A stretch of 54,824 nt of DNA from Armatimonadota bacterium. Its GTDB lineage: Bacteria; Armatimonadota; Armatimonadia; Armatimonadales; Armatimonadaceae. The notes under the pieces were generated by a model. That model made no database searches and was not told the DNA's origin. It worked only from the letters and a program-made list of their open reading frames with translations. This document shows, piece by piece, positions 1-54,824 of this stretch (position 1 is its first letter; every line of letters begins with the position of its first letter). The stretch is taken from contig JAPLCP010000127.1 in NCBI GenBank assembly GCA_026392155.1, positions 1 to 54,824 of the forward strand, read 5' to 3'. The position numbers were made by a program, and so were the translations under genes.

Positions 1-1180
1 TGCCAAGGCGCACCGAGTCTTCTGAGAGGGGGCCGGGGGCGCTCCACGCGGCGGCATCGTAGACATCCATATCGGGGATGAGGCCTTCGCGCAGGCACTG
101 GACGAGGCGGTAGTTCATCATGAAGTCCATCCCGCCGTGGCCGCCGGTCTCTAGCGCTTTTGCACCCAGCTCTTTCCACAGAGGGGAGCCAAACTCTTCT
201 TTAATCGTCTCTAGATCTGCCCAAGCGCCATGGTGTGGCTTCTTTGGGTCAAGCTCTAGAAAGACGCCGGCAGGGTAGTCGCGGATAGCGCCTTTGGAGC
301 CCTGGAGCAGTGTCCCGCGGCTGTAGGGGCGTGGCGTTACGACATCATGCTGGAGCATGATCGTGCGGCCTTTGGCGGTTTGGATTAGGCTGGTGTTCAT
401 GTCGCCCGCTTTGTAAACTTCGCTGCGCTTGGCGTTGTCCTCCTCGATAATCACATCGCGCGTCTCGGAGAGGCTAGCCTCGTTACTACTCATCGAGATC
501 AGGCGTGTGAACCGGTCGCCCCGGTGAATTCCCATTGCCTGCGCAACCGGGCCGAGGCCGTGAGTGGGGTAGAAGTTACCATCGCTGGTCTTGTGGGGCT
601 CGCGCCGCCAGAGTCCCTCACTCTGGTCGGAGAGGAGTAAGTGACGTAGGTCGTGGATGTAGGCCGCCTCGCCGTGCGTGAGAGTTCCGAGCTTGCCAAG
701 CTGGGCTAAGTGGACCATCATCAGCTCAAGCTCGCCGTAGCAGCAGTTCTCCAGCTGGACGCAGTGCCTCCGCGTCCGCTCACTTGTCTCCACCATCGCC
801 CAGCAGTCGTCAATGGTGACAGCGGCAGGTACTTCCACGGCGGCGTGAAGCCCCGCCTCCATCGCGGCGACGGCATACGGGACGTGCTGTTGCCAAGGAG
901 TCGCGATATAGGCCAGATCCGTGGTATCAGGATTCAGCACCTGGCGCACATCGCCCCCCACAACAATCTTGGGCTCCGGCTTCTCTTTTTGAACGACCGC
1001 CGCCGCCGCTTTCTGTGCCGCTTCCTCGCTCACATCAAAAACGGAGACGATCTCCACGCCCGCAACGGCGAGGAGCTCACCCAGCATCCCACGTCCGCGC
1101 CCGCCACAGCCCAACAACGCCACCCGCACGGTCTCGCGCGGGGCAAAGGCCACGCCGCGCATCGTCTGAATCGTTGACAT
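1..1180 (-). CDS. Gfo/Idh/MocA-family oxidoreductase, GH109-like, partial
   Basis: About 393 N-terminal residues are present and the frame is open to the window edge, so the C-terminus is missing. The N-terminus has a Rossmann dinucleotide loop (GCGGRGRG, residues about 25-32). An EVPAA motif follows, where classical Gfo/Idh/MocA enzymes have EKP. The stretch YPTHGLGPVAQAMGIHRGD and a later GGHGGMDF are, from memory, typical of the GH109 branch (NAD-dependent alpha-N-acetylgalactosaminidase and relatives). The start ATG is set by a -10 hexamer six bases upstream and the absence of a better start. The gene is divergent from the peptidase gene with only 36 bp between them. The substrate cannot be told from sequence. 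The superfamily is secure, the GH109 placement likely. Confidence 0.85.
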   Translation of the reverse strand, partial: MSTIQTMRGVAFAPRETVRVALLGCGGRGRGMLGELLAVAGVEIVSVFDVSEEAAQKAAAAVVQKEKPEPKIVVGGDVRQVLNPDTTDLAYIATPWQQHVPYAVAAMEAGLHAAVEVPAAVTIDDCWAMVETSERTRRHCVQLENCCYGELELMMVHLAQLGKLGTLTHGEAAYIHDLRHLLLSDQSEGLWRREPHKTSDGNFYPTHGLGPVAQAMGIHRGDRFTRLISMSSNEASLSETRDVIIEEDNAKRSEVYKAGDMNTSLIQTAKGRTIMLQHDVVTPRPYSRGTLLQGSKGAIRDYPAGVFLELDPKKPHHGAWADLETIKEEFGSPLWKELGAKALETGGHGGMDFMMNYRLVQCLREGLIPDMDVYDAAAWSAPGPLSEDSVRLG

Positions 1181-1186
1181 GCGAGG

Positions 1187-1192
1187 ATTTTA
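1187..1192 (-). promoter_or_regulatory. -10 hexamer for leaderless transcription of the GH109-like gene
   Basis: On the minus strand the sequence reads TAAAAT, then CCTCGC, then the ATG. With a usual -10 to start-site distance, transcription would begin at or next to the ATG. No Shine-Dalgarno is present and no clear -35 is visible. Confidence 0.5.
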
Positions 1193-1203
1193 CCAGAGTC
1201 AGG

Positions 1204-1209
1204 TACAAT
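1204..1209 (+). promoter_or_regulatory. -10 hexamer for leaderless transcription of the M24 peptidase gene
   Basis: TACAAT sits seven bases before the ATG of the peptidase gene, preceded by GG. It lies only 11 bp from the opposing -10 of the divergent gene, so polymerase could hardly occupy both at once. Confidence 0.5.
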
Positions 1210-1216
1210 TCCGCCC

Positions 1217-2365
1217 ATGACAGAGTTTGCCTATCCGCAGCGTATTGCTGGCCTTCGAGCACGGTTTGATCTAGAGGCGGAGAAACTTCGGGGCATTGAT
1301 GCCTTGATTGTCTCCCATATGGAAAATGTCCGCTACTTGACGGGTTTTTCAGGCTCCAATGGCCTGGTGGTGCTGACGAAAAATAAGGCGCTATTTTATA
1401 CCGACGGACGCTACGGAACCCAGGCCGCCAGAGAGGTACCGGGTTTTGAGCGCATTGTCTTGCCTGCGGGAAGCATTCTGTTGATCGCGGCAGGGGAGTG
1501 GCTCCGTGACAATCACGGCACCGGGATTGACTACATTGGCTTTGAAGCCGATCATATTCCCTACAGTGCGTATCTCACGCTGGAGCAGACTCTCGACCCA
1601 GATAACCGTGCGCAGCAGGCTGTTTTCGCCCGCTCCGGCGATGTTGAGGCGATTCGTGCGATTAAAGATGCGAGCGAGATCGCTAAAATTCAAGCGGCCT
1701 GCCAGCTCGCCGATGCCTGCTTTGAGCACCTCTGCGGCTTCATAAAACCCGGAATGACCGAGGCGCAGGTGGCATGGGAGCTGGAGTCGTATTTTCGGAC
1801 GCACGGGGCGCAGAAGCTCAGCTTTGACCCGATTGTGGGCAGCGGCCCCAATGCGGCGCTGATCCATGGGCGGGCAGGGGAGCGCATGCTAGGCTCGTCG
1901 GGCGGGCCAGAGTTTGTGCTGATGGACTTTGGCTGCGTGCTCAACGGCTACTGCTCCGACATCACGCGCACCGTGGTGATTGGGGGGGAGCCGACGGAAA
2001 AAATGCGCCACATCTACGACTCTGTTCTGGCGGCTCAGCTTGCGGCACTTGCGGCCATCAAGCCCGGTGTGGAAGGCAAGAGTGTGGACACGCTTGCACG
2101 AGAGATGCTGAAAAACGCGGGCTATAGTGAGATGCCCCACGGTCTTGGGCATGGCTTGGGGCGTGTGGTGCATGATCTGCCCCTGCCAACATTCTCCCCA
2201 AAAGCCACGGTGACCCTGGCAGAGGGCATGGTGGCGACGGTCGAGCCAGGGGTCTACATCGAGGGCTTGGGCGGCGTGCGGATTGAAGACGATGTGCTGG
2301 TGACGAGTACGGGGTGTCAGCGCCTGACGGTCTCGTCTAAGGAACTCAGAGTGGTTGGGAACTAA
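1217..2365 (+). CDS. M24B metallopeptidase (aminopeptidase P / Xaa-Pro dipeptidase family)
   Basis: A 382-residue cytoplasmic metallopeptidase that removes residues next to proline in peptides. The N-terminal creatinase-like domain spans about 5-140 and the C-terminal pita-bread catalytic domain about 150-375. All five dinuclear metal ligands expected for M24 are visible: D237, D248, H312, E343 and E357, in the contexts LMDFGC, YCSDITR, GLGHGLG, TVEPG and VRIEDD. Length fits the PepQ/YpdF-type enzymes rather than the longer E. coli PepP. The ATG has no Shine-Dalgarno but has a -10 box seven bases upstream. Thioredoxin follows in the same direction after 62 bp with its own ribosome binding site. 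Family is certain; aminopeptidase versus dipeptidase is not resolved. Confidence 0.93.
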   Translation: MTEFAYPQRIAGLRARFDLEAEKLRGIDALIVSHMENVRYLTGFSGSNGLVVLTKNKALFYTDGRYGTQAAREVPGFERIVLPAGSILLIAAGEWLRDNHGTGIDYIGFEADHIPYSAYLTLEQTLDPDNRAQQAVFARSGDVEAIRAIKDASEIAKIQAACQLADACFEHLCGFIKPGMTEAQVAWELESYFRTHGAQKLSFDPIVGSGPNAALIHGRAGERMLGSSGGPEFVLMDFGCVLNGYCSDITRTVVIGGEPTEKMRHIYDSVLAAQLAALAAIKPGVEGKSVDTLAREMLKNAGYSEMPHGLGHGLGRVVHDLPLPTFSPKATVTLAEGMVATVEPGVYIEGLGGVRIEDDVLVTSTGCQRLTVSSKELRVVGN

Positions 2366-2427
2366 TCGCCTGGCTACATTGTAACGAGTGTGGAAGATTT
2401 TCTAAAGACTGTTTGGAGGAAGTTAAA

Positions 2428-2751
2428 ATGAGTGCAGCAGCAGCGGTTACATCCGCCGATTTTGAGACAACGGTTCTGAAGGCCACTGTCCCCGTCCTAG
2501 TTGATTTTTGGGCTCCCTGGTGTGGCCCGTGTCGCCGTATCGCCCCTGAGCTTGATGCCGTCGCGGAGCAGCTTGGCGAGACGGTCAAGATTGTGAAGCT
2601 CAACGTGGACGAAGAGCCTGAGCTGGCGGGCCAGTACGGCATTCAGAGCATCCCGGCGCTGCTGATCTTCAAAGATGGTAAGCAAGTAGATGGGATGGTC
2701 GGGCTCGCTCCCCGCCAGGTAATTGCGGAGAAGCTCACCGCGCATATCTAG
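2428..2751 (+). CDS. trxA: thioredoxin
   Basis: A 107-residue single-domain thioredoxin, the general cytoplasmic disulfide reductant. The active site WCGPC is intact (C32 and C35), followed by the usual cis-Pro segment (QSIPALLIF) and a GK-containing C-terminal half. The ATG at 2428 is chosen because GGAGGA lies at 2415-2420, a good Shine-Dalgarno distance; an in-frame TTG at 2413 would lie upstream of that site. It follows the peptidase gene after 62 bp and is closed by a terminator at 2772-2804. Nothing is missing relative to E. coli Trx1 (109 residues). Confidence 0.95.
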   Translation: MSAAAAVTSADFETTVLKATVPVLVDFWAPWCGPCRRIAPELDAVAEQLGETVKIVKLNVDEEPELAGQYGIQSIPALLIFKDGKQVDGMVGLAPRQVIAEKLTAHI

Positions 2752-2771
2752 TTTGCTGCGTTGAAAACCAG

Positions 2772-2804
2772 AAAGCTCGTGTTGCTGTGCGACACGAGCT
2801 TTTT
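2772..2804 (+). terminator. Rho-independent terminator after trxA
   Basis: An 11-bp perfect stem (AAAGCTCGTGT / ACACGAGCTTT) with a 9-base loop, followed by a short T run. It separates thioredoxin from the two-component system. Confidence 0.85.
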
Positions 2805-2855
2805 GCGTTAAAAATCCATGAATGCGAAGCGCGTCGTGCAGCGATATAACAGCCT

Positions 2856-3563
2856 GTGCGAATTCTTATGGTGGAAGATGAGGCTCCGATTGCGTCCGTG
2901 GTAAAGCGGGGGCTGGAGCGGGCCGGGTACCAAGTCGAGGTTGCCGACGAGGGACTGGCAGGTTGGGAGCTGGCCAAAGAGGGCGGCTACTCGCTTATCC
3001 TACTGGACTTAATGCTACCGGGCCTCGATGGTCTGGAGATCTGCCGTCGCCTCCGGGCACGTCGCGATCGCACGCCCATTCTGATGCTCACGGCCCGTGA
3101 CGCGGTCTCGGAGCGTGTGAAAGGACTGGAAGCGGGAGCAGACGATTATTTACCCAAGCCCTTTGCCTTCGAGGAGCTACTGGCCCGTGTGCGTGCGCTA
3201 CTCCGCCGCGAAGGCGTCAATAAGAGCAGCATTATCCAAATCCGCGACTTAGAGATTGACACCACGGCACGACGCGTGCTCCGTGACGGCGAGGAGCTGC
3301 CTCTCACGCCGCGTGAGTATAGCCTTCTGGAGGCTCTTGCGAAAAACGAAGGCCGCACCCTGACACGCGAGCTGGTTCTGGAGCGCGTCTGGGATGACGA
3401 AGGCCGGACGGGCTCGAACACCGTAGATGTCTATATCACGATGCTCCGGCGCAAGATAGATGCAGATGCAAGTGTTAAGCTGATTCATACGGTACATGGA
3501 GTTGGCTATGTCCTGCGCCGCCCGATTGAGGGTGAAGAAAAAGGGGAAGAGGGAAAGATATGA
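2856..3563 (+). CDS. OmpR/PhoB-family response regulator
   Basis: A 235-residue DNA-binding response regulator. The receiver domain (1-118) has the acidic pocket E7-D8, phospho-acceptor D51, T79 and K101, all in place. A winged-helix trans_reg_C domain (about 130-222) ends in the typical HTVHGVGYVLRRP motif. A charged tail rich in Glu and Lys (EGEEKGEEGKI) follows and is unlikely to be structured. The start is GTG; a TATAAC hexamer lies five bases upstream, so the message may be nearly leaderless. The stop overlaps the histidine kinase start (ATGA), so the two are translationally coupled. It belongs to the broad CopR/CusR/QseB-like group; the signal is unknown. Confidence 0.93.
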   Translation: MRILMVEDEAPIASVVKRGLERAGYQVEVADEGLAGWELAKEGGYSLILLDLMLPGLDGLEICRRLRARRDRTPILMLTARDAVSERVKGLEAGADDYLPKPFAFEELLARVRALLRREGVNKSSIIQIRDLEIDTTARRVLRDGEELPLTPREYSLLEALAKNEGRTLTRELVLERVWDDEGRTGSNTVDVYITMLRRKIDADASVKLIHTVHGVGYVLRRPIEGEEKGEEGKI

Positions 3564-4909
3564 GTGTCCGCCTCCGGCTCACCTTGCTGAATATGTTGGT
3601 GTTTGCGCTGGCCCTAGGTTCTTTTGGTGCAATGGTTCGTGTCCAGGTTCAAGCAAAACTGATAGAATCCATTGACTATCAGCTCTATCATGAGCGTACG
3701 AACCGCATAGGACGACGGTCTAGCAACGGCTTTACACTCGAGGAGCTGCGAGAGAGGTTTGCCGAAGCTCGCTCGTATGATGCAGAGATGCCCACCTGGA
3801 CTTTTTATCTCGCAACAGGGACGAACGCACTCGATGGAACGACCCCACTTCTCGATACGGCGAGCTTCAAAAAGTGTGTCGAAACAGGAAAGCCCATCTG
3901 GAACACGCGAGGAAATCGCCGGATTGCGACCTTCAAGACGAAGACATCAAGTGGGCCGGATATCTATGGCCAGCGCTCCGAGTCACTAGCTCCCATGAAC
4001 AGTGAGCTAACTCGCCTGAACCGGACGATGATGACGATGATTCCGATTGCACTTCTCATTGCGGGAGCAGCAGGGATGTTCTTGACAGGGCGAGCACTGG
4101 CACCGGTGCGGCAGATCACGGAGGCGGCGGGGCGAATTGGGGTTGAGGATCTCTCGGAGCGGATGCCGGTACGTGGTAAAGATGAGTTCGCACGCCTCTC
4201 GCAGACTTTCAATGGAATGCTGGGGCGCCTAGAAGCTTCGTTTGATCGCCAGAAGCGCTTTGTCGCCGATGCCTCGCACGAGCTAAAGACACCGCTGACG
4301 GTGATCAAGGCAAACTCTAGCCTCGCGCTTGCGGATCCGGATCTTACCCCAGACTACCGCGAGACACTTGTTGAGATTGATCGCGCTGCCGACCGAACCA
4401 GCCGTATCGTGCAAGACTTACTCTTGCTGGCGCGCACGGATCATGCACAGCTCTCGCTAAAAGAGTCTGAAGTCTCTCTGGCGGTGCTTTTCCAAGAAGT
4501 GGTCTCGGAGGCGAAAAAGCTCCACCCGATGGGGGCCACTATGGAGGTCCAGGTTGCGCAGGAGTCGGTCTGGGGAGATTCGCACTTGCTGCATCGCTTA
4601 CTGCTGAACCTACTAGACAATGCCTTGCGCCATACCCCCGCCGATGGGAAAGTCCGTATCGTTGCTCAACCGAGTGGCTTTACCGTCACCGACACAGGGG
4701 AGGGGGTCTCACCGGAGCATCTTGCACACCTCGGGGAGCGCTTCTACCGAGTAGACAGCGCCCGCGCCAGGCGGGGCGGGGGGACGGGCCTAGGTCTGGC
4801 GATCTCGCGCGCGATTGCGGAAGCGCATGGGGGAACTCTCCTCCTTGAGAGCGAGCAGGGTAAAGGGACAACCGTAAGGGTCACCCTCGCGGCTCCCACC
4901 CGCGCCTAG
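3560..4909 (+). CDS. sensor histidine kinase (HAMP, HisKA, HATPase)
   Basis: A 449-residue membrane kinase partnering the preceding regulator. There is one N-terminal membrane segment (about 7-25), a ~130-residue extracytoplasmic sensor region with no recognised fold, and a second membrane segment (about 157-177). A HAMP domain follows, then HisKA with phospho-acceptor H240 in SHELKTP, then HATPase_c with an N-box (NLLDNALRHTP), DTGEG and GGGTGLGLA. All catalytic boxes are complete. The gene is convergent with the ECF sigma gene, and their stop codons share the palindrome CTAG at 4906-4909. No metal-transport or envelope-stress gene next to it hints at the ligand. Confidence 0.93.
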   Translation: MSVRLRLTLLNMLVFALALGSFGAMVRVQVQAKLIESIDYQLYHERTNRIGRRSSNGFTLEELRERFAEARSYDAEMPTWTFYLATGTNALDGTTPLLDTASFKKCVETGKPIWNTRGNRRIATFKTKTSSGPDIYGQRSESLAPMNSELTRLNRTMMTMIPIALLIAGAAGMFLTGRALAPVRQITEAAGRIGVEDLSERMPVRGKDEFARLSQTFNGMLGRLEASFDRQKRFVADASHELKTPLTVIKANSSLALADPDLTPDYRETLVEIDRAADRTSRIVQDLLLLARTDHAQLSLKESEVSLAVLFQEVVSEAKKLHPMGATMEVQVAQESVWGDSHLLHRLLLNLLDNALRHTPADGKVRIVAQPSGFTVTDTGEGVSPEHLAHLGERFYRVDSARARRGGGTGLGLAISRAIAEAHGGTLLLESEQGKGTTVRVTLAAPTRA

Positions 4910-5478
4910 TTCAGGGCTGTGCGCCGGGTGAGGCTCGGAGCTGTCTCCGGGTGCCAGGCTACCAAGGAGCGGCGAACACGCTCGCGGCCACGCGAGAGGC
5001 GCGAGCGCACCGTTCCGACCGGAATGGCTAAGTCTTCCGCGATCTCCTGGTAGGCCATGCCCTGCAAGTCTGCCATCGCCACAACGCGCCGGTACTCTTC
5101 AGGGAGCGTGCGAACGGCCTGGAGCAGTGCGGCCCCCTCCAACTGGGAGAGTACCTGGCGCTCTGGTGAGGCATTGGGTGCTGTGGGCTGCTCGATAGCA
5201 GTGCCGTCGGCGTTTTCCAAGGATATCTGGCGCGGCTCACGGGACTTCTTACGGTACATGTTGTAGAAAAGATTCCGCATAATGGTATGGAGCCAGGCAC
5301 GGGGGCTCCCATCCGAGCGGTAGGTATCGAACCGGTCGTAGGCACGCAGCAGTGTCTCCTGCACGAGATCCTCAGCGTCTGAGGCGCTCCGGGTGAGAGC
5401 CATCGCGGGGCCGTAGAGAGAGGGTTCGTGGGGGAGGATCACCTTTTCGAAAATCTGTGTTTGTGTTTCACTTTTCAT
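4906..5478 (-). CDS. ECF-family RNA polymerase sigma factor
   Basis: About 190 residues from the chosen ATG. Region 2 (DAEDLVQETLLRAYDRF, then RAWLHTIMRNLFYNMYRKK) and region 4 (LPEEYRRVVAMADLQGM, then the helix-turn-helix IPVGTVRSRLSRGRERVRR) are both complete. An in-frame ATG at 5526 would add 16 poor residues. I chose the ATG at 5478 because a 23-bp palindrome matching the putative TetR operator lies at 5493-5515, just upstream of it and inside that extension. No anti-sigma gene is adjacent. The position directly after tetR on the same strand suggests joint control. The sigma subgroup is not assigned. Confidence 0.88.
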   Translation of the reverse strand: MKSETQTQIFEKVILPHEPSLYGPAMALTRSASDAEDLVQETLLRAYDRFDTYRSDGSPRAWLHTIMRNLFYNMYRKKSREPRQISLENADGTAIEQPTAPNASPERQVLSQLEGAALLQAVRTLPEEYRRVVAMADLQGMAYQEIAEDLAIPVGTVRSRLSRGRERVRRSLVAWHPETAPSLTRRTALN

Positions 5479-5492
5479 TGTTTTACTCTTAT

Positions 5493-5515
5493 TGACTAAA
5501 TTCGTTTTTTGGTCA
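5493..5515. promoter_or_regulatory. putative TetR operator in front of the sigma gene
   Basis: A 23-bp imperfect palindrome, TGACTAAA...TTTGGTCA, with the same length and centre (TCGT) as the palindrome at 6147-6169. The two agree at 18 of 23 positions. It lies 15 bp upstream of the sigma-factor ATG. The operator assignment is inferred from location and recurrence. Confidence 0.6.
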
Positions 5516-5532
5516 GTGGGTTCCAAAAATTT

Positions 5533-6144
5533 CTAGCGCTTCCGAATCCCGTGAAGCAGAAAGTCTAGCATCGCATTTGCTTGAGCTTCCAGCCCTTTAC
5601 GACAAGACGGGCTTGCATGACAGGGGTTGAGATAGGGCGGGAAGAAAGGCACCATGGCTAGTAAGAAGTGCGAGGCCGCCTCGGCGGGTGTGCTTGGTAG
5701 CTCGAAATCTCCTTCGGTGAGTACCTGAGTGAGGAGGGAAAGCTGTGCCTCACGCTCGGGCTGACCACACTGCATCAGGCGCGGAGAGAGCAGCTCGTTG
5801 ACAAGCTCGGTGCCATGAACCGTCACTTGCGCCACATCGTGAACCGAGAGAATCGCCGCCAAGAGCATCCGCCTCAGCTTCTCTTCGGGCGAGGCAAGTG
5901 AGGCGGCAATGGCTCGCATCTGATCGGTGACATTGCGCTTGACATCGCGGGCTAGTGTGAGGAGGAGTGCTTCCTTGGTCTCAAAGTGCAGATAGACCGA
6001 TCCCTTGCCAATCCCCGCATCCGCAGCAATCTCGTCGATGGTAGTTTTTTTGAAACCATAGTACAAAAAACGCTTACGGGCGGCCTCTAAGATAGCCCGC
6101 CGCGTCTCGTCTCCACCACTGCAGTTGTTCTCTTTACTTCCCAT
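5533..6144 (-). CDS. TetR/AcrR-family transcriptional repressor
   Basis: A 203-residue regulator. The N-terminal helix-turn-helix (about residues 13-60) is textbook: TRRAILEAARKRFLYYGF, then TIDEIAADAGIGKGSVYLHF. The C-terminal ligand-binding/dimerisation half (70-200) is divergent, with a Cys-Pro-rich patch (NPCHASPSCRKG), so the ligand cannot be guessed. The gene is divergent from the six-gene membrane operon (41 bp between starts). A 23-bp palindrome begins two bases upstream of its ATG, fitting autorepression plus repression of the operon. A second copy sits in front of the downstream sigma gene. Confidence 0.92.
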   Translation of the reverse strand: MGSKENNCSGGDETRRAILEAARKRFLYYGFKKTTIDEIAADAGIGKGSVYLHFETKEALLLTLARDVKRNVTDQMRAIAASLASPEEKLRRMLLAAILSVHDVAQVTVHGTELVNELLSPRLMQCGQPEREAQLSLLTQVLTEGDFELPSTPAEAASHFLLAMVPFFPPYLNPCHASPSCRKGLEAQANAMLDFLLHGIRKR

Positions 6145-6146
6145 AT

Positions 6147-6169
6147 TGACTGGAATCGTCTTCTGGTCA
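6147..6169. promoter_or_regulatory. putative TetR operator between tetR and the membrane operon
   Basis: A 23-bp imperfect palindrome with 9-base arms TGACTGGAA and TTCTGGTCA (7 of 9 positions complementary) around TCGTC. It occupies most of the 41-bp divergent gap between tetR and the gene at 6186. A near copy is at 5493-5515. Confidence 0.65.
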
Positions 6170-6185
6170 TAAGTTTATCGCAGGC

Positions 6186-6746
6186 ATGTCAGTAATGCAA
6201 GTCCCCCCAGAAAGTGAGTGGCTCGTAGAAGAGCGTGTGAGAACATTGACGAAAGTGCCTCTAAGCGGCTATACTCCACCCGATTTGACGAAGGATCTCG
6301 TAGAGAAAAGCAACGCTCGTGAGGACGTAATCCTGGCCTGGCGCATCCACCGACTGCGGGAGGAGCCGCAGAAGATTGGGCTGGTCGCACTGGGCTACGG
6401 GCTGGCGTTCGCGTTCTGGCGGCTTGCCTTTCCCTACCCACTGGGGCTGTTTCTTCCCATCGTGGCTCTCACGGGAGCGATGGCGGAGTATCTTTTCCCG
6501 GTGGACTACAAGCTCACCAAAACCGGTGCGTTCTGCTCCTGTGGCCCGGCGATCAAGCTCGAAATAGCCTGGAGCGATGTGCGGCGGGCGATGGTGGGAA
6601 AAGAGGGCATCTATCTCTCGACCCTAAAGATCCCCTCGCGCCTCGACTCCTTCCGGGGGATTCGCCTGCGCTTCTCCGCAGATAACGAGCAGCAAGTTCG
6701 CCAGTCGGTTAAGGCGCTGCTGCCGCAGGATGAGGTGAAAGCATGA
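6186..6746 (+). CDS. membrane protein with PH-like domain, first gene of membrane operon
   Basis: A 186-residue protein of unknown function. A soluble N-terminus (1-60) precedes two closely spaced membrane helices (about 64-82 and 85-101). The cytoplasmic C-terminal domain has a pattern I associate with bacterial PH-like domains (YKLTKTGAF, EIAWSDVRRAMVG, YLSTLKIPSRLDSFRGI). The PxRLDSFRG segment looks like a conserved core. It is the first gene after the putative TetR operator, with no Shine-Dalgarno before the ATG (a second ATG is three codons in). The next gene overlaps its stop by four bases. The PH-like call is from pattern memory only. Confidence 0.75.
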   Translation: MSVMQVPPESEWLVEERVRTLTKVPLSGYTPPDLTKDLVEKSNAREDVILAWRIHRLREEPQKIGLVALGYGLAFAFWRLAFPYPLGLFLPIVALTGAMAEYLFPVDYKLTKTGAFCSCGPAIKLEIAWSDVRRAMVGKEGIYLSTLKIPSRLDSFRGIRLRFSADNEQQVRQSVKALLPQDEVKA

Positions 6747-7027
6747 GCCTCGCGCACTGGAATGAGCCGCTTCCCGAGGCGGAGCGGGAGGCACTTCTTG
6801 AAAAAATTTCCACGCAAGTGGTCAAGCGCGGGCTGAGTGTTCCCGCCATTATCGCCCTGGAGATGCACCGCCCCATGGCCTTTATGCTCTCCCAGAGCCT
6901 GATCGCACTCACACCACTCTTCGGCCCGCTGGTCGGGCTGAACCGGATGCAGGTATTTGGGCGCTTGCTGGCAGAGCCTGGCGGCGTCGAAGCTCTCATC
7001 CGTCGCATTGAGGATAAAACTATATGA
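6743..7027 (+). CDS. small conserved-looking protein of membrane operon
   Basis: A 94-residue protein I do not recognise. It begins on an ATGA overlap with the preceding gene and ends on another overlap with the next, so it is certainly co-translated with them. The first ~30 residues are charged and amphipathic (PEAEREALLEKISTQVVKRG). A hydrophobic central stretch (about 47-68, MAFMLSQSLIALTPLFGPLVGL) could be a membrane or membrane-surface helix. A short helical tail follows. Its position between a PH-like and a DUF6754-like membrane protein suggests it is a structural or regulatory subunit of the same complex. Confidence 0.75.
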   Translation: MSLAHWNEPLPEAEREALLEKISTQVVKRGLSVPAIIALEMHRPMAFMLSQSLIALTPLFGPLVGLNRMQVFGRLLAEPGGVEALIRRIEDKTI

Positions 7028-7842
7028 ACCACGCAACCTGGCCTGCCCTGATCCTGTTGCTGACGATGTCTATTGTCATCGTCGTGACCGTGGTCTCGGC
7101 CCAGCAAGGAAAACAGTACTTCATCCGGCGCATTCCGGGGCTTTCAGCCATTGACGAAGCCGTGGGACGCGCTGTCGAGATGGGGCGCGGGATCCTTCTC
7201 TCCACTGGTCTCTCCGATGGCATTGACATCATCACGCTCCAAGCGCTAGCCATCTGTGCCAACGTGGCATCGTCGGCGGCGCGCTACGGCACTCGGGTGC
7301 AGATGCCGGTCTACAACTCCGCCATGCTCCCCATCGCGGAAGACACGATCTCCAATGCCTACAACCAAGCGGGGCGTGGGGATGCTTACTCTCCCGATGA
7401 TGTGCGCTACCTGTCCAACCAGCAGTTTGCCTACGCCGCCGGTGTGGCTGGGATGATCCAGCGCGAAAAATTTGCTGCGACGTTTCTTTTTGGGACGTTC
7501 TTTGCCGAGTCGCTGATCATGGCGGAGAACGCCAACATGGTCGGAGCGATCCAGGTGGCGGGAACCCCGAGTACCACGCAAGTTCCGTTCTTTATCGCCG
7601 CCTGTGACTACGTGATTATCGGTGATGAGTACTACGCCGCGACCGCCTATCTCACGCGCCAGCCGACTCTCATGGGCTCGATTGTCGCACAAGACCGGGT
7701 CAAGATCGGGATTCTCGCGATGGTCGTTGTGGGGGCACTCTGCACCACGTTTGTGAACCCGAACCTGTTTAAGAACCTACTCGCCGACCAGAGCGTTCCG
7801 ATTGGCGAGCTGATGCAAGGGCCGAAAGAGGAGGGCAAGTAG
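7024..7842 (+). CDS. DUF6754-like membrane protein
   Basis: A 272-residue protein with an N-terminal membrane helix (about 7-25) and a long soluble middle domain. A second helix lies near the C-terminus (about 228-243), with a Lys/Glu-rich tail. The middle domain contains RAVEMGRGILLSTGLSDG, YGTRVQMPVYN and EMAENANMVGAIQVAG-like stretches with many small residues. From memory this is the DUF6754 family, which has no assigned function; I could not confirm by search. It overlaps the upstream gene by four bases, and the next ATG follows its stop immediately. The topology would place the conserved domain on one side of the membrane, next to partners with many more helices. Confidence 0.8.
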   Translation: MNHATWPALILLLTMSIVIVVTVVSAQQGKQYFIRRIPGLSAIDEAVGRAVEMGRGILLSTGLSDGIDIITLQALAICANVASSAARYGTRVQMPVYNSAMLPIAEDTISNAYNQAGRGDAYSPDDVRYLSNQQFAYAAGVAGMIQREKFAATFLFGTFFAESLIMAENANMVGAIQVAGTPSTTQVPFFIAACDYVIIGDEYYAATAYLTRQPTLMGSIVAQDRVKIGILAMVVVGALCTTFVNPNLFKNLLADQSVPIGELMQGPKEEGK

Positions 7843-8835
7843 ATGGGAATGATCTTTGTAGGGCTGCTGATCGGGATCGTAATCCTCTTTGTGCTCACCC
7901 TGGTGCCCAATCGGCTCCGCAAACCCCTGATTGTCCTCGTTACCTTTCTCTCGGGCTGCTTCTATGCCGTGGAGTTTTTCTACCCCACGCACGCCGTCGT
8001 TGCCAATAAGCAAGACCTGATTAAGAAATACGGCGCACCAACACAGACCGCGCCTGATTTCGCCGCCGAGGCCCAGAAAGCGGGCAAGGCGCTTGACCCC
8101 GAAGCGATCAAAAAACTCCAGGAGCTCTCGCCGGAAGATGCACAGCTTGCGCTCAAAGCGGCTCTGGAGGCGACAACGCCCGACAAGCCCTTCGGCCCCG
8201 AGGCGGCGGAGAAGCTCGTCACCCAAGAGAACTTCCTGACCCCAAAGTTTAAGGATGTCTCGGACTGGGCGCTGGTTCTCCAAGCCTTTGCGATTGGACT
8301 GGGGATCTACTCGCTCATGTCGGTGCACCTGCGCAATATCGCCATGAAGCGTGCAGGCTGGGGTAACTCTGCGACCCTGATTGCAGCGATCTTCCTGATG
8401 GCCTTTGCCCATATCGGGAAAGAGTACAGCAGTAAGGGAGGCTGGCTAGAGACTCTGGACAGTCTGCTCTACAACGGGCTGATGAAGAACCTGGATGCGA
8501 CCATGTTCTCCATTATCGCGTTCTATATTGTCTCGGCAGCCTACCGTGCGTTCCGCGTCCGCTCCATTGAGGCGACGATTCTTCTGGTGGCCGCTGCGCT
8601 GGTGATGCTGGGCAATGTCCCGATTGGCCAGGCCCTCACCAACTGGCTCCCCAATGGCAAGACTGATGTACTAGGCAACCTGCGCCTGGAAAATATCGGG
8701 CAGTGGATTCTGAAGAAAGCCAGCAACCCTGCGACCATGGCCATTGACTTTGGCCTTGCCGTCGGCGCCCTGGCGACATCGCTGCGACTCTGGCTCTCGC
8801 TGGAGCGTGGCTCCTACTTCGAGGAGGAACTGTAA
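7843..8835 (+). CDS. polytopic membrane protein of membrane operon
   Basis: A 330-residue protein of unknown function. Two N-terminal membrane helices (about 2-18 and 26-46) are followed by a ~95-residue charged, Ala/Pro/Lys-rich domain (about 50-140). At least five more helices follow: QAFAIGLGIYSL, ATLIAAIFLMAFAHIG, FSIIAFYIVSAAY, ATILLVAAALVML and FGLAVGALATSLRLWL. The start ATG abuts the preceding stop, and a GGAGGA lies at the very end of the gene as the ribosome site for the next. No transport or enzymatic motif is visible. It has the most membrane segments in the operon and may be the core channel or scaffold. Confidence 0.8.
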   Translation: MGMIFVGLLIGIVILFVLTLVPNRLRKPLIVLVTFLSGCFYAVEFFYPTHAVVANKQDLIKKYGAPTQTAPDFAAEAQKAGKALDPEAIKKLQELSPEDAQLALKAALEATTPDKPFGPEAAEKLVTQENFLTPKFKDVSDWALVLQAFAIGLGIYSLMSVHLRNIAMKRAGWGNSATLIAAIFLMAFAHIGKEYSSKGGWLETLDSLLYNGLMKNLDATMFSIIAFYIVSAAYRAFRVRSIEATILLVAAALVMLGNVPIGQALTNWLPNGKTDVLGNLRLENIGQWILKKASNPATMAIDFGLAVGALATSLRLWLSLERGSYFEEEL

Positions 8836-8837
8836 GC

Positions 8838-9710
8838 ATGAATATCCTCAACAACCTCGACCGGCGGATGCTCTATCTGCTCCTCGCGATTGTGATTGCG
8901 ATCCCGCTGCTCTTTCCCATCGTGACCAAACCGCTCCCCAAGCCCGCAATCACGGGCTTTACCCAGAGCTACTACGACACGATCGAGAAAGTGGCCGCAG
9001 ACCCCGTTGCCAAGAACAAGATCGTGATTGTCTCTTGCAACTTTGCGGCAGGGACGCTGGCGGAGAATCTCTCACAGTGCGAGGCCACGGTGCGGCACCT
9101 GATGATGCGCAAGCTCAAGTTCGCCATCTTTGGCTTTAGTGACCCGCAGGGCCGTGAGCTGGGTCAGCAGGTGGTAGATAAGCTTGCCAAAGAGTACGAC
9201 TACCAGTATGGCCGCGACTATGTCAACTGGGGCTACCGACCCGCCGGGGCTGCCGTTGCGCTTCTTAAGACAGCGGTTAATGATCTCCCCGGCGCGATGG
9301 GCAAAGACATCAAAGGAACGGCGATCAGCCAGGTTGCCTGCATGCAAGGCATCAAGAGTGTCAACGATGTTTCCCTGATCTGTGAGTTCGCTGCCTCAGC
9401 CACTCTTCCTGTCTGGATTCAGTTCTACCAGCGTGCCGGAAAAGCACCGATCCCGACACTCTATGGCCCGACCTCGGTGATGGCGACGGAAGCGGTGAAC
9501 TATGTCGAGTCTGGGCAGCTTCAGGGAATGCTGATTGGTCTCAAGGGAGCAAGCGAGTACGAGCTGCTCCTGCAAAAAGAAGGCTTCGCATCGTCGGCCT
9601 CGGCCTCGCTCTCGCTCTCGCACTTGCTGATCGTGGTGCTGATCGTGCTGGGAAATATTGGAATGTTTGTGGAGCGCAAGCAGCGCGCTGCCGCCGAGGG
9701 AGGACGCTAA
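8838..9710 (+). CDS. bitopic protein with large soluble domain, membrane operon
   Basis: A 290-residue protein anchored at both ends: a helix at about 11-29 and another at about 256-278. Between them is a ~220-residue soluble domain with alternating hydrophobic strands and helices (IVIVSCNFAAG, FAIFGFSDPQG, DVSLICEFAAS, MLIGLKGASEY). That pattern resembles a Rossmann-like or periplasmic-binding fold. The segment YGRDYVNWGYRPAGAAVALL looks like a conserved signature. I do not recognise a named family. A GGAGGAACTG site upstream supports the ATG. Position inside the operon suggests a sensor or substrate-binding partner of the polytopic proteins. Confidence 0.8.
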   Translation: MNILNNLDRRMLYLLLAIVIAIPLLFPIVTKPLPKPAITGFTQSYYDTIEKVAADPVAKNKIVIVSCNFAAGTLAENLSQCEATVRHLMMRKLKFAIFGFSDPQGRELGQQVVDKLAKEYDYQYGRDYVNWGYRPAGAAVALLKTAVNDLPGAMGKDIKGTAISQVACMQGIKSVNDVSLICEFAASATLPVWIQFYQRAGKAPIPTLYGPTSVMATEAVNYVESGQLQGMLIGLKGASEYELLLQKEGFASSASASLSLSHLLIVVLIVLGNIGMFVERKQRAAAEGGR

Positions 9711-9712
9711 CC

Positions 9713-10393
9713 ATGTCTGAGGGAATGCTGAAAACCATTGTCGTGCTCCTCGGGGTGCTGACAACGCTGGGAATCTACTCGGTTCTCTATAAAGAAAATA
9801 AAGTCTTCCGCTTCTTTGAGCACTTGTATCTCGGGCTTGCGGGTGGCTATGCCATCGCGGCAAACTGGAACGATGTGCTCAAGACCAACTGGTGGGAGCC
9901 GATGGTCAACGACGGCAAGTGGTGGCTGATCTTACTACTCCCCGCCGGGTCGCTGTTCTACTTTATCTACTCGAAGAAGAACGGCTGGATGGCACGCCTG
10001 ATCTTCGGTCTGTTTATCGGTCTCGCCGCCGGACAGCAGTTCCAGGGCTTTGCGGGCGACTACTGGCCCAAGATCCAGACGGCTGCGACCAAGACACTCT
10101 GGGTAGATTCGACGAAGATCAACCAAGAGTACCCCATCGCTTCCTACGCCACGGTGCTCAACAACTGGCTCTTCATGGCGATCCTGACGGCGGTGATGGT
10201 CTACTTCTTCTTCTCGTTTGAGCAGAAAAGTACCGGAGCCATCAGTAAAGTCTCCAAGTTCGGGCGCTACGCCATGATGATCGCCTTTGGCGCGATGTTT
10301 GGAAACACGATCATGGCCCGTATGGCGCTTCTCATTGGGCGTATCTACTTCCTGATCCACGCTCCCGAGGCGATGAGCAGTAGCGGGCCGTAG
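9713..10393 (+). CDS. polytopic membrane protein, last gene of membrane operon
   Basis: A 226-residue protein of unknown function with about six membrane helices: residues about 7-25, 38-50, 70-85, 93-110, 147-168 and 185-215. It has a Trp-rich loop (NWNDVLKTNWWEPMVNDGKWW). The ATG is preceded by GAGGGAGGA. The gene is followed at once by a strong bidirectional terminator, so the operon ends here. It shows no recognisable transporter motif. Confidence 0.8.
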   Translation: MSEGMLKTIVVLLGVLTTLGIYSVLYKENKVFRFFEHLYLGLAGGYAIAANWNDVLKTNWWEPMVNDGKWWLILLLPAGSLFYFIYSKKNGWMARLIFGLFIGLAAGQQFQGFAGDYWPKIQTAATKTLWVDSTKINQEYPIASYATVLNNWLFMAILTAVMVYFFFSFEQKSTGAISKVSKFGRYAMMIAFGAMFGNTIMARMALLIGRIYFLIHAPEAMSSSGP

Positions 10394-10407
10394 CCTCCTC
10401 ACCAGGG

Positions 10408-10447
10408 AAAAGAAAGAGCGCCTCTGACCAGAGGCGCTCTTTCTTTT
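10408..10447 (+). terminator. strong bidirectional terminator after membrane operon
   Basis: A perfect 19-bp inverted repeat (AAAAGAAAGAGCGCCTCTG and its complement) around a two-base centre, with A-rich and T-rich ends, so it can act on both strands. Only 17 bp separate it from the next gene start. Confidence 0.9.
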
Positions 10448-10451
10448 CGGG

Positions 10452-10457
10452 TAAACT
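10452..10457 (+). promoter_or_regulatory. -10 hexamer for leaderless transcription of the GHL10 gene
   Basis: TAAACT followed by seven bases and the GTG start. It lies directly after the terminator, so the gene must have its own promoter. Confidence 0.5.
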
Positions 10458-10464
10458 CCCTCTT

Positions 10465-11925
10465 GTGAAACGACGTGATTTTTTGACCCTCTCCGCCGGA
10501 GCGGGAGCCGCACTCGTTGTGGGCGAAAAGGAAGCACAAGCCCAGGCTCGACAAACTCCCCCCCCGATTGCGCGGGAGTTTCGGGGGCTCTGGGTGGCCA
10601 CGGTCAACAACATTGACTGGCCCAGCAAGCCCGGCTTGCCTCCTGAAGGCCAGCGCGCGGAGCTGATCGCGCTTCTGGAGCGTGCCAAGCGCCTCAAGCT
10701 CAATGCGGTCTTGCTGCAAGTGCGAACATCCTGTGATGCCCTCTACCGCTCGGAGAAAGAGCCCTGGAGCGAGTACCTCACCGGAACCATAGGCCAAGAC
10801 CCTGGCTGGGACCCCCTCGCGGAAGCCGTGAAAGAGGCCCATGACCGGGGAATCGAGCTACACGCCTGGGTCAATCCCTACCGAGTGCGGCAGCCGGGGG
10901 GGAAGAGCTCACTGGCAGCCAACCATATCTCGGTCAAGCGCCCCGATCTCGTCAAGCCCTACGGCAATCTTCAGTGGCTCGATCCCGGTGAGCCCGATGC
11001 CAGTAAGCACTCGCTCGATGTCCTGATGGATATTGTCCGTCGCTACGACATTGACGGCCTGCATGTGGACGACTACTTCTACCCTTACAAGATCTGGATC
11101 AACGAGAAAGACAAGATTGCCAAGCCCTTCCCGGATGATCCGTCCTGGAAGCGCTACACCCTCTCGGGTGGCAAGCTCTCCCGCTCGGACTGGCGGCGCA
11201 AGAACATAGACGACTTTCTCCAGACGCTCTACCAGCAGATCAAGGCCGAGAAGCCGCACGTGAAGTTTGGAATCTCCCCCTTTGGTATCTGGCGACCCGG
11301 CTATCCGCCCCAGATCACCGGCTACGACTCCTACGAGAACCTCTACGGTGACAGCCGCAAGTGGATGCAGGAGGGCTGGGCGGACTACTTCGCACCGCAG
11401 CTCTACTGGAAGATAGATCAGGCGGGGCAGAGCTTTCCGATATTGCTTCTCTGGTGGGCGGAGCAGAACAAGCTCAAGCGCCACCTGTGGCCGGGGCTCT
11501 ACACCAGCAAGTACCCACCGCTGGAGATCGAGTACCAGATTAAAGTGGCACGTGGGCTCTCCGGCACTCCCAGCGGCCACTTGCATTTCTCCGCCGTTGC
11601 TCTACGAAAAGGCATGGAGGAGGACATCCGTACGATGGCGGGTCGCCTCGCCACGGTTGTCTATCCCGAGCCCGCGCTTGTCCCCGCCTGCCCTTGGCTG
11701 GGCAGCACGCCACCACCCACGCCCAAAGGCATCCGTATCCGCAACGGTGTCATCTCCTGGCAACCCGTGGACAAAGCCTTCGTCTACGCCGTCCAGTGGC
11801 GCACCGACGACCGCTGGAGCACCGTCATCCTCCCCGGCGACCACGCCACCTACGACACCAGCGCACTGGTCGAGCAAGCCGTCGTTACCGCCGTGGATCG
11901 CCTGGGAAATGCATCGGTTCCCTAA
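10465..11925 (+). CDS. GHL10 (DUF187) family glycoside hydrolase-like protein, exported
   Basis: A 486-residue protein. The N-terminus carries a twin-arginine-type signal (KRRDFLTLSAGAGAALVVG), so export through Tat is likely. The body opens with REFRGLWVATVNNIDWPSKP, the hallmark start of the GHL10/DUF187 family, a TIM-barrel group related to glycoside hydrolases. It continues with VLLQVRTSCDALY, GIELHAWVNPYRV and DIDGLHVDDYFYP, in which the Asp/Glu residues at strand ends may be catalytic. The last ~90 residues look like a fibronectin-type III-like domain (ISWQPVDKAFVYAVQWR). The start is GTG with a -10 seven bases upstream. The family is thought to act on cell-wall or other glycans; the substrate is unknown. 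Confidence 0.9.
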   Translation: MKRRDFLTLSAGAGAALVVGEKEAQAQARQTPPPIAREFRGLWVATVNNIDWPSKPGLPPEGQRAELIALLERAKRLKLNAVLLQVRTSCDALYRSEKEPWSEYLTGTIGQDPGWDPLAEAVKEAHDRGIELHAWVNPYRVRQPGGKSSLAANHISVKRPDLVKPYGNLQWLDPGEPDASKHSLDVLMDIVRRYDIDGLHVDDYFYPYKIWINEKDKIAKPFPDDPSWKRYTLSGGKLSRSDWRRKNIDDFLQTLYQQIKAEKPHVKFGISPFGIWRPGYPPQITGYDSYENLYGDSRKWMQEGWADYFAPQLYWKIDQAGQSFPILLLWWAEQNKLKRHLWPGLYTSKYPPLEIEYQIKVARGLSGTPSGHLHFSAVALRKGMEEDIRTMAGRLATVVYPEPALVPACPWLGSTPPPTPKGIRIRNGVISWQPVDKAFVYAVQWRTDDRWSTVILPGDHATYDTSALVEQAVVTAVDRLGNASVP

Positions 11926-12002
11926 CCCCGGCTCTCAGCTCGTGAACGACCTGTCTAAAGTCGCCCTCCGCAATTTTTTTTGCCCAGCTGTAAGCGAGGT
12001 GT

Positions 12003-12794
12003 CTAGCGGAAGCCGTGCGACTGGAGCAGGGCATCTGCCCACTCTGCGTCCTCGGGGTGGAGGGCTGGGACTGGGGGGAGGGAGTAATCAATACTGCGCT
12101 CCATCGCGCCCGCTTCATAGACACGGCTGATGATGCTCTGTAAGTCTAGGCGAATATCGGGGTGGGTTTCCGTGAGTGGAATAAGTACTTGGGGTAGAAC
12201 CTGACGAACGGTGCGTGGCCACGTGTCGCCGGTCAGGCCGCTACCCGCGCGGTGCAAGCAAACGACATAGTCCCAGTGCCCAAAGTGCGCTGTGATCTCG
12301 CTCTTTGAGGCCGCGACCGTATGTGTCCCAGCGCGCAGCAGGTCGATCTCCAGCAAGTGTGTCGCGCTTTTGAGATACTCCGCCTGCTTGCGTCTGTACT
12401 CCGCGTAGCCATCTCCAGGCGTTTTATTGGTCGGGCTGAGAATCTCAAGAGCCGTAATCACCCGCTCGGGAACCGCTAGCTCCACAATCTCAATAAACCG
12501 CTGCCGCACCTCCCTAACCTCCAGGGCAACGCTTAGAGGAATGTCTATTCCGCGAGGGGCCTCCAAGACGGCTTGACGGCCCCCAAGTGTGGGAAGACGT
12601 TCGATGGCAATATCTGGGTAGAAGCGATCCTCAGGGGCCGTCAAGTAGATGCGCTCCTCGATTCGTGCGACGAAGCCTGGCGGAAGGGCGCGATTGAGTG
12701 CCTCGAAGCAACAGAAAATCAGCGATGTATGGATACCACGCCAGTGATCGGGATTTTCCAGATACGGATCCATACCAGGGAATGGAGATGGCAT
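12003..12794 (-). CDS. DUF4058 family protein
   Basis: A 263-residue cytoplasmic protein. The start MPSPFPGMDPYLE and the following W-rich helix are the defining signature of DUF4058, common in cyanobacteria, Planctomycetes and Armatimonadota. A central EILSPTNKTPGDGYAEYRRK and an EIDLLRAG segment resemble a PD-(D/E)XK-like arrangement, as in Uma2/DUF4058 relatives, but nuclease activity is unproven. It is divergent from the gene at 12828 across only 33 bp, each with its own -10 box. The C-terminus faces the GHL10 gene, 77 bp away, with no clear terminator between. Confidence 0.9.
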   Translation of the reverse strand: MPSPFPGMDPYLENPDHWRGIHTSLIFCCFEALNRALPPGFVARIEERIYLTAPEDRFYPDIAIERLPTLGGRQAVLEAPRGIDIPLSVALEVREVRQRFIEIVELAVPERVITALEILSPTNKTPGDGYAEYRRKQAEYLKSATHLLEIDLLRAGTHTVAASKSEITAHFGHWDYVVCLHRAGSGLTGDTWPRTVRQVLPQVLIPLTETHPDIRLDLQSIISRVYEAGAMERSIDYSLPPVPALHPEDAEWADALLQSHGFR

Positions 12795-12799
12795 GGTGC

Positions 12800-12805
12800 A
12801 TTTTA
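12800..12805 (-). promoter_or_regulatory. -10 hexamer for leaderless transcription of the DUF4058 gene
   Basis: TAAAAT on the minus strand, five bases before the ATG at 12794. Confidence 0.5.
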
Positions 12806-12815
12806 TCGCAGAGGG

Positions 12816-12821
12816 TACACT
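12816..12821 (+). promoter_or_regulatory. -10 hexamer for leaderless transcription of the gene at 12828
   Basis: TACACT, six bases before the ATG. It lies 10 bp from the opposing -10 of the DUF4058 gene, repeating the arrangement seen at 1187-1209. Confidence 0.5.
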
Positions 12822-12827
12822 CAGGCC

Positions 12828-13421
12828 ATGAACCTGCTGTTAGGTCAGGGCGATCCCTACGATCAAGCCCCACGTGTCACGCCAGAGTCTCTCTCCGAGA
12901 CGCTTCGTGCTACCCCCGAGCCCGTGAGCCTGATTGTCACGGCGGAGTTTGAGGCCCTCGATGCGCTCTTGGCTTCAGACCAGGCGCTGATTCGCTCAAA
13001 AGTCGCGCGGCTGTTTCTGGTGGGCGGACGTGCGGAGGGTTTCTTGCCCATTGACCCACGCCTGAAAGAGCGCTACCCGGAGCGCTTTGGGGGTGACCCT
13101 GATCCTGCGTTTGGTCGCCTGCTCACGTCCGGCGAGGGCGTGATCTGGCTTCCCGGTGATGTCTGTCTCTGGCGGCACTGGGATGAGGAGAAGCAAGAGG
13201 CGACTCTGCTCTCGACGCTTCCCGCGTTCTGCCTTGCCCGCCACCCCGAGCCCATGCCCTGGCTCCGGCTCTTTCGAGTCGTGCCAGCACGCGTCGCCGT
13301 GGACGCGAGTGGCAAACTCACAGAGCTGCTGGTCAATGCACCGAGCCCCAATCTCTACGTCGTCGTTGCCGTTGACGGCGCTGCGCTGAGTCGGTTTCTG
13401 GTGGCAGAGGTGGTATCCTGA
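12828..13421 (+). CDS. hypothetical protein upstream of ruvC
   Basis: A 197-residue protein I do not recognise. The frame is open upstream to 12573, but that part overlaps the DUF4058 gene. The ATG at 12828 is chosen because of the -10 box six bases before it. A central helix-strand unit (EALDALLASDQALIRSKVARLFLVGGR) faintly recalls the ATDP-helix-IVIMGG segment of ribonucleoside hydrolases, but the N-terminal Asp cluster of that family is absent, so no function is given. Its last codons contain the ruvC -10 box and ruvC starts five bases after the stop, so the two may be partly co-expressed. Confidence 0.7.
   Translation: MNLLLGQGDPYDQAPRVTPESLSETLRATPEPVSLIVTAEFEALDALLASDQALIRSKVARLFLVGGRAEGFLPIDPRLKERYPERFGGDPDPAFGRLLTSGEGVIWLPGDVCLWRHWDEEKQEATLLSTLPAFCLARHPEPMPWLRLFRVVPARVAVDASGKLTELLVNAPSPNLYVVVAVDGAALSRFLVAEVVS
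13414..13419 (+). promoter_or_regulatory. -10 hexamer for leaderless transcription of ruvC
   Basis: TATCCT, six bases before the ruvC GTG and overlapping the end of the preceding gene. No Shine-Dalgarno is seen. Confidence 0.4.
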
Positions 13422-13425
13422 CCTC

Positions 13426-13938
13426 GTGACGATACTGGGAATTGATCCGGGGACGGCGACGACGGGCTTTGGGGTGATCCGCTACGAAGAGGGACGCCTG
13501 ATTCCGGTGGACGTTGGGGTCTTGCTGACAACGCCGGACATGGCCCTTCCCGACCGCCTGAAGTCTATCTACGATGATATCAACACACTCCTAGATCGCT
13601 ACACGCCCGATCAAGTCGCCTCCGAGAAGCTCTTCTTTGACAAGAATGTCACCAACGGAATTGCCGTAGGCGCGGCACGTGGCGCGATCTTGCTGGCCTT
13701 TGCCCAGCGGAACCTGCCGTGGATGGAGTACACCCCGATGCAAGTGAAGTCCGCCGTGACGGGAACCGGTGCGGCAGAGAAGCAGCAAGTTCAAGCGATG
13801 GTCGTTCGTTTGCTAAACTTAGCCGAAGTGCCCAAGCCAGACGATGCTGCGGATGCCCTCGCCGTCGCGATCTGCCATGCGCACTCCCATAAAATAAGTG
13901 GTATGGGCCGCACCCGCTCCCGCGCCCATCGAAGGTAG
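13426..13938 (+). CDS. ruvC: Holliday junction endonuclease RuvC
   Basis: A 170-residue nuclease that resolves Holliday junctions together with the RuvAB motor. The RNase H-like fold starts with ILGIDPGTATTGFGV, giving catalytic D7. The second acid is in ASEKLFF, and the C-terminal pair is in KPDDAADALAVAICH. The conserved VKSAVTGTGAAEKQQV segment is also present. The C-terminal tail after position 155 is Arg-rich and short. The start is GTG. ruvA and ruvB are not in the window. Confidence 0.95.
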   Translation: MTILGIDPGTATTGFGVIRYEEGRLIPVDVGVLLTTPDMALPDRLKSIYDDINTLLDRYTPDQVASEKLFFDKNVTNGIAVGAARGAILLAFAQRNLPWMEYTPMQVKSAVTGTGAAEKQQVQAMVVRLLNLAEVPKPDDAADALAVAICHAHSHKISGMGRTRSRAHRR

Positions 13939-13965
13939 ACCGCGTTGCACGACTCCAAACCAATC

Positions 13966-14703
13966 ATGAAGATATCGTTTTTTTTGTTTACTCTTCCCCT
14001 GGTCATTCTCACGAGCTGCGCCAAGGTACCGCCCGCAGGCTCTTTTGTCGCACCAAAACTGCTCCGAGTGACCTTTGCACTCCGAGGCGAGGTGCAGACT
14101 TCGGAGTCGGGTCAGCCGTACTACTACTTTGTCACGATTAACCGCACCGCCGATCCCGCCGACAGTGGCCCTGTGCCTGTCGTAGATCGTCCTTGGGGAA
14201 ATGGCTTCGCTGCCGCCAATGCCACGGCCGGGCAGGGCTTTGTGGGGTTTGTTGCCTACAACTACCGCGGTCCTGGCTACGGGGTTTACTCGTGTCTGAG
14301 TAACGGCGTTCTCAAGAACCCCGTCGAGGGAATCTTCACGCCACTGGGCCTTCCCTATCAGTCCACGCCGATTGTCCGAGGGACAAAAGTCGTCTCGTTT
14401 CAAATAGATCTCAACACGCTGCCCAACAGCACGCAGCGCTTCGTTCAGCTCAATATTATCGCCACCAATAACATTCCTCAGGGGGCAGAAGATGCTCCTA
14501 AGGTCTGGGATGCCCTCGGCGATGGACGAAACACCGGCTCACTCAACCAGTTCATTACGATTGACACCGCCCAGAACCAGCTCAGGCGCAACACCGACGA
14601 CCGCCGGGAGCCCACCGAGAACGATGTGCGCGATCACGTCCTCTCGCTAGTGGACGAGCCGAACTTAGATATTGTAGACTGGGAGATCGAGTACAGGAAC
14701 TAA
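13966..14703 (+). CDS. putative lipoprotein of unknown function
   Basis: About 245 residues. The N-terminus is a short hydrophobic signal with a lipobox (VILTSC), so C18 would be the lipid-modified residue after signal peptidase II cleavage. The mature part is rich in beta-type sequence (YYYFVTINRTAD, VVSFQIDLNTLP, RFVQLNIIATNN) and has only the lipobox Cys plus one more. No family is recognised. The ATG is preferred to an in-frame TTG at 13945 because it begins directly at the signal sequence. It follows ruvC by 27 bp and the thiol-exchange genes follow it, but no functional link is evident. Confidence 0.8.
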   Translation: MKISFFLFTLPLVILTSCAKVPPAGSFVAPKLLRVTFALRGEVQTSESGQPYYYFVTINRTADPADSGPVPVVDRPWGNGFAAANATAGQGFVGFVAYNYRGPGYGVYSCLSNGVLKNPVEGIFTPLGLPYQSTPIVRGTKVVSFQIDLNTLPNSTQRFVQLNIIATNNIPQGAEDAPKVWDALGDGRNTGSLNQFITIDTAQNQLRRNTDDRREPTENDVRDHVLSLVDEPNLDIVDWEIEYRN

Positions 14704-14748
14704 TTGCCCGGTGATCTTTGTACTATAGGACAAGAGGACTTTACGATT

Positions 14749-15222
14749 ATGTGGATTCGCACCGCAGCCGTGGCTGCACTGATCTCGTCGCTTACCGTTT
14801 CGGCTCCCGCTCAGGCTCCTAAAATGCCCGGCTTTCTGTCTTCCGTGAAGGCGAGCGCGGCTCCGGGAAGTGTCAAAGCAGGAGGGAAGGCAACCCTGAC
14901 CCTCACTATCGCGATGGCTCCCGGTTTTCATATCTACGACCCTAAGCCGGGGGATGAGTTCGCGATTGCATCTGAGCTGGTCTATGGGAAGATCCCTGGC
15001 GTGGTGTTTGGAAAGGCAGTCTGGCCTGCCCCTAAAATGCACGAAAAGACGCGTGTTCATGAAGGGACGATCACCGTGACGGTTCCTATCGCGCTGGCAA
15101 AGACCGTCAAGCCTGGTGCCTTAAAGCTCGCTACCACGCTCAAGTCCCAAGGCTGTAATGAGACGGGCTGTCTGCCTCCCGACTCGGTGACGGTTACCGC
15201 GCCTCTGATGGTGAGCAAGTAG
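14749..15222 (+). CDS. stand-alone DsbD alpha-domain protein
   Basis: A 157-residue exported protein: signal peptide (about 1-22, ending SAPAQA), then one immunoglobulin-like DsbD N-terminal domain. The redox pair is in SQGCNETGCLPP, matching the family motif QGCxxxG-CYPP. It should accept electrons from a DsbD-type membrane domain and pass them to periplasmic substrates. AGAGGA at 14733-14738 supports the ATG. The next gene, three bases after the stop, encodes full-length DsbD with its own alpha domain, so this operon carries two. Confidence 0.88.
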   Translation: MWIRTAAVAALISSLTVSAPAQAPKMPGFLSSVKASAAPGSVKAGGKATLTLTIAMAPGFHIYDPKPGDEFAIASELVYGKIPGVVFGKAVWPAPKMHEKTRVHEGTITVTVPIALAKTVKPGALKLATTLKSQGCNETGCLPPDSVTVTAPLMVSK

Positions 15223-15224
15223 CC

Positions 15225-17144
15225 ATGCGACGCCTCCTTGCCTTCTTTGTGGTCGCGCTCGTCGGAGTGTCCAGCGCCTTTGCCACGCCGCAAAAGCCGA
15301 CCCTCACGGCAACTGTCGCACCGACTCCCGCGCGACCCGGTGAGTTTGCCACGGTGACGATCTCGGCGAAGCTTATTGGTGGGACACACATCTATGGCCT
15401 CGCTGCCGATGAGAGTCTCTTCACTCCAACGAGTGTGACCGTTGAGGGCAAGGGGATCACGGCTGCCGGACAGCCCACGGAGTCCAAGACAGAGCCGTTT
15501 TATAGCACCGCAGATAAAGCAACCGTGGGAGTGCACGGCCACGAGGCGACATTTACGCAAGCCATTCAGGTTGATGCGAGTGCTACACCCGGCACTCTGC
15601 CACTTAAAGTCTCCGTGCGCTACCAGGCATGCGATGATTCCGGGTGCCTGCCCCCGACCACGGAAGAAATCAAACTGGAGCCACTAACCGTTGAAGCCGG
15701 AGCCGTACGCGCTGAGTTTGCCTCCCCCGGCTCGCTGGGGCTCGCCACCCCCTCCGGCTCCGCGACGGGGGGCGAAAGCGCTCCGACGGGTTTGCTGGCG
15801 TTTATCTTGACGGCGTTTGGAGCGGGGCTACTGGCGCTCATTACTCCCTGTGTCTTTCCGATGATCCCCGTGACGTTTGCCTACTTTACCAAAGTGGCGA
15901 CGGCTAAAGGCAGCGAGAGCCCCGCCGCGGTGAATCGGACGATCTTACAGCTTGCGAGTCTCTACTGCATCGGGATTATCGTCAGTTTTGTGATCTTTGG
16001 CTTTATTACTGCCGTTACGGTCGGTGCGGCGGGAGCGACAAGCTTTGCGGCCAATCCGATGGTGAATGTCGGTTTTGGACTGATCTTTATCGGGTTTGGG
16101 TTGGCACTGCTCGAAGTCGTGGAGCTAAAGCTTCCTAGTAAAGTCCAGCAGCTCACCGGAGCGGGCCGCAAGACGGGCGGCTATCTGGGCGTGTTTTTGC
16201 TGGGGCTGACCTTTGTGATCGCCAGCTTCACCTGTGCTGCGCCGTTTGTAGGAACCGTGATGGTGCTCGCCGCAAAGGGGGGAGATGCGTGGCGTGCGGT
16301 TCTAGGGATGGGAGTCTTTGCCACGGCGCTTGCGTTGCCGTTCTTTCTGCTTGCGCTCTTTCCGAGCTTGCTGAAAAAACTCCCCAAGTCGGGCGACTGG
16401 CTCACGACGATTAAAGGCGTGATGGGCTTCTTAGAATTAGCGGCTGCTGTCAAGTTCTTCTCCAACGCCGATCTTGTCTGGGACTGGAATCTCTTTACGG
16501 TGCCTTTCTGCCTGGCACTCTACACGGTGGTATTCTTTGGGTGTGGCCTCTGGCTGATCGGAAAGCTCTACGTGGGCTTCAACACGCCACAGGACAAGCC
16601 CACAGTGCCGCGTCGCATCTGGTCGGGGCTCTTTATCGCGGCAGCGCTCTACAGCCTCTACGGGACATCGGGTCGTCCTCTGCACCCTCTGACCTCGGGC
16701 TTCCTCCCTCCTGCCGATCACACAGGGTTTGGGAGCCACAAGGGCGTTAACGAGCTGGACTGGGAGCGGGATCTGGAGAAAGCCAAGACGATTGCCCGTG
16801 AGAGTGGCAAGCGCCTGGTGATCGACTTCACGGGCCATACGTGTACCAACTGCCGTGATGTCGAGACGCGCGTCTTCCCCGAAGTGGCGGTGAAGACGGA
16901 GCTAGAGAAGCTGGTTCGGGTGCGACTCTACACCGACGGGGGCAAGTATGCTTCGCAGGCGGAGGGTAAGGCCAACGCGGATCTCGCGCTGAAGCTCTTT
17001 GACAACTTGGTCAATCCTCTCTATGCCGTGATTGATGCCGATGGGAATCTCATCGCAAAAGCGGACTATAATCTCGCCAAAGATCCGGTGAAGATGGCCG
17101 AGTGGCTCAAGAATGCTGGTGGGGTAACCACTGCTCGCCGGTGA
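15225..17144 (+). CDS. dsbD: thiol:disulfide interchange protein DsbD
   Basis: A 639-residue inner-membrane protein that moves reducing power from cytoplasmic thioredoxin to the periplasm. Order: signal peptide (1-22), alpha domain with QACDDSGCLPP (near 140-150), then an eight-helix beta domain (about 185-480) with the paired cysteines in PCVFPMIPVT and SFTCAAPFVG. A gamma thioredoxin-like domain follows with CTNC in DFTGHTCTNCRDVE. All three redox pairs are present. It follows the free alpha-domain gene by two bases. trxA lies 12.5 kb away in the same orientation. Confidence 0.95.
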   Translation: MRRLLAFFVVALVGVSSAFATPQKPTLTATVAPTPARPGEFATVTISAKLIGGTHIYGLAADESLFTPTSVTVEGKGITAAGQPTESKTEPFYSTADKATVGVHGHEATFTQAIQVDASATPGTLPLKVSVRYQACDDSGCLPPTTEEIKLEPLTVEAGAVRAEFASPGSLGLATPSGSATGGESAPTGLLAFILTAFGAGLLALITPCVFPMIPVTFAYFTKVATAKGSESPAAVNRTILQLASLYCIGIIVSFVIFGFITAVTVGAAGATSFAANPMVNVGFGLIFIGFGLALLEVVELKLPSKVQQLTGAGRKTGGYLGVFLLGLTFVIASFTCAAPFVGTVMVLAAKGGDAWRAVLGMGVFATALALPFFLLALFPSLLKKLPKSGDWLTTIKGVMGFLELAAAVKFFSNADLVWDWNLFTVPFCLALYTVVFFGCGLWLIGKLYVGFNTPQDKPTVPRRIWSGLFIAAALYSLYGTSGRPLHPLTSGFLPPADHTGFGSHKGVNELDWERDLEKAKTIARESGKRLVIDFTGHTCTNCRDVETRVFPEVAVKTELEKLVRVRLYTDGGKYASQAEGKANADLALKLFDNLVNPLYAVIDADGNLIAKADYNLAKDPVKMAEWLKNAGGVTTARR

Positions 17145-17150
17145 TAGAAT
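17145..17150 (+). promoter_or_regulatory. -10 hexamer for leaderless transcription of metH
   Basis: TAGAAT directly after the dsbD stop codon and six bases before the metH ATG. No Shine-Dalgarno and no cobalamin or SAM riboswitch fit in this 12-bp gap. Confidence 0.5.
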
Positions 17151-17156
17151 AGCGGC

Positions 17157-20795
<3,639 letters not shown>

Positions 20796-20825
20796 TAAAT
20801 TTCGCTCTCTGCATTGTTTCTAACC

Positions 20826-20831
20826 TAGAAT
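20826..20831 (+). promoter_or_regulatory. candidate -10 element before a short ORF
   Basis: TAGAAT, ten bases before a strong GGAGGAGAG ribosome site. It lies 31 bp after metH and upstream of the short ORF at 20855 and the oxidoreductase operon at 20993. Confidence 0.4.
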
Positions 20832-20854
20832 CGAAATGTAGGAGGAGAGTCGAG

Positions 20855-20968
20855 ATGCGTAGTGGACTCCAGCCGCTCGGAGGCCCGATTCATGGCTATC
20901 GAGCTGTAATGGCAGGGCGAACCCTAATCGCGGTGGGTTCCCTAGGGGCGGGATCAGGAGGGATGTGA
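20855..20968 (+). CDS. possible small protein or leader peptide (37 aa)
   Basis: A 37-codon frame with ATG, preceded by GGAGGAGAG at 20841-20849, one of the best ribosome sites in the window, and by a -10-like TAGAAT at 20826. The product (start MRSGLQPLGGPIHGYRAVMA, end Gly/Ser-rich) has no recognised motif and no membrane segment. It ends 24 bp before the oxidoreductase gene, so it may be a real small protein, a leader peptide, or simply the 5' untranslated region of the operon. The strong site is the only support. Confidence 0.35.
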   Translation: MRSGLQPLGGPIHGYRAVMAGRTLIAVGSLGAGSGGM

Positions 20969-20992
20969 GCTCTCAAGCCCGAATCTATCGAC

Positions 20993-21886
20993 ATGATACG
21001 AATTGGGCTGGTGGATTTTGACACGTCGCATGTGGAGGCATTTACCCAGCGCCTCAATCATGTCGCGATTGCTGAGAGTGAGTGGGTGGATGGCGCGAGA
21101 GTCGTGGCGGGCTGTCCCGGCGACTCCAAGATCATGCCCGAGCGGATTCCTGGCTATGCTGAGAAGCTAAAAAGCTTCGGTGTGGAACTGGTCGAGAAAC
21201 CAACGGACTTGATTGGCAAGATAGACGCCGTGATGATCGAGTCGCAGCAGGGCTCGCGCCACCTGGAGCGCGCCAAGCCGTTTCTGGAGGCGGGCATTCC
21301 AACCTTTGTGGATAAGCCCTTTGCCGGGAGCCTGCGCGAGGCGGATGCGATGATTGCGCTGGCGCAGAAGCACAACACGCCGCTCATGAGCTGCTCGTCG
21401 CTGCGCTACGATCCGCAGATTACGGCGGCGCTGGGCAAACAATCCGAGCTGGGCAAGCTTCTCTCGGTTGAGGTCTGGGGGCCGTGCGCCCTCCACGACG
21501 GCAACCCCGGCCTGCTCCACTACGGCATCCATGGGGTCGAGATGCTCTACACCCTTCTCGGACCGGGCTGTGTTGAGGTACAATCCTGGCGCACCGAACC
21601 CGGCGAGGTTCTCATGGCCCGCTGGCCGAGTGGGCACCTCTCGACCCTGCGGGGAATCCGTGCGGGGCAGTACGGCTTTGGCTTTGTCGCGCACTACGAG
21701 AAAGGCAACTTGCCCTTCACGATCACCGGGTCGGCGTACTACCGCGAGATGCTCAAGGCAATCGTCGGGATGTTCCAGACTAAGAAACCAGTGATTCCCT
21801 ATGCCGAGCAGCGTGAGATCATGGCCTTCATTGAGGCCGCCGACAAGAGTGCCCTGCTTGGGGGAAAGCTCCAGAAAGTTAGCTAA
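20993..21886 (+). CDS. Gfo/Idh/MocA-family oxidoreductase
   Basis: A 297-residue NAD(P)-dependent sugar/polyol-type dehydrogenase. The Rossmann start is unusual (IGLVDFDTSHVEAF instead of a GxGxxG loop), which recurs in one subgroup of the family. The catalytic-region motif VDKPFA (near 105) and the later LHYGIHGVEML helix, which would supply the active-site His, are present. The C-terminal beta-sheet domain is complete. The stop codon directly abuts the GTG of the aldehyde dehydrogenase, so the genes form one operon. Substrate unknown. Confidence 0.88.
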   Translation: MIRIGLVDFDTSHVEAFTQRLNHVAIAESEWVDGARVVAGCPGDSKIMPERIPGYAEKLKSFGVELVEKPTDLIGKIDAVMIESQQGSRHLERAKPFLEAGIPTFVDKPFAGSLREADAMIALAQKHNTPLMSCSSLRYDPQITAALGKQSELGKLLSVEVWGPCALHDGNPGLLHYGIHGVEMLYTLLGPGCVEVQSWRTEPGEVLMARWPSGHLSTLRGIRAGQYGFGFVAHYEKGNLPFTITGSAYYREMLKAIVGMFQTKKPVIPYAEQREIMAFIEAADKSALLGGKLQKVS

Positions 21887-23245
21887 GTGAGTTTGTTACC
21901 TATCATCAACCCCGCAACCGGGCAAGCCATCACCACGGTTCCCGCCGGAAGCGCCTTAGATATTGACCATGCCGTGCAAAAAGCACAAGCCGCATTCGAT
22001 GGCGAGTGGGGCCACTCTGCACCCCGTGACCGAACCGCTGCCTTGCAAAAGCTCGCCGCCGCGATGCGTGAGAACGCAGAGGAGCTGGCGCAGCTGGAGT
22101 GCGCCAATGTAGGCAAGCCTATCGGCTCAGCCCGTGGCGAGATCGGCTACGCCGCGCGGGTTCTCGACTACTACGCAGGCCTTACTTCTACCGCACGCGG
22201 CGAGACGGTTGGGCTGTCTGGCGGGTTGGGGTTGACCCTGCGCGAGCCGCTTGGGGTATGCGGCTTGATTGTTCCGTGGAACTTTCCGCTGGTCATCACC
22301 CTCTGGAAGCTCGCGCCCGCGCTGGCGATGGGCAACACGGCGGTGATCAAGCCCGCCGAGTGGACCCCGCTGACGGTGCTGAGACTAGCGGAGCTCGCCA
22401 AAGATATCTTGCCCGAAGGCGTGCTGAACGTCATCACGGGCACGGGAGCCGAAGCGGGCGCGGCGCTGGTGGCGCATCCGGGCGTTCGCAAGATCTCCTT
22501 CACCGGCTCGACCACTACCGGTCGTGCGATCATGGCCTCGGCGGCCCAGACTGTCAAGCGCGTTTCGTTGGAGCTAGGTGGCAAGTCGGCCAGCATTGTC
22601 TTTGCTGATGCGGATTTAGACAAAGCTGCAGGCTCGGTGATGAGTGTCTTTGATAACACGGGCCAGGACTGCTGCGCCCGGAGCCGCTACTTAGTGGAGA
22701 AATCCATCTATGCCGACTTTGTCGAGCGCTTTGTCGAGAACTCCAAGAAACTCATTGTGGGCGATCCGCTCGCTGAAGGCACCGATCTGGGGCCGCTGGT
22801 CGCCGCTGCCCACCGGGAGCGCGTCCATGGCTTTGTGGAGCGCGCAGGCATCAAGCCGCTGATCGGGGGCGAGAAGCTCGACGGCCCCGGCTGCTTCTAC
22901 GCTCCGACCGTCTTTACTGGAATCGCACCCGATGCCGAACTGGCTCAAGCCGAGGTCTTTGGTCCGGTCGTGACAATCCTCCCATTTTCCGACGAAGCTG
23001 AGGCAATTGCGCTTGCCAATAGTACGCTCTACGGCCTCTCCGGCTCGCTCTGGACCACCGACGCCGCCCGCGCGATGCGGGTCGCCCGCGCCGTGCGAAC
23101 CGGTGCGCTCTCGGTGAACTCGTCGAGCAGTGTCCACCTAGAGCTGCCCTTCGGTGGCTACGGCCAGAGTGGTCTCGGGCGTGAGCTAGGGCCACAGGCA
23201 CTCGATGCCTACAGCGAAATCAAATCAGTTTATTGGGCGGAGTAA
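21887..23245 (+). CDS. NAD(P)-dependent aldehyde dehydrogenase
   Basis: A 452-residue ALDH superfamily enzyme that oxidises an aldehyde to an acid. It has PWNFPL, the cofactor loop FTGSTTTG, the general base Glu in LELGGKSA and the catalytic Cys in GQDCCARSR. The C-terminal PFGGYGQSGLGRELG is typical of betaine-aldehyde and aminobutyraldehyde-type members. At 452 residues it is slightly short at the N-terminus compared with the usual 475-500, but no upstream start exists because the GTG follows the preceding stop directly. The neighbouring glutamine-synthetase-like gene makes a gamma-glutamyl-aminoaldehyde a possible substrate; this is inference. Confidence 0.93.
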   Translation: MSLLPIINPATGQAITTVPAGSALDIDHAVQKAQAAFDGEWGHSAPRDRTAALQKLAAAMRENAEELAQLECANVGKPIGSARGEIGYAARVLDYYAGLTSTARGETVGLSGGLGLTLREPLGVCGLIVPWNFPLVITLWKLAPALAMGNTAVIKPAEWTPLTVLRLAELAKDILPEGVLNVITGTGAEAGAALVAHPGVRKISFTGSTTTGRAIMASAAQTVKRVSLELGGKSASIVFADADLDKAAGSVMSVFDNTGQDCCARSRYLVEKSIYADFVERFVENSKKLIVGDPLAEGTDLGPLVAAAHRERVHGFVERAGIKPLIGGEKLDGPGCFYAPTVFTGIAPDAELAQAEVFGPVVTILPFSDEAEAIALANSTLYGLSGSLWTTDAARAMRVARAVRTGALSVNSSSSVHLELPFGGYGQSGLGRELGPQALDAYSEIKSVYWAE

Positions 23246-23249
23246 AACG

Positions 23250-24563
23250 ATGACACGAGAAGAACTGGAACGAAAAGTTGCCACGGACGAGATCGACACG
23301 GTGCTGGCTGTGATGCCCGATCTCTACGGCCGCCTGCTGGGCAAGCGCCTCACGGGGCATTATTTTCTGGAGCACGTGATTGATGACGGCATGCATGTCT
23401 GTGACTACTTGCTGGCGTGCGACATGGAGATGGATCCAGTCCCCGGCTATGCCTTTACCAACTGGGAGCGTGGCTACGGCGACCTGCATGTCCACCCCGA
23501 TCTGAGCACCCTGCGGCGCGCCGCCTGGCTGGAGAAAACTGCCATCGTGCTCTGCGATGCCCACGCCAGTATCGCCCCGCGCACCATGCTCCAGACCCAG
23601 CTTACCAAGCTCAAAGCCCGCGGCCTAAAGGCGATGGGCGGCACGGAGATCGAGCTGTATGTCTTCGACGAGAGCTACGATGCTTTGCGTGAGAAGCACT
23701 ACGCCGCCCCTAAGACTGCGGGGCGCTATATCGAGGACTACCATATCTTCCAGGGGACGAAAGAAGAGGCACTGGTCGGCGCGATCCGGCGGGCGCTCGA
23801 TGCCAGTGAGGTGCCCATTGAGTCCAGCAAGGGCGAGTGGGGGCCGGGTCAGCAAGAGATCAATTTATTGTTCTGCGAGGCGCTGGAGCAGGCCGACCGC
23901 AACGCACTCTACAAACACGCAGCCAAGGAGATCGCCTGGCAGCAGGGCAAGGCCGTGACGTTCATGGCCAAGTGGGACGAGACTCTGGCAGGCTCTAGCA
24001 TGCACGTGCATCTCTCCCTTTGGAACCAAGACGGCACCAATGCCTTTGGCGACGAGAGCTTCTTTCTGAACTTCCTGGGCGGCATGATGCACCATGCGCG
24101 GGCGATTACGGCGTTCTTTGCGCCCAATGTCGCCAGCTATAAGCGCTACCAGGCAGGCTCATTTGCTCCGACCAGTATCGCCTGGTGCCGCGACAACCGC
24201 ACGGCTGGCTTCCGCGTAGTCGGCTCAGGCAAGTCCCTGCGCATCGAGTGCCGTATCCCCGGCGCCGATGCCAACCCGTATCTGGTCTACACTGCGCTGA
24301 TCGCCGCAGGCCTTGATGGGGTGGATAACCAAATCGCTCCACCACCGCTTTTTGAGGGTGATGTCTACGAAGCCAATAACTTGCCCCGCGTGCCAGCCTA
24401 TCTGCGTGAGGCGATTCATGAGTTCGAGAAGAGCGACTTCCCCGCCCGCGCCTTTGGGCCGGAGATAGTCACCCACTACTCCCACTTCTGGCGCACCGAG
24501 CAGCGCAAGTTCGATGAAGTGGTCACCGATTGGGAAAAGAAACGGTTTTTTGAGAGGATTTAG
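23250..24563 (+). CDS. glutamine synthetase-like ligase (PuuA/GlnA-related)
   Basis: A 437-residue member of the glutamine synthetase superfamily. It has the beta-grasp N-domain and the catalytic domain with GTEIELYVFD, GPGQQEINLLF, the glutamate-binding His region SSMHVHLSLW and RIECRIPGADANPYL. It lacks the C-terminal adenylylation segment of classical GlnA, and the family is used for amine gamma-glutamylation (PuuA, GlnA3/4) as well as nitrogen assimilation. The neighbouring aldehyde dehydrogenase and SDR support an amine-breakdown role, but no PuuB or PuuD partner is present. The ATG lies four bases after the ALDH stop; an upstream in-frame start would overlap it. Confidence 0.88.
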   Translation: MTREELERKVATDEIDTVLAVMPDLYGRLLGKRLTGHYFLEHVIDDGMHVCDYLLACDMEMDPVPGYAFTNWERGYGDLHVHPDLSTLRRAAWLEKTAIVLCDAHASIAPRTMLQTQLTKLKARGLKAMGGTEIELYVFDESYDALREKHYAAPKTAGRYIEDYHIFQGTKEEALVGAIRRALDASEVPIESSKGEWGPGQQEINLLFCEALEQADRNALYKHAAKEIAWQQGKAVTFMAKWDETLAGSSMHVHLSLWNQDGTNAFGDESFFLNFLGGMMHHARAITAFFAPNVASYKRYQAGSFAPTSIAWCRDNRTAGFRVVGSGKSLRIECRIPGADANPYLVYTALIAAGLDGVDNQIAPPPLFEGDVYEANNLPRVPAYLREAIHEFEKSDFPARAFGPEIVTHYSHFWRTEQRKFDEVVTDWEKKRFFERI

Positions 24564-24566
24564 GAT

Positions 24567-25340
24567 ATGCGTTTAGCAGGAAAAGTAGCGCTGATTACCG
24601 GCGCAGGTTCAGGAATTGGGCGGCAGGCCGCCCTGCGTTTTGCCCAGGAGGGCGCGAAGATTGTGGTGGTGGACCTGAACTTGACCGCCGCCGAGGAGAC
24701 CGTCGGGCTGGTGAAGGAGCAGGGAGGGGAGGCCATCGCCACCCGCGCCGATGTCTCCAAGGCCGCCGACTCCGCCGCGATGGTGGCCCTTGCCGAGGAG
24801 ACCTACGGGGCACTGCATGTTCTCTTCAACAACGCGGGTATCTCCCACGCAGACGACGACAATGCGGAGACGACCGAGGAGGGTGTCTGGGACCTGACGT
24901 TTGATGTGAATGTCAAGGGCGTCTTCTTTGGCTGCAAGTACGGCATCCCCGCGATTCGCCGCGCGGGTGGCGGCTCGATCATCAATACCGCATCGTTTGT
25001 GGCCGTCCTCGGGGCCGCGACGCCGCAGCTTGCCTACACGGCCAGCAAGGGCGCGGTGCTCTCGATGACCCGTGAGCTGGCAACCATCCACGCCCGTGAG
25101 GGAATCCGGGTCAATGCCCTCTGCCCCGGCCCACTCCGCACCGAGCTCTTGATGAAGTACCTCAACACGGAAGAAAAGCGTCAGCGCCGCCTCGTGCACA
25201 TCCCCATGGGTCGCTTCGGTGAGGCCGTCGAGATCGCCAACGCCGCCCTCTTCCTCGCCTCCGACGAGGCGTCGTTTACCACCGGCGCGACCTTCCTGGT
25301 GGACGGTGGCATCACGGCGGCATATGTGACTCCGGAATAA
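24567..25340 (+). CDS. short-chain dehydrogenase/reductase
   Basis: A 257-residue classical SDR. The cofactor loop TGAGSGIG (residues 11-18), an Asp at the end of the second strand (VVDLN, favouring NAD), NNAGIS, and the active-site Ser and YTASK pair are all present. The C-terminus has the usual VDGGITAAY. It follows the ligase gene by three bases; GAGAGGA at the end of that gene is its ribosome site. It is the last gene of the four-gene operon. Substrate unknown. Confidence 0.92.
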   Translation: MRLAGKVALITGAGSGIGRQAALRFAQEGAKIVVVDLNLTAAEETVGLVKEQGGEAIATRADVSKAADSAAMVALAEETYGALHVLFNNAGISHADDDNAETTEEGVWDLTFDVNVKGVFFGCKYGIPAIRRAGGGSIINTASFVAVLGAATPQLAYTASKGAVLSMTRELATIHAREGIRVNALCPGPLRTELLMKYLNTEEKRQRRLVHIPMGRFGEAVEIANAALFLASDEASFTTGATFLVDGGITAAYVTPE

Positions 25341-25391
25341 CGGGCGGCGTTTGTATTCGGGCGGCGTTTGTATTCGGGCGGCGTTTGTGTT
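25341..25391. repeat. 17-bp tandem repeat, three copies
   Basis: Unit CGGGCGGCGTTTGTATT repeated at 25341, 25358 and 25375, the third with one A-to-G change, then a partial CGGGC. It starts at the first base after the SDR stop codon. Confidence 0.95.
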
Positions 25392-25457
25392 CGGGCACGT
25401 AAACGAGCCCGCTGTTGCGGCAAGACCCATGAATGGGCCTGGGAGTAGTGAGCTGTG

Positions 25458-25976
25458 ATGGAGGAGATTTGACTACGGTTTGAGGGATGGCTCGAGCAAA
25501 ATGCGCCAGAGCTATTTCGGACGCTGGCTCCTCCGGCCACAGAGGCAGAGCTTGGGGAGGCCGAGCGTGCGCTCGGTTTCCCGCTCCCCCCAGATGCGGT
25601 TTGGCGGCGGCACGATGGTTCTGGCGAGGTGCTTTCCTATGGCTGTTTTTGCGGTTTGCAGGAAGCTATTGAGGAGCGAGACTCTCACCTTGAGTATTAT
25701 GAAGGCTGGAATCCTCACTGGCTTCCGATCGCTGTCAATGGAGGTGGGGACTGTAGCTACCTAGACCTGGATGAGAACTCGCCTGTTTTCGGCCAGGTAG
25801 TAGGCTTCGTACACGACGACATCTGCGACCCTATTGACAGTGCAGAAGGAACGTTTGCGGCGTGGCTGGAGCGCTGGGTAGCGGAGCTAGAGCGTGGCGA
25901 CTCCTACTATGACGCCGACAGCCATCGTTTTCGGCGATCTGGCGAGTGGCTCTTCGCCGACGCACCAGACCGCTAA
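25458..25976 (+). pseudogene. SMI1/KNR4 (SUKH) family protein gene with early TGA
   Basis: From the ATG at 25458 the frame reads MEEI, then TGA at 25470-25472, then LRFEGWLEQNAPELF and on to a complete SUKH-like protein of about 172 codons. Family features include PPATEAELGEAERALGFPLP, a WRRHDGSGE turn, WNPHWLPIAVNGGGD and CSYLDLD. Related proteins commonly have Trp where the TGA stands, so one TGG-to-TGA change explains it. No ATG, GTG or TTG follows in frame until the GTG at 25629, inside the conserved core. SUKH proteins often act as immunity proteins to toxins, but no toxin gene is nearby. Broken gene, or read-through, or a base-call error. Confidence 0.65.
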
Positions 25977-25979
25977 TTC

Positions 25980-26040
25980 CTCTCCCCTCCTTTCCCCTTC
26001 CTCCCAGGATTGGGAGGAGGGGCAGGGGGAGGAGGGTAGA
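25980..26040. repeat. GGGGAGG-rich imperfect inverted repeat (REP-like)
   Basis: A pyrimidine-rich arm runs into CTCCCA, then GGAT, then TGGGAG and a purine-rich arm. The core pairs over about nine bases. It lies between the SUKH gene and the convergent PhyH gene. A compositionally similar element is at 31330-31383. Confidence 0.45.
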
Positions 26041-26046
26041 GGAGGG

Positions 26047-26874
26047 CTACGGCTTGAGAACCACCCCGTTTTCCATCACCGTGGGGAAGAAGTCGCCTTT
26101 TAGCTCTTCGCCGGGCTGGACGGTGATATGGTGCTCGACCAGGTGCTCCTTGCCGGGCTCTTTCTCGTAGCGCGTCCAGCCGGGCATGTAGTGGACGGCG
26201 ATGGCGGGGCGTGGGCGCTCCGTGCGGTTGACGGGCGCTCCGTGCCAGGTGAGGCAGTGGTGGAAGACCACGCCGCCTGCCTTGACGGGCTGGGGAACCA
26301 CCTCGACCGTCTCGCCCTCCGGAATCCACTCCGGCTTGTAGTCCGGGCCCCAGACGCTCTCATCGGTGATCGTGCCGATCGTGCCGCCGTTTTTTGGGCC
26401 CCACTTGTAGCTGCCCTTCACCATGCTCATACAGCCATTGGCCTCGTCAGCGTCTTCCAGCGCGACCCAGGCACTGATCAGATCGGCAGGCTGGATAATG
26501 GGCCAGTAGGGGTGGTCCTGGTGCCACGTGGTCGGGCCACCCACTTTTGCGGGCTTCTCTTGCATCTGGTCGTGCCAGACCCGAACCGTATCCGTCCCCA
26601 TCAGCTCCGAGATAATCTTGACGATCTTCTCGTTGTAGAGATGTTGCCGAAACGCCTCCTCGGCCTGGAACATATTGACGATCTGGGTGACCACGAAGCC
26701 TTTGTCTTGGCCCCAGGAGATATTACGGTTGGACTCGGCTGCCTGCGGGGACGTCCCGGACTTGCAGCGGGCCAGTGCCTCGCGTAGACCTGCCGTTTCT
26801 TCGGGAGTGAGCACGGGGCCGTAGTTCAAGTAGCCGTTTTCGCGGAAAGACGCGACCTGTTCTTCAGTGAGCAT
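26047..26874 (-). CDS. phytanoyl-CoA dioxygenase (PhyH) family protein
   Basis: A 275-residue Fe(II)/2-oxoglutarate-dependent oxygenase-like protein. The iron-binding HxD is in WHQDHPYWP and the distal His is in CLTWHGAPVNRTERPR, whose Arg would hold 2-oxoglutarate. A conserved GGPTTWHQDH segment precedes. Such proteins hydroxylate small molecules, and in Armatimonadota and Planctomycetes they commonly sit beside AraC regulators. Here an AraC gene is divergent, 71 bp away, so it probably controls this gene. A weak -10 (TACTAA) lies five bases before the ATG. Substrate unknown. Confidence 0.92.
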   Translation of the reverse strand: MLTEEQVASFRENGYLNYGPVLTPEETAGLREALARCKSGTSPQAAESNRNISWGQDKGFVVTQIVNMFQAEEAFRQHLYNEKIVKIISELMGTDTVRVWHDQMQEKPAKVGGPTTWHQDHPYWPIIQPADLISAWVALEDADEANGCMSMVKGSYKWGPKNGGTIGTITDESVWGPDYKPEWIPEGETVEVVPQPVKAGGVVFHHCLTWHGAPVNRTERPRPAIAVHYMPGWTRYEKEPGKEHLVEHHITVQPGEELKGDFFPTVMENGVVLKP

Positions 26875-26879
26875 AGACG

Positions 26880-26885
26880 TTAGTA
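26880..26885 (-). promoter_or_regulatory. weak -10-like hexamer before phyH
   Basis: TACTAA on the minus strand, five bases upstream of the ATG. It deviates at the last base from TANNNT. Confidence 0.3.
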
Positions 26886-26924
26886 TGCAGGAATTTGGTT
26901 TTCCTATCCAGAACCTCTACGGTG

Positions 26925-26930
26925 TAAACT
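26925..26930 (+). promoter_or_regulatory. extended -10 for the AraC-family gene
   Basis: TGTAAACT (extended -10) lies 15 bases before the ATG at 26946, leaving room for a leader of only about nine bases and no ribosome site. Confidence 0.4.
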
Positions 26931-26945
26931 TGTAGGTTTCCGGTA

Positions 26946-27776
26946 ATGTCCAGAAAAATTGAAGAAGCGCACTTCGCTCAGTTTGGGAGTCCGCATCGCC
27001 TGATTGTCCTCACCGACGTTCCAGGAGCGCTCTGGGAGCGTATCGGATGGCGGCATGCGGACTTCCTCTCCCTCTATTTAGTGCGCCGGGGAAAAGCGAC
27101 ACACGTGATCGAGGGGCAGCCCTTTGAGGTCGCACGGGGCGATGTCTACGCCATGGCGGCAGGGCAGGCGCACTGGTTCGACCGCTGCGAGCGCCTCGTG
27201 CTCGATACCATCCATGTGGAGCCGGCGGTATTTCCCCCGGAGACCTGGGAGCTCCTCGGGCAGCCGCGCTCGGGGCGCTGGCTCCATCTCACCCCAGCAG
27301 CGCATGGACAGATTTCGCAGTGCTGGAGCGAGCTACGCGAGGAGGCGGCACAGACGGAGGGAGCCTGGCTGGTTCCCGCACTCTTTGGGCGGCTCCTGGT
27401 GCGCCTCAAGCGCTTGGGAGCAGGCGGGGAAGGGCTCTCTCATGGGCGTCACGAAGAGACTCTCGCCTCCGCCATTCGCTATCTCGACGAGCACTTCGCA
27501 GAGCCCGTTCGCATCGAGCAGCTTGCCGCCCAGGTCTTTCTCTCGCCGGATCGCTTCACCGAAGTCTTTACCGCCGCGATGGGGCGCACGCCTCGGGACT
27601 ACCTCAAGCACCTGCGCCTAGAGCAAGCCCGTACCCTGCTCTGTGAGGGGACTCTCTCCCTGTCACAGATTGGGCTTCTCTGTGGCTTCTCCGATCCAGC
27701 GTACTTTGCGCGGGTCTTTAAAGAAAATCTTGGGGTCTCTCCCCGGCAATGGCGCGACTCTTGCAAGGAGTCTTGA
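26946..27776 (+). CDS. AraC/XylS-family transcriptional regulator
   Basis: A 276-residue regulator. The N-terminal ~150 residues form a cupin-type ligand domain (VIEGQPFEVARGDVYAMAAGQAHWF). The C-terminal ~100 residues are a double helix-turn-helix: RIEQLAAQVFLSPDRFTEVF, then LSLSQIGLLCGFSDPAYFARVFK with the typical GVSPRQWR end. It is divergent from phyH and is most likely its regulator. The next gene begins six bases after its stop. Confidence 0.93.
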   Translation: MSRKIEEAHFAQFGSPHRLIVLTDVPGALWERIGWRHADFLSLYLVRRGKATHVIEGQPFEVARGDVYAMAAGQAHWFDRCERLVLDTIHVEPAVFPPETWELLGQPRSGRWLHLTPAAHGQISQCWSELREEAAQTEGAWLVPALFGRLLVRLKRLGAGGEGLSHGRHEETLASAIRYLDEHFAEPVRIEQLAAQVFLSPDRFTEVFTAAMGRTPRDYLKHLRLEQARTLLCEGTLSLSQIGLLCGFSDPAYFARVFKENLGVSPRQWRDSCKES

Positions 27777-27781
27777 GCAAG

Positions 27782-28240
27782 ATGACTATCACCTATAGCC
27801 TCAACGAAGCCGATATCGCCGCCTGGCAGGAGCACTCGTCCTTGCAGCCCAAGCTAAATCTCTGGTGGATCATGGCTGCCGCCGTTTTAGGTGCGGCTAT
27901 CGGTATCTGGCACACCCCCGCGTTCTTTTTCTGGGTGGCCGTCGGCGCACTCGTTCTGGCGCTCCAAACCGGTGAGAAAGTCCCCGCGGAAGTGCTGGGC
28001 GTGCGCAGTATGTCACTGGAGCGTGAGGGCTTGCGTATCCACTCGCCCCGCTACCGTCGCCTGATTTTTTGGGAAGCCTGCCATCCTGTCGAAGAAACCG
28101 AGACCCATCTGTTTCTTACCTTCGCCCCGCGCGGCGTCATCATCATCCCCCGCCGCATCTTCGAGTCCGCTGAAGCCTGGTCACAGTTCCGCCACGAGCT
28201 GATCCACCGCAACATCTGGAGCCTCCCTCAGGCTGCTTGA
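27782..28240 (+). CDS. YcxB-like membrane protein
   Basis: A 152-residue protein with two adjacent membrane helices (about 28-46 and 48-65). A C-terminal domain of the YcxB/PH-like type follows (LEREGLRIHSPRYRRLIFWEACHPVEE, then GVIIIPRRIF). The ATG at 27782 is chosen because the frame further upstream overlaps the AraC gene. The 3' end overlaps the convergent Wzt-like gene by 13 bp. Function of the family is unknown. The arrangement (two helices plus PH-like domain) resembles the protein at 6186, though the sequences differ. Confidence 0.8.
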   Translation: MTITYSLNEADIAAWQEHSSLQPKLNLWWIMAAAVLGAAIGIWHTPAFFFWVAVGALVLALQTGEKVPAEVLGVRSMSLEREGLRIHSPRYRRLIFWEACHPVEETETHLFLTFAPRGVIIIPRRIFESAEAWSQFRHELIHRNIWSLPQAA

Positions 28241-29538
28241 CGGTTGGTGTTGACGGGAAGTTCTTCGGGGAGCTCGCTACCGGGGATGATCTCGGTTTTG
28301 TAGCGGCAGGTGTAGGCTCCGGGCAGAATGAGCGTGGCTTGTGCGGCCTCGGGGTCTACGGCGACTTCGAGGGTTCCGGCAAAGTCAATCGTGTCTATAT
28401 CCTCGATCTCAGGACTACCTAGAGAAACACCGAGGGTGTAGAGGCCGGGCTTGAGGAGCAGCTCGCCGAGCGTGAAGCGGACACGGGTGGTCTCTCCGGG
28501 CTCCAGACGCACCAGCTTGCCGTGGAGCGCGGAGGAGCAGTCAATCAGGCGGTAGGTATTGGAGTCGGCGATCCAGAGAGTGACGGACGCATCGGTGATG
28601 ACTTGCTCCGCCTTGACCGTTAACTCCATCTGGAGCGTGCTGCCGTTGTAGACCAGGGGCTGAGGCGTCCCATCGGTGGCAAAGGGCTGGAGGTTGAGGG
28701 AGAGAAACTGCCCCGCTCCGGTGCCCGTGCGCTGCGCGTGGGTGAGATCACCCCCCAACGCCGTGCCCGACGAGCGGGCCATGAGCTGGTAGGCTGCCGC
28801 GACCCGCGCGACGGGCCCATCTTCGTGGAGCTGGCCGCCGTGTAGCAATAAAGCACGGTTGCAGAGTGCGGTAACCGCCGCAAGGTTATGGCTCACGAAA
28901 AACACCGTGCGCCCACTGCCGGCCACTTCCTGCATCTTGCCCAGGCACTTCTTCTGGAACTCCGCATCGCCCACGGCCAGCACTTCGTCCACGATCAGAA
29001 TCTCCGGCTTGAGGTTCGCCGCGACCGCAAAGCCTAGGCGCATGGTCATCCCCGATGAGTAGCGCTTGACGGGCGTATCAAGGTGCAGCGCCACCCGAGG
29101 CCCCGCAAAGTCAATGATCTCGTCAAAGCGCGTCTGGATCTCTTTTCGTGTCATCCCCAGAATCGCGCCGTTCATGAAGACATTCTCACGGCCTGTCAGC
29201 TCGGGGTGAAAGCCCGTTCCCACCTCCAGCAGGCTGCCCACACGCCCGTAGAGCGCGATCTGGCCCTCGGTCGGCTCGGTAATGCGCGAGAGGAGCTTCA
29301 GTAGAGTAGATTTCCCCGCACCGTTGTGCCCGATCAGCCCGACAACCTCGCCCTGGTGAACGTCGAAGCTGACCTCGCGCACGGCCCAGAAGTCCTCTTT
29401 GGGGGGCTGCTTACCACGCAGGGTCGCCAGAATATTTTCGGTGAGTGTTCCCGGACGTGTCCCCCGCGGTGCGATCTTGTAGCGCTTGCCGAGCTTGCTG
29501 ACCCCGACCATCTTTGTGCTACTCGTACTAGATGACAT
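28228..29538 (-). CDS. polysaccharide ABC transporter ATPase, Wzt type
   Basis: A 436-residue ATPase subunit for export of a lipid-linked polysaccharide. The nucleotide-binding domain (about 1-250) has Walker A GHNGAGKST, signature YSSGM, Walker B LIVDEVLAVGD and the H-loop SHN. The long insertion LGKRYKIAPRG before the P-loop is typical of Wzt/TagH proteins. The C-terminal ~170 residues (about 265-430) form a beta-sandwich Wzt_C domain that would bind the terminal sugar modification of the chain, implying chain-length-capped export. It overlaps the upstream permease gene by 11 bases. It is the last gene of the export locus. Confidence 0.93.
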   Translation of the reverse strand: MSSSTSSTKMVGVSKLGKRYKIAPRGTRPGTLTENILATLRGKQPPKEDFWAVREVSFDVHQGEVVGLIGHNGAGKSTLLKLLSRITEPTEGQIALYGRVGSLLEVGTGFHPELTGRENVFMNGAILGMTRKEIQTRFDEIIDFAGPRVALHLDTPVKRYSSGMTMRLGFAVAANLKPEILIVDEVLAVGDAEFQKKCLGKMQEVAGSGRTVFFVSHNLAAVTALCNRALLLHGGQLHEDGPVARVAAAYQLMARSSGTALGGDLTHAQRTGTGAGQFLSLNLQPFATDGTPQPLVYNGSTLQMELTVKAEQVITDASVTLWIADSNTYRLIDCSSALHGKLVRLEPGETTRVRFTLGELLLKPGLYTLGVSLGSPEIEDIDTIDFAGTLEVAVDPEAAQATLILPGAYTCRYKTEIIPGSELPEELPVNTNRQAA

Positions 29539-30373
29539 CGGCGAACCTCCGCTCCTGCATGCGGAAGATCAAGAGGCCCAGCAGTAGGATCACCACACTC
29601 ATGACGGTAGCATAGGCCACCTGCCACGGGGCAATTCCCAGCCCGCCGCCCATCAGCGACCAGCGAAACCCCTCGATTAAGATCGCCGCCGGGTTCACCA
29701 GAAAGTAAAGTGTTCCCAGTGCCCCCAGCTTGCCTGCCATCTTAGCAAGTGGCCACTGCACGGGCGAGAAGACCATCAGGGAGTTGAGCCAGACGGGCAA
29801 GATAAACTGAACATCTCGGTACGAGACCATGAGCGCCGCCATCATCATCCCGATCCCCAGGGCCATGGTCGCCAGTGCCGCAAACCAGAGAGGGAGTGTC
29901 AGAGTGGCTAATGTCGGGGCCACACCAAAGAAGGGCATCAGGAGCACAAAAGCGGCAAAAGCGACCAGTGTGTCTATCTGCGCTGCCAAAGTGGAGGCAA
30001 TGGGGAGTGTCAGGCGCGGAAAAAAGACCTTGGAGAGCATCGCACTATTGCCCACAAGGCAGGTGCTGATCTTAAATATCGAGAGGCCAAAGATAGTCCA
30101 GGCGATCTGTCCCGAGAAAGCGCGTAAGAAAAACGCGGGGTCACCTTGAGAGAATCCGGCCACTTTTCCAAAGACAAAACTCGCGATTCCTGCCGTCAGG
30201 AGCGGCTGAAGCACCACCCAGATCACACCCAGAGCGGTCTGGCGGTAGCGCAGCATGATCTCGCGCTGGGCAAAAGTTCGCACCAGCTCCCAGTACTGCG
30301 TCAGCTCCTGCAGATTAAGCGCGGCCAGCCCTTGTGGGGGACGAACTAGAATCAGCGGTTTTGTCTCGGTCAC
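29528..30373 (-). CDS. polysaccharide ABC transporter permease, Wzm type (2 of 2)
   Basis: A 281-residue permease from the GTG at 30373, which overlaps the rmd stop (GTGA); the longer frame upstream would run through rmd. The N-terminal amphipathic helix leads to REIMLRYRQTALGVIWVVLQPLL, the signature of ABC-2 exporters, then six membrane helices. The C-terminal INFRMQERRFADVI-like end is typical. It is translationally coupled to both rmd and the ATPase. A second, different permease lies at 32375, so this locus has two permeases for one ATPase. Confidence 0.92.
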   Translation of the reverse strand: MTETKPLILVRPPQGLAALNLQELTQYWELVRTFAQREIMLRYRQTALGVIWVVLQPLLTAGIASFVFGKVAGFSQGDPAFFLRAFSGQIAWTIFGLSIFKISTCLVGNSAMLSKVFFPRLTLPIASTLAAQIDTLVAFAAFVLLMPFFGVAPTLATLTLPLWFAALATMALGIGMMMAALMVSYRDVQFILPVWLNSLMVFSPVQWPLAKMAGKLGALGTLYFLVNPAAILIEGFRWSLMGGGLGIAPWQVAYATVMSVVILLLGLLIFRMQERRFADVI

Positions 30374-31323
30374 CAGATATGAACTCCTGTGGAGCGCCAC
30401 CAGGAAAGTGTCTCCGCTAGAGTATCGGTTAGGGAGTGGGTCTTTCTCCAGCCCGTGAGCTCTGAGAGAAGGGCCGAAGCTCCTATGCACTCAGGCATAT
30501 CCGATGGGCGAAGGCGTGTGGGATCTATCTCCACGCTCACTTTTGTCTGCGCCATGCCCAGTAGTGTGTCTAAAATGCTCTGGATCGAGACTGCCTCTCC
30601 ACTGGCAACATTGACGACGCGCCAGGGAGCGGGGGCTTGCTCACAAAGGAGGAGACGATAGGCCCGCACGACATCTCGGACATCTAGAAAGTCGCGCTTG
30701 GCCTCCAAGTTACCCACCCGCACCGTGGGCTCGTCTAGTCCCTGCTCGATCCGGGCAAGCTGGCGGGCAAATCCCGGCGCGACAAAGACCGGTGTCTGGC
30801 GTGGCCCGGTGTGGTTAAACGCCCGCGTGACCGTAATCGAGAGGTTCTCGGTTGCCAGCGGCTGGATAACCATCTCCATCTCGGCCTTCGACTGGGCATA
30901 AGCGCCTTCGGGACGAAGTGTGTCGCCTTCGGAGGCAGGCTGGCCGGGCTCGGTGGTGCCATAGACATAGCCGGTGCTTGCCAGGTGTAGACGGCAAGGT
31001 TTATGGGTACTGGCCACCGCCTCCACCAGCATGCGCGTCGCGTCCACGTTGGCGGCGCGGATCATGGCTGCATCGGTTCCCGCACCTGAGGCAAAGCCCG
31101 CCAGATGAAAGATAATATCCGGAGCGCTTGCCTCTAGCACACGAGCAATGACGGCGGGGTCACGCAGATCTGCATCAAGGACGGTGGTTCCTTCCGGCAG
31201 GCCCCCCCCTGATGTGTGCCCGTAGCTGGTACCAAAGAGCTGTGCCTTAGGATAGTGCTCCGACAGCTCTGCCGCCAGATAGCCCCCCACAAAGCCCGTT
31301 GCCCCCGTAATCAGAATCCGCAT
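30370..31323 (-). CDS. rmd: GDP-6-deoxy-D-mannose reductase (NAD-dependent epimerase/dehydratase)
   Basis: A 317-residue extended SDR: ITGATGFVGGYLA at the N-terminus and active-site YAQSK (near 145). HTGPRQTPVFVAPGFARQLA is the segment typical of Rmd. Next to gmd, it should reduce GDP-4-keto-6-deoxymannose to GDP-rhamnose. The ATG at 31323 starts at the Rossmann strand; the longer frame upstream would begin in the repeat region. The alternative, an Fcl-type GDP-fucose synthase, is less likely because its motifs differ. Confidence 0.85.
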   Translation of the reverse strand: MRILITGATGFVGGYLAAELSEHYPKAQLFGTSYGHTSGGGLPEGTTVLDADLRDPAVIARVLEASAPDIIFHLAGFASGAGTDAAMIRAANVDATRMLVEAVASTHKPCRLHLASTGYVYGTTEPGQPASEGDTLRPEGAYAQSKAEMEMVIQPLATENLSITVTRAFNHTGPRQTPVFVAPGFARQLARIEQGLDEPTVRVGNLEAKRDFLDVRDVVRAYRLLLCEQAPAPWRVVNVASGEAVSIQSILDTLLGMAQTKVSVEIDPTRLRPSDMPECIGASALLSELTGWRKTHSLTDTLAETLSWWRSTGVHIW

Positions 31324-31329
31324 TTGCTC

Positions 31330-31383
31330 TTCTCCCCTGGCCCCTCCTCCCAACCCTGCAGAGGCAGGGCAGGGAGAGGGGAG
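31330..31383. repeat. GGGGAG-rich inverted repeat between gmd and rmd (REP-like)
   Basis: Core hairpin CCCTGC-AGA-GGCAGGG inside outer arms CTCCCCT and AGGGGAG. It resembles the element at 25980-26040 in composition and in its place near a gene end. Confidence 0.45.
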
Positions 31384-31387
31384 CAAC

Positions 31388-32362
<975 letters not shown>

Positions 32363-32374
32363 TTACTCCTTAAA

Positions 32375-33199
32375 CTAAATATACTCAGCAAAGCGAGGCT
32401 CGTTGCGCTTGAAGACAACGAAGCCCACCACCAGAAAAAGTAGCGCCGTGATCAATGCACTGCCCACATAGGGCCATAGTGATCCGAGATTCCCTTGCGC
32501 AGGGTCTATAGCCCGCATCCAGCCGGTCTGTGGAAACGCCAGACGTCTCCCTGCCTCCAGCAGCGCGGCGATAGGGTTGAGCAAGTAGAGCCCCTGCCAG
32601 ATCTTCGGTACTTGATGCAAGGGGTAGATATTGGGCACCAGAAAGCCCCAGAGACTAAGCACAATCCCAACAAGATGACGCACATCCCGAAAGTAAAGAT
32701 TGGCACAGGCTAGTAGCATTCCCCAACCAAGCGTCAATAAAACGACAATCCCCGCCATGGCAAGACTCATCAGGAAGAGAGGCCCCGGCTTGACCCGGTA
32801 GACGATTAGAAGCGGCACGAGTCCCACCAAACCAAATCCGAAGTCTACGAGCTTGGAGAGAACGGCAGCGACCGGAAAGACCTCACGGGGAAAGTACACC
32901 TTGGTAATCAGGTTCAGGTGGCTCACCAAGCTCTCCGTCGCTGCCGTTAAGCCCGACGAGAATAGGTTCCAGTAGAGCAGGCCAAAGTAGGCATAGACAG
33001 GGTAGGGAAGCCCGCCCGTTTGCTGGCGCAGAATGATCTGCCCGACAATGCTAAAGATAAGCGCGGTGGCTAGAGGATACAGCACTGCCCAAGCATAGCC
33101 TAGGACGGATTGTTTGTAGCGTGTCTTGACGTCCCGCCCGATCAGTCCAAGAATAAGCTCCCAGTAGGCAGGCGAACGAAAAGACAGAGTGACAGACAC
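32375..33199 (-). CDS. polysaccharide ABC transporter permease, Wzm type (1 of 2)
   Basis: A 274-residue ABC-2 exporter permease: LIGRDVKTRYKQSVLGYAWAVLYPL, six membrane helices, the conserved VWGFLVPNIYP-like segment (LWGFLVPNIYP) and a C-terminal FKRNEPRFAEYI. It resembles the permease at 29528 in layout but the two differ clearly, so this is not a recent duplication. The start is GTG, with TACAAT seven bases upstream inside the end of elaA, so the export locus has its own promoter here. Confidence 0.92.
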   Translation of the reverse strand: MSVTLSFRSPAYWELILGLIGRDVKTRYKQSVLGYAWAVLYPLATALIFSIVGQIILRQQTGGLPYPVYAYFGLLYWNLFSSGLTAATESLVSHLNLITKVYFPREVFPVAAVLSKLVDFGFGLVGLVPLLIVYRVKPGPLFLMSLAMAGIVVLLTLGWGMLLACANLYFRDVRHLVGIVLSLWGFLVPNIYPLHQVPKIWQGLYLLNPIAALLEAGRRLAFPQTGWMRAIDPAQGNLGSLWPYVGSALITALLFLVVGFVVFKRNEPRFAEYI

Positions 33200-33204
33200 A
33201 GTGC

Positions 33205-33684
33205 CTATTGTACCGTACGAGGCGTTTTCGCGGGACGCACCATCTCCACGTGCGGAATCCCGTCCTCATCATAGGGCTCTGAGACTGCTGCAAAATCGAG
33301 CTTGCCATAAAAACTCAGTAGATACGCCTGGGCCGAGATGCGAATTCCACTCTCTGGCCAGAGCCGCTCCGTCTCCGCAATCCCGCGCCGCATCAGCTCC
33401 TGACCGAGGCCCGTCCCCCGCGCCGAAGCCGCTGTACAGACCCGCCCAATGCTCGCCTCATTGGGGAACGCTGGATACTTCACGCCAGGCGCAAAGAGCC
33501 GCAGGCAAGCTACAAGCTCCCCCTTGCCGTCGCGCCCCAGCAAGTGCCACGCCCTCTGGTCGTAGCCGTCTGCATCCAGATAGACACAGTTTTGCTCAAC
33601 TACAAAGACCTCTTGGCGAAGCCGCATGAGGTCGTAGAGATCAGTAAGAGAAAGAATCTCGAAGGAAAGGCACTTCCAGTTCAT
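33205..33684 (-). CDS. GNAT-family acetyltransferase, ElaA type
   Basis: A 159-residue acetyltransferase. LYDLMRLRQEVFVVEQNCVY is the ElaA signature, and the acetyl-CoA loop is ARGTGLGQELM (about 95-105). The C-terminal AQAYLLSFYGKLDFAAVSEPYDEDGIPH is also typical. It overlaps the NUDIX gene by four bases (ATGA). The cellular substrate of ElaA is not known. Confidence 0.9.
   Translation of the reverse strand: MNWKCLSFEILSLTDLYDLMRLRQEVFVVEQNCVYLDADGYDQRAWHLLGRDGKGELVACLRLFAPGVKYPAFPNEASIGRVCTAASARGTGLGQELMRRGIAETERLWPESGIRISAQAYLLSFYGKLDFAAVSEPYDEDGIPHVEMVRPAKTPRTVQ
33207..33212 (-). promoter_or_regulatory. -10 hexamer for leaderless transcription of the export locus
   Basis: TACAAT on the minus strand, overlapping the elaA stop codon and seven bases before the permease GTG. 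Confidence 0.5.
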
Positions 33685-34184
33685 AGAGTCCCCTCGATCC
33701 TGCTGACGAGAACCTGGATGCCCTCAAGCTCCCGATAGAACCAGAGCGTTCCGGCAGGGCACTCATCGTTGAGATAGGCGAGTAGCGGCTCACGAACGGC
33801 GAGCCAAGGGATGGAGCTGAGCCGCTGGGGCGCATCACGTAGAGGCACCAGCGCGACGTTTAATATCTCGTTGTCGGGGTCGGCACTCTGGAGCGTCCCC
33901 GACCAGCCGTCAATCTCAAAACAGTAGGCGATTGTCTCCTCACGACGCGCCGGGTGGTCTATCTGCATGCAGTACGCCAGCCGTCCGATAGCCTCAACTC
34001 TGGCCCCCGTCTCTTCCGCAAGCTCACGAACCAGCGCCTCGGAGATCAGCTCACCCGGCTCCACCATCCCACCCGGCAGCACCCAGAACGGGGGGCGGTC
34101 TTTGAGATACTGCTGCTGCACGAGAACAAACTGATCGCCCTGCCGGAGAATTCCCACAGCCACATGGTTGATCTTATACGTCAT
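33681..34184 (-). CDS. NUDIX hydrolase
   Basis: A 167-residue pyrophosphohydrolase. The Nudix box is perfect: G-x5-E-x7-REL-x-EE-x-G within GMVEPGELISEALVRELAEE plus TGA. The preceding LPGG and the N-terminal INHVAVGILRQ strand fit the ADP-ribose/NTP type, but the substrate is not defined. The ATG at 34184 is chosen because the longer frame upstream overlaps accC. It starts 25 bp after the accC stop, so it may be read from the acc operon. Confidence 0.9.
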   Translation of the reverse strand: MTYKINHVAVGILRQGDQFVLVQQQYLKDRPPFWVLPGGMVEPGELISEALVRELAEETGARVEAIGRLAYCMQIDHPARREETIAYCFEIDGWSGTLQSADPDNEILNVALVPLRDAPQRLSSIPWLAVREPLLAYLNDECPAGTLWFYRELEGIQVLVSRIEGTL

Positions 34185-34209
34185 GCGATGGCCATACGGG
34201 AACGCCGTG

Positions 34210-35565
34210 TCACAGCCCGAGCTCCTCCATGAGTGTGGGGAGGAACTTTGTGGAGACATCGTTGGTGCGGTAGCGCTCATCGGCCAGAATCTGCTTGAGG
34301 AAGCTGATATTGGTCGGCAGGCCCTCGATGCGCGTCTCGCTCAGGCAGCGCTCCATGCGGCGGATGGCCTCGTCGCGGTCTACGCCCCAGACGATCACTT
34401 TGGCGAGGTTGCTGTCGTAGTAGGGTGGGACGGAGTAGCCGGAGTAGATCTGGGTGTCCACTCTAACACCGAGGCCGCCGGGGAGGAGCACCTCGCCCAT
34501 CTTGCCCGCCGATGGCTGAAAGTTCTTGGCGGGGTCTTGCGCCGTGACGCGGCACTCGATGGAGTGACCTTTCCACTCGATATCTTCTTGTTTTAGAGAG
34601 AGTGGCTCACCAGCGGCGATGCGGATCTGCCACTGGATGAGATCAACGCCCGTGACAAACTCCGTGACGGGGTGCTCTACTTGGATGCGCGTGTTCATCT
34701 CCATAAAGTAGAACTCGCCGCTGGGGGTGTAGATAAACTCCACGGTGCCCGCATTGGCATAGCCCGCCGCCTTGCCCGCTTTCACCGCCGCCGCACCGAT
34801 TGCCATGCGCTGCTCCATCGTGAGAGTCGGAGAGGGGGCTTCCTCGACGACTTTCTGGTGGCGTACGGTCTGCACCGAGCACTCGCGCTCCCCGAGGTGA
34901 ATCCCATGACCGTACTCGTCAAAGAGCACCTGCACCTCGATATGGCGCATCTCACGGATGTACTTTTCGAGGTAGAGCCCGCCGTTGCCAAACGCCGCCT
35001 CCGCCTCGACCTGTGCGACTTTGAACTGCCGCTGCATGTCGTCTTCGTCCTCGACAATGCGAATGCCACGCCCGCCGCCGCCTGCGGTGGCCTTCATCAT
35101 CACGGGGTAGCCAATCTGAGTTGCGAGCTTGAGAGCATCGGTGTCGGTCTCCAAGATGCCCTCAGAGCCGGGAACGGTGGGGACACCCGCAGCTTTTGCC
35201 GTGGCGCGCGCCGTGGCTTTATCGCCCATTTTTTCAATGGCAGTGATGGGGGGGCCGATAAACTTAATTCCGCACTGCTCGCAGATCTCGGCGAAGCTAG
35301 CCACTTCCGAGAGAAAGCCATAGCCGGGGTGAATCGCCTGTGCGCCCGTATTCAGGGCGGCAGCGATAATGTGCGGAATGTTGAGATACGAGTCTTTGGA
35401 AGGGCCAGGGCCCACACAGACTGTCTCATCGGCGAGGCGTACGGGCAGAGAGTCTCGGTCGGCGTCAGAGTGGATCTGGACGGTCTTGATGCCAAGCTCT
35501 TGGCAAGCACGAATGATCCGAACCGCGATCTCGCCGCGGTTGGCAATAAGGATTTTACTGAACAT
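34210..35565 (-). CDS. accC: biotin carboxylase subunit of acetyl-CoA carboxylase
   Basis: A 451-residue ATP-grasp enzyme that carboxylates biotin on the carrier protein. The N-domain begins MFSKILIANRGEIAVRIIRA. The ATP-grasp has the glycine loop KATAGGGGRGIRIV, the metal/bicarbonate segment FMEMNTRIQVEHPVTE and RDCSVQ-like ECSVQ. The C-domain is complete (ILADERYRTNDVSTKF). Length matches E. coli AccC (449). Its ATG overlaps the stop of the pilin-like gene by one base (TAATG). The adjacent AccB-like protein cannot be biotinylated, so the true partner carrier must be elsewhere. Confidence 0.97.
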   Translation of the reverse strand: MFSKILIANRGEIAVRIIRACQELGIKTVQIHSDADRDSLPVRLADETVCVGPGPSKDSYLNIPHIIAAALNTGAQAIHPGYGFLSEVASFAEICEQCGIKFIGPPITAIEKMGDKATARATAKAAGVPTVPGSEGILETDTDALKLATQIGYPVMMKATAGGGGRGIRIVEDEDDMQRQFKVAQVEAEAAFGNGGLYLEKYIREMRHIEVQVLFDEYGHGIHLGERECSVQTVRHQKVVEEAPSPTLTMEQRMAIGAAAVKAGKAAGYANAGTVEFIYTPSGEFYFMEMNTRIQVEHPVTEFVTGVDLIQWQIRIAAGEPLSLKQEDIEWKGHSIECRVTAQDPAKNFQPSAGKMGEVLLPGGLGVRVDTQIYSGYSVPPYYDSNLAKVIVWGVDRDEAIRRMERCLSETRIEGLPTNISFLKQILADERYRTNDVSTKFLPTLMEELGL

Positions 35566-35960
35566 TACTGTCCTTGATTTTGAAGATTAAGTGCTCGACC
35601 CACACTGCCAGGAAGAGCGGTTGGACTGGTGACTTCACCGGTCTGGGGATTGTACTGAAGGGGCTGCTTACTGACACCATCAACGAGCATCTCATCCGTG
35701 ACCCCGTAGCGCTTCAGCTCCTGAAGACTCGCAGGCAAGCGCTCGTCGTTGTCCATCTTGTACATGGTGATCGCCTGCTGGATCTGGGAGACATAGCTAA
35801 TGGTGCCGACTTGCTGGGCCTTCTCCTTGGGCGCGAGAACACGCTTGCCGGCGGCATCCTTTCCACCACCTGTCAAGCGTGGGATAACAATGGCAGCTAG
35901 AATACCGAGGATGACTACCACCACTAAGATCTCAATCAGAGTAAAAATCCGTCGCTGCAT
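35565..35960 (-). CDS. type IV pilin/pseudopilin-like protein (GspG-like)
   Basis: A 131-residue protein with the class III signal core FTLIEILVVVVILGILAAIVIP, including Glu at position 5 after the predicted cleavage site. The leader is MQRRI, so the residue before the cleavage point is Ile (codon ATT) rather than the near-invariant Gly. The C-terminal part (KAQQVGTISYVSQIQQAITMYKMDN, then LPASLQELKR) is GspG-like. It sits between accB-like and accC on the same strand with a TAATG overlap to accC and no space from accB. No other secretion or pilus gene is nearby. Confidence 0.85.
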   Translation of the reverse strand: MQRRIFTLIEILVVVVILGILAAIVIPRLTGGGKDAAGKRVLAPKEKAQQVGTISYVSQIQQAITMYKMDNDERLPASLQELKRYGVTDEMLVDGVSKQPLQYNPQTGEVTSPTALPGSVGRALNLQNQGQ

Positions 35961-36374
35961 CTAGCTTTCCTCCGGCACGATCGTAAAGAGAGGCTGGCCG
36001 TACTCGACCGGCTGCCCTTCACCGATAAGAACCTCAATAAGCTTCCCACTCAGCGGTGCTTTACAGTCCGAGAGTAAGCGCATCGTGTCGATCTGACCGA
36101 GCACCTGCCCAATATTCACCAAGGCTCCTACCTCTGCAACGGAGTGGATGACACCCACATGCTCCGCCGTCACCAGACAAGCGTTCGTCGGTGTGGGTAT
36201 AGGAAGCGAGGAAGTAGTGGGAGGTGTAGGAAGACTCGGCTGTAGAGCGGGCAAAGGGCTTGTCGTCGCGCGGCGCATCCGCAGGGTCCCCCCCTCATGT
36301 CGGATCTCTATCTCGGTGAGGCGCGGAGCCTCGGTAAAGAGAGCGGCAAAGCCCTCAATCTGCTCGTGATTCAT
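35961..36374 (-). CDS. accB-like: AccB-like biotin carboxyl carrier protein lacking the biotinylated lysine
   Basis: A 137-residue protein with the full AccB layout: N-terminal helix-strand region (EGFAALFTEAPRLTEIEIRHEGGTLRMRR), a Pro/Ser/Thr linker (about 36-66), and a biotinyl/lipoyl barrel (about 67-134) ending GQPVEYGQPLFTIVPEES. Where AccB has EAMK, this has DTMR: residue 99 is Arg (codon CGC, 36078-36080). Arg cannot be biotinylated, so it should not carry CO2. Gene order efp-...-accB-...-accC is otherwise the common bacterial one. It may be a structural subunit, a regulator, or a repurposed paralogue; a functional AccB must exist elsewhere. Confidence 0.88.
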   Translation of the reverse strand: MNHEQIEGFAALFTEAPRLTEIEIRHEGGTLRMRRATTSPLPALQPSLPTPPTTSSLPIPTPTNACLVTAEHVGVIHSVAEVGALVNIGQVLGQIDTMRLLSDCKAPLSGKLIEVLIGEGQPVEYGQPLFTIVPEES

Positions 36375-37496
36375 TTAGATTTTCTTAACAAAGATACACC
36401 ACTCCACGATCTGGAGGGCCTTAGAGACAATCATCAGAGAGAATGCTCCGACAAGAGCCCAGAGAACACCATCACTAGGGCGCGTCAGCTTCACGCCACT
36501 TTCTTGGCTGCTCGCAAAGGAAAGCTTTGCCGCAATAGACTCAATGCCGGTCATGCTGGACTGTATTGCCGTGCGCATCCAGGGAGAGATCAGTACGCAG
36601 AGAGCTATCGTGGCTATGATCGTAATAGGCATGATGAGCTTGTACTTATCCGACTGATGATCGTTATAGATCACGCAGTTTCGGCAGCGCTCCGCTTTTT
36701 GGGCATCCGTGAGAAAGATTTTGGCAGGGGCTGCATTTCCCGGTGACGAGGGATTGGCGTAGTTGAGCTGCGAGGCGGGAGCCATCTCCAGCTGAACCCC
36801 TCCCTGAGTTTTGTTGGAGGCATTACTGACAATATCTTGCTCGCAGTAGCAACCCCGACGGATTCGCCAGCAAGCATCGCGTTTCTGGTAGATAGGGCAG
36901 TGGGGACGAACCCAGTCGCGGCAGTAGCTTCCCTCCCAACACTTACCAATCAGGGACGTTCGGATGGGCTTTGCTTCACGCTTTGCCCCTGTACCAAATG
37001 TCGCCTCCGAGGAGTCCATTTCTGTACCACGTCTCTGGATTGCCCGGCCAAACTTGGTAATAATATCCCGAATGACAAGGACGAGGCCAACTCCACCTGG
37101 CACTAAGGCGGCCTGTGGGAAGGCGGCTAAAGCCTTGGCAACTCCAAGGGAGCTAGCATCGCCTAGCATGGGGAGCCCCAACCCGAGAAGTGCCGCCCCA
37201 ATCAGAAGGGCATAGCCTGCGATCTCCTCAAACCAGAGAGAGACAGCTAGTCCAAGCGAGGCCGCCCCCAAGCCATAGGTTAGTGCCTTTGTCGCAAGGG
37301 CGATATTGCCCATCATGATCTTTTGTTTGGGGGCATCCCAGCTAGAGAATCCACCCAGACCAATAAAAACTCCATAGAGAAGGTAGGCCAGACTCAGACC
37401 AGCGACGATAAAGGCGACTGTCATCACCAAGTTCGCTAGCGTATAGACGATAGGGGGAACATAAATTCCACCTTCATCTGATTCTTCTCTGCTCAT
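36375..37496 (-). CDS. membrane protein with eight-cysteine cytoplasmic domain
   Basis: A 373-residue protein I do not recognise. Four hydrophobic segments (about 16-46, 62-88, 93-110 and 125-145) lead into a soluble region. That region has cysteines at 186, 192, 200, 209, 216, 218, 271 and 274, then a membrane helix (about 288-305) and another near 345-365. The Cys spacing (GKCWEGSYC, RPHC, DACW, GCYC, RCRNC) suggests one or two metal sites, zinc or iron-sulfur. It lies between efp and the accB-like gene on the same strand, zero bases from accB-like and 32 from efp, so it is probably one operon. Confidence 0.8.
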   Translation of the reverse strand: MSREESDEGGIYVPPIVYTLANLVMTVAFIVAGLSLAYLLYGVFIGLGGFSSWDAPKQKIMMGNIALATKALTYGLGAASLGLAVSLWFEEIAGYALLIGAALLGLGLPMLGDASSLGVAKALAAFPQAALVPGGVGLVLVIRDIITKFGRAIQRRGTEMDSSEATFGTGAKREAKPIRTSLIGKCWEGSYCRDWVRPHCPIYQKRDACWRIRRGCYCEQDIVSNASNKTQGGVQLEMAPASQLNYANPSSPGNAAPAKIFLTDAQKAERCRNCVIYNDHQSDKYKLIMPITIIATIALCVLISPWMRTAIQSSMTGIESIAAKLSFASSQESGVKLTRPSDGVLWALVGAFSLMIVSKALQIVEWCIFVKKI

Positions 37497-37528
37497 GGAA
37501 TGTCTCCTGATGTTGTTATAACGCTACG

Positions 37529-38089
37529 CTAGGACTTGACTCGCTCTAGATAGCTATCATTACGAGTGTCAATCTTAAGCTTGTCACCGACATTGATAAA
37601 GAAAGGAACGGAGACAACAACCCCACCTTCAACCGTGGCGGGTTTGGAGCCACCCGAAGCCGTATCCCCACGTACGCCAGGGTCGGTCTCGATCACGAGG
37701 AGCTCCATAAAGTCAGGCACGTGAACCTGGATAATCTGCTCTTTATGGAGAATGGCCTGAACTTCCATGTTCTCTTTCATGTATTTTTTCTGCTCGCCAA
37801 TCATCGCCGCCGAGACGCCGGTTTGCTCAAATGTGTCCATGTCCATGAGGAAGTACTCTCCATCTTGCTCGTAGAGGTACTGCATCGGTTTGCGCTCCAG
37901 ATAGGCTGCCTCCATCTTCTCACCGGCACGCCAGGTTTTATCCAAGGTACGTCCCGTGCGCAGGTTCTTGAGGGTAGAGCGGACAAAAGCTCCCCCTTTG
38001 CCTGGTTTGACATGCTGGAAATCAACAATCGTATAGATATCGTTGTCGAAGATAAGAGAAAGACCGTTGCGGAAATCGCTGGTATCCAA
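37529..38089 (-). CDS. efp: translation elongation factor P
   Basis: A 186-residue factor that helps ribosomes through poly-proline stretches. The three beta-barrel domains are complete, with the tip loop HVKPGKGGAF carrying K31 as the likely modified residue. The ribosome site AAGGAG precedes a TTG start; no ATG is available near the conserved N-terminus (DTSDFRNGLSLIFDND). It is the first gene of the operon leading to accC, an association seen in many phyla. No EpmA/EarP-type modifying enzyme is in the window. Confidence 0.95.
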   Translation of the reverse strand: MDTSDFRNGLSLIFDNDIYTIVDFQHVKPGKGGAFVRSTLKNLRTGRTLDKTWRAGEKMEAAYLERKPMQYLYEQDGEYFLMDMDTFEQTGVSAAMIGEQKKYMKENMEVQAILHKEQIIQVHVPDFMELLVIETDPGVRGDTASGGSKPATVEGGVVVSVPFFINVGDKLKIDTRNDSYLERVKS

Positions 38090-38131
38090 TCGAAAATACT
38101 CCTTTGAAAACTAGAACGTATTATAGCATGA

Positions 38132-38160
38132 AAAAGGCCCTCAGCCGAAGCTGAGGGCCG
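38132..38160 (-). terminator. terminator after the SLH porin gene
   Basis: Read on the minus strand, a perfect 10-bp stem (GGCCCTCAGC / GCTGAGGGCC) with tetraloop TTCG is followed by TTTTT. It ends the porin message and lies upstream of efp. Confidence 0.9.
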
Positions 38161-38179
38161 TAAGCGGGATTACTCCTGC

Positions 38180-40198
38180 TTAGAACTTAACGGAGAACTG
38201 ACCTGCGACGACTCCACCCTTCTGGATGTTGTCGGTACCTGCAGAAGATCCGTTGAACGCGGAGTTGCCCTTGCCATTGTAGTCCGCAACCTGGTAGAGG
38301 AGACGGAAGGTGCTGGCCGAGTTGAAGTCAAACCGGTAGCCAATGTTGGTGAACAACTCACGAGGCTTCAGACCGCTACCTGCACGGGTGTAGGTTGTGG
38401 ACTCTGTCGAGACCTCAAGCGAGGACGGTCCGGTAACCTGCCACTTGGCACCAAAGCCAATATTCGCGATCTTGTCGTTTGTCGTAAGACCACCAAGACC
38501 CGTTGCTTTACCCGTACCCTGGTAGTCCTGGACGGATCCCATCAGCTCGATGCGGTTAGTGGGGTTCCAGGAAGCTTTACCGTAAGCACCCTTGATGTCC
38601 GTGGGGTTCTGGAAGGAACCAACACGAGCCCATGCACCCGGTGCACCGAAGTACGGTCCAACGTTGCGGTAGCCACCCGAGAGGATGAAGTTTCCACGGC
38701 CAAACTGACCGTTGACATCAAGTGCCTCATTGTTCTTGGTAGTCACGTTCTTGCTACCAATCAGGGTATCCGACTTCGCATACTTACCTACTAGGGTGAT
38801 ACCAAGCAGGCGGGTAGAGACATCGGCGGCCATAACATTGACGGTGTCAAAGTTCGCCGGAGCGCCCGCGGTTGCGGACTGAGCGGCTCCACCAAAAGTG
38901 AGGTAGCTGGCGTTGATGTTGAACTTTGTCAGGACGTTAACATTGAAGTTAGCCGTACCACCAGCGAACTGGTTGACATTCATACCACCAACACGACCGG
39001 ACTGGCCGAAGACACCAACCGTATTGGCACGGGTTAAACCACCGACATATCCACCACGGAAAGCACCCGCCATCACCATGGGAGCCAGGTTGGCAGAGCC
39101 AAATCCGTAGTTTACGGGGTTCACTTTACCTGCTTGTGTGGTGAAGTTGATGCCCTGAATGCGGAAGTTACCACGAAAACCGTCGGTGGGGATGGATCCG
39201 TTATCGGTCTTCTGGTTGGTGAAGTAGGAGTCCTGATCCGGGGTCTTGAAGGTGTATGCACCAAACTGTGTGGGGATACGTCCAACGGTGACACCGGTAC
39301 TGCCAAGGATCGGCAGGCTGACACCGGTGCTCATGTGAGCAGACCAGAGAGTCGTCGCCTGATCCTGGTTCACCCGAGCTCCACCACGGTCAGAACGAGC
39401 GCCAAAGCCACCACCCAGGTAAGGGAGGTAGTTGCCGACGGTCAGGTTCGCTTCAAACGTCGTGTTGTCGTTGGGGGTCGCTTTCAGGTTCAGGTCAAGA
39501 TCGTGCAGAGCACGAGTATCCGCAAGAACGCTGCCGCTCGTACCAGGGCCACCGGTGACGAAGAAACCGTCACGGTCACGGAATGCCGAAGTGCCATCCT
39601 CACGGAAGTTGCCACGGACATAGGTGTTAAAGCCACCGTTGATCTTCAGACGCTTGTTCCACTGGTCTTCCAGCTTGCTAACGCGGTCTTCGACGTTCTT
39701 AAGACGCTTCTTGATTGCGTCCACATCCACACCAAGCGTCGTCAGCTCGGTCTGGAACTCGGCCACCATCTTGCGAATCAGGTCGAGATCAGACTTCTTG
39801 ACAAGGTTTGCAAGATCACCCTTGGTGGCAAAGTTGCTCATGTCAGGGGTGTCACCGCCCTTACCGATCATGCCCTTAACGGCATTGAGGTCAGCCTTGG
39901 TGGCAAAGTTGCTCATGTCAGGGGTGTTACCACCATGCTCATGAGCCTTCAGGGCATAGCGCTGATCAAGAATATCCAGCATGCGAGCTAGCATCACTGC
40001 CATCTCGTAGCGGGTTAGGGTGCGCTTACCATGGTAGAGTCCGTCTGGATCGCCAAGGATAATTTTGAGCTGCGCGAGCTTGTCAATGGCCTGGTAGGCC
40101 CAGTGGTCGTTCGGGACGTCCTTGAAAGGACCGTCCTGCGCAAGAACCGGTGCGGTGGTCAGAGCCAAGGCGACGGTTGCGAAAAGCGCTTTCTTCAT
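38180..40198 (-). CDS. SLH-domain outer-membrane porin
   Basis: A 672-residue protein. Signal peptide 1-20 (LALTTAPVLAQ), one S-layer homology domain (about 22-85, FKDVPNDHWAYQAIDKLAQL then TRYEMAVMLARMLD), and a coiled coil (about 100-190) with a duplicated 25-residue unit (TPDMSNFATKADL / TPDMSNFATKGDL). A long Gly/Asn/Thr-rich beta-barrel (about 205-672) ends in Phe (GQFSVKF), as outer-membrane proteins do. This is the architecture of Armatimonadota/Deinococcus/cyanobacterial SLH porins, where the SLH domain grips peptidoglycan. GGAGGGA precedes the ATG and a terminator follows, so it is probably a single-gene unit with a long leader and high expression. Confidence 0.92.
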   Translation of the reverse strand: MKKALFATVALALTTAPVLAQDGPFKDVPNDHWAYQAIDKLAQLKIILGDPDGLYHGKRTLTRYEMAVMLARMLDILDQRYALKAHEHGGNTPDMSNFATKADLNAVKGMIGKGGDTPDMSNFATKGDLANLVKKSDLDLIRKMVAEFQTELTTLGVDVDAIKKRLKNVEDRVSKLEDQWNKRLKINGGFNTYVRGNFREDGTSAFRDRDGFFVTGGPGTSGSVLADTRALHDLDLNLKATPNDNTTFEANLTVGNYLPYLGGGFGARSDRGGARVNQDQATTLWSAHMSTGVSLPILGSTGVTVGRIPTQFGAYTFKTPDQDSYFTNQKTDNGSIPTDGFRGNFRIQGINFTTQAGKVNPVNYGFGSANLAPMVMAGAFRGGYVGGLTRANTVGVFGQSGRVGGMNVNQFAGGTANFNVNVLTKFNINASYLTFGGAAQSATAGAPANFDTVNVMAADVSTRLLGITLVGKYAKSDTLIGSKNVTTKNNEALDVNGQFGRGNFILSGGYRNVGPYFGAPGAWARVGSFQNPTDIKGAYGKASWNPTNRIELMGSVQDYQGTGKATGLGGLTTNDKIANIGFGAKWQVTGPSSLEVSTESTTYTRAGSGLKPRELFTNIGYRFDFNSASTFRLLYQVADYNGKGNSAFNGSSAGTDNIQKGGVVAGQFSVKF
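39821..39934. repeat. 75-bp-spaced direct repeat inside the porin gene
   Basis: Two near-identical copies of about 39 bp, at 39821-39859 and 39896-39934, differ at two bases and encode the repeated TPDMSNFATK unit of the coiled coil. Offset is 75 bp, 25 residues. Confidence 0.85.
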
Positions 40199-40426
40199 GT
40201 TCTAGAATTCCCTCCGAGATTGATCGTCAGCATCCGTTTCTGCAAGATCCACATCGAGGTTGAGGTAGTTACCATGTTGCCTTCTCCCCATCGGTGTTTC
40301 GCTGGCTTAAATCTATGCCGCCGTTTCAAACCTCTAAGACCCCAACATTAGTATCAGGGTTTCATCTTTTTTTGGAAAAGTTTCCGGGGGTAAGTTTACC
40401 GGACTTCTTTTATCTTGGCAATTATA
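40199..40426 (-). promoter_or_regulatory. long 5' region of the SLH porin gene
   Basis: No gene is seen in these 228 bp. On the minus strand a TGATACTAAT-like extended -10 lies near 40345-40355, which would give a leader of about 140 bases. The leader has a Shine-Dalgarno at its end but no riboswitch I recognise. The start site is a guess. Confidence 0.3.
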
Positions 40427-40777
40427 TCAGTGACGATTATAGGGAAACGTAAATCTGGCATCTGTGGTAAGCATGAATCCACGCTTGGCTGCATGGCGTG
40501 CCTCTTGTCCAAAGAACAAAGTGAGCCAGTACTGGACTATCTCATCCTCCAGCCTCTCTCCCTCGGGATGAATCACCGCAAACTCATAACTCCAGAGCTT
40601 GGTCTTAGGGTCTGTTTCCAAAGTCAGCTCTAGAATCAGCCCATCCACATAGCGCCGGTAGTGGTCACGATCCACCAAACCATGTGGCTGGAGAGCGGCA
40701 AGAGCGAGTGGCTCGTTGTTTGCCAGAAGCCACATCTCCTGCACGATTTGCCGGTCGCGTGGCCCGTTGTTTCTCAC
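40427..40777 (-). CDS. hypothetical protein coupled to M29 peptidase
   Basis: A 116-residue protein with no recognised family. It is mainly charged helix and strand (RYVDGLILELTLETDPKTKLW, then YEFAVIHPEGERLEDEIVQYWL), with no membrane segment. It overlaps the peptidase stop by four bases (ATGA), so it is translated with it. Confidence 0.7.
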   Translation of the reverse strand: MRNNGPRDRQIVQEMWLLANNEPLALAALQPHGLVDRDHYRRYVDGLILELTLETDPKTKLWSYEFAVIHPEGERLEDEIVQYWLTLFFGQEARHAAKRGFMLTTDARFTFPYNRH

Positions 40778-41895
40778 TTGAGCCGCTCCGGATTGAGTCC
40801 CTGAAGGTCTTCAGGCACAAAGAGGCCATCTTTTCGGATCAGCTCACCGTCGAAGCGTATCTCGCCGCCCCCATACTCTGGGCGCTGGATGTAGACAAGA
40901 TCCCAGTGAACTTGGGAGCGGTTTCCGTTGTCCGCGATTGCATAGGCTTGCCCTGGAGTGAAGTGAAAGCTGCCCGCGATCTTCTCGTCGAAGAGCGTGT
41001 CGCGCATCGGCTGAAGGACATAGGGATTGAAACCTAGTGAGAACTCGCCAATATAGCGTGCCCCTTCGTCCGAGTCTAGTATTTGATTGAGGCGCTCTGT
41101 CTGGGCCGGGCTTGCGGCGCTGGCCTCGATGATCTTTCCATTCTCTAGCACAAAGCGAATCCCTTCAAAGAGGCTCCCCTGATAGAGAGAGGTGGTATTG
41201 AACTGAATATGGCCATTGACCGAGTCACGGATCGGGCAGGAGAAGCACTCACCATCGGGGATATTGCGCTCCCCATAGCACATGATCGCCCCTATATCTT
41301 TAATGGAGAACCGTAGATCGAGTCTCTCTCCCGTCAGGTGCACCTGGTCTGCCTTGCGCATGCGCTCCTGGAGTGGCTCCATTGCCTTCTGCATCTTCCC
41401 ATAGTCTAGGGTGCAGACATCAAAGTAGAAGTCCGTGAACGCCTCAGTACTCATCCCTGCGGACTGTGCGAACGCGGGAGTGGGGTAGCGGAGCACTACC
41501 CACTTTGTCTGATTAACACGGCGATCTGCCACGGGACGCCACCAGAGATTTTGATAGAGCGCCAGCTTCTCCGCTGGAACATCGCTAAGCTCTAGGCTAT
41601 TTTCGGCACCTCGAATCCCAATATAGGCATCCATTGTCTCCATACGCCGCAGCTCGTGCTCGCCGATAGCGGTCATTTGTGCCTCGGAAGCGTTTTGGTA
41701 GAGCGCACGCAGCACGCGGTTGGATCGTGTCTCGATAAACGGAACACCTCCCGCATCGGCGACGGTTTTGAGGAGCACTTGGAGGAAATCATCGGGAGTA
41801 TCGAAGGCTTCTATAAGAACGCGCTCACCCGCGCGAAGGCGAAGCGAGTGCGAAACAAGTGTGTGAGCGAGCTGAGAAAGTCGAGGGTCAGGCAT
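40774..41895 (-). CDS. M29 family aminopeptidase (AmpS type)
   Basis: A 373-residue thermophilic-type metallo-aminopeptidase. The N-terminus (SQLAHTLVSHSLRLRAGERVLIEA), the metal-binding C-terminal segments (ENGKIIEASA, GARYIGEFSLGFNP, SFHFTPGQAY), and HWDLVYI with its His-Trp-Asp are typical of clan MQ family M29. The dinuclear metal ligands (Glu, Glu, His, His/Tyr, Asp) appear conserved. It is transcribed away from the rrn operon from a -10 box six bases before its ATG. Confidence 0.92.
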   Translation of the reverse strand: MPDPRLSQLAHTLVSHSLRLRAGERVLIEAFDTPDDFLQVLLKTVADAGGVPFIETRSNRVLRALYQNASEAQMTAIGEHELRRMETMDAYIGIRGAENSLELSDVPAEKLALYQNLWWRPVADRRVNQTKWVVLRYPTPAFAQSAGMSTEAFTDFYFDVCTLDYGKMQKAMEPLQERMRKADQVHLTGERLDLRFSIKDIGAIMCYGERNIPDGECFSCPIRDSVNGHIQFNTTSLYQGSLFEGIRFVLENGKIIEASAASPAQTERLNQILDSDEGARYIGEFSLGFNPYVLQPMRDTLFDEKIAGSFHFTPGQAYAIADNGNRSQVHWDLVYIQRPEYGGGEIRFDGELIRKDGLFVPEDLQGLNPERLK

Positions 41896-41901
41896 GCGAT
41901 T

Positions 41902-41907
41902 ATTTTA
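41902..41907 (-). promoter_or_regulatory. -10 hexamer for leaderless transcription of the M29 peptidase
   Basis: TAAAAT on the minus strand, six bases before the ATG, within TGGTAAAAT; no Shine-Dalgarno. Confidence 0.5.
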
Positions 41908-41942
41908 CCAGAATAAAAAGATCACTATTTTCGTGGTTTTCC

Positions 41943-41971
41943 TTGACGTAGAGTTAATGGTGCGATAATAT
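41943..41971 (+). promoter_or_regulatory. rrn operon promoter
   Basis: TTGACG (41943-41948), a 17-bp spacer, TAATAT (41966-41971), with AT-rich sequence upstream that could be an UP element. It is the best sigma-70-type promoter in the window, about 275 bp before 16S. Confidence 0.75.
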
Positions 41972-42075
41972 TCTCCCTGCGCCTCGGCCTGAGCCAAGCG
42001 CAGTGACTCGAAGAAATGACAGTTACTGACGGACTTTTACAATTAAATAGTGTTACAGATAGCTTTGTTTGTTGT

Positions 42076-42089
42076 GTTCTTTGAGCAAC
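42076..42089 (+). other. 16S leader strand of processing stem, with boxA-like sequence
   Basis: GTTCTTTGAGCAAC pairs with GTTGCTCAAAGAGC at 43873-43886 in the spacer after 16S, forming the expected precursor stem. It also resembles boxA of antitermination. The rest of 41972-42250 holds no gene. Confidence 0.6.
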
Positions 42090-42250
42090 AACCAGAGCGG
42101 TAAGTACAATAACTTCGGCGAGACTCCCTCGGGAGAATCGGTGACTGGCGCAAAACGTGGAGTGGAGACACTTCTCAAAATTAGAGCAGGCTTACTCTTG
42201 TAAGAAGGTCTAACGATCTTCTTTGGATGTAAGTTATGTTCGCCAAACTT

Positions 42251-43773
<1,523 letters not shown>

Positions 43774-43872
43774 ATGAGTTGGCCAGACTCCGGTCTGTTG
43801 CCGACGAGGTCGATTCTTGAAGCCACCTCATTAAGTTGGGGAGTCGAGAAGTTATTTACTTTCGCTTTGGCT

Positions 43873-43886
43873 GTTGCTCAAAGAGC
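43873..43886 (+). other. downstream strand of 16S processing stem
   Basis: GTTGCTCAAAGAGC, complementary to the leader at 42076-42089 at 13 of 14 positions plus one G-U. Confidence 0.6.
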
Positions 43887-44006
43887 ATCGCGCTATCCTG
43901 GTGACGTTCTGTTACCTAAATGGATAGGCAAAGCTTTCTTAACACTATACAAATACACTGTCGGGTTGGATTCCCTCTCTACTGGAGAGGGTTTCTAATG
44001 TGGTCT

Positions 44007-44080
44007 GGGCTTGTAGCTCAGCTGGTTAGAGCATTCGGCTGATAACCGAAAGGTCACTGGTTCGAGTCCAGTCAGGCCCA
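44007..44080 (+). tRNA. tRNA-Ile (GAU)
   Basis: 74 bases: acceptor GGGCTTG paired with CAGGCCC, anticodon GAT at 44041-44043, T-arm CTGGTTCGAGTCCAG, discriminator A. CCA is not encoded. Typical 16S-23S spacer tRNA. Confidence 0.96.
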
Positions 44081-44099
44081 TCTTTTGTTTCCTAACATT

Positions 44100-44172
44100 G
44101 GGGGATTAGCTCAGCTGGGAGAGCGACTGATTTGCATTCAGTAGGTCAGCGGTTCGAGCCCGCTATCCTCCA
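44100..44172 (+). tRNA. tRNA-Ala (UGC)
   Basis: 73 bases: acceptor GGGGGAT paired with ATCCTCC, containing the G3-U70 pair that marks alanine tRNA. Anticodon TGC is at 44133-44135. CCA is not encoded. Confidence 0.96.
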
Positions 44173-44622
44173 CTTAGGGAAGCCTCGGCAGGTGTAAACA
44201 ATTTCCACTAGTCTGGTTTAAACGCTTGCGTTTACTCTAGCCTAATGGTTAAGCGAGAGCGAATCCCTTGCGGTTCGTCTCCAGCGGTCGCTGGAAGAGT
44301 AGTTCTAAACTTCCTCGTTTTGTACATTTATAATCGAATAGTGAAACTTCTGGGTAATGCACCATAGAGTTCTGCGGTTCAGAAGGCCGCGCAGGATAGA
44401 ACTTTATGGCGCTTGGTGGTTAGTCCAAGGGGAAGACCAAGTGATAAAAGCAAAATTACTAACAAATACATTCGTCTTAATAGATGGATGTGAGAGAGTT
44501 AGAAGAGTTTCTACATACCCACGATTTGTAGGAAACGGTTGCTGGAGTTTACTCTAGTCTCCGGTTTCTACATGACTGAGTAGTAGGAAGTTCTTAAGCA
44601 AGGTGAAATATCCTTGCTGTTT
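44173..44622 (+). other. structured spacer between tRNA-Ala and 23S
   Basis: 450 bp, poorer in G+C than the flanks, with no credible gene. A large hairpin (GCACCATAGAGTTCT near 44355 with AGAACTTTATGGCGC near 44400), a second hairpin (CTTGGT/ACCAAG), and several segments complementary to the spacer after 23S are visible. Among these is the exact 16-base complement 44332-44347 with 47785-47800. The sequence at 44582-44594 pairs with 47509-47522 as the 23S processing stem. A 66-codon frame (44357-44557) overlaps the hairpins and is probably fortuitous. Confidence 0.6.
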
Positions 44623-47483
<2,861 letters not shown>

Positions 47484-47874
47484 AAGAATCCTTCCCTTTG
47501 TGGAAGGGAGAACTTCCTTACTACCAGGTCAAAGCTAGTTAAGCTAGTAACCCTAGTAGTAGTTGCAAGTGTCGTATAGTGTGTATGAACTTATGGTTTT
47601 GAAGCTACGCGCTGCTTGCTCTGGATCTTCTAACTTGTATGTTCTCTAGCTCTTTGTAGTTAGTGAACTCCATTCTCTAAGTGATTGTGTTTGTAGAAAC
47701 CTATGGGTTTTGTAGAAACCTTTCGCGATCTACGCTACGTTTGTAATAAGATACTTTAGCTAGTCTAGCTGAGTGTCCCTAGTTGTTTCACTATTCGATT
47801 TTAAAAAATGTCTCTACGGCTTTACGTTTTCGTGACGCTGTGGAGTTCTGGTTTCCCCATTTTGGGGATCTAGT
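47484..47874 (+). other. spacer between 23S and 5S
   Basis: 391 bp with no gene. It holds the distal strand of the 23S processing stem (47509-47522), a small hairpin (CCTTCC/GGAAGG, 47490-47508), two GTAGAAACCT direct repeats about 20 bases apart (near 47692 and 47714), and the 16-base segment 47785-47800 complementary to 44332-44347. It is unusually long for a 23S-5S spacer. Confidence 0.6.
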
Positions 47875-47992
47875 TTCTGGTGTTTCTAGCGTAGGGGATC
47901 CACCCGTTCCCATTCCGAACACGGTAGTTAAGCCCTATTGCGGCGAAGATACTTGGGGCAAAAGCCCTTGGGAAAATAGCGCGACGCCAGAA
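47875..47992 (+). rRNA. rrf: 5S ribosomal RNA
   Basis: About 118 bases. 5' TTCTGG pairs with 3' CCAGAA, and the core CCCATTCCGAACACGG with AGTTAAGCCC is the conserved 5S loop region. Confidence 0.95.
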
Positions 47993-48300
47993 TTTATGTT
48001 AGTGGCCTTTCTTGGTCTTGCTAGGTGAAAGCTTAGGAAAACCGAGAAGGGCCATTGCTGTTTATAGGCTCGACCTTTGTGACCCCTCCCTCCGTTTTGT
48101 CGTACTCGCTAAGGCCAACTCACTCAATATCTTTGATAGATATTATTTTTTCCTCCCGCTGGAAGTATGCCCAGCGAGGTAAAATCAAAAAGCTTTCATG
48201 GTACTTTAATCTCCTAGAGGTAACAAAGACCCTGTGGTTGTATCTAAAGGGTAGTTTTTATGGGGCATTCTTTGCCCGGGAGAATAAGGAAAGATTTGTA
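47993..48300 (+). other. region between 5S and the TolC-like gene
   Basis: 308 bp with no convincing gene. A hairpin at 48004-48053 (GGCCTTTCTTGGT / ACCGAGAAGGGCC, two G-U pairs) may end the rrn transcript, although no T run follows. An open frame runs through to the TolC gene but lacks coding character and a ribosome site. Confidence 0.5.
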
Positions 48301-49743
48301 ATGAGGAATTGTTTAGCTCTGTCGCTCCGGGTTGCTGTGATGCCCCTTTTAACCGCTGTGCCTTTGGTACCTGCCTTCGCTCAGGTGGTGCCAAAGCCAG
48401 CTGCCCCTGCATCGGAAGCCGGGACGCTTACTCTAGCCTCGGCCATTACAACGGCTCTTGGACAACAGCCACAGCTAGCGACCGCGGCGGCTAACAAAGA
48501 GGCCTCCGCGCAGCGGCTCAAGCAGACTCAGGCAAGCTACTTGCCTACTGTTACTCCGAGCTACAACTTTCAAAATCAGTACACATTTGGGAAAGTGCAG
48601 GTCTTTCAAGGAGGTGGTGTGGTTGCGGATCTTCCTTCGGGGAGAACTGTCACCACCCGGCAAGAGCAGATTTCTCTCGCCTATCGTATCTTTGACTCGG
48701 GGCGACGTGATCTGAATGCGCGCCAATCGCGTCAGAACCTACGTGTCTCTGAACTTGCTGAAGAAAATACGCGCCAAACCGTGATTAGTAGTGTCGCCGA
48801 TGCCTACTATACCGCTTTGCGCAACGATGCTCTTGTGCGAGTCTCCCAATCACAGGTTGAGCGTGCCAAGACGACTTTCGATCAGATCACCTTTCAGGCC
48901 AATGTGGTAGGCACTACGCCGAAGAAAGATATTTTGCAAGCGCAGGCAGATTATTTGAATGCTGAGGTTAATCTTCTTCAAGCAAAGAACAATGCGGAGA
49001 TTGCTCATACACAGCTTCGAAATGCGATGGGGCTGAGGGGCTTAGGCAAACTACCTCTTGTGGATGTGACTCCTCCCACGCTGAGTACCCCCTTAACGGC
49101 TCAGGTAACAGGCGTGACTCCAGACTCACAAGATAGCGATGCGATCACAAAGCTTCTTGCCGTTGCCAATACCAACCGTCCCGATCTCCAGCAAAGCGAG
49201 GTGAATACAGCGATCGGTGAGACGAGTGTGAAACTCGCCCAGCTTGGAAATCGCCCCGTGCTCAATGTGGATCTTGCGGCGGCCTACCAGCTTGATGCTG
49301 CCAACGATCCGACCCGTCAGATTGGTAATAACCGAGCCATCTTGGCCAACCTGAACTACCCGCTCTACGATGGTGGGGCATCGCGGGCCAATATCCACGC
49401 AGCTGAGGCCAGCCAGCGCTCCACGGTGGCGCAGCTTCAGAACCAGAAGCAGCAGGTTGCGCTGGAAGTTGAGCAGTCCTGGCGAAATCTAGGACAGGCA
49501 CGTGCAAGCATCCCAGCGACGGATGCTGCTCTAGCCGCCGCCCGTAAGAACTTTGAAGCCGCCTCGGAAGCACTACGTCTGGGAGCCGGGAGCACGGTGG
49601 ATGTGATCACGGCCCAGACCTCTCTGGTGCAAGCGGAGATAAACTATGTCCAGGCGCTCTATAGCTTTTATACGGCTGACTCACGGCTTGCACGAGCGCT
49701 GGGGCAAGCGGATCGAATTGGGCAAGCCAACACAAGTAAATAA
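48301..49743 (+). CDS. TolC-family outer-membrane efflux protein
   Basis: A 480-residue protein. Signal peptide about 1-29 (VAVMPLLTAVPLVPAFAQ), then two OEP repeats of long helices and strands. The first half has TLTLASAITTALGQQPQLATA, YRIFDSGRRDLNARQSRQNL and DAYYTALRNDALV. The second half has NRPDLQQSEVNTAIGE, NYPLYDGGASRANIHAAEAS and GAGSTVDVITAQTSLVQAE. This is the TolC trimer unit that forms an outer-membrane exit duct. The start is the ATG at 48301, where the signal begins and AAGGAAAG precedes; the frame upstream reaches 48055 but lacks coding character. It leads an operon with an HTTM protein and an ABC ATPase. Confidence 0.93.
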   Translation: MRNCLALSLRVAVMPLLTAVPLVPAFAQVVPKPAAPASEAGTLTLASAITTALGQQPQLATAAANKEASAQRLKQTQASYLPTVTPSYNFQNQYTFGKVQVFQGGGVVADLPSGRTVTTRQEQISLAYRIFDSGRRDLNARQSRQNLRVSELAEENTRQTVISSVADAYYTALRNDALVRVSQSQVERAKTTFDQITFQANVVGTTPKKDILQAQADYLNAEVNLLQAKNNAEIAHTQLRNAMGLRGLGKLPLVDVTPPTLSTPLTAQVTGVTPDSQDSDAITKLLAVANTNRPDLQQSEVNTAIGETSVKLAQLGNRPVLNVDLAAAYQLDAANDPTRQIGNNRAILANLNYPLYDGGASRANIHAAEASQRSTVAQLQNQKQQVALEVEQSWRNLGQARASIPATDAALAAARKNFEAASEALRLGAGSTVDVITAQTSLVQAEINYVQALYSFYTADSRLARALGQADRIGQANTSK

Positions 49744-49758
49744 GCCAACGCGAAGTAA

Positions 49759-51309
49759 ATGCTGGATAGACTCTTTGGAATAGACCTGCGGAGTGTGGCC
49801 TTGCTACGGATTATAGTAGGAGGGTATCTGCTCTGGGATCTGGCGGATCGGGCAAGGGGACTCACTCGGGACTACACGGACTGGGGAGCGTTTCCACGGG
49901 AAGCCAACGTGAGTATGTGGATGGGGGGCGACTACTGGGAGCGTGCCTGGGCTTTCGCCTCTTTCCACATGGCTTCCGGGGATGCTGCCTGGCAGGTCTT
50001 TCTCTTTTTGCTGGCCGCTGTCTGTGCCTTTTTTCTCATGGTGGGCTACCGCTCGCGCTTGTTTGCCTGTCTGAGCTGGATCTTGATGATCTCCCTCCAG
50101 AACCGAAACCCAATCGTCTTGACGGGAGCCGATCAGATGATCCGTCACACGATCTTCTGGGCGATGTTCTTGCCACTGGGAGCACGTTTCTCCGTGGATG
50201 GGCTTGCAGCGGTGTGTAAGGCCTACCAGCAGAGTGCACCAACCCGCACGCTCTCGATCGGCTCCGCGGGGATCTTACTCCAGACTCTTTTTCTCTACGA
50301 GTTCACAGCGGCTCTGAAGTCTGCACCCGAGTGGCATGCCGAGGGGACTGCCCTCTACTACGCTCTCTCGATTGAGCACTACCAGACCACACTGGGGCGC
50401 CTGATGCTGGCGATGCCGATTGGGTTTCTCAAGCTCAGTACCTGGCTAACCATGGGGCTGGAGGTAGTCGGGCCGCTACTGGCGTTTATCCCGGTGGCCA
50501 CCGAGCGAATTCGTCTTTGGCTGATCCTTCTCTTTGTGCTCTTTCACCTCGGGGGAATCGGCTTGCTCATGGATGTTGGCCCCATCTGTGAGACTAGTGT
50601 CTTCCTATGGATCTGTTTTCTACCGGGGCTTTTCTGGGACAAACTCAGCGCTCTCTGGGGACGCCTCCCTGTCTCTTCTTTCAAGACTTGGCTGGAGGCA
50701 AAGCGCACAGGCCTGATCCACTGGCGCAACGAGCGGATTGTCCAGCGCGTAAAGCGCGGCGAGCCGCTCCCCGAGCTTCGCTCGACTAAGATCGCACAAG
50801 TTGTGGCGGCACTTTGTCTTGTCTATATACTCCTGTGGAACTTGCGCGTGCTGGACAAGAAGCGCTACGGGCACTTCATCGAGAACCTGACTTGGGTTGC
50901 AAGTCTGGTACGCCTGGACCAGTACTGGGGAATGTTTGCGCCATTCCCCTTCAAGAACGATGGCTGGCTGGTGCTTCATGCGATCCTGGAAGAGGGCTCC
51001 GAGGTGGATCTGATGCGGGGAGGTCAGCTGGTGCGCTGGGACAAGCCCGACCCCGTGGCTGCAACCTATGTCAATGAGCGGGAACGCAAGTTTCTGATGA
51101 ACCTCTATGACCAACAGTACACGCAGCAGCGGGCGTACTTTGTGCAGTACAAAATGCTGGAGTGGCTACAGGCGCATCCTCAGCAGCCCAATAAGCGCAT
51201 TCGACAGATCAACCTCTACTACATGCTCCACACGACTCCACCCCCTGGGCAACCGCAGCCGAAGCCGCGCAAGTTACTGCTCTTTAATGAATCCTATACG
51301 AAAGTGTGA
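49759..51309 (+). CDS. HTTM-domain membrane protein (vitamin-K-carboxylase-like)
   Basis: A 516-residue protein. The N-terminal ~330 residues have the HTTM fold: RSVALLRIIVGGYLLWDL and multiple membrane helices. ALYYALSIEHYQT and PLLAFIPVATERIRLWLI follow. The C-terminal part (about 340-516) has one more helix and a soluble tail rich in Tyr, Gln and basic residues. Relatives are called gamma-carboxylase-like, but the carboxylase residues cannot be confirmed and most bacterial members are uncharacterised. It starts 15 bp after the TolC stop; an imperfect short repeat (GCCAAC...AGTAAAT, twice) spans the junction. The ATPase gene follows after six bases. Confidence 0.9.
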   Translation: MLDRLFGIDLRSVALLRIIVGGYLLWDLADRARGLTRDYTDWGAFPREANVSMWMGGDYWERAWAFASFHMASGDAAWQVFLFLLAAVCAFFLMVGYRSRLFACLSWILMISLQNRNPIVLTGADQMIRHTIFWAMFLPLGARFSVDGLAAVCKAYQQSAPTRTLSIGSAGILLQTLFLYEFTAALKSAPEWHAEGTALYYALSIEHYQTTLGRLMLAMPIGFLKLSTWLTMGLEVVGPLLAFIPVATERIRLWLILLFVLFHLGGIGLLMDVGPICETSVFLWICFLPGLFWDKLSALWGRLPVSSFKTWLEAKRTGLIHWRNERIVQRVKRGEPLPELRSTKIAQVVAALCLVYILLWNLRVLDKKRYGHFIENLTWVASLVRLDQYWGMFAPFPFKNDGWLVLHAILEEGSEVDLMRGGQLVRWDKPDPVAATYVNERERKFLMNLYDQQYTQQRAYFVQYKMLEWLQAHPQQPNKRIRQINLYYMLHTTPPPGQPQPKPRKLLLFNESYTKV

Positions 51310-51315
51310 AAACTG

Positions 51316-52095
51316 ATGGCGATTGTTATTGAAACGCGAGATTTAATCAAGACCTACAAGACAGGTGTGATGGATGTCAAGGTGCTCCTTGGCATTACGC
51401 TGACGATCCACGAAGGAGAGTTTGTCGCGATTATGGGGCCATCGGGCTCGGGTAAGTCTACGTACATGAATATCCTAGGCTGTCTGGATCGTCCCACGGG
51501 CGGGGAGTATCTACTGGATGGTGAAGACGTCTCCCGCCTCTCAGACAACCGGCTTGCCGATATCCGCAACCAGAAGTTTGGGTTTGTTTTCCAGAGCTTT
51601 AATCTACTGCCCCGCACCACGGCGCAGCGCCAGGTGGAGCTACCGATGCTCTACGCCGGCAAGCCCAACAAAGAAAAGCGGGCAAAGTGGGCTCTGGAGC
51701 GCGTCGGCCTGACAGATCGGGCACACCACAAGCCCAACGAGCTCTCCGGAGGACAACAACAGCGTGTCGCCATTGCCCGCTCGCTGGTCAACGACCCCAG
51801 AGTGATCATGGCCGACGAGCCCACCGGCGCGCTCGATACCCGGACGAGCTTTGAGATCATGGGAATTTTTCAGGAGCTCAACCGTGAGGGCAAGACGATC
51901 GTGATGGTGACCCATGAGAACGATATCGCGCAGCACGCCACGCGGATCATTCGCTTCCGCGATGGCCTGATCCACGAAGACAGCCAGGTCGAGGATCCGA
52001 AGGATGCTCGCGTTGAGTTGGAGCATTTTCTGGAGGAGCAGGCCCGCAACGATGCTGCCGCCGGGATCAACCGCTACACTACTGCCCCTGCGTAG
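51316..52095 (+). CDS. ABC transporter ATPase, MacB/LolD type
   Basis: A 259-residue ATPase: Walker [11 protein letters not shown]-loop region [12 protein letters not shown], signature [15 protein letters not shown], Walker [13 protein letters not shown] and H-loop VTHEND. The DEPTGALD form and FNLLPR are the MacB/LolD type VII pattern, which acts as a mechanotransducer in the inner membrane with a FtsX-like permease. No permease or MacA adaptor gene is adjacent, although TolC is two genes upstream. The C-terminal extension ([24 protein letters not shown]) goes beyond the usual LolD end. Confidence 0.93.
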
Positions 52096-52104
52096 CGGAT
52101 CGGC

Positions 52105-52449
52105 CTACCCACCCGAGCTGGTCGGAGGGTGATTGCGTTCTTGCTCAGCCAGCTTGAGGCTCTGAGCAAGCTCGCGCAGGGTACGTGATGCCTCTTTTTC
52201 TTCATTGGTGGCTTGCTGGAGGCTTGCAAGGCTCTCGGGGCTACTCTCGTGGCGTGAGCGTGCCATCGCCATCTTGAGGTCCACATCGCCGCAGGCCAAG
52301 GCGTAGCGCAGCACCGCCTGGCGCAAGAGCTGATTCTCCGCCTTGAGGCTGTCAAGTTGCTGGTGCTCGGTAAACTGGGTACGCAACAAAGCGACCTCAC
52401 TCCGAAGCTGCTCGGCTTGACTTTCGAGATAGATAAGTCTTTCTTCCAT
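52105..52449 (-). CDS. small coiled-coil protein
   Basis: A 114-residue protein of unknown function. The first ~50 residues have strong heptad character (LIYLESQAEQLRSEVALL, then LKAENQLLRQAV), followed by a short segment (RYALACGDVDLKM) and a second helical part (about 78-106). It is convergent with the ATPase, with nine bases between stops. Its upstream gap is shared with the divergent GGDEF-EAL gene. Confidence 0.75.
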   Translation of the reverse strand: MEERLIYLESQAEQLRSEVALLRTQFTEHQQLDSLKAENQLLRQAVLRYALACGDVDLKMAMARSRHESSPESLASLQQATNEEKEASRTLRELAQSLKLAEQERNHPPTSSGG

Positions 52450-52511
52450 GGACTAATTAGTTATCCCCTATCCACCGACAATATAACACTACGGGAATTA
52501 CTAGTTTCTGG

Positions 52512-52517
52512 TACAAT
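52512..52517 (+). promoter_or_regulatory. -10 hexamer for the GGDEF-EAL gene
   Basis: TACAAT after GG, 16 bases before the ATG, leaving a leader of about ten bases and no Shine-Dalgarno. Confidence 0.45.
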
Positions 52518-52533
52518 TCGATAACTTTCCTTC

Positions 52534-54453
52534 ATGACCATGTTGCCTAAAAATTTTCAGCTGGACCCACAGCTCCGGTTTTCCCAGATCGAAGGGGAAG
52601 TGCTAGGGGTGCGGCTGGGAGAATCTTTACGCTCTGTCTGTAGCACGCCTGTCTGGGAGGCCCTCCAAGACGGACTCATGCAGGTGCTGGCAACACGCAC
52701 TCCACTCTCCTTTGAGACCGAACTCCTTGGTGAGGGTCATCAGAAGATCGAGATCACGCCCGAGGGAGCAGGAATCGCCGTGGCAATTCAGCCCAAAGTG
52801 GTGTTCTCTCCGGGAAATGCCGATGAGTTTTTTCAGCAGTCTTCGGAGATGCTCTGTCTGCTTGAGCTGGGCACCGCGACCCTGGTGCGTGTCAATCCCG
52901 CGTGGCATGCTGCACTGGGCTACTCGCCTCAGAGCCTCAATGACCGCAAGCTCTTTGAGCTCATCCCCGATGAAGACAATCTGGAAGTGACTGTGGCACT
53001 GGGGCAAGCCGCACAGGGAAGCACGGCGCGCTTTAGCTGCCGCTTCTTAGCGGCCTCAGGCGAGTTTCACTACCTTCAGTGGAGCATTGCGCCCGGCAAA
53101 GACAACCTTCCCGCCTACGCTGCCGCTCGTGATATTACCCAGAGCCGTGCGGTTGAACTAGAGATACGCCGCCAGACCCACCGTGACTCCCTCACTGACC
53201 TGCCGAACCGAAAGTCTATCGAGGAGTCTATCTTAAAGCTCCTAACCTCAGGCTCTCATGGGGCATTTGGGGTCATGGTACTCGCACTGGATCGCTTCAA
53301 GTGGGTCAATGAGGCGCTTGGTCAAGACGGCGGCGATCAGGCGCTGATGATTATCGCGCGGCGGCTCGGGGCCGCACTTCGGGCAGAAGACGTGATTGGG
53401 CGGCTGGAGGGCGACACGTTTGTGGCGCTCTTGCCGGGTGTTGCCAGTGAGGGTGATGCGCACTCGGTGGCACAAAAAGTTCTGGAAGCAGTGCAGAGCT
53501 CCTTTGCACTCCGTGGCATTGATATCCGCCTGACGGCCTGTATTGGCCTCGCGCTGGCTCCGTTTCACGGCACCGACCCCCGAACGCTCTTAGAGCGTGC
53601 CGACACAGCGATGTACCAGGCCAAGAAAGCGTCCCGTGGCCATGTCACGCTCTGGCGCGAGGGGATGTCTCTCACGGGGATTGAGCGGCTTGCCCTGGAG
53701 TCGCGCCTCTCCCAGGCCGTGGATCGGGGTGAGATGCTCCTACACTACCAGCCACAAGTGGCGGCGGGTACGGGACACCTACTGGGCTTTGAAGCACTGG
53801 CGCGCTGGAACCACCAGCAACTAGGGATGATCCCGCCCGACACGTTTATTCCCATGGCCGAGGACACGGGCCTGATTGTCCCGCTGGGCGAGTGGGTGAT
53901 GAAAGAGGCGTTTGGCCAAGCAGCCTTCTGGCAACAGGCACTCTCGGGCTTGGGAGTCTCGGTGAACCTCTCGGGGCGACAGCTCTCCCAGAACCACCTC
54001 ACCGAGCATATCGAGGAGCTTCTGGCAATGTCGGGCGTGCATCGCGAGCACGTGGACCTAGAGATCACGGAGAGCGATCTGTTGCAGCAAGACGAAGCCA
54101 AAGTCAAAGACGTGCTCTTCAAAATTAAAGACATGGGCCTCCAGCTCTCCGTGGACGACTTTGGGATGGGCTACACCAACTTTGGGCGGCTGGCCAAGCT
54201 CCCGGTGGACCGCATCAAGATAGACAAGAGCTTCGTGACCCATATCTGTGAGAGCGCCGCCGACGAAGCCGTGGTGCGTGCGATGGTGGACATCTCGCGG
54301 ACTCTAGGGATGAAAGTGGTGGCCGAGGGGGTCGAGACGCAGGAGCAGTTTGAGAAGCTCACCCAGATGGGCTGCGATATTATCCAGGGCTATCTCTTCG
54401 GAAAGCCCCTCCCCGCCGCCGATGTCCCGCGCCTCCTGCTCCAGGCGACGTAA
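52534..54453 (+). CDS. PAS-GGDEF-EAL protein, probable c-di-GMP phosphodiesterase
   Basis: A 639-residue cytoplasmic signalling protein. After an N-terminal region of no recognised fold (1-90) come a PAS domain (about 95-205), a GGDEF domain (about 215-375) and an EAL domain (about 385-635). The GGDEF signature is EGDTF (292-296), so cyclase activity is doubtful. The EAL domain keeps E420 (FEALARW), N in VSVNLSGRQL, E in LEITESD, the DD pair in SVDDFGMGY, K in IKIDKSF, E in VAEGVET and Q in IQGYLFGKP. It should therefore degrade c-di-GMP, possibly with the GGDEF part binding GTP as a regulator. No membrane segment. Confidence 0.93.
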   Translation: MTMLPKNFQLDPQLRFSQIEGEVLGVRLGESLRSVCSTPVWEALQDGLMQVLATRTPLSFETELLGEGHQKIEITPEGAGIAVAIQPKVVFSPGNADEFFQQSSEMLCLLELGTATLVRVNPAWHAALGYSPQSLNDRKLFELIPDEDNLEVTVALGQAAQGSTARFSCRFLAASGEFHYLQWSIAPGKDNLPAYAAARDITQSRAVELEIRRQTHRDSLTDLPNRKSIEESILKLLTSGSHGAFGVMVLALDRFKWVNEALGQDGGDQALMIIARRLGAALRAEDVIGRLEGDTFVALLPGVASEGDAHSVAQKVLEAVQSSFALRGIDIRLTACIGLALAPFHGTDPRTLLERADTAMYQAKKASRGHVTLWREGMSLTGIERLALESRLSQAVDRGEMLLHYQPQVAAGTGHLLGFEALARWNHQQLGMIPPDTFIPMAEDTGLIVPLGEWVMKEAFGQAAFWQQALSGLGVSVNLSGRQLSQNHLTEHIEELLAMSGVHREHVDLEITESDLLQQDEAKVKDVLFKIKDMGLQLSVDDFGMGYTNFGRLAKLPVDRIKIDKSFVTHICESAADEAVVRAMVDISRTLGMKVVAEGVETQEQFEKLTQMGCDIIQGYLFGKPLPAADVPRLLLQAT

Positions 54454-54478
54454 ATTAGGGAGATGTGTACACAGCCAA

Positions 54479-54824
54479 TCAGTAGATACGGTAGGCGGTT
54501 TTACTTCCTCCATCACCAGGCAACCCCGTCCCGACGGAAATATCTAGGCTGAGTGAATATTTAATTGTCGCCCCTTGCAACATCTGTGGATTTTGAGTAA
54601 TTTGTCGAAAAATCTCAGAATCTGCCCCACCTATCTTCGACATCATAGATATATTTCGAATTTTATCTTGTTCAGATAATTTTTCCCAGTTTTTCACACC
54701 AGATATATGATTATCTCCTTCAAGTACAGAAGATATTGAATTTCGTAAATTTTCCAGTTTATTTTTTGTATTTTCCGCCAATTTAAGTATTTCATTATCA
54801 TTATAGTATGTAAGAAAATTTGTT
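54479..54824 (-). CDS. AT-rich hypothetical protein, partial
   Basis: A frame reading from the window edge to a stop at 54479 (about 115 residues). No stop occurs upstream within the window, so the N-terminus lies outside. The visible product has a charged N-part (NKLENLRNSISSVLEG, then NWEKLSEQDKIRNISMMSKI) and a C-terminal strand-like part (KYSLSLDISVGTGLPGDGG). No family is recognised. Codon use is strongly A/T-ending (AAA, ATA, AAT, TTA), quite unlike the neighbours, which suggests recent acquisition. It is convergent with the GGDEF-EAL gene. Confidence 0.6.
   Translation of the reverse strand, partial: TNFLTYYNDNEILKLAENTKNKLENLRNSISSVLEGDNHISGVKNWEKLSEQDKIRNISMMSKIGGADSEIFRQITQNPQMLQGATIKYSLSLDISVGTGLPGDGGSKTAYRIY

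Follow-up and report, generated by a model that had tools for sequence, protein, structure and literature searches.

The window analysed here, a stretch of 54,824 nucleotides from an Armatimonadota bacterium (GCA_026392155.1, contig JAPLCP010000127.1), contains six closely packed genes whose products all appear to be associated with the membrane, and only one of which belongs to a curated protein family, DUF6754. The locus therefore raises the question of whether these genes specify an undescribed envelope system, as an initial annotation of the sequence had proposed, whether the six genes are the whole of it, and what such a system might do. The genes, labelled A to F, and the hairpin that follows them are:

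Gene A, 6186–6746, forward strand: 186 amino acids, from the list of open reading frames.
Gene B, 6743–7027, forward strand: 94 amino acids, open reading frame with an ATGA overlap.
Gene C, 7024–7842, forward strand: 272 amino acids, DUF6754 protein by its match to PF20539.
Gene D, 7843–8835, forward strand: 330 amino acids, about seven transmembrane (TM) helices, from the reading frame, hydropathy and conservation.
Gene E, 8838–9710, forward strand: 290 amino acids, Rossmann-like domain between two TM helices, from an AF2 model, topology and conservation.
Gene F, 9713–10393, forward strand: 226 amino acids, about six TM helices, from the reading frame, hydropathy and conservation.
Intrinsic-terminator-like hairpin, 10407–10448, forward strand: perfect 19-bp stem, 4-nt loop and U-rich 3′ arm, fold z −5.7.

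The six-gene operon in the window

The coordinates and junctions of the six co-directional reading frames were confirmed as first described: A overlaps B and B overlaps C by ATGA, C and D abut directly, and gaps of 2 bp separate D from E and E from F. The strong terminator placed at the end of the operon was also borne out: the hairpin lies directly 3′ of F, the stretch folds at −36 kcal/mol and no shuffled sequence was equally stable. It was overlooked by a simple pattern scan and was found by the fold z-score. Family-averaged hydropathy gave two TM segments in A, a single weak one in B, two in C, seven in D, two in E and six in F, in agreement with the earlier view that all six products are membrane-associated and that two of them, D and F, are polytopic. 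When the proteins were compared with the Pfam and NCBIfam cut-offs, C alone passed, and none of A, B, D, E or F did so.

Two neighbouring genes were considered as possible members and rejected. A TetR gene upstream (5533–6144, reverse strand) might have been a regulator, but none of the loci read has a TetR homologue close to the operon, and the gene was placed outside the unit; the GHL10 protein encoded downstream was discarded because its adjacency to the operon is not conserved in the loci read. The flanking genes are not the same from group to group and appear to have housekeeping roles.

Conservation of the operon and two further components

A scan of GTDB genomes gave 352 DUF6754 loci, the best 80 of which were read together with the window locus (81 loci). 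The order A-B-C-D-E-F, on one strand and with short gaps, was kept in 61 of these 81 loci, and as the flanking genes differ, the six genes evidently travel as a unit; a further 12 loci carried C-D-E-F only, eight of them from Poribacteria and four at contig edges. DUF6754 was present in 129 of the 151 Armatimonadota genomes sampled (88 of 100 genera) and in all 59 sampled genomes of Poribacteria, and the system is near-universal in these samples and usually single-copy. The gene-order comparison over the two phyla thus revealed strong co-conservation.

The unit extends beyond the six genes of the initial annotation, since two further genes belong to it: M (∼600 amino acids), which encodes a MutL/GlmL-like ATPase, and G (∼375 amino acids), which encodes a barrel-sandwich protein. 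In several Armatimonadota families both are part of the operon itself, whereas in others they are encoded at other places in the genome; the operon has the layout A-B-C-D-E-F-M-G in three loci (L117, L118 and L121) and A-B-M-G-C-D-E-F in two (L089 and L097); two more (L090 and L096) resemble the latter, with A unseen at a contig or locus edge. Two loci from the Poribacteria search (L108 and L129) have a separate A-B-M-G cluster. In the genome of the window, M (contig C65:5233–6642) and G (C207:15288–16415) both lie outside the window, each standing alone, and co-regulation with A–F is not visible there. G in this genome is found near fpg- and S1-like genes, and as the eight-gene operons of L117 and L121 have the same neighbours, its position seems to be a remnant of an earlier, joined arrangement.

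When C, M and G were scored across the 151 genomes, all three were present in 126 and all three absent in 14, leaving 11 genomes with other patterns (eight with M and G but not C, and three single oddities). Fisher tests over the 151 genomes gave 1.7e-12 for C with M and 1.4e-18 for M with G, values that overstate the surprise because they ignore the tree, and the co-occurrence of the three partly reflects vertical descent. E and F were also missing from 13 of the 14 genomes lacking C, M and G, the exception (G147, 79% complete) having both. These 13 genomes fall in six families, and completeness is 93% or more in seven (G004, G007, G019, G057, G104, G114 and G126); because other genera of three families (f9, f11 and f1) retain all the parts, the system has probably been lost jointly several times. 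In five genomes that hold M and G, the searches found none of C, E and F (G023, G050, G055, G060 and G100), and these are mostly fragmented assemblies. Among 30 Poribacteria genomes, M scored above the cut-off in 28 and G was also found in 28. A search of 72,556 plasmids gave no DUF6754 or G, and M matches that were distant GlmL only, while viral contigs gave no C or G. We consider it very probable that A–F, M and G form one evolutionary unit of eight components.

Predicted domains of the eight proteins

The identification of C as a DUF6754-like protein was upheld, as it is a full-length member of PF20539 (E 6.5e-92; 307.7 bits against a gathering cut-off of 27), a family to which Pfam assigns no function. 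Its AF2 model (pLDDT 90.4) has a Rossmann-like domain between the two TM helices, and the domain is predicted to be cytosolic from the positive charges and from an FnIII domain that precedes the first TM helix in a distant homologue. Across 100 homologues C has 19 invariant residues, which include R49, E52, E168, Q177, Q186, C194-D195-Y196, E202, D224 and K227, with one invariant cysteine. Protein E, described earlier as bitopic with a large Rossmann-like soluble domain, was modelled with such a domain between two TM helices (pLDDT 95.1), and by positive-inside topology its domain is predicted to be extracytoplasmic. Its invariant residues are E76 and Q227, with T212 and E242 nearly so. Rossmann-like folds bind ligands after the ends of their strands, and in E the residues after the strand ends were more conserved than those before them (the C-terminal strand edge; permutation p 0.007); the same permutation test found no bias of conservation to the expected ligand edge in C (p 0.92).

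Sequence and structure searches gave no specific solved relative of C or E, nor any match to a characterised transporter or secretion system. PDB sequence searches with C, E, M and G returned nothing credible, and Foldseek gave one match below 1e-3 for C (TM 0.32) and none for E, with no specific relative among the matches listed. The fold matches of the two proteins were a broad tie of Rossmann folds that included RCK gating domains, transhydrogenase dIII and CODH subunits. C and E do not appear to be recent duplicates (profile comparison probability 5.7%), and they may still share a fold. Some genomes have second operons that lack A and B (L101, L103, L105 and L106). The C copies and the E copies of such operons, from two families, form one clade each (support 0.97 and 0.99), which suggests that CDE(F) moves as a module; trees of D and F left this grouping unresolved. 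Tandem copies also occur, of C in L098 and L099 and of E in L092. This picture fits a membrane core made of CDE(F) and a shared cytosolic side made of A, B, M and G.

The remaining window proteins are less distinctive. A has a predicted cytosolic N-terminus, a TM hairpin (64–82 and 86–104) and a cytosolic C-terminal domain, which is PH-like at best: the PH-like assignment persists in weak bPH_6 matches in 8 of 72 relatives of A (best E 8.8e-4), but the copy in the window itself has none. The B family has the motif PAIxFLExxKPL. Neither D, over 71 members, nor F, over 74, gave a consistent Pfam family. Conserved polar residues in D are H162, R235, E243 and R315, and F conserves E36-H37, Y164 and R203. 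Assignment of D as a YtaF-type transporter was rejected, as it depended on a single weak match and the weak matches of D are scattered over few members; F as a homologue of Nramp, CrgA or Zip was rejected on the same pattern.

M is an actin-like (ASKHA) ATPase of the MutL/GlmL branch. The copy in L089 matches PF13941 (MutL) with E 4e-126, and that of the window genome exceeds the broad gathering score of this family (404 bits against 27); the phosphate-1 (DCGSTTTK) and phosphate-2 (DIGGATTD) motifs are invariant in 26 sequences. G has a weak match in Pfam to biotinyl/lipoyl-type barrel-sandwich domains, and its C-terminal end is KOW-like by eye, with a sub-threshold match to ribosomal L24. Column identity averages 65% in M and 61% in G, and these cytosolic proteins are the slowest-evolving parts. 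Pfam recognised no ABC ATPase domain in A–F or in the copies of M and G that were scanned.

Comparison with known systems and possible function

GlmL proteins and their relatives assist B12-dependent mutases as accessory factors and are encoded beside them, as in Peptoclostridium; known GlmL genes lie between glmS and glmE. M could accordingly reactivate a B12-dependent enzyme, the role proposed for GlmL, with C–F importing or handling a corrinoid cofactor. M has the same ASKHA core as the GlmL/MutL proteins (PF13941, NF040745 and TIGR01319), with both of their phosphate-binding motifs, and is 27% identical to GlmL over most of the latter, but it is longer by about 115 residues at the C-terminus and falls below the curated cut-offs (222 against 475 for NF040745 and 171 against 204 for TIGR01319), which the Peptoclostridium GlmL passes with 633 and 453. 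Glutamate mutase E (PF06368) was absent from 150 of 151 genomes, including that of the window, and methylmalonyl-CoA mutase from 145, whereas M is nearly universal; these two mutases were the enzymes covered, and in the loci read the genes beside M included none recognised as a B12 gene. The sole genome with a (weak) glutamate mutase match, G063, also has a second, shorter and far better-scoring MutL protein, which makes a useful internal control. Since the mutases tested are nearly absent and M falls below every GlmL cut-off, M is a branch separate from GlmL, most likely with a different partner and probably coupled to a membrane complex instead of a mutase, and we regard the B12 explanation as quite improbable. 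It seems more improbable still that the complex is an Rnf- or Nqr-type ion pump coupled to redox chemistry and that G is its RnfC/NqrA-like soluble subunit. The weak, sub-threshold similarity of the N-terminal part of G to the RnfC/NqrA barrel-sandwich domain (E 0.017–0.03), the two Rossmann-like domains and the conserved histidines of D and F would be in keeping with such a pump, but G has a long unmatched C-terminal part and neither an invariant cysteine nor an Fe-S cysteine motif, the single invariant cysteine of C provides no such motif either, no Rnf or Nqr subunit is found among A–F, and Rnf has no role for an ASKHA ATPase.

In the type IV pilus (PilM-N-O-P) and in type II secretion (GspL) an actin-like cytosolic protein is docked on bitopic inner-membrane proteins, and the eight components might likewise form a static or assembly platform of the envelope in which the role of M is to organise membrane proteins, with no transport. 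An ASKHA protein with bitopic and polytopic partners and an extracytoplasmic domain would suit this arrangement, as would a system that is single-copy as a rule and near-universal in two phyla. Against it, M matches none of the PilM, GspL, FtsA or MreB families, no part of the system has a sequence match to the pilus or secretion proteins, whose extracytoplasmic domain is ferredoxin-like rather than Rossmann-like as in E, no pilin, secretin or assembly ATPase was noticed beside the loci, and the conserved edge of E resembles a pocket; we consider a platform unlikely. We give similarly little weight to a signal-transduction complex in which E senses, C relays to M and G, and nothing is transported: the similarly folded domains outside and inside the cell, together with the ligand-edge conservation of E, speak for it, but no kinase, cyclase or DNA-binding output domain was recognised in the unit, and D and F, with 13 predicted TM helices between them, have more than a sensor would need. 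The RCK-gated K+ channels (MthK, KtrAB and TrkHA) likewise combine a membrane core with a cytosolic Rossmann-like domain, and the better-scoring structures in the fold search include RCK chains for C (Z about 9–10) and TrkA for E (Z about 8). These matches are generic to the Rossmann fold, however, the RCK chains being tied with many unrelated Rossmann folds, and the present system differs in having such domains on both sides of the membrane and an ATPase partner, and in that no TrkH/KtrB-type Pfam match is listed among the 71 D and 74 F proteins.

The reading that we prefer, with a probability of roughly 0.4, is that A–F are the membrane portion of a transporter or transducer of the inner membrane that has eight components and is powered or gated by ATP. 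The figure is held down by the question of transport, as the odds that a substrate is transported rather than merely sensed or scaffolded are about even; that M acts on the membrane complex is a firmer, probable element. On the basis of the sequences and models, D and F, with seven and six TM helices, are predicted to form the membrane core, and the domains of C and E, each anchored by two TM helices, are predicted to lie inside and outside, respectively. The conserved strand edge of E would be the binding site of a small ligand, and the D-F core would pass this ligand, or a conformational change, through the membrane. C may serve as the docking platform for an assembly of G and M, and the ASKHA cycle of M would drive or reset the complex. 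It is possible, though somewhat doubtful, that this represents a membrane machine of a new class, whose ASKHA ATPase, acting via a barrel-sandwich adapter, drives transport or signalling through Rossmann-like domains inside and outside.

The proposal of an undescribed multi-subunit envelope system stands, in that the genes are co-conserved and none of the products was matched to a characterised transporter or secretion complex; a physical complex is inferred. Within the reach of the tools, the system fits no known type, and recognition is confined to single domains. DUF6754, PF20539, TIGR01319 and PF13941 were not mentioned in the papers searched, a set outside which most subscription journals and preprints fall, and an earlier description elsewhere is possible. 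The link of DUF6754 to D, E, F, M and G is drawn from the present analysis.

A curated family covers just one of the six genes in the window, and it is itself a domain of unknown function. The unit is compact and has relatives in genera with cultivated members (Chthonomonas and Fimbriimonas). If M does power the membrane complex, an ASKHA ATPase of the GlmL/MutL branch would be used outside the maintenance of B12 enzymes, in an apparatus to which nearly every sampled genome of two phyla devotes eight genes.

Other features of the window

The window also holds the following features:
5533-6144, TetR gene, divergent, 41 bp upstream of A
42251-47992, complete rRNA operon (16S-tRNA-tRNA-23S-5S)
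The position of the TetR gene beside the operon was not conserved in relatives.

Variation in the core genes

Ahead of DUF6754, the C proteins of Poribacteria and deep Armatimonadota carried a signal/TM segment and an FnIII-like domain (loci L051:7608-8753 and L089:4098-5369), the latter recognised by an fn3 match for L089 and by eye for L051. Tandem duplication inside the operon was found for C in two genomes (L098:4885-6470 and L099:4006-5771) and for E in one (L092:5331-7151), which suggests that assemblies in these genomes may be heteromeric. An additional operon of the C-D-E-F type, lacking A and B, was present in L101, L103, L105 and L106; its D protein had an N-terminal soluble extension, and its C copies, like its E copies, were monophyletic across families.

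At L097:2259-3671, D and E were separated by about 1.4 kb holding another gene, an unusual break in the core.

M and G genes and their neighbours

Genes with fpg-like and S1-like products were located near G in the window genome (L144:1525-8425), and in another family they adjoined the entire eight-gene operon (L117:9032-12251). This common synteny hints that the ancestral locus was once joined. The GlmL-like ASKHA gene (M) and the barrel-sandwich gene (G) lay within the same operon at L089:1174-4098, L117:7266-10144 and further loci, and this in-operon pair is the chief extension of the six-gene finding.
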